Source: Rhodospirillales bacterium 69-11
Lineage (GTDB): Bacteria > Pseudomonadota > Alphaproteobacteria > Acetobacterales > Acetobacteraceae
DNA: 33,009 nt
NCBI GenBank assembly: GCA_001898425.1
Contig: MKTV01000105.1
Span: forward strand, 9,852 to 42,860
Reading direction: 5' to 3'
The notes under the pieces: generated by a model
Databases searched by the model: none
The model's input: the letters and a program-made list of their open reading frames with translations, nothing else
Told to the model about the DNA's origin: nothing
Made by a program: the position numbers and the translations under genes
In this document: piece by piece, positions 1 to 33,009 of the stretch
How the letters are laid out: the number at the start of each line of letters is the position of its first letter
Numbering within the stretch: position 1 is the first letter of the stretch

Positions 1-81
1 GGCGCGGAGGCCGGCGGTGACGACTGGTATTACCGCACCATCCCGCTGCCCGACGCCGCCCCGGCGGAGGAAGCGCGATGA
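1..81 (+). CDS. 3' end of an unidentified gene (partial)
   Basis: An open frame enters from the left edge and ends at a TGA at 79-81, overlapping the ATG of the next gene (78-80) by 4 bp. Only 26 codons are visible, with a readable core DDWYYRTIPLP and an Ala/Glu-rich end. The ATGA overlap makes it the upstream cistron of the sulfur operon. BigR-type repressors are often linked to sulfide-oxidation genes such as persulfide dioxygenase or sulfide:quinone reductase, but the tail is too short to assign a family. Confidence 0.6.
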   Translation, partial: GAEAGGDDWYYRTIPLPDAAPAEEAR

Positions 82-650
82 GCGCCGATCCCGCCGACCT
101 GGCCCGCGCGGTCGCCGTGCTGCGCACGCTCGCCAACCCGACCCGGCTGCGCATCGTGATGCATCTGCTGCAGGGCGAGGCGGCCGTCAGCCAGATCGAG
201 CAGGCGCTTGGACTGCGCCAGCCGAACCTCTCCCAGCAGCTGGCCGAACTACGGGATGCCGGCGTCGTCACCTCCCGGCGGGAGGCGAAGTCGGTGATCT
301 ACGCCCTCGATGGCGCCGAGATCCCCGCATTGGCGGCGATGCTGCAGCGGATGTTCGTGCCCGGCGCTGCCGGGGCGCCGGCGCCTGGAGGCGCGGGGCT
401 GCCGCGCGTCACTGGGGCGCCGAGCGGCACGGGCTTGCCCGACTTCGCGGATGGCGGCGCTGGGCATGCCGGCGCTGGGCATGCCGGCGCCGACCGTCCT
501 GGCGCCGACCGTCCCGGAGCTGACGGTCTTGGCGCCGGGCGCATTGGCGCGGGACAGCCCGAGGCCGGACCCGAGGGGCGCACCAGCGCCGCCGTATCCA
601 ACCGGCCGCGGCAAGCCGCGGCGTTCGCCATCGTGGGGGGAGCTCGATGA
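78..650 (+). CDS. ArsR/BigR-like winged-helix repressor with repetitive C-terminal tail
   Basis: A 190-residue protein. Residues about 10-95 form an ArsR-type winged helix: LANPTRLRIVMHLLQGE, then the recognition-helix region LRQPNLSQQLAELRDAGVV, then the wing RREAKSVIYAL. The wording is closest to BigR/SqrR repressors, which sense sulfane sulfur through two conserved cysteines. This protein has no cysteine at all: Met and Val stand where I would place the two sensor Cys (RIVMHLL and QRMFVPG). After residue 95 comes a Gly/Ala/Pro-rich tail of nearly 100 residues with seven tandem pentapeptides, absent from ordinary ArsR proteins of about 100-120 residues. It overlaps the genes on both sides by 4 bp, so it probably autoregulates the sulfur operon. 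The family call is firm; the inducer is unknown. Confidence 0.88.
   Translation: MSADPADLARAVAVLRTLANPTRLRIVMHLLQGEAAVSQIEQALGLRQPNLSQQLAELRDAGVVTSRREAKSVIYALDGAEIPALAAMLQRMFVPGAAGAPAPGGAGLPRVTGAPSGTGLPDFADGGAGHAGAGHAGADRPGADRPGADGLGAGRIGAGQPEAGPEGRTSAAVSNRPRQAAAFAIVGGAR
456..560 (+). repeat. In-frame 15-bp minisatellite, seven units
   Basis: Seven consecutive 15-bp units encode the pentapeptides GAGHA, GAGHA, GADRP, GADRP, GADGL, GAGRI and GAGQP in the tail of the ArsR-like regulator. Units 1 and 2 are identical in DNA and units 3 and 4 differ at one base, which points to recent slippage or duplication. Unit length is a multiple of three, so copy-number changes would keep the frame. Confidence 0.9.
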
Positions 651-1069
651 GTGGCCTGACATCCTACCTGCCGGCCTTCCTCGGCGGCGTGCTGATCGGC
701 ACGTCCGCCGCCCTGGTGCTGCTGCTGCTCGGCCGGATCGCCGGCATCAGCGGTATCGTGGCCAACCTGCTGCCGCCGGTCGGCGCCGACTGGATGTGGC
801 GCGCCGCCTTCGTCCTCGGCCTGATCGGCGGACCGCTGCTGTTCATCGCCGTGACCGGCGCACCGCCCGAGATCGAGATCGCCGCAACGCCCGTGACCCT
901 GGTCGTGGCCGGGCTGCTGGTCGGGTTCGGGACACGGCTTGGGTCGGGCTGCACCAGCGGGCACGGCGTCTGCGGGCTCGCCCGTCTTTCGCCCCGCTCA
1001 ATCGTCGCGGTCGCGACCTTCATGGCGACCGCCATCCTCACCGTCTTCATCCGGAGCCACGTGCTGTGA
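647..1069 (+). CDS. YeeE/YedE-family membrane protein, first half-size subunit (PmpA-like)
   Basis: A 140-residue, very hydrophobic protein with about four membrane segments. The signature GSGCTSGHGVCG (about residues 101-112) matches the cysteine-bearing motif of the YeeE/YedE (DUF395, sulf_transp) family, whose full-length member TsuA imports thiosulfate through conserved Cys residues. Half-size versions occur as adjacent pairs, often called PmpA and PmpB, next to BigR-type regulators. The ATG overlaps the stop of the regulator gene (ATGA), and the next gene starts on its stop. Role inferred: movement of a reduced sulfur compound across the inner membrane, acting with the next gene product. 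Confidence 0.85.
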   Translation: MSGLTSYLPAFLGGVLIGTSAALVLLLLGRIAGISGIVANLLPPVGADWMWRAAFVLGLIGGPLLFIAVTGAPPEIEIAATPVTLVVAGLLVGFGTRLGSGCTSGHGVCGLARLSPRSIVAVATFMATAILTVFIRSHVL

Positions 1070-1497
1070 AGATCCTGAGTGCCCTCGCGGCCGGCCTGAT
1101 CTTCGGGTTCGGCCTCACCCTGTCCGGCATGGTGAACCCCGCGCGCGTGCTGGGCTTCCTGGATTTCGCCGGAGAATGGGACCCGACGCTCGCCTTCGTG
1201 CTGGCCGGCGCCGTGCTCGCCTCCGCCGTCGGCTACGGGCTGATGGGCCGCTTCGCCCACCCCGTGTTCGAGGGCAGCTTCGCCGTCCCCACCAGCCGTG
1301 ACATCGACCTGCGCCTCGTGGGCGGGTCGGCGCTGTTCGGCATCGGCTGGGGGCTGGCCGGGTTCTGCCCCGGCCCGGCCGTCGCCTCGCTGTCGCTGGG
1401 CCTCGGCAAGAGCGTGCTGTTCGTGGCCGCGATGCTGGTGGGCATGGTGCTGTTCCGTCTGCTGCCGAGCGCCGCGCCGCGCGCTCGCCACGCCTGA
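1066..1497 (+). CDS. YeeE/YedE-family membrane protein, second half-size subunit (PmpB-like)
   Basis: The start is the GTG at 1066 overlapping the upstream TGA (GTGA), giving 143 residues; the same frame is open further upstream but that stretch is antisense or shadow sequence inside the regulator and pmpA genes. The protein opens KILSALAAGLIFGFGL, continues LSGMVNPARVLGFLD, and carries GLAGFCPGPA (about residues 99-108) with the single conserved cysteine of this half. Around four membrane segments are visible. It pairs with the preceding gene to make one full YeeE/YedE unit. The overlap suggests coupled translation in equal amounts. Confidence 0.86.
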   Translation: MKILSALAAGLIFGFGLTLSGMVNPARVLGFLDFAGEWDPTLAFVLAGAVLASAVGYGLMGRFAHPVFEGSFAVPTSRDIDLRLVGGSALFGIGWGLAGFCPGPAVASLSLGLGKSVLFVAAMLVGMVLFRLLPSAAPRARHA

Positions 1498-1508
1498 CGG
1501 AGCTGTCC

Positions 1509-2297
1509 ATGGACGTGACCACCAGCGTACTGGCGGTGCTCTCGGGCAGCGCCGTCGGCTTCGTGCTCGGACTGATCGGCGGCGGCGGGTCGATCCTGGC
1601 GACGCCTCTGCTGCTCTACGTCGTCGGACTCGAGCCGCATGCCGCGATCGGCACCGGCGCCCTGGCGGTGTCGGTCAACGCCTTCGCGAATTTTGCCGGC
1701 TACGCCCGCGCCGGCCGGGTCCGCTGGCGTCCGGCCATCCTGTTCGCCGTGATCGGCATCGTCGGGGCTGCCATCGGATCAAGCCTGGGGAAGGTGTTCG
1801 ACGGGCAGCGGCTGCTGCTGCTGTTCGCGATCCTGATGGTGGTGGTCGGCGTGCTGATGCTGCGCCGCAAGCCGCAGCCGGTGGGGGACCCGAACATGGT
1901 GGCCGGCGGCCGCATCAGCGTGCCGAAGGTGACCGGGGCGGCGCTGTCCGTCGGCTTGCTGTCCGGCTTCTTCGGGATCGGCGGCGGCTTCCTGATCGTG
2001 CCCGGGCTGCTGTTCTCGACCGGCATGCCGATGATCGCGGCGGTCGCGTCCTCGCTGCTCTCGGTGGGCACGTTCGGGCTGACGACGGCAGTGAACTACG
2101 CCTTGTCGGGCCTGGTCGCCTGGGGCATCGCCGCCGAATACATCCTTGGCGGGCTGGCGGGCGGGTTCCTCGGCATGCGGTTGGCCGCGCATCTCTCCAC
2201 CCGCAAGGCCGCGCTCACCCGGGTGTTCGCCGGCATCATCTTCGTGGTGGCGGCCTACATGCTCTGGCGGACCGCGGGTGCTCTGCACCTGTGGTGA
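1509..2297 (+). CDS. TauE/SafE-family sulfite/sulfonate exporter
   Basis: A 262-residue membrane protein with about eight hydrophobic segments and the internal duplication typical of TauE/SafE (DUF81): GLIGGGGSILATPLL near the N terminus is echoed by GFFGIGGGFLIVPGLL in the second half. The family exports small anions such as sulfite, sulfoacetate or other organosulfur compounds. It starts 11 bp after the PmpB-like stop, behind a GGAG ribosome-binding site at 1499-1502, and is the last gene of the sulfur operon. Sulfite export fits downstream of persulfide oxidation, but the substrate cannot be read from the sequence. Confidence 0.88.
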   Translation: MDVTTSVLAVLSGSAVGFVLGLIGGGGSILATPLLLYVVGLEPHAAIGTGALAVSVNAFANFAGYARAGRVRWRPAILFAVIGIVGAAIGSSLGKVFDGQRLLLLFAILMVVVGVLMLRRKPQPVGDPNMVAGGRISVPKVTGAALSVGLLSGFFGIGGGFLIVPGLLFSTGMPMIAAVASSLLSVGTFGLTTAVNYALSGLVAWGIAAEYILGGLAGGFLGMRLAAHLSTRKAALTRVFAGIIFVVAAYMLWRTAGALHLW

Positions 2298-2337
2298 GTT
2301 CGACGCCTCGGGCAATGCCGATTGCGGCGGAAAGGAA

Positions 2338-2361
2338 GGTGGGGGCCGATCGACCCCCGCC
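2338..2361. terminator. Hairpin between convergent tauE-like and pgi genes
   Basis: GGTGGGGG pairs with CCCCCGCC (one G-T pair) around the 8-base loop CCGATCGA. It lies 41 bp after the exporter stop and 9 bp beyond the pgi stop on the other strand, so it could end transcription in both directions. There is no U-tract on the plus strand; on the minus strand a short CCTTCCTTT run follows. Function is inferred from position. Confidence 0.5.
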
Positions 2362-2369
2362 GTCCCGGA

Positions 2370-4046
2370 TCAGGCTTCGTCCCGCAGCTCCAGGAAGCGC
2401 GCGATCAGCGCGTTGGTGGAGCCGTCGTGGTGGTTCGGCGTCGCGCCCGGCTGCAGCTCCGGGATGATGCCGCCGGCGAGCTGCTTGCCGAGTTCGACGC
2501 CCCACTGATCGAAGCTGTCGATGCCCCAGAGGCAGCCCTGCACCGCGACCTTGTGCTCATACAATGCGATCAGCCGGCCCAGGGTGAACGCGTCCAGGTG
2601 CCGCACCAGGATCGTGTTGGACGGACGCTCGCCCTGCGCCACGCGCGCCGGCGCGACCAGGTTCATCTCCTCGGCGGTCGCACCCTTCGCCTGCATCTCC
2701 GTGCGGATCTCCGCCTCGGAGCGGCCGCGCAGCAGGGCCTCGGCCTGGGCGAAGGCGTTGGCGGCCAGGATGCGGTGCGCCTGCGGCCGGTTGTGGTCGG
2801 CGACGGCCGCCAGGATGAAGTCGACCGGCACCGGCCGTGTCCCCTGGTGCACGAGCTGCATGAAGCTGTGCTGCGCGTTGGTGCCCGGTTCGCCGAACAC
2901 GACGGGGCAGGTGTCCCAGCCGGTCGGGTCGCCGGCCAGCGTCACGTGCTTGCCGTTGCTCTCCATCTCCAGCTGCTGGAGGAAGGCGGGGAGGCGCTTG
3001 AGGCGCTCGTCATAGGCGAGCACGCAATGGGTCGCGCAGCCCAGGGCGTTGATGTTCCAGATGCCGGCCATGGCGAGCAGCACCGGGAGGTTCTGCCGGA
3101 TCGGGGTGTCGCGGAAATGGCAATCCATGCTCCACGCGCCGTTCAGAAGGGCCTGGAACTTGTCCCAGCCCACCGCGAGCGGAATGGACAGCCCGATCGG
3201 CGACCACAGCGAGTATCGCCCACCCACCCAGTCGCGGAAGCCGAACACGTGCTCCGGCGCGATCCCGAACGCGGCGGTCGCCTTCAGGTTGGTCGACAGC
3301 GCGGCGAAATGCGCGGTGACCGCCTTCTCCCCGAGATTGGCCACGATCCAGTCGCGCATGGCGGCGGCGTTGGTCATGGTCTCGAGCGTGGTGAAGGTCT
3401 TGGAGGCGACCAGGATCAGCGTGCGGGCGGGATCGAGCCCCTTCAGCACCTCGGCCGCGTCGTGCCCGTCGACGTTCGACAGGAACCGCGCCTCCATCTT
3501 CGCGTCGTTGCGCGCCCAGGTGAGGGCCTGCGTCACCATGCGCGGGCCGAGATCGGACCCGCCGATGCCGACGTTCACCACGGCCTCGAAAGCCTGGCCG
3601 GTGGCACCGCGTACCTCGCCGGAATGCACCGCCGTGACGAAGGCCTGCATGCGGTCGCGTTCGGCGCGGGCCAGCGATGCCGCCTCGTCCACGCCGCCGG
3701 GCAGCGCGGCCTTCATCTCCACCCCGGCGGGCGCCCGCAGCGCCATGTGCATGGCGGCCCGGTGTTCGGTCACGTTGACCGCCTCGCCCGCGAACAGCCG
3801 GCGGCGGAAGCCTTCCAGGTCCGCCGTTTCGGCCAGGGCGAACAGCGCCTCGAGCGCCGCGTCGTCGATGGCGGTCTTGGAGATGTCCAGCGTCAGGTCG
3901 TCGAACCGCGCCGTGAACCGCTTGGCCCGATCCGGGTCCGCGGCGAAGAGCGGGGTGATGCGGCGCCCATCCGGGCGGGCGGCGAGGTCGCGCAGGCCCG
4001 CGAAGGCAGCCTGGCGATCCGGAAAACGGGTCTGGGGCGCTGACAT
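2370..4046 (-). CDS. pgi: Glucose-6-phosphate isomerase
   Basis: Interconverts glucose-6-phosphate and fructose-6-phosphate in the cytoplasm. Family hallmarks appear in order: VNVGIGGSDLGPRM, ASKTFTTLETMTNA, the sugar-phosphate signature FRDWVGGRYSLWSPIGLS, and near the C terminus CLWGIDSFDQWGVELGK, which carries the active-site lysine. The start chosen is the ATG at 4046 (MSAPQTRFPDRQAAF, 558 residues), the usual family length; an upstream ATG at 4085 would add 13 residues without family resemblance. It is a single-gene unit, convergent with the exporter and divergent from the ECF module. A 13-bp dyad upstream (4083-4095) recurs near ino1, another glucose-6-phosphate enzyme. Confidence 0.97.
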   Translation of the reverse strand: MSAPQTRFPDRQAAFAGLRDLAARPDGRRITPLFAADPDRAKRFTARFDDLTLDISKTAIDDAALEALFALAETADLEGFRRRLFAGEAVNVTEHRAAMHMALRAPAGVEMKAALPGGVDEAASLARAERDRMQAFVTAVHSGEVRGATGQAFEAVVNVGIGGSDLGPRMVTQALTWARNDAKMEARFLSNVDGHDAAEVLKGLDPARTLILVASKTFTTLETMTNAAAMRDWIVANLGEKAVTAHFAALSTNLKATAAFGIAPEHVFGFRDWVGGRYSLWSPIGLSIPLAVGWDKFQALLNGAWSMDCHFRDTPIRQNLPVLLAMAGIWNINALGCATHCVLAYDERLKRLPAFLQQLEMESNGKHVTLAGDPTGWDTCPVVFGEPGTNAQHSFMQLVHQGTRPVPVDFILAAVADHNRPQAHRILAANAFAQAEALLRGRSEAEIRTEMQAKGATAEEMNLVAPARVAQGERPSNTILVRHLDAFTLGRLIALYEHKVAVQGCLWGIDSFDQWGVELGKQLAGGIIPELQPGATPNHHDGSTNALIARFLELRDEA

Positions 4047-4082
4047 GGGCGCACGATAACGCAACCGGGGTGAACCGGACAG

Positions 4083-4095
4083 CACGGGATCGTGA
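4083..4095. promoter_or_regulatory. Dyad CACGGGATCGTGA upstream of pgi, shared with the ino1 region
   Basis: CACG and CGTG arms flank GGAT. The exact 13-mer occurs again at 30857-30869 upstream of ino1. It lies 37 bp upstream of the chosen pgi ATG and 80 bp before the DGPF gene on the other strand. A repressor or activator site is an inference from dyad symmetry and recurrence only. Confidence 0.35.
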
Positions 4096-4124
4096 CAAGC
4101 CCGCGAGGATTTTCGCCACTTCGG

Positions 4125-4152
4125 TGTCGGCGGGGCGTCTAGCCAGACGTCC
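4125..4152 (+). promoter_or_regulatory. Candidate ECF42 promoter of the DGPF-sigma operon
   Basis: TGTCGG at 4125-4130 is followed after exactly 17 bp by CGTCC at 4148-4152. The -35 TGTCGA and -10 CG(A/T)C elements described for ECF42 sigma factors are very similar. The same pair with the same 17-bp spacing precedes the second YCII gene. Transcription would start about 15-20 bp before the ATG at 4176. Confidence 0.6.
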
Positions 4153-4175
4153 TCTGGACATCACGGGGGAGACCG

Positions 4176-4550
4176 ATGCTCTACGCGATTCTCTGCTATC
4201 ACGACGAGGACGTCGTGAACGCCTGGACCCAGGCCGAGGACGACGCCGTGCTCGCCAAGCGGGGGCGGGTGACCGACCCGCTGGCCGCGGCGGCACGGCT
4301 GGGACCGGCCGCCCGGCTGATGCCCACCACGGCCGCGGTGACGGTGCGGTCCGGCGCGGATCCGGTGGTGATCGACGGCCCGTTCGCCGAGACGAAGGAG
4401 CAGTTGCTGGGCTTCTACGTCGTGGAATGCGCCACGCTGGACGACGCCGTGGAGATCGCGCGGAAGATGGGCGTGGGCGAAACCGGGGCGTTCGAAATCC
4501 GCCCGCTCAAGCTCTACCTGCCCAGCACGCTCGACGCGGCCGCCAGGTGA
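4176..4550 (+). CDS. DGPF/YCII-related protein, ECF42 partner
   Basis: A 124-residue cytoplasmic protein of the YCII-related, ferredoxin-like fold. It begins MLYAILCYHDEDVV and carries the diagnostic IDGPFAETKEQLLGFYVVE (about residues 67-85), ending in EIRPLKLYLP. DGPF proteins are the standard genomic partners of ECF42 sigma factors; their molecular role is not established. A GGGGGAGA ribosome-binding site lies just upstream. The stop overlaps the GTG start of the sigma factor by 4 bp, so the two are translationally coupled. Confidence 0.9.
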   Translation: MLYAILCYHDEDVVNAWTQAEDDAVLAKRGRVTDPLAAAARLGPAARLMPTTAAVTVRSGADPVVIDGPFAETKEQLLGFYVVECATLDDAVEIARKMGVGETGAFEIRPLKLYLPSTLDAAAR

Positions 4551-5788
4551 ACGAAATCGGATGGATCGACGGGATGCTGCGGGCGGCACGGCCGGCCGCC
4601 ATGGCCGCGCTGCTGCGCCGCTTTCGCGATCTCGACCGGGCCGAGGAAGCGTTCCAGGAGGCGTGCTTTCGCGCGCTCAGGCACTGGCCGGCCAACGGGC
4701 CGCCGCGTGATCCCGCCGCCTGGCTGATCATGGTGGGGCGCAACGTCGCGCTCGACGACGTGCGCCGCCGGGCCCGCGACGTGCCGCTGCCCGACGAGGA
4801 TGCGCTGTCCGACCTCTCCGACGTGGAGGAATTGGCGGCCGACCGGCTGGATGCGGCCGACTACCGGGACGATATCCTGCGGCTGCTGTTCACCTGCTGC
4901 CACCCCGCGCTGCCCGCCACGCAGCAGGTCGCGCTCGCGCTGCGCATCGTGTGCGGGCTGACGGTGGCCGAGGTCGCCCGCGCGTTCCTGGTGAGCGAGG
5001 TGGCCATGGAGCAGCGCCTGACCCGCGCCAAGCGCCGCATCGCCGCGGCCGACCTGCCCTATGCGACGCCCGGCGCGGTGGAGCGGTCGGAGCGGGTGGG
5101 TGCGGTCGCCGCCATGGTCTACCTGCTGTTCAACGAAGGGTATTCGGCAAGCGGCGGCACCGCCCACGTGCGCGCGCCGCTCTGCGAGGAGGCGATCCGG
5201 CTCGCGCGGCTGCTGCTGAAGATCTTCCCCTCCGAACCGGAGCTGATGGGGCTGCTTGCCCTGCTGCTGCTGCAGCACGCGCGCACGCCGGCGCGGTTGG
5301 ACGGCGCGGGGGAGATCGTGCTGCTGGACGACCAGGACCGCGGGGCGTGGCATCGCGGGGCGATCGCCGAGGGGCTCGCGCTGCTGGAGAAGGCGCGCCG
5401 CCATCGCCGGCCAGGGCCCTATCAGGTGCAGGCGGCGCTGGCCGCGGTGCATGCGCGCGCGGCCCGCGCGGCGGATACGGACTGGGCGGAGATGGACCGG
5501 CTCTACGCGCTGCTGGAGCGGATCCAGCCCTCCCCGGTGGTGACGCTCAACCGCGCGGTCGCGGTCTCGAAGGTCGGCGGCCCGCAGGCGGCGCTCGAGA
5601 TGATCGCCCCGCTCGCGCGGTCGCTCGAGGGCTACTTCCATTTCCACGGCCTGCGCGGTGCGCTGCTGCTGCAATGCGGCCGCACCGACGCTGCACGGGA
5701 AGCGTTCGACCGCGCCATCGCGCTCGCCCACACGCCGGCCGAAGCGGCGCATATCCGCGCCCATCTCGATCGGCTGGCGGCGGGCTGA
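4547..5788 (+). CDS. ECF42-type RNA polymerase sigma factor with long C-terminal extension
   Basis: The GTG at 4547 overlaps the DGPF stop (GTGA) and gives 413 residues. Residues about 15-80 are sigma region 2 (LLRRFRDLDRAEEAFQEA, AWLIMVGRNVALDDVRRR). Residues about 125-190 are sigma region 4 (PATQQVALALRIVCGLTVAE, FLVSEVAMEQRLTRAKRRI). The remaining roughly 200 residues are a helical extension holding YLLFNEGYSASGG, LLALLLLQHART and TPR-like repeats; this C-terminal part is the mark of ECF42, where it replaces an anti-sigma factor as the control element. The candidate promoters at 4125 and 5806 suggest that it activates its own operon and the next one. Confidence 0.93.
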   Translation: MNEIGWIDGMLRAARPAAMAALLRRFRDLDRAEEAFQEACFRALRHWPANGPPRDPAAWLIMVGRNVALDDVRRRARDVPLPDEDALSDLSDVEELAADRLDAADYRDDILRLLFTCCHPALPATQQVALALRIVCGLTVAEVARAFLVSEVAMEQRLTRAKRRIAAADLPYATPGAVERSERVGAVAAMVYLLFNEGYSASGGTAHVRAPLCEEAIRLARLLLKIFPSEPELMGLLALLLLQHARTPARLDGAGEIVLLDDQDRGAWHRGAIAEGLALLEKARRHRRPGPYQVQAALAAVHARAARAADTDWAEMDRLYALLERIQPSPVVTLNRAVAVSKVGGPQAALEMIAPLARSLEGYFHFHGLRGALLLQCGRTDAAREAFDRAIALAHTPAEAAHIRAHLDRLAAG

Positions 5789-5805
5789 AAAAATTGGGCG
5801 CGCCG

Positions 5806-5833
5806 TGTCGGGTGCGCGCGCGCCGGCCCGTCC
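5806..5833 (+). promoter_or_regulatory. Candidate ECF42 promoter of the second YCII gene
   Basis: TGTCGG at 5806-5811 and CGTCC at 5829-5833, separated by exactly 17 bp, copy the element pair at 4125-4152. It lies in the 105-bp gap after the sigma gene and would drive the 5894 and 6334 genes. The 17-bp spacers themselves are not similar, so only the contact elements are conserved. Confidence 0.6.
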
Positions 5834-5893
5834 TTGCAGCGAACGAACAGGGGCGTGCCGGACGGTCCGGTCGCTCGGACGGGAGGAGACGCA

Positions 5894-6319
5894 ATGCGCT
5901 GCATGATCCTGCTGAAGGCCAACGCCGACAGCGAGTCCGGGGCGCTGCCCAGCCAGGCGCTGCTGGAGGCGATGGGCCGCTACAACGAGGAGCTCGTGAA
6001 GGCCGGCGTGATGCGCGCGGGCGAGGGCCTGAAGCCCACGGCGGAGGGCGCGCGTGTCCGCTTCTCGGGTGAGGATCGCAGCGTGCGCCCCGGGCCGTTC
6101 GCGCTCGACCAGGGCGTGATCTGCGGCTTCTGGATCTTCGAGGTCGCATCGCTGGACGAGGCCGTCGACTGGGTGAAGCGCTGTCCCAACCCGCTGGAGG
6201 GCGAGGCGGAGATCGAGATCCGCCCGGTGTTCGAGATGACGGATTTCGGCGACGCGATGACACCGGAGCTGCGCGCCCAGGAAGAGCGCATGCGTACCAC
6301 GATCGAGTCGAAGACCTGA
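5894..6319 (+). CDS. Second YCII-related protein of the ECF42 module
   Basis: A 141-residue protein starting MRCMILLKANADSESG, with a GGGAGGAG ribosome-binding site at 5881-5888; the same frame is open further upstream but without such a site. The body (LLEAMGRYNEELVKAGVM, GFWIFEVASLDEAVDWVKR, EIEIRPVFEMTDF) is the YCII-related fold. The DGPF loop is degenerate: GPFALD appears instead of DGPFAETKE. It may be a specialised paralogue of the 4176 protein. The VOC gene follows 14 bp downstream, probably co-transcribed. Biochemical function unknown. Confidence 0.88.
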   Translation: MRCMILLKANADSESGALPSQALLEAMGRYNEELVKAGVMRAGEGLKPTAEGARVRFSGEDRSVRPGPFALDQGVICGFWIFEVASLDEAVDWVKRCPNPLEGEAEIEIRPVFEMTDFGDAMTPELRAQEERMRTTIESKT

Positions 6320-6333
6320 AAGGAGCCAGTGTC

Positions 6334-6762
6334 ATGAGAATGAGCCCGCATCTCGCGTTCCTGGGGAATTGCGAGGAAGCCTTCCGTTTCTACCATCACG
6401 CCCTCGGCGGCGATCTCGTCGCGATGGTCCGCTACGGCGAGACGCCGGCCGGGCAGGGCGAACCCGCGCTGCACGACAAGATCGCGCATGCGCGGCTGGT
6501 GGTGGGCGACGCGGTGCTGATGGGCTCCGATTGTGGCGCCGATCGCTACGCCGCCCCCGGCGGCACGATGACGATGATCGGGCTCGACACGCCCGAGGAG
6601 GCGGAGCGCGTTTTCGCCGCGCTGTCCGAAGGCGGCGCGGTCTCCATGCCGATGATGGAGACGTTCTTCGCCCGCCGCTTCGGCGTCTGCAACGACCGGT
6701 TCGGCGTGCCGTGGATGGTGATCTGCGAGAAGCCGATGGACGAGGCCTGTAGCGCCGCCTGA
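6334..6762 (+). CDS. VOC-superfamily protein (PhnB/glyoxalase-like)
   Basis: A 142-residue protein of the vicinal oxygen chelate fold, PhnB-like group: SPHLAFLGNCEEAFRFYHHALGG at the N terminus and FFARRFGVCNDRFGVPWMV near the C terminus. Members include glyoxalase and dioxygenase-like proteins and many of unknown substrate. The ribosome-binding site AAAGGAG (6319-6325) starts at the last base of the previous gene's stop. VOC genes often accompany DGPF/YCII genes in ECF-controlled groups, so shared control with the preceding gene is likely. The reaction cannot be predicted. Confidence 0.88.
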   Translation: MRMSPHLAFLGNCEEAFRFYHHALGGDLVAMVRYGETPAGQGEPALHDKIAHARLVVGDAVLMGSDCGADRYAAPGGTMTMIGLDTPEEAERVFAALSEGGAVSMPMMETFFARRFGVCNDRFGVPWMVICEKPMDEACSAA

Positions 6763-6865
6763 GGCCGTCGCGCGGGCCGGCAACGAAGCGGTCGCCCGGG
6801 GCGCCCCTCTGGACAGGGCGGGCGATTGCTCGTCTCGTTCGGCTCAAACAGGAGGAGCGCCCCCG

Positions 6866-7717
6866 ATGCCGATCATCGACTCCCAGGTGCACGCCTACGA
6901 GGCGAACACGCCGAAACGCCCGTGGCACAGCGTGCCGAACTGGCCCGACCACGTGACCGGCGACGAGATGGTCGCGGCGATGGACAAGGTCGGCGTGGAC
7001 GGCGCGATCTTCATCTCCGCCTTCTCGCTGTACCAGTGGGATGCGAGCTACGCGATCGAGGTGCAGCGCGCGCACGCCGATCGCATGGCAATCGTCAAGC
7101 CGGTCAATCCCGACGATCCGGCGGTGGCGGACGTCATCGCGGAATGGAAGCGCACGCCGGGCGCGGTCGGTGTTCGCATCATGCTCTACAAGGAGGGCGG
7201 GCGCGCCGCCGACGACCCCGGCATCACGCGCATCGCGCGCGCCGCCACCCAGCATGGACTTCCCGTGAACATCCTGTGCTGGGACAATCTGGAGGTCGGC
7301 GCCGCGATCATCGACCGCCACCCTGAGACGCGGTTCATCATCGACCATCTCGGGCTGCTGCAGCCGCGCGTGCCGCCCGCGCCGGCGGAACCCTGGGCGG
7401 CGCTGCCGAAGGTGCTGGAGCTCGCCCGGCGGCCGAACGCGGTGATCAAGGTGAGCGGCGCCTGCACGCTGTCGCGCGAGCCCTACCCGTTCCCCGATAT
7501 CTGGGACCCGCTGGCGCGCGTCTTCGACGCCTGGGGGTTCGAGCGGTGCCTGTGGGGGACCGACTGGACGCGCGCCTTCGCGGTGGTGAACTACGAGCAG
7601 GCGGTGGAGCCGTTCCGGATGACGGATCGGCTGACCGAGAGCGAACGCGCGATGCTGATGGGTGGCGCCTGCGCGAAGGCCTATGGCTGGGAGCCCACGG
7701 GCCGCGCGAAGCGCTGA
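6866..7717 (+). CDS. Amidohydrolase-family metal-dependent hydrolase (TIM barrel, COG3618-like)
   Basis: A 283-residue protein of the amidohydrolase_2 group, which hydrolyses lactones or decarboxylates small acids. It begins MPIIDSQVHAYE, where only one His (residue 9) of the usual HxH metal pair is kept, as in several members of this group. It continues with FIIDHLG (His161) and LWGTDW, whose Asp233 matches the catalytic aspartate. A strong GGAGGAG lies at 6851-6857. A 103-bp gap separates it from the VOC gene, and no ECF42-like element was found there, so it may have its own promoter. The substrate is unknown. Confidence 0.88.
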   Translation: MPIIDSQVHAYEANTPKRPWHSVPNWPDHVTGDEMVAAMDKVGVDGAIFISAFSLYQWDASYAIEVQRAHADRMAIVKPVNPDDPAVADVIAEWKRTPGAVGVRIMLYKEGGRAADDPGITRIARAATQHGLPVNILCWDNLEVGAAIIDRHPETRFIIDHLGLLQPRVPPAPAEPWAALPKVLELARRPNAVIKVSGACTLSREPYPFPDIWDPLARVFDAWGFERCLWGTDWTRAFAVVNYEQAVEPFRMTDRLTESERAMLMGGACAKAYGWEPTGRAKR

Positions 7718-7772
7718 CGCGCGCGGGCGTTTGGGGGGCAGCGGGCCGGCCTCGTGTCCCGGCCCCGGTGTA

Positions 7773-7946
7773 TGATCGGCTTTGTGCTGCCCCGGTGTCA
7801 TGACTCGCCTTGTGCTGCCCCCGTGTCATGACCGGCCTTGTGCCGGTCATCCACGACTTCTCCTGCGGTTCGAAGTCGTGGATGGCCGCCCTTCGGCGGC
7901 CATGACACGGGGGGCGCCCTTCGGCGGTCATGACACAGGAGGGGCC
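7773..7946. repeat. REP-like palindromic repeat cluster in a 331-bp gene-free gap
   Basis: This fills most of the gap 7718-8048. Two 28-bp direct repeats abut at 7773-7800 and 7801-7828, and a third copy begins at 7829. Then come nested inverted repeats: TGACCGGC/GCCGGTCA with a 5-base loop (7829-7849), ATCCACGACTTC/GAAGTCGTGGAT with an 11-base loop (7849-7860 and 7872-7883), and ATGGCCGCC/GGCGGCCAT with a CTTC loop (7882-7903). The strand-switched motif ATGACAC follows at 7902-7908 and again at 7930-7936. It resembles the dispersed intergenic palindromes common in alphaproteobacteria. No open frame here is credible. Confidence 0.8.
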
Positions 7947-7989
7947 GCCCTGCGGTCGGCGTTTGCGCCGCTTTACCTCCCACTTAATC

Positions 7990-8011
7990 GACGTCACACC
8001 TCGTGACCGTC
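7990..8011 (+). promoter_or_regulatory. Candidate operator upstream of the MFS exporter
   Basis: GACGTCAC, the spacer ACCTC, and GTGACCGTC form an inverted repeat with one unpaired base, ending 37 bp before the MFS start codon. MFS drug exporters are commonly controlled by TetR or MarR repressors bound to such dyads, but no regulator gene lies next to it, so this is only a position-based suggestion. Confidence 0.3.
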
Positions 8012-8048
8012 TCTCCTCCCGCCGTCACACACGGAGCAGGAGAGACCC

Positions 8049-9458
8049 ATGAGCGCAACGCTCGCAGCCGGCGCCGGCACCCGCACATGGTGGGTGCTGG
8101 GCGTGGTGGTCGCCGCGCAGTTCATGTTCGTCGTCGACGCCTTCATCGTGAACGTCGCCGTCCCCTCCATCCGCGCCGACCTCCAGGCCGGCAGCGGGGC
8201 CGTGCAGGGCGTCATCGCGCTCTACCAGATCGCCTATGCCGCCCTCGTCATCACCGGCGGACGGTTGGGCGACATCCATGGCCGCAAGCGCATCTTCGTC
8301 ATCGGGCTGATCGGGTTCACCGTCGCCTCGCTGCTCTGCGGCGTCGCGCCGACGATCGAGACGCTGGTGCTCGCCCGCATCGCGCAGGGCGCCAGCGCGG
8401 CGCTCATGTCGCCGCAGGTGCTCGCCACCATCCATACGCTGTTCACCGGACCGGACCGCGCCCGAGCGTTCGGCGTGTTCGGCATCGCTCTCGGCCTCGG
8501 TGGCGGCGCCGGCTTCCTCCTCGGAGGCTGGCTGATCACGCTCGACCTCGCCGGGACGGGCTGGCGCATGATCTTCCTCGTCAACGGCCCGATCGGTCTC
8601 GCCATCGCCATCGCCGCGTGGCGCCTGATGCCGGACACCCGGCCGCAACGCGGCCTGCGGCTGGACGTCGCGGGCGCGACGCTGCTGTTCCTCGCGCTCA
8701 CGTTGCTGGTCGGCCCGGTGCTGGTCGGCCAGGATGCCGGCTGGCCGTGGCAGCTGCTGCCGGTCGTCGCCCTGGGCCTCGGGCTGCTCGCCGCTTTCCT
8801 GCGGCATGAACGCCGGGTGGCGCGTGACGGCGGCCTGCCGTTGATCGAGCTCGATCTGCTGCGCGATCCGGTGTTCCGCCGCGGCCTCGTCGCCGCCTGC
8901 TGCCTGTTCGGGGGCAACATCTCCTTCTACCTGCTGGTCACGCTGTTCCTGCAGGCCGGGCTCCGCGCGTCCCCGCTGCAGTCGGGCCTGTGCATGGTGC
9001 CGCTGGCGCTCGCGTTCGTGGTGGCCTCCCGCCGCGGCGCGGCACAGGTGGCGCTGCATGGGGTTTCCGCCCTGGTCCGCGGCTGCATGGTGCAACTCGC
9101 GGGACTTGCCGCGCTGGCGCTGGTGGTCTCGCTGCTGCCCGCGCCGCCGCTGCCCCTGCTGGCGCTGGTGCTCGCGGTGTTCGGGGCCGGCCAGGGGCTG
9201 GTGATGGCGCCGCTGTTCGGCGCCATCCTGGGCGGCGTGCGGCATGCCCATGCGGGCGCCGGCGCGGGCATCCTCACCACCGCGCAGCAGGTCGCCAACG
9301 GCGCCGGGGTCGCGGTGCTGGGCGCCGTCTACGGTGTGGCCGGTGGCGTGGGCGGTGACCGCACCGCCATGCTGGTGGGTATCGTGCTGGTGGCCGAGGC
9401 GGTGATCGCGACCGCCGCGGCGCTTTGGCTCATGCGGCGCGCCGGAACGTCAGGTTGA
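8049..9458 (+). CDS. MFS transporter, DHA2 (EmrB/QacA-like) group
   Basis: A 469-residue inner-membrane protein with about 14 hydrophobic segments, the count of the DHA2 drug:proton antiporter group. Diagnostic pieces: FVVDAFIVNVAVPSI in segment 1 (motif D1-like), GGRLGDIHGRKRIFVIGLIG (loop 2-3 motif A), and the motif C-like GIALGLGGGAGFLLGGWL. An AGGAGA ribosome-binding site precedes the ATG. Its 3' end overlaps the convergent alkB by 29 bp. Substrate unknown; export of a toxic or secreted small molecule is inferred. Confidence 0.92.
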   Translation: MSATLAAGAGTRTWWVLGVVVAAQFMFVVDAFIVNVAVPSIRADLQAGSGAVQGVIALYQIAYAALVITGGRLGDIHGRKRIFVIGLIGFTVASLLCGVAPTIETLVLARIAQGASAALMSPQVLATIHTLFTGPDRARAFGVFGIALGLGGGAGFLLGGWLITLDLAGTGWRMIFLVNGPIGLAIAIAAWRLMPDTRPQRGLRLDVAGATLLFLALTLLVGPVLVGQDAGWPWQLLPVVALGLGLLAAFLRHERRVARDGGLPLIELDLLRDPVFRRGLVAACCLFGGNISFYLLVTLFLQAGLRASPLQSGLCMVPLALAFVVASRRGAAQVALHGVSALVRGCMVQLAGLAALALVVSLLPAPPLPLLALVLAVFGAGQGLVMAPLFGAILGGVRHAHAGAGAGILTTAQQVANGAGVAVLGAVYGVAGGVGGDRTAMLVGIVLVAEAVIATAAALWLMRRAGTSG

Positions 9459-10077
9459 AGCGGCAGGCACCGGTCAGCGGATGGTCGCCGTCAGGCAGCG
9501 GATCCACGCCGTGGAACACGAGGCGCGACGGCCCGCCCCACACCACCACGTCCCCGCTCTCCAGCCGCAGGCGCCGGGGCCGGTCCGCGCGGCGCAACCC
9601 GCCCCACAGGAACACCGCCGGCAGGCCGATCGAGACCGAGACGATGGGCGCGCCCAGGTCACCCTCGTCCCGGTCCTGATGCATGGTCAGCCGAGCTCCG
9701 GGCACGTAGCGGTTCACGAGGCACGCGTCGGGTGCGAAGTCCGGAAAGCCGACCGCCGCGGCGGCCGCCTCCGCCAGGGCGCGGAGCGCCGCAGGCATCG
9801 GCGGCCAGGGGCGGCCGGTCTGCGGGTCGGTCCGCTCGTAGCGGTAGCCCCGCCGGTCGCTGACCCAGCCCAGCGCGCCGCAATTGGTCATCGCGACCGA
9901 CATCGTGTGCCCGCCCGGTGTCACCAGGTGCCGGAACGGCGCCGCCGCCGCGATCGCCCGCACTTCCGGCAGCAGCGCGGCCAGATCGGCATAGCCGTGC
10001 AGCACGGCGGCGCCCGGGCCGAGCGGGGTGCGGCCAGGGGCGGGTGGGGACAGCGGGAGGTCGGGCTGGGCGGCCAT
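9430..10077 (-). CDS. alkB: AlkB, Fe(II)/2-oxoglutarate-dependent DNA repair dioxygenase
   Basis: Repairs 1-methyladenine and 3-methylcytosine by oxidative demethylation. The 215-residue length and residue spacing match E. coli AlkB: the iron triad is His133-Gln-Asp135 and His189, and the 2-oxoglutarate arginines are Arg206 and Arg212 in RFNLTFR. Substrate-loop features MTNCGALGWVSD and GYRYERTDPQTG are present. The start is ATG 10077. The last 29 bp overlap the 3' end of the MFS gene on the other strand. No ada or alkA lies nearby, so it is not in a classical adaptive-response operon. Confidence 0.96.
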   Translation of the reverse strand: MAAQPDLPLSPPAPGRTPLGPGAAVLHGYADLAALLPEVRAIAAAAPFRHLVTPGGHTMSVAMTNCGALGWVSDRRGYRYERTDPQTGRPWPPMPAALRALAEAAAAAVGFPDFAPDACLVNRYVPGARLTMHQDRDEGDLGAPIVSVSIGLPAVFLWGGLRRADRPRRLRLESGDVVVWGGPSRLVFHGVDPLPDGDHPLTGACRFNLTFRRAA

Positions 10078-10128
10078 CGGGCCAGCATAGATCAGTGGCC
10101 ACGACCTGCCGCCCTCCGGATCGTGCGA

Positions 10129-11373
10129 TCAGCTCTGGACCATCTTGCAGCCGCCCTGGTCCATGGGGCGGAAGGCCTCGGCCGCGGGCACGGTGCGCTT
10201 CAGCGTGTAGTAGTCGAACGGCATCCTGGACTGGTCGGGCGCCTTCACCTCGAACAGATACAGATCGTGGATCACCCGCCCGTCCTTGCGGATCGCGCCC
10301 TTGCCGAACAGCGGGTCGTCGGTGGGCATCGCCTTCATCTGCTCGATGACCGCGCGTCCGCTCGCCTTCGCCTTGTCGGGACCCATCGCGCGGACGGCCT
10401 TCAGGTAGTGCGTCACCGCCGAATACTGGCCGGCATGGATCGAGCCCGGCGCCACACCGTTGAACCGCGCCATGAAGCGCTTCGCGAACGCGCGGGTCCC
10501 GTCGTTCAGGTTCCAGTAGAAGGGTTCGGTGAGCATGACGCCCTGCGCCGCCTGCAGCCCCACGCCATGCACGTCGTGCAGCAGGAACAGCAGGCCGGCG
10601 ATCTTCTGCCCGCCCTTGGTGATGCCGAACTCGGCGGACTGCTTGATGCAGTTCACCGTGTCTCCGCCGCCATTGGCGAAGCCGACGACCTTCGCCCCGC
10701 TCGCCTTCGCCTGCACGAGGTAGGACGAGAAGTCGGTCGTTCCCGGAAACGGCGCGCGCGCTCGGCCGAGGACCTTGCCGCCCGCAGCGGCGACGAATTT
10801 GGCCGAGTCGGATTCCAGCGCATGGCCGAACGCGTAGTCGGCGGTGATGAAGAACCAGGTGTCGCCGCCCTCCTTCACCGTCGCGTCCACGACCCCATGC
10901 GGCATGGACCAGGTATCGTAGACCCAGTGCAGGTGGTTCGGTCCGCAGCGCGACCCGGTGATGTCGGCCGAGGCGCCGCCGGTGAAGATCGCGGCCTTGT
11001 CCTTCGCGCGCGCCATGTCGCCGATCGCGAACGCGGCGGAGGACAGCGGCACGTCGGTGATCAGGTCCACGTCCTGGTTGTCGTACCAGCCGCCGGCGAT
11101 GGCGACGGCGACGTCCGGCTTCAGCAGCAGGTCGGCCTGCACGAGTTCGACCTTCAGCTCCGGATGTGAGCGGGCAAAGTCCTCGATCGCCATCTGGGCG
11201 CCGAGGACGGAGCCCGGTCCCGTGTTGGCGGCGTAGGCGCCGGCCATGTCGGTGAGCACGCCGATGCGGATCGGCCGTTGCTGGGCGCGGGCGCGGCGGG
11301 GTGATGTGGCCGAGGCGGCGGCCGTGGCGGTCGCGGCGGAGAGGAATGTACGGCGGTCGAGCGTCCCTTTCAT
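10129..11373 (-). CDS. ABC transporter substrate-binding protein, LivJ/amide type (Peripla_BP_6)
   Basis: A 414-residue periplasmic protein. The N terminus DRRTFLSAATATAAASA followed by a RARAQ cleavage region is a twin-arginine-type signal peptide. The mature part opens IRIGVLTDMAGAYAANTGPG, typical of branched-chain amino acid/amide/urea receptors (type I fold). No permease or ATPase genes lie nearby, so it is an orphan receptor here. It is divergent from a gamma-glutamyltransferase-family gene across a 248-bp gap, which could link it to peptide or amino-acid derivatives. AGGGAG lies upstream of the ATG. Confidence 0.92.
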   Translation of the reverse strand: MKGTLDRRTFLSAATATAAASATSPRRARAQQRPIRIGVLTDMAGAYAANTGPGSVLGAQMAIEDFARSHPELKVELVQADLLLKPDVAVAIAGGWYDNQDVDLITDVPLSSAAFAIGDMARAKDKAAIFTGGASADITGSRCGPNHLHWVYDTWSMPHGVVDATVKEGGDTWFFITADYAFGHALESDSAKFVAAAGGKVLGRARAPFPGTTDFSSYLVQAKASGAKVVGFANGGGDTVNCIKQSAEFGITKGGQKIAGLLFLLHDVHGVGLQAAQGVMLTEPFYWNLNDGTRAFAKRFMARFNGVAPGSIHAGQYSAVTHYLKAVRAMGPDKAKASGRAVIEQMKAMPTDDPLFGKGAIRKDGRVIHDLYLFEVKAPDQSRMPFDYYTLKRTVPAAEAFRPMDQGGCKMVQS

Positions 11374-11621
11374 GGTCGTTGCTCCCTACTGTTCTTCTTG
11401 CCGCCCGCTTGCTGCGGGCTGGTGCGGACGACGCTACCAGCTTTGCGCGCCGCCGTGGGCGGGAACTGCGGCGCACGCACACGGGCACGCGCCGCGCGCG
11501 CATTGGCACGAGCCCCGCGCATGAGCCATGCGCCCGCGCGCCGATGCCTGGCGCGTTCGGCAAGTGGACAGCCGGGCATCGCCTGCGTCACGTTGCCCCC
11601 TCATCCGGGAAGGAGCTCGCC

Positions 11622-13313
11622 ATGTCGCATCGTCCGACCGTGTCCGGGACGCGGCACGCCGTCTCGGCGGGGCACTATCTCGCAGCCGCCGCGGGATTCT
11701 CCGTCCTGGAGGGCGGCGGCAACGCCATCGATGCCGGCGTGGCCGCCGGGATCGCACTGGGCGTGCTGCAACCCGATCTCGTGAACGTCGCCGGGGTCGC
11801 GCCCATCCTGATCCGCCTCGCGGACGGTACCGTCGAGAGCATCGCCGGCCTCGGCTGGTGGCCGAAGCGCCTGCCTCAAGACCTGTTCATGCGCGCGCAT
11901 GGTGGCCGCATCCCGGCAGGCGTGCTGCGCACCGTCGTGCCGGCGGCACCCGACGCCTGGATCACCGCGCTCCGGCGGCACGGCACCATGCGCTTCGCCG
12001 AGGTGGCCGCCCCGGCAATCTGCTTCGCCGCCGAGGGATTCTCCGTCTACGGCCTGCTCGCCACCTCCATCGCGGCGCATGAAGCCGAGTATCGCCGGTG
12101 GTCAACCAACGCCGCGGTGTTCCTGCCGAAGGGGCGCCCGCCGCGCGTGGGCGAGAAATTCGTGCAGTCGGACCTCGCGGCGACGTTGCAGTTCATGGCG
12201 GACGAGGACCGCGCGGCGGGCGCCGACCGGATGGCCGGGCTCGTCGCCGCGCACAGCGCCTTCTACCGGGGCGACATCGCCCGCGCGATCTCCCGGTTCC
12301 AGGCGGAGCAGGGCGGGTATCTGTCGATGGACGACCTCGCCGCCTACGAGTCGCCGATCGAGCCCGTCGTGCGGCGGCGCTGGCGCGGGCATGAGCTGAT
12401 CACCTGCGGCCCCTGGTGCCAGGGTCCAGCGCTGCAGGAGGCGCTGGCGCTGGTCGAGCGTCTCGGCCTGGACGGGCTCGCCCACAACTCGGCCGCATAC
12501 CTCCATCGGGTGACCGAGTGCCTGAACCTGGCGCTCGCCGATCGCGAGTATTTCTTCGGCGATCCCCGGTTCGTGGACGTCCCGGTGGACTGGCTGCTCG
12601 ACCCGGCGACGATCGCCGCCCGCGCGGCCGCGGTGCGGCCGGACCGGGCGTTCGGGACCATGCCGCCGCCGCTGCGTGGTGGTGCGGACGCACCGCCGGT
12701 CAGCGAGGCCGCGCTGCCCAAGGTGGAAGCCGACACGTCCTATTGCTGCGTGGTGGATCGCTGGGGCAACGCGTTCAGCGCGACCCCGTCCGACGGGGCC
12801 GGGTCGGTGCCGATCGTGCCGGGACTCGGCATCGCGCCGTCCGGCCGTGGCTCACAGAGCCGGCCGGATCCGCGCCATCCGGCCGGCGTCGCGCCTGGCA
12901 AGCGGCCGCGCCTGACGCCCAACCCGGCGCTGCTGCTGACCGAGTCCGGGGGCATGATGCCGTTCGGCACGCCAGGGGGCGACGTCCAGATCCAGGCGAT
13001 GCTGCAGGTGCTGTTGAACGTGATGCATTTCGGGATGGACGTGCAGAGCGCGATCGAGGCGCCGCGAGCCGCGTCCTATTCGTTCCCGTCCTCCTTTGCG
13101 CCGTTCGACTACTTCCCCGGCCGGCTCGCGGTGGAGGGACGGATCGACTCGGGCACCCGCGCGGCGCTGGCCGATCTCGGCCACACGGTGCAGGACTGGC
13201 CCGACTGGACCTGGCTCGCCGGATCGGTGGAAGCGATCCTGACGGATCCGGAGACCGGCCTGCTCAACGCAGGGGCCGACCCGCGCCGCCCGGCCTATGC
13301 GATCGCGATCTGA
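11622..13313 (+). CDS. Gamma-glutamyltransferase-family Ntn hydrolase, apparently cytoplasmic
   Basis: The ATG at 11622 behind AAGGAG gives 563 residues; upstream extensions of the frame are low-complexity and lack family resemblance. Matches to GGT: ATGs-like entry AAAAGFSVLEGGGNAIDAG, the central AYLHRVTECLNLALADREYF, the nucleophile region DTSYCCVVDRWGNAFS with Thr372 at the autoprocessing position, and the C-terminal PFGTPGGDVQIQAMLQVLLN. GGTs cleave themselves before that Thr and hydrolyse or transfer gamma-glutamyl groups. No signal peptide is visible, unlike the periplasmic enzymes, and Tyr-Cys-Cys replaces the usual His-Tyr-Ser. A related amidohydrolase activity is equally possible. 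Confidence 0.9.
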   Translation: MSHRPTVSGTRHAVSAGHYLAAAAGFSVLEGGGNAIDAGVAAGIALGVLQPDLVNVAGVAPILIRLADGTVESIAGLGWWPKRLPQDLFMRAHGGRIPAGVLRTVVPAAPDAWITALRRHGTMRFAEVAAPAICFAAEGFSVYGLLATSIAAHEAEYRRWSTNAAVFLPKGRPPRVGEKFVQSDLAATLQFMADEDRAAGADRMAGLVAAHSAFYRGDIARAISRFQAEQGGYLSMDDLAAYESPIEPVVRRRWRGHELITCGPWCQGPALQEALALVERLGLDGLAHNSAAYLHRVTECLNLALADREYFFGDPRFVDVPVDWLLDPATIAARAAAVRPDRAFGTMPPPLRGGADAPPVSEAALPKVEADTSYCCVVDRWGNAFSATPSDGAGSVPIVPGLGIAPSGRGSQSRPDPRHPAGVAPGKRPRLTPNPALLLTESGGMMPFGTPGGDVQIQAMLQVLLNVMHFGMDVQSAIEAPRAASYSFPSSFAPFDYFPGRLAVEGRIDSGTRAALADLGHTVQDWPDWTWLAGSVEAILTDPETGLLNAGADPRRPAYAIAI

Positions 13314-13409
13314 ACGTGGCGGCGGGGACCGCATGGCGGCCGCTTACCCGTCGCCGTCCGGAACGGCCGAAAGCAGGAGCAGGTCCCGTCGTGCCGTGGC
13401 GACGCGGTC

Positions 13410-14504
13410 GTGGCTGAACGCGCGGGGATGATGGGTGATCCGTCGGCCGAACGCGGACCGGCGGATGAGAGTCATGCCATGCCGTCGATGTCGGAGCTGG
13501 CACGGAAAGGGGCCGCATCCGACCCACCGGCCCGGACGGGTGGCTTCCTCTCCGGCTGGCGGCCCGCCCCTTCCGTGCTGCGCCACACCGCGCGAACGGT
13601 GGTCGCCGCGGCCGTCGCCTATGTCGCGGGGCAGGCCGTGGGACTGCCGCAGGCGTTCTGGGCGGTGATCACGGCGATCGTGGTGATGCAGGGCAGCCTG
13701 GGCGGCACGCTGGCCGCGAGCGTCGATCGGCTGCTGGCCACGCTGGCCGGGGCGCTGGCCGGTGCGGGCGGCATCCTGCTCGCCCTGCATGTCCCGATGC
13801 CTCGGATCGCCGCGTTCCTTGTGGTGCTCGTGCCGATGGCGCTGCTCGCGAACACTCGGCCCAACTTCCGGCTCGCGCCGATCACCGCGACCATCGTCGT
13901 GCTGGCGGCGCCGCCGGACAGCGGTGTCCTGTTCGCCTTCGCGCGGATCGCCGAGATCACCCTGGGCTGTCTGGTCGGTGGGCTCACGGCACAGTTCGTC
14001 CTGCCGGATCGTGCCCGCCGCGCCATCGAGACCAATGCCGCCACGATCCTCGACGCGCTGGGCCGGCTGGCGGACGCCCATCTTCGCGGGGGCGATCCGA
14101 AGCTCGTCGACACGCTGAACGATCAAGTGAACCGCGCGCTGAACGCGATCGCCACCGCCGCCGCCGAGGAATCCCGCGAGCGCGCGCTGCACCTGCGGAC
14201 CGGCCCACCCGCGGCGCCCATGCTCCGCACCCTGCGGCGAATCCGCAGCGACGTGGCGATTCTCGGCCGCGCCATGCTGGTGGGTCCTCGGCCGGACGCC
14301 GACCCGGCGGCCGTCGCGGTGCACACGTATTTCGACGCCGCCACCGCCTTCCTGCAACGGGCCGGACCGCTCCCGGCGCTGGAGCCGATCGACCATGTGC
14401 TGGATGCGCTCCCCCAGGCTGGCCCCCTCGCGTTCGCGGTCGCGACGCTGCGGCGGGATCTGGCGGAGCTCAACGACCGGCTGGCGGAGCAGCTGGGCGG
14501 CTGA
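13410..14504 (+). CDS. FUSC-family membrane protein (aromatic acid exporter-like)
   Basis: A protein of up to 364 residues. After a polar N-terminal stretch come about six membrane helices within residues 60-205 (VVAAAVAYVAGQAVGLPQAF, WAVITAIVVMQGSLGGTLAA), the fusaric-acid-resistance/aromatic acid exporter N-terminal domain. A soluble helical tail of about 160 residues follows (RAIETNAATILDALGRL, ALHLRTGPP). The full transporters are twice as long, so this is a half-size form. The start is unclear: GTG 13410, ATG 13428 and ATG 13479 are in frame and none has a convincing ribosome-binding site. It may act in efflux of hydrophobic weak acids. Confidence 0.8.
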   Translation: MAERAGMMGDPSAERGPADESHAMPSMSELARKGAASDPPARTGGFLSGWRPAPSVLRHTARTVVAAAVAYVAGQAVGLPQAFWAVITAIVVMQGSLGGTLAASVDRLLATLAGALAGAGGILLALHVPMPRIAAFLVVLVPMALLANTRPNFRLAPITATIVVLAAPPDSGVLFAFARIAEITLGCLVGGLTAQFVLPDRARRAIETNAATILDALGRLADAHLRGGDPKLVDTLNDQVNRALNAIATAAAEESRERALHLRTGPPAAPMLRTLRRIRSDVAILGRAMLVGPRPDADPAAVAVHTYFDAATAFLQRAGPLPALEPIDHVLDALPQAGPLAFAVATLRRDLAELNDRLAEQLGG

Positions 14505-14562
14505 GTCCGTGCCCAGGGGGCTCGAGCGAGGCGTGACACCCGCGAAGGGCCTGGTCCGAGGT

Positions 14563-14615
14563 CACCGCCGATTTCTGTAATGTCCGATATTGACGGTCGG
14601 GAATTTTTGGCGGTG
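14563..14615 (+). promoter_or_regulatory. AT-rich promoter region with flanking 7-bp inverted repeat
   Basis: Within the 145-bp gap before the 14650 gene, CACCGCC (14563-14569) and GGCGGTG (14609-14615) are perfect inverted arms enclosing an unusually AT-rich stretch. TTGACG at 14590-14595 could be a -35 element, with a weak GTGAAT at 14613-14618 at 17-bp spacing. Promoter function is a guess from composition. Confidence 0.3.
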
Positions 14616-14649
14616 AATGCGCCGCCTCGTGTCGTGATCGTGTGTCGTG

Positions 14650-15849
14650 ATGAGTGTACCCTCCCTCTCTCGCCGTCTTGACGCTTTCGTCTCCCTCGTT
14701 GGTCGGAAGACGTGGGACCGCCGGCTCGCGTGGATCCGCGACCAGGCCGGCGGTGGCCGACGCGCCGGGCTCGCCATCCGTGAGCGCCATGCCGCGGAAC
14801 TGGCGATCGCCCGCATGCGCGGTCCTGGCGCGCGGGCGCCCAGCGCCGCGGAAGCGCATCTGGCGGACCTGGCCAGCCAGGCGGTCACGCTGCACCGGAC
14901 GCTCTCGCCCGAGGGACAGGCGCGCCTGGTGGCCCAGATCGAAGCGGGGCTGACGGGCGACGGCACGCTGATCCCGCTGCTGCACCTGCTCCGCACCGCG
15001 TCCCTGCAGGCGTCCCGTGGGTTCCGGGTCCGGTTCTCCGGCCTGGAGGACGGGGCGCCATTCGACCTGCTGCTCGATCGCGATCGCAGCCAGGCCGAGG
15101 TCGCCTGCGAGGTCGTGTCCGCCGAACATGGGCGCGGGGTGCATCGCGGGGCGTGGTTCCGGCTGGCGGACCTGGTCGACCCCGACCTGCAGACCTGGCT
15201 TGCCGCGCATCCGGGCCGCTATCTCCTCAAGATGACGCTGCCGCAGGGGCTGCAGGGCGGATTGGGCGCCGATCCGGCGACGCTCGCCGAACTGCACCGC
15301 CGCATCCGCGGGTTGCTCGAATCGCAGCGGCGGCAGGACCACGACGAGGCCATGGTGCTCCGCCTCGACCCGCTGCTGCTGAGTGCGGCGCAGGCGGACG
15401 AGCTGGGGCTGATGTCCTCGCTGCGGCAGCATTTCGGGCCGGAGGCGCATCTCTCCGTCACGGCCGGGGGCGCGGGCGTGTTCGTGATGGCGGCGCGTGC
15501 CGGGCGCGAGAACGAGATCGCGGTGGCGATCCGCCGGCACATGGCCACTGCGGCCCCGGCCCGGCTGACCGGCCGCAACCCGGGCATCCTGGCGATGTTC
15601 GTCGAGGATACCCATCGGAGCGAGTGGCGCGGCCTGCGCGACCGGCTCGAGCTCGAGGGGGAGGCGCGGCAGTTCCTCACCGATCCCGCGGCGCGACCGG
15701 TGGTCGCGGTCACCTTCGCCTCCCGAATCGAGCTGTTCGGCTTCAAGGGGCCGGACGCGGCGCCGGAAGGGGAGCTGCGCTTCCGCAACCCAGGCCACCC
15801 CGCCGCGCGCCTGCCGGCGCTCTCGCCCGCCGTGATGTCGTCGGTCTGA
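14650..15849 (+). CDS. Uncharacterised protein with a possible PD-(D/E)XK-like core
   Basis: A protein of 399 residues from ATG 14650 (a GTG at 14647 would add one residue). No family is recognised with certainty. It opens LSRRLDAFVSLVGRKTWDRR and has a mixed central part FRVRFSGLEDGAPFDLLLDR, then QAEVACEVVSAEHGRGVHRG. The order (acidic residue on one strand, then ExxxE-V on the next, then a basic helix) resembles PD-(D/E)XK nuclease-fold proteins, with Glu where the catalytic Lys would sit. The C-terminal part (NPGILAMFVEDTHRSEWRGL, VVAVTFASRIELFG) looks like a regular alpha/beta domain. Its stop abuts the mfd stop tail to tail in TGATCA. No signal peptide or membrane segment is seen. Confidence 0.85.
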   Translation: MSVPSLSRRLDAFVSLVGRKTWDRRLAWIRDQAGGGRRAGLAIRERHAAELAIARMRGPGARAPSAAEAHLADLASQAVTLHRTLSPEGQARLVAQIEAGLTGDGTLIPLLHLLRTASLQASRGFRVRFSGLEDGAPFDLLLDRDRSQAEVACEVVSAEHGRGVHRGAWFRLADLVDPDLQTWLAAHPGRYLLKMTLPQGLQGGLGADPATLAELHRRIRGLLESQRRQDHDEAMVLRLDPLLLSAAQADELGLMSSLRQHFGPEAHLSVTAGGAGVFVMAARAGRENEIAVAIRRHMATAAPARLTGRNPGILAMFVEDTHRSEWRGLRDRLELEGEARQFLTDPAARPVVAVTFASRIELFGFKGPDAAPEGELRFRNPGHPAARLPALSPAVMSSV

Positions 15850-18800
15850 TCAGGCGAGCGTCCGCAGGAGCCGCCCCAGCCGGCGTTCGGGATCGGCTTC
15901 GGCGATCGGCAGGATCACCCGTTCGTCCCGCCGCGTCGCGCCCTGGAGCGCCTCCAGCCGATCCATGGCGTCCGGACGTGGCGTGAGCGCGACGGCGGCG
16001 GGTCCCGCCTGGACGCGCGCGATGCCCAGCCGCAGGCACGCCAGCCGCAGTCGCGCCAGATCGAGCAGCAGCCGCACCGGGGATGGCAGTTCACCGAACC
16101 GGTCGTCCAGGTCGGTCGCCGCCTCGTCCACCGCCGCCGTGGTCTCGAGTCGCGCCAGGTCGCGGTAGATCGCCAGCCGTGCATCGGCCTCGGGCACGAA
16201 CTCGGCGGGGACGAAGGCGGGGACGTTGCACACGAGGTCCGGCCGCCACGGATCGGGCACGTCCTCCCCGCGCGCCCGCGCCAGGGCGCGTCCCAGCACG
16301 TCGCGGTAGAGGTCCGTGCCGATCAGCCGCACATGCCCGGCTTGCGTGTCGCCCAGCAGGTCGCCCGCGCCGCGCTGGTCGAGGTCGGCCAGGCTCACCA
16401 GGAAGCCCGCGCCCAGGCTGTCCAGCGTGGCGATCGTCTCCAGCCGCTTGCGCGCCGTCGCGGAGGGAGGGTGGGCCGGATCGGTCAACAGGTAGGCGCT
16501 GGCCCGCGCCCGCCCGCGTCCCACGCGGCCCCGGAGCTGATGCAGCTGCGCCAGTCCGAACCGGTCGGCCCGCCACACCAGCATCGTGTTGGCATTGGGC
16601 ACGTCCAGCCCGGCCTCGATGATGCTGGTCGCCAGCAGCACGTCCGCTCCGCCATCGGCGAAGTCGAGCATGGCCGCATCCAGCATCTCCCCGCGCATCC
16701 GGCCATGCACGACGGTCACCGCGAGCTCCGGCACCAGCTCGCGCAGTTGCGCGGCCATCGGCGCGACGTCCTCGATGCGCGGCACGACGAAGAAGCTCTG
16801 CCCGCCACGCCGCGCCTCGTGCATCAGCGCGGCGCGGATCACCACCGGGTCGAAGCCGGCGACGAAGCCGCGCACGCTCTGGCGCGCCGCCGGGGGCGTG
16901 GCGAGCAGGCTGACGCTGACCAGCCCGACGAGCGCGCCCTGCAGGCTTCGCGGCAGCGGGGTCGCCGTCATCACCAGCGCATGCGCGCGGTCCTGCAGCG
17001 TGCGCAGCCGCTGCTTCTGCGCCTCCCCGAACCGCTGCTCCTCGTCGATCACGACGAGACCGAGGTCCCGGAAGCGCGCACTGCCGACCGCGTGCGTTCC
17101 CACCAGGATGTGGACCTTCCCCTCCGCCACGTCGCGCAGCACGGCCCGAGCCTCCGTGGATCGTGCGGAGCGGATCAGGCCCTCGATGCGCAGGCCGGTG
17201 CCGGAGAGGCGTCGGCGGAAGGTATCGAGATGCTGGCCGGCGAGCAGCGTGGTCGGCGCCACCACGGCCACCTGCTTGCCGGCGAAGGCGGCCAGCGCGG
17301 CCGCGTGCAATGCGACCTCCGTCTTGCCGAAACCCACGTCGCCGCACAGCAGGCGCAGCATCGGCCGCCCGCTCGCCAGGTCATGCTGCACCGCGCGGAT
17401 CGCCCGCACCTGGTCTGCGGTCGGGGCGAACGGCATGCGGCGCACGAACCGCGCATAGGGCGGTGTCGATTCGAGCTTCGGCGCCACGAGCTTGGCACGC
17501 TCCTTCATGCGCGCGACCAGACCCCGGGCGACCTGGGCGATGTCGCGCTCGACGTCCGCGCGCTGCGCTTGCCAGGCCTCGCTGTCGAGACGGTTCGGCT
17601 TCAGCGTGGAGGAGGCGCCGTAGCGCCAGATGCGGTCGGCCTCGGCCGCGGGCAGCAGAAGGTTGGTCCCACCCAGGAAGGCCAGTCGCAGGCACTCGAT
17701 CGGTGCACCCGCCTGCTCCTCCATCACCAGGCCGGTCAGGCGCGCGAGCCCGCGGGACGGTTCCACGACCAGATCGCCGATGCGCAGCGTGCCGGCGAGC
17801 CGGTCGAGCGCCGCTTCGTCCGGCCGCGTCGCCTCCGGGGGACGCAAGACGAGGACGGTCCGGTCATCGTCGGCGAACCCTGCGGCGAACCGGGCCGGGA
17901 GCAGGCCGATCGCGCCGGGGGCGAGCGCCTCGGCGGCGGTCCAGTCGGGCAGATGCACCAGCGTCTCGGGTCCGACGCCCATGCGGCGCGCGAGCGCGGG
18001 GGCGACGCGATCCGGTGCGCCGGCGGTGGCGATGACCACCGCCTGGTGCTCCGCCTGGAGCGCCCCGACTCGCCGGACCAGCGCGGTGGCCGCGAGCGTC
18101 GGGAGCCCGCCGTCCTCCGGCTCCACGATGGCGGCGGGACGGTGGGCCTGCAGCGCCGCATGCAGTTCGGCTTCGGTCATGAACAGTCGATCGGGCGGGT
18201 CTGGCGGGGGTGCCCCCGCGCGCATCGCGGCCGAGGCGACCTGCCAGGCATCGCGGACCAGGGCGAGCCAGGTTCCGAAACGCTCCTCGGCGCCCTCGGT
18301 GAGCGCCAGCGCCGCACCGGGCAGGTAGTCGAACAGGGTGGCGAGCGGTCCGTCCGGCAGCAGTCGCTCGCGTCCCCGCGCCGGCAAGGCCTCCCCGGGA
18401 ACGGTGAAGGCTTCGGTGGTCGGCAGCAGCAGCGCCCGCTGGATGGTCTCGGAACTGCGCTGGGTGAGTGGGTCGTAGCGGCGGATTTCCGCGATCCGGC
18501 CCTCGGCGAGCTCCAAGCGGATCGGCGCGGACTCGCCGGCCAGATGGACATCGACCGTTCCGCCGCGGATCGCTGCCTCCCCGGGCTCGTCGACGCGGTC
18601 GTCGAACACGTAGCCGAAGCCCAGCAGCGTATCGTGCAACCAGGCGGGGTCGAGATCCTGCCCGAAGGCGAGCGGCACCGCGCGTTCCTGCACGCGGGAG
18701 GGAGGCGGAACGCGCTGGAGCAGCGCCTCGGGCGTGGTGACGACGATGGCGCGGCGCTCCGCGCGGTCAGGGTCGGCCAGCCAGGCGAGCGTCCCGATCC

Positions 18801-19050
18801 GCTGGCCGGTGACGGCGCGGGAGGGACGGCCCCGGTCATACGGCAGGCTGTCCCAGGCCGGCAGGCGCAGGATCGTCGACTCGGGCGCGAAGACAGGAAG
18901 TGCGGCCGCGATGCGGTCGAGCGCCGCGTGGTCGCGCACTGCCACCGCGGTGACGGAGGTGCCGGCGGCGTCGGCCCAGCGGGCGATCGCCAGCGGCAGG
19001 GCGGCGTCGCTCGACGCGGAGATCCGGGAGGAGGGGGTGATGGCGTCCAT
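15850..19050 (-). CDS. mfd: Mfd-type transcription-repair coupling factor (divergent)
   Basis: A 1066-residue SF2 translocase that removes stalled RNA polymerase and recruits UvrA. Domains in order: UvrB-like N-terminal module (LPAWDSLPYD, TPEALLQRVPPPS, about 60-230); RNA-polymerase-interacting region (about 420-520); helicase with Walker A GDVGFGKTEVA (Lys576), DEEQ box at 669-672, LVMTATPLPRSLQGALVGL, GLDVPNANTMLVWRADRFG and GRVGRG; and a C-terminal TRCF domain (VPEADARLAIYRDLARLE). It is about 80 residues shorter than E. coli Mfd. The normally VxxxHGIGRYxG segment reads VEPSRGLARLTG, and DEEH is DEEQ. No recG or sdhE-like neighbour is present. It could be a second, Mfd-like copy. Confidence 0.9.
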   Translation of the reverse strand: MDAITPSSRISASSDAALPLAIARWADAAGTSVTAVAVRDHAALDRIAAALPVFAPESTILRLPAWDSLPYDRGRPSRAVTGQRIGTLAWLADPDRAERRAIVVTTPEALLQRVPPPSRVQERAVPLAFGQDLDPAWLHDTLLGFGYVFDDRVDEPGEAAIRGGTVDVHLAGESAPIRLELAEGRIAEIRRYDPLTQRSSETIQRALLLPTTEAFTVPGEALPARGRERLLPDGPLATLFDYLPGAALALTEGAEERFGTWLALVRDAWQVASAAMRAGAPPPDPPDRLFMTEAELHAALQAHRPAAIVEPEDGGLPTLAATALVRRVGALQAEHQAVVIATAGAPDRVAPALARRMGVGPETLVHLPDWTAAEALAPGAIGLLPARFAAGFADDDRTVLVLRPPEATRPDEAALDRLAGTLRIGDLVVEPSRGLARLTGLVMEEQAGAPIECLRLAFLGGTNLLLPAAEADRIWRYGASSTLKPNRLDSEAWQAQRADVERDIAQVARGLVARMKERAKLVAPKLESTPPYARFVRRMPFAPTADQVRAIRAVQHDLASGRPMLRLLCGDVGFGKTEVALHAAALAAFAGKQVAVVAPTTLLAGQHLDTFRRRLSGTGLRIEGLIRSARSTEARAVLRDVAEGKVHILVGTHAVGSARFRDLGLVVIDEEQRFGEAQKQRLRTLQDRAHALVMTATPLPRSLQGALVGLVSVSLLATPPAARQSVRGFVAGFDPVVIRAALMHEARRGGQSFFVVPRIEDVAPMAAQLRELVPELAVTVVHGRMRGEMLDAAMLDFADGGADVLLATSIIEAGLDVPNANTMLVWRADRFGLAQLHQLRGRVGRGRARASAYLLTDPAHPPSATARKRLETIATLDSLGAGFLVSLADLDQRGAGDLLGDTQAGHVRLIGTDLYRDVLGRALARARGEDVPDPWRPDLVCNVPAFVPAEFVPEADARLAIYRDLARLETTAAVDEAATDLDDRFGELPSPVRLLLDLARLRLACLRLGIARVQAGPAAVALTPRPDAMDRLEALQGATRRDERVILPIAEADPERRLGRLLRTLA

Positions 19051-19102
19051 GCGGCGGGCGAAACGGCCTGAGAGGCTGTGCGGTTGCCCGCGATGACGAG
19101 AA

Positions 19103-19131
19103 CGGGTCCGGATCCCGCGGATCCGGACCCG
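19103..19131 (-). terminator. Perfect 13-bp stem hairpin downstream of the Ser-His-rich gene
   Basis: GGGTCCGGATCC and GGATCCGGACCC (19104-19115 and 19119-19130), plus one outer C-G pair, form an uninterrupted stem with a three-base CGC loop. It begins 9 bp beyond the stop of the small minus-strand gene at 19140 and lies 52 bp upstream of mfd. The following T-content on the minus strand (GTTCTCGT) is weak, so it may also act as a 3'-end stabiliser. Confidence 0.65.
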
Positions 19132-19139
19132 GCGTGGCG

Positions 19140-19571
19140 CTACTTCTCGCCCTTGTGCTGCTCCATGTAGGCGCGGGTGTGGTGGTGAACCTCGCCCTTC
19201 TCGTCCTTGTATTCGCGCGACTTGAGGTCGTCGGATCCGCCACTCATGTGGCTGGCCTTGTCGTCGCGGGTGTGGCTGCCACGTGCATCGCTCGCATGGC
19301 TGCCACCCGACTTGCCACCGGCGTGACTGCCGCCGCCGTGGCTGGTGCCAGCGTGGCTACCACCCGTGTGGCTGCCACTCGCATGACTGTCACCGTGGCT
19401 CGCGCCCTTCGCGCGGTTTCCGCCGGCCGGCTCGTTGCCGTGTTCCTGGGCGCGCGCTTCGCTGCCTGGAGTCGTTCCCTTCGTCCGCCCAGCTTCCCGG
19501 TTGTCCTTCAGGCGCCCGTCATGCGCGGGATCCTTGACGGAGCCGCGATGATCCGATTGTCCGGAAGCCAT
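19140..19571 (-). CDS. Small Ser-His-Gly-rich disordered protein
   Basis: The ATG at 19571 has an AAGGAG six bases upstream and gives 143 residues; the frame is open further upstream without a ribosome-binding site. The protein is strongly hydrophilic: a charged N-terminal half (MASGQSDHRGSVKDPAHDG, NREAGRTKGTTPGSEA), a middle with nine Ser-His pairs spaced mostly 4-5 residues apart (GSHTGGSHAGTSHGGGSHAG), and a conserved-looking end KDEKGEVHHHTRAYMEQHKG. No hydrophobic core, signal peptide or known domain is visible. His density suggests metal binding and the composition resembles stress-induced disordered proteins; both are inferences. It is monocistronic, with a strong hairpin just after the stop. 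Confidence 0.8.
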   Translation of the reverse strand: MASGQSDHRGSVKDPAHDGRLKDNREAGRTKGTTPGSEARAQEHGNEPAGGNRAKGASHGDSHASGSHTGGSHAGTSHGGGSHAGGKSGGSHASDARGSHTRDDKASHMSGGSDDLKSREYKDEKGEVHHHTRAYMEQHKGEK

Positions 19572-19699
19572 GCCGTTCTCCTTCGTGCATTCCGACGGTT
19601 CGTGCCGTCGCTGCCTGAACGCCTCCGGCATCATCCAAGTGGCTGCGGATCGCGCTTGATTGTTCACGAAAGACGCAGTTCTCGACTACGAACTTTCGG

Positions 19700-20542
19700 T
19701 CAGTCCAGTCTCTCAACGACGAAGCCGCGTGCGTCCCAATGGCGGAATGGCGTGACGCCGAGCCGTCGGGGGGCAAAATGGAATCGATCGCACCATGCGG
19801 CAATGGTGGCCTTTTCCGCGTCCGGCGCGCAGTCATACGCAAGGTTCAGGATCACCCACGCGCCCCGGGGACGCAGTGCGCGCGCGATCTCGGCAGCAAG
19901 CACGTCCGCGAGGCCGGCCTGCACGACATAGGGAAGGCTGTCGACCGCGAGCACCAGATCGAGGCTGCGGTCCGCGATGCCGGCGAGATCGCGCCCCGAA
20001 CCCACCTCGAGGCGCAGGTTCGGGAGGCCGGCACAGCGGTGCCGCGCTTCCGCGATCATACCGGCGGACACATCGAGCCCGATCACCGACCGCGCCACCT
20101 GCGCGGTTGCCGGGATCAACCGCCCGATGCCGCAGCCGAGATCGAGCACATCCATGCCCGGCCGCAACCACGTCTCGCTCACCAGCCACTCGATCACTTC
20201 GCTCGTGGCAAGGTCGAGGCGCGCGGGATCGCCCAACGAGTAGAGTGCGACGCTGGCTTCCGGCGACACCGCGACCGCTCGATCGAACAGCAGGGCGATC
20301 GAACCGGGATCACGTGGCGCCGCATGCTCCACGCCTGCCACGGCGATCATGTGCTGCAGCCGAGCGATCCGATCGGTGTCGGCGCAGATCCGGTCGAGCG
20401 CGTACCAAGCCGCCGTGTCGGTCCGCGCCCGCTGGACACGTGTGCCCAACGTCGCCGGGGAGTCGCCCTGAAGCAGGCATTGCGCGATTGCGAGTTCCGG
20501 GGACAGCGCACCGGCCAGGCAGGTCGCGATCGGATCGCTCAT
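19700..20542 (-). CDS. Class I SAM-dependent methyltransferase
   Basis: A 280-residue protein from ATG 20542, which overlaps the stop of the preceding acyltransferase gene by 4 bp. A helical N-terminal region of about 120 residues is followed by the SAM-binding motif VLDLGCGIGRLIPATAQ, then VIGLDVSAGMIAEARHRC (motif II), LDLVLAVDSLPYVVQAG (motif IV area) and RALRPRGAWVILNLAY. It is the last gene of the glycan cassette. O- or N-methylation of a sugar or of an acyl group is plausible; the acceptor is unknown. Confidence 0.9.
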   Translation of the reverse strand: MSDPIATCLAGALSPELAIAQCLLQGDSPATLGTRVQRARTDTAAWYALDRICADTDRIARLQHMIAVAGVEHAAPRDPGSIALLFDRAVAVSPEASVALYSLGDPARLDLATSEVIEWLVSETWLRPGMDVLDLGCGIGRLIPATAQVARSVIGLDVSAGMIAEARHRCAGLPNLRLEVGSGRDLAGIADRSLDLVLAVDSLPYVVQAGLADVLAAEIARALRPRGAWVILNLAYDCAPDAEKATIAAWCDRFHFAPRRLGVTPFRHWDARGFVVERLD

Positions 20543-21507
20543 GCGGGGATGAAGCTGCGGCCGCGATTGTCGCGGTCCGCCGCGCCCCAGCGATACTTGT
20601 AGGACTCGGCGCCACGCAGGAAATGCGCCTCCGTGGCGCCCTCTTCGATCGCCTCTTCGAGCAGGTGTCCGATCAGCAGCGTACCCGGGCTCTCGAACCG
20701 ACGCGCCGGGTCGAAGCCGCCGAGGTAGAAATACAGCCGCTCCCGGTGACGCAGCGCGTGCACGATGCCGGCGGGTCGACCCTCGATCAGCACGGCCGTC
20801 AACCGCAGCACGCCGGCATCCAGCAAGGCGGGGGCGGCGAGGTGGTGGAAGCGCCGCACCGCCGGATCGGCGAGCACCCCGGGTTCCGCCCGCTCCTGCC
20901 AACGCGCGGCGTGCAGGGCCGCGAGCGTGTCGAGCCAGTGCGCCAGGGTGTCGTGATCCGCACGGACGCATTGTGCACCGCCGGCGCGATCGGCCCGATG
21001 CCGCGCCTGCCGGAGGTCACGCAGCATCGACCGGGGGATGGTGTCCGCAAGGGATCGTCGCAGCGGCAAGACGGGGCAGGGCGGCCCCGGCCATGCGTCT
21101 TCGGCCCAGTTCGGAGGCGGAGTTGTGCCGCGCAGGCTCGCACCGGGAGGAAGGTCCGGCAGGTCGCAACGTGTCCGCTCGCCTGCTTGCAGCGCCGCGT
21201 CGAGCAAGGCTGCGGCCGTGCCGCACGGCGCATCGTCGGTCAGCAGCAGATCGACGTAGTCCGTGATGCCGACTCCCATCGGCAGCAGCTTTTGCGCGTA
21301 GCGATACAACGGAAGGACACCGCACACCCCCACGGAGTTCGTTGCGATCGCAACTAATGGCGCGCCGGTGCCGAAAACCGTCCACCATGGCCGCAGCCAC
21401 GCGGGGGACTGGAACGGCGTAGCAGCAGGGGCACGGCGCCAGGCATCGGCCCAGGCCGGCCAGAAGGCGGCAAGCTCGTTCTCTCCGGTGAGGACCCGCA
21501 CCTTCAT
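20539..21507 (-). CDS. GNAT/BioF2-like acyltransferase (Acetyltransf_6)
   Basis: A 322-residue protein starting at ATG 21507, which overlaps the GT4 stop (ATGA). It opens KVRVLTGENELAAFWPAW and SPAWLRPWW, the N-terminal FemAB-like half, and has the double-GNAT C-terminal half with RPAGIVHALRHRERLYFYLGG and EEGATEAHFLRGAESYKYRW, a characteristic block of PF13480. Such proteins transfer acyl or amino-acyl groups and are common in polysaccharide loci (CelD-type). Likely role here: acylation of an amino sugar made by the cassette. Both ends are coupled by 4-bp overlaps. Confidence 0.9.
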   Translation of the reverse strand: MKVRVLTGENELAAFWPAWADAWRRAPAATPFQSPAWLRPWWTVFGTGAPLVAIATNSVGVCGVLPLYRYAQKLLPMGVGITDYVDLLLTDDAPCGTAAALLDAALQAGERTRCDLPDLPPGASLRGTTPPPNWAEDAWPGPPCPVLPLRRSLADTIPRSMLRDLRQARHRADRAGGAQCVRADHDTLAHWLDTLAALHAARWQERAEPGVLADPAVRRFHHLAAPALLDAGVLRLTAVLIEGRPAGIVHALRHRERLYFYLGGFDPARRFESPGTLLIGHLLEEAIEEGATEAHFLRGAESYKYRWGAADRDNRGRSFIPA

Positions 21508-22532
21508 CCGGCGAGCGCCGCGTGCAGCGCGAGATAGGTGTCGGTCATGCGCCGCGCGGAGAAACGCTCCTGCGCCTCCTGCCGGCAGAGCGCGCGGTCG
21601 ATGGTGCCGATCGCGCGAATGGCGTCCGCCATCGCTCGCGCGTCGGCCGCAAGGAATCCCGTACGGCCGTCGGCGACGATCTCCGGCAATGCGCCATTCG
21701 GCGTCGCAATGACGGGCGTCCCGCAAGCCATCGCCTCCATCGCAACGAGCGAACTCGTCTCGGCCGCCAGGCTCGGGATCAGCAGGCAGCGCGCCGCGGC
21801 CAGAAGCCGACGCTTGCGCGTGAAACTAACGGGCCCGATCCAACGGCGACGGGAATCGAGGCGAGGTTCCACTTCGTCGCGCAGGTAGGCGCGGTGCTCC
21901 GCATAGGGGAATGCCGCGCCGCCGATCAGCAACGGAATATCGGCGTCATGGACCGCGTCGAGCGCGAGGTGCTGTCCCTTCTCGGGACAGATCCGACCCA
22001 GCATGAGAGCGTAGCCGCGGCAGGCGTGGCGGGCCGCGCCCAATGCCTCCACGGGCACACCGTTGAGAACCGGTCCCACCAGCGACACGCCGGCGGGGCA
22101 GGCCCGCTGCTGGGCGTGCGAGACGCAGTTGAACCAGAGCTTCGCACGTGAGGCGCGCAGAGCCTGGGCCGGATACCAGTCCGGCGGCAGATGCAGCGTC
22201 ACCAGCGCGGGCGGACCCGAGTCCGGCAGGTAGGCCGGGAAGTCGATGCCGTGCAGATGCACGAGATCGACCTTCGGCAGCGCCGTCGCGATCGCCGCGC
22301 GAACCGCAGCGTAGCTGGCCGCACGCGCGGTCTCGTCGAGGTCGTGCGCCGGAAGCGGAGGAACGGCAATCAACTCACCCGCGACCTGCGATCCCGCGCA
22401 GGCAACGACGATCGATCGGTGACCTGCCGCGACCAGCGCGTGATCGACCATCGACAGCACCTGTTCCGCGCCGCCGATCGCATCGGGTCCGACCGGGGCG
22501 AACGGATAGGCGACGCTCAGGACCGTGCGCAT
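21504..22532 (-). CDS. Glycosyltransferase family 4
   Basis: A 342-residue GT-B enzyme. The N-terminal glycine-rich acceptor loop PVGPDAIGGAEQVLSMVDHAL and DLVHLHGIDFPAYL are present. The C-terminal donor domain has GYALMLGRICPEKGQHLALD, LLIPSLAAETSSLVAMEAMA and CGTPVIATPNGALPEIVADG, where the ExxxxxxxE-like nucleotide-sugar region of GT4 is seen. No membrane segment, so it is cytoplasmic or membrane-peripheral. It lies 36 bp after the glycosidase gene and overlaps the acyltransferase by 4 bp. Donor and acceptor sugars cannot be read. Confidence 0.93.
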   Translation of the reverse strand: MRTVLSVAYPFAPVGPDAIGGAEQVLSMVDHALVAAGHRSIVVACAGSQVAGELIAVPPLPAHDLDETARAASYAAVRAAIATALPKVDLVHLHGIDFPAYLPDSGPPALVTLHLPPDWYPAQALRASRAKLWFNCVSHAQQRACPAGVSLVGPVLNGVPVEALGAARHACRGYALMLGRICPEKGQHLALDAVHDADIPLLIGGAAFPYAEHRAYLRDEVEPRLDSRRRWIGPVSFTRKRRLLAAARCLLIPSLAAETSSLVAMEAMACGTPVIATPNGALPEIVADGRTGFLAADARAMADAIRAIGTIDRALCRQEAQERFSARRMTDTYLALHAALAG

Positions 22533-22568
22533 GCCGACACCCCGGGCGCGCGTGGCCGTCGCTCCTCC

Positions 22569-23537
22569 TCAATCGGAGGCGGCGACATCCGCGCGCTCGA
22601 ACGTGTCGCTTCGCTCCACACCCAGGCTCTGGCGCGGCGCCTCGACGGAACCACCGACATAGCGCCGGATCATGCGCGCGCAGAACTCCGCGAACTCCGC
22701 CGGCTCCTTCGGCGGGGCGGTGTAGTGGGGCCAGACACCCTTGTCTTCGGGGGTGAAGCAGAAGGTCACGGTGACGGCGAAATCCTCCAGCGCCTTCATC
22801 TGCCGGTCGAACCAGGCCTCGGCATTCGGGCGGTAGAAGTCTGCCCAGCTCAGGCCGGTGCGCAGGTAGGTGACGCCCAGATCCTTCAACGCCCGCACCG
22901 CATCGTCCAGCCGGTGATCCTCGAAGTGGAACCACTGGCAGATGCCCATGTCCGGCGTGAACTCGTTGAAGATCTTTGCAGCACGCTTCGGGCGGCCGTG
23001 CTCGTCGTACAGCCCCATATGGAAATGCCGGTAGTAGGACGAGCCCTCGGCTTCCTTGTGGCGCGTCGTCGCCGGCCAGGCGGCGGGCAGATCATAGAGG
23101 CTGTACCAGTGGATGCGCGGCGCGCGGCCTCGCAGCAGTTCGGCGCTGCGCCGCAGGCCCCATTCCTGCACCTCCTCCGCGCCGAATGTGGAGACGCCGA
23201 CTTCCGAAACCCAGACCGGAAGTTGCGTCGCGCCAGCGATCAGCTTCAGCTTGTCCGGCCACTCGTCGATCGACCAGTGGTTCCAGTCGAGCGGGAAGCC
23301 ATGCACCGCGACGGCGTCCATCGCGTCCAGCGCACCCTGGGAGGCGAGCAGCGCGAGGAAGTCCGGGTCGATCGGCGACATCCCGCCCAGCACGCGCGGC
23401 AGCCGCGGCGCCTCGGCCGCAATCGCCTCTCCGGCCAGCCGTGCCATGCGGGCGAAGATCGCCCAGTTCGGATCTGCCTCGAGGTCCCAATGCGACTTGT
23501 TGTTGGGCTCGTTCCAGATCATCGCCGCTTCGATCAT
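22569..23537 (-). CDS. GH-A (GH39-like) glycosidase with circularly permuted motif order
   Basis: A 322-residue protein, ATG 23537 overlapping the methyltransferase stop by 4 bp. It begins almost directly with the acid/base motif WNEPN (Glu10), then RVLGGMSPIDPDFL, DAVAVHGFPLDWN and the nucleophile motif VWVSEVG (Glu112). What is normally the start of a GH39 barrel follows only afterwards: GICQWFHFEDHRLDDAV (about 198-214), VTYLRTGLSWADFYRPN (222-238), VTVTFCFTPE (255-264) and EFAEFCARMIRRYV (281-294). In ordinary members this block precedes WNEPN. No signal peptide, so it acts in the cytoplasm, perhaps on glycan precursors. The upstream part of the frame belongs to the methyltransferase, so nothing is missing. 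Confidence 0.87.
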   Translation of the reverse strand: MIEAAMIWNEPNNKSHWDLEADPNWAIFARMARLAGEAIAAEAPRLPRVLGGMSPIDPDFLALLASQGALDAMDAVAVHGFPLDWNHWSIDEWPDKLKLIAGATQLPVWVSEVGVSTFGAEEVQEWGLRRSAELLRGRAPRIHWYSLYDLPAAWPATTRHKEAEGSSYYRHFHMGLYDEHGRPKRAAKIFNEFTPDMGICQWFHFEDHRLDDAVRALKDLGVTYLRTGLSWADFYRPNAEAWFDRQMKALEDFAVTVTFCFTPEDKGVWPHYTAPPKEPAEFAEFCARMIRRYVGGSVEAPRQSLGVERSDTFERADVAASD

Positions 23538-24328
23538 GCCTGGGTCCCCCGCGCCGGATAGACCGCGCCGTAGTCTGCGTCCGCCCGGTCCACGCGGCGG
23601 CAGAGATAGGTCTCCTCCTCCGGCCGGCTCAGGATGTCGAAGCCGGCGCTGCGCAGCATGGCCTCGGTGCCGGCTCGGTTGGGAGCCCACCAGTTGGTGT
23701 GATCGTGCGCGTAGCGGTGCTCGATGAAGTGCATCTTCGGGTATCCCGGATCGTCGAAATGCGCCGTCTCCGAGAAGTCGTAGTCCGCGGCGACCGGCGC
23801 GACTTCCTTGCTGCCGCGCTGCAACGATTGGAAGACCAACAGGTCGCGGGCCACGTGTTCGTGAACCAGGTCGAGCGCAAGCAGCGGATGCCGCAGGTGA
23901 TAGAAGACGCCGATGAAGAACACGATGTCGAACCGTTCGCCCAGGCTCGCGACGTCGTAGACCGACAGGCGGCGGAACTCGATATCCAGCCCTTCGACCT
24001 CGGCCGCGAAGCGGGCCTGCGCCAGGTAATCCTCGTCGAAGTCGACGCCCAGCACGCGATCGGCGCCGCGTCGCTTCATCTCCATCGAGAAGAAGCCGCC
24101 GTTGCAGCCGATGTCGAGCACGGTTTTCCCGCGCAGGTCGCGCGGCAGCGCGTCCGCGTAGTTGCGCCACTTGATCCCGGGATAGTCGCCCAGGAAGTGC
24201 TCCGGCGCGGTCCACACGCCCTTGAGCTGGATGTTGTGGAACCATGGTCCCAGTTCTGCCGCGCGCTGCCGGATCTGCTCCGGCGTCCAGTCACGCGGAT
24301 GCGATTCGGGTATCATGGGTCCATCCAT
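23534..24328 (-). CDS. SAM-dependent methyltransferase, TIGR04290-like
   Basis: A 264-residue protein; an in-frame ATG at 24316 is an alternative start. It shows PWFHNIQLKGVWTAPEHFLG, LRGKTVLDIGCNGGFFSMEM (motif I), RVLGVDFDEDYLAQARFAAE and FDIVFFIGVFYHLRHPLLAL. The N-terminal layout recalls CmoB/DUF1698 methyltransferases, but the group found in glycan loci of alphaproteobacteria (TIGR04290) fits better. The start lies within the 3' end of the nucleotidyltransferase gene (38-bp overlap), and the stop overlaps the glycosidase start. A sugar or lipid-linked sugar acceptor is likely. Confidence 0.9.
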   Translation of the reverse strand: MDGPMIPESHPRDWTPEQIRQRAAELGPWFHNIQLKGVWTAPEHFLGDYPGIKWRNYADALPRDLRGKTVLDIGCNGGFFSMEMKRRGADRVLGVDFDEDYLAQARFAAEVEGLDIEFRRLSVYDVASLGERFDIVFFIGVFYHLRHPLLALDLVHEHVARDLLVFQSLQRGSKEVAPVAADYDFSETAHFDDPGYPKMHFIEHRYAHDHTNWWAPNRAGTEAMLRSAGFDILSRPEEETYLCRRVDRADADYGAVYPARGTQA

Positions 24329-25100
24329 TCACGCCCCTCCTGGCGGCCGGCTGCACCGGCGGTTCTCCCTGCTGCGGGTCGGCCCCCAGAAGCCCGATGG
24401 CTTCGCGGTATCCACCGAGCGTGCCGACGTCGACGTAGCGCGTGCCGGCCGGGACGCCGCAGGCCACGCCACCCTCCGCGATCCACGCGTTGACCAGCGT
24501 GCCGAGATATTCGTCCTGCCGGTCACGCCGCAGCCAGAGCGCATGCAACGCATGCAGCACATGACCCGGCATCTTGAACGCGCCCCAGACCCAATCCGTG
24601 CGGGGCGCGCGCGCCTTGACCTCGATCGCACGCACCGTGCCGTCCGCATCGGTCAGCACGGCATCGAACAGCTCCGGCCGCTCCACCCGGAACAGCAGGA
24701 AGGACAGGCGATCGTCGGGAAGACGCGACAGCGCATCCTCCGGGAACCAGACGGTGTCTGGCAATCCGACCAGCACGGGCTCCTCCGGGCGGATCAGCGG
24801 CAAGGCGCGGAAGATCGCGTCGCACAATCCGCTCGCCTGGCTCTGGATGACGTAGGCGACGTCCATGCCGGCAACCGAGCCGCCGTAGTATTGCAGGATG
24901 TCGGACTTCCAGGGCGAGATCACGAAGCAGATCTTGGTGGCGCCGCCGCGGGCCATGCGCTCGACCAGGTACTCGCTGACGGCCTTGGGCCGTTCGATGC
25001 CGCTCGCATCCACCCGGGATCCGACGGGCAGCAGCTCCTTGGAAAAGGCGAGCGGCTGAATGCGCATGCCGTTGCCGGCCGCGGGGATGATGCCCCACAT
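24291..25100 (-). CDS. Sugar nucleotidyltransferase (NTP_transferase family)
   Basis: A 269-residue protein. The start is ATG 25100 (MWGIIPAAGNGMRIQPLAFS), followed by KELLPVG, the activating-Lys signature of RfbA/GlmU/GalU-type enzymes that make NDP-sugars from sugar-1-phosphates. Further pieces: RPKAVSEYLVERMARGG, VYVIQ-like AYVIQSQASGLCDAIFRA, LVGLPDTVWFPEDAL and RYVDVGTLGGYREAIG. The upstream open frame is a shadow of the CgeB-like gene. Its ATG shares one base with the previous stop (TGATG). No dehydratase or epimerase lies in the window, so the sugar made is unknown. Confidence 0.9.
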   Translation of the reverse strand: MWGIIPAAGNGMRIQPLAFSKELLPVGSRVDASGIERPKAVSEYLVERMARGGATKICFVISPWKSDILQYYGGSVAGMDVAYVIQSQASGLCDAIFRALPLIRPEEPVLVGLPDTVWFPEDALSRLPDDRLSFLLFRVERPELFDAVLTDADGTVRAIEVKARAPRTDWVWGAFKMPGHVLHALHALWLRRDRQDEYLGTLVNAWIAEGGVACGVPAGTRYVDVGTLGGYREAIGLLGADPQQGEPPVQPAARRGVNGWTHDTRIASA

Positions 25101-26176
25101 CAGCTGACCTCCGATGCGACGGCGGCTTCGAAGGCGGCGACCATCTGCCGCGCCCGGCGCTGGGCCGTGTGCTCGTCGAGCGTCCGCTCCCGTGCCCGCC
25201 GCGCGATGGCGTCGAGGTCGGACTGCGGGCGTGCGAGCGCATCGAGCGTGTCCTGCGTGTCGTCGGCGACCAGGATCTCGTCGCCCGGCTCGAAGAAGGC
25301 GGCCAGTCCCGGCCATCGGTCGGTCAGGATCGGCGCGCCGGACGCAGCGGCCTCGAACAGCCGGCCGGACGGACACCAGCCCGCCTCCGCCATCGCCTTG
25401 CGCGTGACGTTCAGCGTCAGGCGCGAGGAGGCGTAGAAGTCGGCGTGCTCCCCCGGCGGCAGGTGCCGGACGAAGAACACGTTGTCGGTCCAGGGGAAAT
25501 CCTTCGGATACATCGCCCCCGCGATGACGAACCGCTGCTCGGGGCGCTCCCGCGCCGGGTGGATGAACAAGCGTTCCAACGCAGGCTGCCGGTCGGCGGC
25601 GTAGGTGCCGATATAGGACAGGGAGGCCCGATACTGCGGCTGCGTCGTGCCGGGACGGTACAGATCCGGGTCGACCGATCCGTAGATGGGAACGACATGG
25701 CGGGCCCCCAGGCGGGTGCGCAGGGTCTCCAGCGTGGCACCCCCCGTGTAGCTGAGCACGAGGTCGAACTGGTCGAAGCCATCCGGCGGCACGTAGTCCA
25801 CCGTCTCACCGGCGTCGAGGCGCGCGAGCGTCACCGGCGTGTCGAGGTCGTAGAAGCACCGCAGGCCAGCGCGGCTGTGCAGCGCGACCGTGGTCGCGGC
25901 GGAGGCGTCGGGGCAGTAGGACGTGACCATGACCACGTCCGCCTCATCGGCTTCGTGCTGCGCGCGGACGGCATCCCACTCGCGATAGAGCACGAGCGCG
26001 CCGCCACCCGGCAGCGCGGTCAGGTCGCGATGTTCGGCGTAGTAGGGCACGTCGCGTTCGAAGAACGTCACGTGATGGCCGTCCGCGTGCAGGGCGCGGA
26101 TCAGGCCGCGCCACAGCGCCGCATGTCCATTCCCCCAGGACGAACTGACCGCCAGCCCGAAGATGACGATCTTCAT
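25100..26176 (-). CDS. CgeB-like glycosyltransferase (GT-B fold)
   Basis: A 358-residue protein from ATG 26176 (MKIVIFGLAVSSSWGNGHAA); a TTG two codons upstream is possible. Further signatures are VTFFERDVPYYAEHRDL, DVVMVTSYCPDAS, CFYDLDTPVTLARLD, LSYTGGATLETL and LSYIGTYAADRQPALERLF, typical of CgeB/DUF3880 glycosyltransferases. The donor domain has GWCPSGRLFEAAASGAPILT. It is the first gene of the tightly coupled cassette, 69 bp after the HAD gene, so the promoter may lie in that gap or further up before nhaA. Confidence 0.9.
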   Translation of the reverse strand: MKIVIFGLAVSSSWGNGHAALWRGLIRALHADGHHVTFFERDVPYYAEHRDLTALPGGGALVLYREWDAVRAQHEADEADVVMVTSYCPDASAATTVALHSRAGLRCFYDLDTPVTLARLDAGETVDYVPPDGFDQFDLVLSYTGGATLETLRTRLGARHVVPIYGSVDPDLYRPGTTQPQYRASLSYIGTYAADRQPALERLFIHPARERPEQRFVIAGAMYPKDFPWTDNVFFVRHLPPGEHADFYASSRLTLNVTRKAMAEAGWCPSGRLFEAAASGAPILTDRWPGLAAFFEPGDEILVADDTQDTLDALARPQSDLDAIARRARERTLDEHTAQRRARQMVAAFEAAVASEVS

Positions 26177-26245
26177 CTGCAACGCGCCATCCGCTCGCCC
26201 CCGGTCAACCGGCGGAAGAACGTATGAACGTTGGGGTCGGTTCCG

Positions 26246-26917
26246 TCAGGCCGTTGGCGCGAGTGGGCGCGGCCCGGCGGCACGGAGAGCCTCCTGCGCG
26301 GCCCACAGGTCGGGTACGACGGCAAGGCAGCGCCGACTGGCGCTGGATGGAGGCGTTGCCGCCACCATCAGCACGTGCAGGCCCGCCGCTTCGGCGGCGG
26401 CGACCCCGGTCGGCGAGTCCTCGATCGCCAGGCAGCGTGCCGGCTCGACCCCCAGGAGGGTGGTGGCGTGGCGAAACGAATCGGGGGCCGGCTTCCCGCG
26501 GGGCACGTCGTCCCGGGTCACGACATGGGCGAAGTATGACGTCAGCCCCGCCGATGCCAGGTGCCGGTGCGCCGTCCGGCGGCTCGCCGAGGTCGCGATC
26601 GCCTTGGGCTGCGGCAAGGTGCGGAGCAGGTCCAGCGCGCCGGGGCAGAGGGGCGGCGGGTCCGGCAGGATCGCCGCCCGATGCACGTAGTACGCGGCGA
26701 GGAAGTCGCCCACCGGGAAATCCGCGCCGAACCGTGCGCGAATGAGATCGGCCCGTTCGGGTGTCGCGACGCCCAGGAGCGTCGCGTAGAACCCGTCCGT
26801 CACGTGCATCCCGAACGTCGCCGCAGCCGCGAAGAAGGCGCGGCGATAGCTCGTCTCGGTATCGATCAGCGTGCCATCGAGATCGAACACGACTGCGTCG
26901 AATCGCTGTTTCGTCAC
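26246..26917 (-). CDS. HAD-family phosphatase/phosphoglucomutase-like hydrolase
   Basis: A 223-residue protein from a GTG start at 26917 that overlaps the nhaA stop (GTGA). HAD motifs: VVFDLDGTLIDTE (motif I, nucleophile and acid/base Asp), ATSASRR (motif II), RGKPAPDSF (motif III Lys) and AIEDSPTGVAAAEAAGL (motif IV). The cap domain between motifs I and II is the helical type of beta-phosphoglucomutase and sugar-phosphate phosphatases. It could supply or remove a sugar phosphate for the downstream nucleotidyltransferase, but coupling to an antiporter gives no functional clue. Confidence 0.92.
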   Translation of the reverse strand: MTKQRFDAVVFDLDGTLIDTETSYRRAFFAAAATFGMHVTDGFYATLLGVATPERADLIRARFGADFPVGDFLAAYYVHRAAILPDPPPLCPGALDLLRTLPQPKAIATSASRRTAHRHLASAGLTSYFAHVVTRDDVPRGKPAPDSFRHATTLLGVEPARCLAIEDSPTGVAAAEAAGLHVLMVAATPPSSASRRCLAVVPDLWAAQEALRAAGPRPLAPTA

Positions 26918-28197
26918 GTTCGCTCCAGGCTGTGGGCGTGCGCCGGCGAGGGGCTGCGGCGGGAGATCGCCGCCAGGAACGCGATCCCCAGCCCCGCCGC
27001 GAGCAGGGAGCCGATGAAGACGCCCAGCTTCACCTCCTCATGGTGGTGTGAGCCACGGAAGCTGAGATCGGCGATGAACAGGCTCATGGTAAAGCCGATG
27101 CCGCACAGGACCGCGCCGCCGTACAGATGGAGGTAGCTCACCCCGCTCGGCAGGCGGGCGAGGCCCAGCCGAAGCGCCAGCAGCGTCGCGCCAAAGACCC
27201 CGAGCTGCTTGCCGACCACGAGCCCGAGCACGGTGCCGAGGATGAGCGTGCCACCCAGGTCGCCCATGCTGAAATCCCCGAACTGCAGGCCGGCATTGGC
27301 CAGCCCGAACAATGGCAGCACGGCCCAGGTCACCCACCCGCTCAGGCGGGTCTCGATGCGGTGGCCGACGCAGTCTGGTTCCGGCCCCAGCGGCACGACG
27401 AAGGCCAGCATCACCCCCGCGAGCGTCGCGTGGATGCCGGAATTCAGCACGCAGAGCCAGAGCAGCAGGCCGCCGATCAGGTAGGGAGGCATGGCCTTCA
27501 CGTTCAGCCGGTTCATCGCGTAGATCACCGCGGCGACGGCAAGCGCCGCGAGCAGTGCGACCCAGGCGAGGCTGGCCGTGTAGAAGACGGCGATCACGAT
27601 GATCGCGCCCAGATCGTCGATGATGGCGACGGCGGTGAGGAACACCTTCAGTCCGGTCGGCACCCGGCGCCCGAGCACGGAGATGGCGGCCAGGGCGAAG
27701 GCGATGTCGGTGGCGACCGGCACCGCCCATCCGTGCAGCTTGGTGGGATCGTCCCAGTTCAGCGCGGCGAAGATGATGGCCGGCACGATCATGCCGCCCA
27801 GGGCGGCGAGCCCCGGCGCGGCGACCTGACGCACGGAGGCGAGTTGCCCGTCCGTCATCTCGCGCCGGATTTCCAGCCCGACCACCAGGAAGAACAGGGT
27901 CATCAGCCCGTCGTTGACCCACCGCTCGAACGACATGGCGAGCGTGCTGCTGCCCACCCCGATGCTGATCGGCAGCTCAAGCAGGTGGTGGTAGCTCTCC
28001 GGCGACGGGCTGTTGGACCAGGCGAGCGCCACCAATGCCGTGGAGATCAGCGCGACGCCACCCGCACTTTCGCTGCGCAGGAAGCCAAGCAGCGCGGTGA
28101 AGCGCCGTGGGTTGCGGGTGAATTCGGTGCGTGCGTCTACCATCCTCTCCTCGATCGCCAGTGGCAACGCAGGGCGGGGCCGCTGCGTTTCCTCCAT
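26914..28197 (-). CDS. nhaA: NhaA Na+/H+ antiporter
   Basis: A 427-residue inner-membrane protein with about 12 hydrophobic segments that exchanges sodium for protons. Family blocks: FFLVVGLEIRREMTDGQL, the ion site ATDIAFALA and AIIDDLGAIIVIAVFYTASL with the paired Asp of the transport site, LNSGIHATLAGVMLAF, and GGAVLCGIGFTMSLFIADLS. The start is ATG 28197; an in-frame ATG at 28229 would overlap the start of the divergent gene. The N-terminal 40 residues are polar. The divergent glycosyltransferase gene starts only 21 bp away, so promoters must overlap the coding regions. Confidence 0.95.
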   Translation of the reverse strand: MEETQRPRPALPLAIEERMVDARTEFTRNPRRFTALLGFLRSESAGGVALISTALVALAWSNSPSPESYHHLLELPISIGVGSSTLAMSFERWVNDGLMTLFFLVVGLEIRREMTDGQLASVRQVAAPGLAALGGMIVPAIIFAALNWDDPTKLHGWAVPVATDIAFALAAISVLGRRVPTGLKVFLTAVAIIDDLGAIIVIAVFYTASLAWVALLAALAVAAVIYAMNRLNVKAMPPYLIGGLLLWLCVLNSGIHATLAGVMLAFVVPLGPEPDCVGHRIETRLSGWVTWAVLPLFGLANAGLQFGDFSMGDLGGTLILGTVLGLVVGKQLGVFGATLLALRLGLARLPSGVSYLHLYGGAVLCGIGFTMSLFIADLSFRGSHHHEEVKLGVFIGSLLAAGLGIAFLAAISRRSPSPAHAHSLERT

Positions 28198-28218
28198 CCT
28201 GTCGGCAAACCAGAGCAC

Positions 28219-29121
28219 ATGCGAGACATTCAGGCGGAGTGGATGGCGGCCATGCGGTGCGGCGACTGGGATCGCGCCTGGGCGGTGAACGATGTGGTGC
28301 TGGCGGGGTGCCATCCGGCTGAACGTGACGACCCGCGGCTGCCTTACCACCTGCGCTGGGTCTGGGACGGGCGGCCATTCGACGGGCGCGACGTGCTGGT
28401 GCGCTGCTATCACGGTCTTGGCGATACGCTGCAGTTCGCGCGCTATCTCGCCCCGCTGCGGACGCGCGCCGCTTTCGTGACGGTGGAGGCGCAACCCGCC
28501 CTGGTGCCGCTGCTGCAGGACATCCCGGGGGTCGACCGGATCGTGCCCTTCTCGCTCGCAGCGCCGCTGCCGCCCGCCGCCTGCGACATCGAGATCATGG
28601 AACTGCCGCATGCCCTGCGGCTGCCGCCGGAAGCGGTGCCGCCACCACCCCTGCGGGTCGCGGCCGCACCGGGCCTCGCCAACACGACCGGACTCTGCTG
28701 GGCCGGGGGAGACTGGGACGCCGCGCGTGCCATCCCGCCCTCGCTGCTCCACCCGCTCTGCCGCGCGCGGCGGGTGATGAGCCTGCGGATCGGGAAGACA
28801 GATCTCCCGGTGATCAATCCGGACGGGTGCGAGGTGGCCATCGAGGACACGGCATCCCTGATCGCGGGCCTCGGCCTGGTGATCACGATCGACAGCATGG
28901 TCGCGCATCTCGCGGGAACGCTGGGTCGCCCCACCTGGGTGCTGCTGAAGCACGACGCCGACTGGCGGTGGATGGCAGGACGGAGCGACTCGCCCTGGTA
29001 TCCCACCGTTCGCCTGTTCCGGCAGGTGCGGCCAGCAGCGTGGGGCCCGGTGCTCGCGGCGGTCCTTGCGGCGGTGGCCGAACGGGATGCGGCGCACCCG
29101 GGGCTCAGGGCTGCCGGTTGA
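28219..29121 (+). CDS. GT9-like glycosyltransferase, C-terminal module of TPR-GT proteins
   Basis: A 300-residue protein from ATG 28219 (MRDIQAEWMAAMRCGDWDRA); the long open frame upstream is antisense to nhaA. It shows RCYHGLGDTLQFARYLAPLR, AFVTVEAQPALVPLLQDIPG, IEDTASLIAGLGLVITIDSM, VAHLAGTLGRPTWVLL and DWRWMAGRSDSPWYPTVRLF. This is the block found at the C terminus of TPR-repeat proteins related to heptosyltransferase (GT9). The TPR repeats are missing; only one TPR-like helix pair remains at the N terminus. It is divergent from nhaA and overlaps the 3' end of the phosphatase gene by 17 bp. Confidence 0.88.
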   Translation: MRDIQAEWMAAMRCGDWDRAWAVNDVVLAGCHPAERDDPRLPYHLRWVWDGRPFDGRDVLVRCYHGLGDTLQFARYLAPLRTRAAFVTVEAQPALVPLLQDIPGVDRIVPFSLAAPLPPAACDIEIMELPHALRLPPEAVPPPPLRVAAAPGLANTTGLCWAGGDWDAARAIPPSLLHPLCRARRVMSLRIGKTDLPVINPDGCEVAIEDTASLIAGLGLVITIDSMVAHLAGTLGRPTWVLLKHDADWRWMAGRSDSPWYPTVRLFRQVRPAAWGPVLAAVLAAVAERDAAHPGLRAAG

Positions 29122-29689
29122 CCGCACGCACCCGGGCGTCGCGGTCGTTCAGCACGATCTCGCTGACCGATCCCGCGCCGATTTCCAGCCGCTGCATGAG
29201 GTCGAGCGGGCTTCCCAGCACGTGGCACAGCACCGCCTTGATGATGTCCGCGTGACTCACGATGACGACCGCCCCCTCCGGATGGCGGACGTGCCAGTCC
29301 CACAGGCCCGCGACCGCGCGCGCCTGCACCGCCAGCATCGGCTCGCCGGGCGATGGGGCCGTGCTGCGGAACTGATTCCACGCTTGCCAGGCGGCATCGT
29401 CGTGCAATTCGGTGAAGGAGCGGCCTTCCCAGGCCCCGAACGCGATCTCCGTGAACGCCGCGTCCCGCTGGAGATCCAGGCGGAGACGCGCGGCGATCGG
29501 AGCCGCGGTGTCGACCGCGCGACGCACCGGGGAGGTCACGACCGCCGCGATCCGCGCCGCTGCGAAGCCCTCCGCGAGGCGTTCGGCCTGATGCTGTCCC
29601 GCGGGCGACAGGGTATGGTCGGCGCGGCCCCCCAGTGCACGGTCGACCAGCGGGTACGTCCCGTGCCGCACCAAGTGGAAGGTCGTCAT
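29105..29689 (-). CDS. Histidine phosphatase (phosphoglycerate mutase-like)
   Basis: A 194-residue protein from ATG 29689, which shares one base with the ino1 stop (TGATG). It has the catalytic FHLVRHGTY (phospho-accepting His), TSPVRRAVDTAAPIA, the acid residue in FTEIAFGAWEGRSFTEL, and VIVSHADIIKAVLCHVLG (second His). Such enzymes dephosphorylate small phosphoesters. Translational coupling to myo-inositol-1-phosphate synthase makes inositol-1-phosphate a reasonable guess as substrate, although that step is normally done by SuhB-type enzymes. Specificity is not visible. Confidence 0.92.
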   Translation of the reverse strand: MTTFHLVRHGTYPLVDRALGGRADHTLSPAGQHQAERLAEGFAAARIAAVVTSPVRRAVDTAAPIAARLRLDLQRDAAFTEIAFGAWEGRSFTELHDDAAWQAWNQFRSTAPSPGEPMLAVQARAVAGLWDWHVRHPEGAVVIVSHADIIKAVLCHVLGSPLDLMQRLEIGAGSVSEIVLNDRDARVRAVNRQP

Positions 29690-30756
29690 CAGCCCTGGAT
29701 GAAGGCTTCGGTGCGCTCCCGCGCTTCGTGGTCGGTGAATTGCTGCGGGGGGCTCTTCATGAAGTAGCTGGACGGGCCGATCAGCGCGCCGCCGATGCCG
29801 CGGTCCAGCGCGAGCCGCGCACAGCGGATGGCGTCGATGACCACGCCCGCGGAGTTGGGGGAATCCCACACCTCGAGCTTCAGTTCGCACGACAGAGGCA
29901 CGTTGCCGAACGTCGTGCCCTCGACGCGGATATGCGCCCATTTCCGATCCGTCAGCCACGGCACGTGATCGCTCGGCCCGACATGCACCGAATCGGCTGG
30001 CAGGGGCTCCCCGAGCAGGCTGGTGACCGCCTGGGTCTTGGAGATCTTCTTCGATTCGAGCCGCTCGCGTTCCAGCATGTTCGCGAAGTCGGTGTTGCCG
30101 CCGAAATTGAGCTGGTACGTCCGATCGACGCGCACGCCGCGCTCATGGAACAGCGTGACCAGCGTGCGGTGCAGGATGGTGGCGCCAAGCTGGGACTTGA
30201 TGTCGTCGCCGACGATCGGCAGGCCGCGCTCCTCGAAGCGCGCGCGCCATTGCGGATCCGAGGCGATGAACACCGGAATGCAATTGACGAATGCACATCC
30301 GGCCGCCAGCGCCTGCTCGGCGTACCAGCGCGTCGCCTGTTCGGAGCCGACCGGAAGGTAGGAGACCAGCACCTGCGCCTCGGCCCGCCGCAGGATCGCG
30401 GCCACGTCGACCGGCGGGGCATCGCTCTCGGCCACGATCTCCCGGAGATAGCGGCCGATGCCGTCCATCGTGGGGCCGCGCTGCACGGTCACGCCGGTGC
30501 GCGGGACACGCGCGAAGACCTGGGTATTGTTGGGTTCGGCGCCGATCGCCTCCGCCAGGTCCCGGCCGACCTTGGTACGCGCGACGTCGAACGCCGCCAC
30601 GACCTCGATATCGCCGACGTGATAGCCACCCAGCGCGACATGCATGAGTCCAGGCACGGTCTCGTCGACGGGCGCATCACGATAGAAGGTCAATCCCTGG
30701 ACGAGGGACGACGCACAATTGCCGACACCGACGATCGCGACCCTGATCTTCCGCAC
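29689..30756 (-). CDS. ino1: myo-Inositol-1-phosphate synthase
   Basis: Converts glucose-6-phosphate to inositol-1-phosphate with NAD. The GTG at 30756 has GGAGGAG 8 bases upstream and opens [20 protein letters not shown], the NAD-binding loop; a TTG at 30792 lacks such support. It has 355 residues, the short form known from actinobacteria and archaea. Other signatures: [54 protein letters not shown] and [13 protein letters not shown], with conserved catalytic lysines in DDIKSQ and [10 protein letters not shown] histidine phosphatase is coupled downstream. A 13-bp dyad shared with the pgi upstream region lies 101 bp before the start. Confidence 0.95.
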
Positions 30757-30856
30757 GCACGTCTCCTCCGCGGGAAGGAACAAACCTTCCAACTAACACC
30801 TGGGGCGCCGGGAGGTTGCTCGCCGACCGTGGACGGGCTGGCGTGAGCACGCATGA

Positions 30857-30869
30857 CACGGGATCGTGA
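30857..30869. promoter_or_regulatory. Dyad CACGGGATCGTGA upstream of ino1, shared with pgi
   Basis: An exact copy of the 13-mer at 4083-4095, set between ino1 (minus) and the large repetitive protein gene (plus). Flanking GCAT and ATGC extend the dyad imperfectly. The left part CATGACACGGG also matches the palindromic repeat cluster at 7901-7911, so an origin as a decayed repeat element is an alternative to an operator. Confidence 0.35.
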
Positions 30870-30977
30870 TGCGGCCGTTGCGATTTGCCACCGTCACTGG
30901 CATTCCGGTCAGGGTTGGACGCTCGCCATCACGGCCCCGTGTCCGATAACATCGGGGAACGAAGGGGGCGTCGAACG

Positions 30978-33009
30978 GTGACCGATCGGATCTTCAACGG
31001 CGGCAGTGCCGACTGGTTCGCGGCCTCGAGCTGGACGCCGGACGGCGTGCCGGCGCCGGGCGACGTGCTGACGGTCGCGACCGGCACGGTGGCCATTTCG
31101 GCCCTGGACATGCTCAACGTCGGCACGCTCGATGGGGAGGTTCTGCAATTCGGCGCAGCGGCGGGGGATTTCGCCGAACTGACCGGTACCGGCGTGACCT
31201 TCGGCAGCGGCTTCGCCTTGGTGAGCAGCGGCACGCAGGCCTTCTCCGTGATGGAGCTGGCCGGCACCTCCGTCGTGTATGGAACGATGCTGTTCGACGT
31301 GGCGGGCGGCGACGCCACCATCACCCTGCAGCAGACGCTCATGCCGAGCCGCCTGCTGCTGCGTGGCAATACGACCGTGAGCAACGACGACACGCTGACC
31401 CTGGATGGCGGCGCGGTGCTGGCCGAGGGCACCGTGCTGGCGGATGGCGGTACGTTCTACCAGGATGGCACGTTGCTGGTGGATGGCGGGACGCTGGTGT
31501 TCGATGCCGGCACCACCCTGTCCGGCCTCGGCACGATCGAGATTGCCAATGGCGGCGTGGTGCAGATCGACGGGCCGGCCAAGGCCGGCGTCACCATCGC
31601 CTTCCTGGACGCGACTGGCACGCTGGACCTGCTGCAGCCGCAGACCTTCCGCTCCCCGGTGGTGAACTTCCAGAAGGGCGATACCCTGCTGTTCGACGGC
31701 TGGCCGGCGCGCAACGTGGTCTATGCCGCCGGCACGATCTCCTCGGGCAGCACCGCTTCAGCCTTGGGGACGGTCACCGTCTACCAGGCCGGCACCAAGA
31801 ATCCGGTCGCCACCTTTCCGATCTCGTTCGACACGCCGACCCTGCCCACGCTCGCGATGGCCGAGGACAGCAGAGGCGGATCGTTCCTGACGATCAGCGT
31901 GCCGCGGACCTGGAGCGGCGGAACCGGGGACTGGTACGACGACGCGAACTGGACCACGCAGGGGACGGTCTATCCGAACAGCCATCCGTTGCCGGGCGAC
32001 GTCGTGCAGATCGGCAGCGGGACGGCGGAGATCCGCAACGATCTCCTGGATCACGGGCCGCTCGACAACGCGATCATCCGGCTCGGTGGAACGAGCACGC
32101 TCGATCTCACCGACGTTGATCTCGGCGCCTATCTCTCGGTCACGACGACCGGCACCGCGGACCAGTCGACGATCAGGCTGCACGGCACGTCAACGCTGAC
32201 CGGCAGCCTGTCCGCGGCGGCACAGAATGGGCGCTTCACGCTGGATGCGCGGGATGCGCATCTCACCATCGCCGCGTTCGGTACGATCACCGACAGCACC
32301 GAATCGTCCGCTTTGATCGAAGGCACGCTCACCAACGACGGCCAGATCGTCGTGGATGGTTCCACGGCGCTGCAGGGCGCCACCATCGACGGCTCCGGCG
32401 TGATCGCGCTGGGCGGCACGCTGTCGGTGGGCAGCGGCTCCATCGCGGCCACGCAGCAGATCGACTTCACGCGGGGCGACGCGACGCTGATCGTCGCGCC
32501 CGGCGCGACGGTCGCCGCGCAGATCGAGGGATTCGTCGCGGGTGACCGTATCGACCTGCAGGGCGTCACGGCCGATGCCGCCATCTTCGACCCGGACAGC
32601 GGCGTGCTGTCGGTCACGAATGCGGGGACGGTGGTGGCGACGCTCGCCTTCGCGGGCACCTACGGCACGCTCGACTTCGCCGTGCAATCCGACGGTGCCG
32701 GGGGCGTCCTGATCTCGGATCAGGCACCGGGCGGCGTCAGCACGGCTCGATATACCTTGCCGGTGCCCGCGCTGGCCGCGACGGGCGGCACCGTCAGCCT
32801 CGCCAGTCTCCTCGCATCCGCATTCGGGGCCGATTTCCTGGCGCACAACCCACAGGTCACGGTCAGCAACGCCGGTCCGGTCGACATGACGTCGCTGTCC
32901 TATTGGAACCCGCAGGACCCGTCGCTGTCGGCCTGGGTGGTGAATGGGCAGACGGTCGCCCCCGATACACCCCGTGCCCTGTCGGCCGAGGATATTGCGA
33001 ACACCGTGG
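30978..33009 (+). CDS. Large repetitive surface/secreted protein, N-terminal part (runs off the window)
   Basis: From the GTG at 30978 (upstream G-rich GAAGGGGG at 30961) the frame stays open for 677 codons to the window end. The protein is Gly/Thr/Asp/Val-rich with short beta-helix-like repeats (LADGGTFYQDGTLLVDGGT). Two related Trp-rich modules stand at residues about 5-42 (FNGGSADWFAASSWTPDG) and 312-355 (WSGGTGDWYDDANWTTQG), each followed by a PGDV segment. Later comes IDFTRGDATLIVAPGATV plus IEGFVAGDRIDL, frequent in large alphaproteobacterial adhesins and autotransporter-like proteins. No N-terminal signal peptide is seen, which favours type I secretion with a C-terminal signal outside the window. 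Just upstream is a small hairpin CCGAT-aac-ATCGG (30943-30955). Confidence 0.85.
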   Translation, partial: MTDRIFNGGSADWFAASSWTPDGVPAPGDVLTVATGTVAISALDMLNVGTLDGEVLQFGAAAGDFAELTGTGVTFGSGFALVSSGTQAFSVMELAGTSVVYGTMLFDVAGGDATITLQQTLMPSRLLLRGNTTVSNDDTLTLDGGAVLAEGTVLADGGTFYQDGTLLVDGGTLVFDAGTTLSGLGTIEIANGGVVQIDGPAKAGVTIAFLDATGTLDLLQPQTFRSPVVNFQKGDTLLFDGWPARNVVYAAGTISSGSTASALGTVTVYQAGTKNPVATFPISFDTPTLPTLAMAEDSRGGSFLTISVPRTWSGGTGDWYDDANWTTQGTVYPNSHPLPGDVVQIGSGTAEIRNDLLDHGPLDNAIIRLGGTSTLDLTDVDLGAYLSVTTTGTADQSTIRLHGTSTLTGSLSAAAQNGRFTLDARDAHLTIAAFGTITDSTESSALIEGTLTNDGQIVVDGSTALQGATIDGSGVIALGGTLSVGSGSIAATQQIDFTRGDATLIVAPGATVAAQIEGFVAGDRIDLQGVTADAAIFDPDSGVLSVTNAGTVVATLAFAGTYGTLDFAVQSDGAGGVLISDQAPGGVSTARYTLPVPALAATGGTVSLASLLASAFGADFLAHNPQVTVSNAGPVDMTSLSYWNPQDPSLSAWVVNGQTVAPDTPRALSAEDIANTV

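Follow-up and report, generated by a model that had tools for sequence, protein, structure and literature searches.

A predicted clan GH-A type glycosidase with a circularly permuted barrel, encoded among glycan-building genes in several bacterial phyla

Clan GH-A glycosidases act by retaining double displacement at beta-glycosidic bonds. GH70 glucansucrases, in contrast, are alpha-glucan enzymes of a different clan (GH-H) with different chemistry. The nearest solved relative by sequence of the protein reported here is PslG (GH39), from the Psl operon of Pseudomonas aeruginosa. According to PMC9075953, PslG is a glycosidase co-transcribed with polysaccharide genes and located mainly at the inner membrane, with some in the periplasm; E165 and E276 are named as key residues, its hydrolytic activity matters for making the polysaccharide, and what such a cluster needs a glycosidase gene for is called “elusive”. 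A glycosidase barrel that is circularly permuted in nature is described for the GH70 glucansucrases (excerpts of PMC9732880 and other papers), and circularly permuted domains for the alpha-amylase MalS (GH13_19; excerpts of PMC10223318), which has GH13 domains rather than a clan GH-A barrel. The deacetylase domain of PgaB (permuted CE4; a paper cited in PMC10485009) is a permuted carbohydrate enzyme needed for a biofilm polysaccharide, although of another enzyme class and reaction. Our search of open-licence PMC literature, among the top entries listed, yielded the GH70 and MalS cases and none of natural circular permutation in clan GH-A.

The protein that we call pGH (322 amino acids; 22569..23537, minus strand) lies in the window, the whole stretch of 33,009 nucleotides from Rhodospirillales bacterium 69-11 that was analysed, and was delineated from its open reading frame, alignments and an AlphaFold model. 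It starts with ATG, and its translated N terminus (MIEAAMIWNEPNN) opens the chain with the strand that bears the acid/base Glu in clan GH-A glycosidases. An earlier note on this DNA had placed the WNEPN Glu at residue 10 and the SEVG Glu at residue 112, with the strands that usually lead into the barrel after both of them, and the 322-residue frame bears this out. Glu10 (in WNEPNN; codon 23508..23510, minus strand) and Glu112 (in WVSEVG; codon 23202..23204, minus strand) are assigned as putative acid/base and nucleophile, respectively, from their invariance and the PslG alignment. Residues 198–294 hold ICQWFHFED (strand 1), GVTYLRTGLSW (strand 2), VTVTFCFTPE (strand 3) and the helix FAEFCARMIRRY, all of which would normally belong to the N-terminal portion; the last three of them lie within residues 221–294. 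Overall, residues 1–193 (22959..23537, minus strand) comprise strands b4–b8 and helices a4–a8 in the AlphaFold model, usually C-terminal, and align to PslG 132–304, whereas residues 194–294 (22656..22958, minus strand) comprise the usually N-terminal b1–b3 and a1–a3 and align to PslG 25–130, their boundary coinciding with the rotation cut at 194 described below. Residues 295–322 (22572..22655, minus strand) form a tail that is variable among homologue sequences and of low confidence in the model.

The AlphaFold model of pGH is a full (beta/alpha)8 barrel of eight alternating strands and helices (pTM 0.85); the alignment behind it consisted of close relatives (Neff 1.8), and residues 155–167 are of low confidence. 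By sequence and model, the strand order is 4-5-6-7-8-1-2-3, starting at strand 4 and ending after helix 3, and in the model a turn at residues 193–198 connects the former termini. Two outcomes had been named in advance as speaking against a permuted barrel, and neither appeared. First, residues 1–190 are not predicted to make a complete barrel alone, as residues 1–145 hold five barrel strands only (b4–b8) in the model and residues 198–260 give b1–b3. Second, rather than matching a non-barrel accessory domain, the C-terminal half aligns with the opening part of the PslG barrel. pGH resembles clan GH-A in its predicted (beta/alpha)8 barrel, in N9-E10 directly following the strand of residues 2–7 (strand 4 end) and in E112 lying in the strand of residues 108–113 (strand 7 end), both sites being invariant, but departs from it in lacking the usual strand order of 1 to 8. 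As the strand order is unusual, we refer to pGH as “clan GH-A type” rather than as a plain clan member.

Sequence comparison gave the same swapped arrangement. The earlier note had proposed a profile search with the halves in swapped order, and the profile of alignment A1 (80 rows: the window protein and 79 homologues that are 58–92% identical to it) indeed matches PslG in two swapped stretches (E=2.4e-7 together): profile positions 3–167 match PslG chain 132–304 (20.3 bits) and positions 200–295 match chain 25–130, the latter weak alone (11.8 bits, i-Evalue 0.96). The aligned PslG Glu pair is 111 residues apart in this profile alignment, the same spacing as E165/E276. Native pGH matched PslG with E=0.03 over residues 3–114, versus E=3.7e-9 over a single stretch of 208 residues when pGH was rotated to put strand 1 first. 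All 294 rotations were also scored against an HMM of nine normally ordered relatives. The optimum was cut 194, which gave one alignment over profile positions 3–292 (160.7 bits), versus 102.6 bits for the best domain in native order (147.9 for two domains together); the 453 scored rows from 500 shuffles were all at or below 2.1 bits, and two normally ordered controls had their optimum at cut 0. In HHalign of family versus family, in 7-residue steps, the score rose from 234.2 at cut 0 to 358.7 at cut 196. In genome searches, some relatives matched query residues ~190–295 first and then ~3–195. Both halves are homologous to one protein in swapped order, and normally ordered homologues exist (L112–L119, L139, L150 and others). 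By sequence and predicted structure, then, pGH is a complete clan GH-A type barrel that is circularly permuted. The family probably goes back to one permutation event. The label “GH39-like” held in part: PslG is the nearest solved relative, with an equivalent catalytic Glu pair, but a Pfam search with native and rotated pGH found no model above its cut-off (PF11790 only, 13.9 native and 15.1 rotated versus 21), which leaves GH39 membership unsupported. PslG also differs from pGH in its normal strand order and longer solved chain (416 residues), and it is only ~17% identical to a normally ordered pGH relative by structure alignment.

The permuted order spans all of A1, and because 79 homologues align over the same order, it is neither chance nor an assembly slip. 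In our genome collection, at least 583 of the 594 listed pattern matches encode a pGH relative, a count that may include normal-order ones. The best 80 of these at least 583 form our 80-locus set, whose record titles include Acetobacteraceae, other Pseudomonadota, Myxococcus, Corallococcus, Acidobacteria, Verrucomicrobiota and Gemmatimonadales. An order-level scan matched 57/395 genomes (48 permuted, 9 normal order) and a class-level scan 14/385, of which 8 were permuted (including G000 and G524, already counted before) and 6 normal.

Glycan genes flank pGH and its homologues, in agreement with the glycan-building surroundings claimed from the window sequence. The following are on the minus strand unless stated otherwise. 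The stop codon of a TIGR04290 family methyltransferase gene (23534..24328; NCBIfam 376 bits, cut-off 300) overlaps the pGH start by 4 bases (ATGA). Beyond it lie genes for a sugar-phosphate nucleotidyltransferase (24291..25130, start probably near 25100; PF00483), a PF13524 glycosyltransferase (GTa; 25100..26182, Pfam) and a HAD-family phosphatase (26246..26917). On the other side are a GT4-type glycosyltransferase (21504..22532), an Acetyltransf_6 (GNAT) protein (20539..21726; PF13480), whose true start is probably downstream of the ORF start, and a second methyltransferase (19700..20560). Two further genes were delineated by tblastn and ORF, with their families assigned through homologues: a histidine phosphatase (29105..29683; homologue L029) and a myo-inositol-1-phosphate synthase (MIPS; 29689..30792, start uncertain; 74% identical to the L064 homologue). 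Adjoining the cluster, the window also encodes at 28228–29049 (plus strand) a protein with an LVRCYHGLGDT stretch; similar proteins occur in 17/80 loci, and one of them (L033:1952-3043) had no Pfam match. We did not find a PIG-L deacetylase gene in the window (interval compared, 22532–22569), while the same-genus locus L146 carries one (9611–10303). Members of the sister cluster, namely two epimerases, a GT4 and three PF13524 proteins, are encoded on another contig of the genome from which the window comes.

The setting recurs elsewhere. Counting within 400 bases among the gene types searched for, with several contigs ending near the gene, the immediate same-strand upstream neighbour of the glycosidase is the TIGR04290 methyltransferase in 58/80 loci, MIPS and the nucleotidyltransferase in 6 each, GTa and the histidine phosphatase in 1 each, and none of these in the remaining 8. 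Recurrent cluster genes encode PF13524 glycosyltransferases, the nucleotidyltransferase, PIG-L deacetylase (near the glycosidase in 25/80 loci), GT4, GNAT, MIPS, histidine phosphatase, epimerases and Gfo/Idh. TIGR04290 was present in 10/299 phylum-sample genomes, nine of which carry the permuted gene; the tenth, G658, has the fused gene introduced below. A recurrent 578-residue cluster protein (L065:10509-12245), with similar proteins in 14/80 loci, had no Pfam match. Sinorhizobium meliloti pSymB has such a gene set, with several cluster genes in pieces in L175, where the glycosidase is annotated as a beta-xylosidase, and with the glycosidase whole in L176. In these two records (pSymB and pRmeGR4d) the cluster lies on a megaplasmid, and its host is open to genetic manipulation; in one Sinorhizobium record the annotation names only single glycosyltransferases, an epimerase, a beta-xylosidase and Gfo/Idh.

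In the normally ordered relatives that we read and aligned, the glycosidase forms the N-terminal domain and is fused to an NAD-dependent epimerase, which we take to be comparable to CDP-paratose 2-epimerases. These fusions sit in a sister cluster with related glycosyltransferases and epimerases; they are like pGH in their wider cluster and unlike it in their strand order (1–8) and their place as a fusion domain. The fused domains (L114, L139, etc.) are the closest relatives found, at 34–39% identity over residues ~4–190. We searched 24 fused-gene genomes for the permuted gene. It was missing from 18 (17 with intact NEPNN and one, G370, damaged) and present in 6, and in all six the fused domain has decayed. 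G156 is a seventh decayed fusion, with the permuted gene also present. The permuted gene was thus found in 0/17 intact-fusion genomes, and 7/7 decayed fusions are in permuted-gene genomes, although G876 may hold both. NEPNN is lost in 7/7 decayed fusions, while the nucleophile Glu is replaced in five, its motif was not found in one and it is kept in one (G1118); the epimerase half stays conserved, so that these domains (L152–L156, L159, L167) form a natural series of domain decay. Conversely, the fused protein served as query against 61 of the 67 permuted-gene genomes collected by then, a search that fused domains too decayed to match would escape. The epimerase was found in 60/61, with the match starting at query residue 259 or later in 58/60. 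The other two are G156, whose fused domain is decayed, and G876, whose match is partial: its fused domain lies at a contig edge beside the permuted gene, with the first half unseen and the visible C-terminal part apparently intact. A tree of 53 epimerases requires 6 changes of the standalone state, of which well-supported branches force at least 4; for decay the corresponding figures are 3 and 2. These patterns suggest that the permuted gene has repeatedly displaced the fused normal-order glycosidase domain of sister clusters and that it travels with the methyltransferase, MIPS and phosphatase genes.

The two forms also differ in their association with MIPS, which was found in 34/36 permuted-gene genomes (36 of the 67 were used) versus 2/18 fusion genomes, 16/18 being without it (Fisher 1e-9, a statistic that ignores relatedness). 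TIGR04290 was found in 36/36 versus 9/18. Because MIPS associates with the permuted gene, we suggest that the cluster product contains inositol, and, judging by the same association, pGH and the fused domain may have different tasks. The cluster MIPS matches TIGR03450 at 533 bits, below that model’s cut-off of 638. It resembles the mycothiol INO1, with a histidine phosphatase adjacent (window 29105–30792; L141–L146, L175, L176). We presume a likeness of the cluster to mycothiol-type pathways (INO1, MshA, MshB), with which it shares an inositol-phosphate synthase, GT4-type enzymes and PIG-L deacetylase; unlike these, the pGH clusters have the TIGR04290 methyltransferase, PF13524 glycosyltransferases, epimerases and a glycosidase, and show no sign of a thiol.

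Our preferred explanation, which we consider quite probable, joins a permuted barrel, a cytosolic retaining beta-glycosidase or transglycosidase activity and displacement of the fused domain. Judging by the conserved Glu pair, Glu10 would serve as acid/base and Glu112 as nucleophile in a double-displacement reaction on a beta-glycosidic bond. pGH probably acts in the cytosol, since the chain starts at strand 4 and leaves no room for a signal sequence; this would set it apart from the inner-membrane and periplasmic PslG. Because of its position in the cluster, pGH is expected to act on a glycan-assembly intermediate, which it would trim or transglycosylate while the cluster assembles a methylated, probably inositol-containing glycan. 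A bolder version, which we put forward tentatively and hold to be less probable than its opposite, is that bacteria of several phyla share an undescribed methylated inositol-glycan pathway, with the permuted barrel as its signature enzyme. Permutation might then have freed the glycosidase from the epimerase fusion and allowed a new job (transglycosylation onto, or hydrolysis from, an inositol glycoside), with the fused domain decaying at least twice independently thereafter.

Against a new task, pGH could be a drop-in replacement for the fused normal-order domain, catalysing the same reaction, with the MIPS link reflecting no more than shared transfer of neighbouring genes. The two forms share 38 invariant columns, including the active-site motifs, as well as the same sister cluster genes, and the fused domain has decayed in seven permuted-gene genomes, all of which would fit. 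However, the identity between the forms is only ~32% (90/282 aligned) and the MIPS contrast would have to be incidental, so we regard this reading as possible but lean away from it. The “beta-xylosidase” annotation in several Sinorhizobium plasmid records would suit a scavenging or catabolic beta-xylosidase that merely adjoins biosynthetic genes. We consider this unlikely, given that one of five biosynthetic-type genes is immediately upstream in 72/80 loci, that the methyltransferase and pGH genes overlap in the window, and that a signal sequence would have no room before strand 4. Since some fused domains in the same cluster type have lost catalytic residues and dead barrels are evidently tolerated, pGH might also have lost catalysis and serve the glycan cluster as a binding or scaffold protein, but this is very improbable, as the 80 A1 rows show no variation at either Glu or in the motifs around them: W8–N13, H79–P82, E112 and many other residues are constant, and E10 and E112 are also invariant in 16 normally ordered relatives.

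Finally, a wrong start, frameshift or lost N terminus of an ordinary, unpermuted glycosidase would fit the window frame being open upstream (558 aa), yet strands 1–3 sit at the C terminus, a complete barrel is predicted and the start is conserved, leaving this reading a negligible chance. An ATG or GTG stands just before WNEPNN in 104/106 distinct homologous proteins (scripted count), and in the remaining two (L069, L071), whose start was trimmed by the aligner, a GTG is one or two codons upstream; an in-frame stop lies at most 5 codons upstream in 12/106 and at most 15 in 23/106, and 35/106 are no longer than 298 residues. The earlier note was therefore right that a lost N terminus does not explain the protein, and homologues do keep the permuted order, a point that the note had proposed to survey. 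Its argument that the methyltransferase is encoded upstream in the same frame was mistaken: that gene is in a different frame, and the in-frame upstream region is its out-of-frame shadow.

Barrel permutation itself is known from GH70; new relative to the literature searched is its occurrence in a widely conserved glycosidase of clan GH-A type, within an uncharacterised pathway. The permuted form is not peculiar to one genome and has relatives in several bacterial phyla. Like PslG, pGH is encoded among glycan-building genes, and it bears on the question, raised in PMC9075953, of why a polysaccharide cluster needs an intracellular glycosidase. With permuted and normal versions in sister clusters, and decayed fusions alongside, the benefit of the permutation is directly testable.
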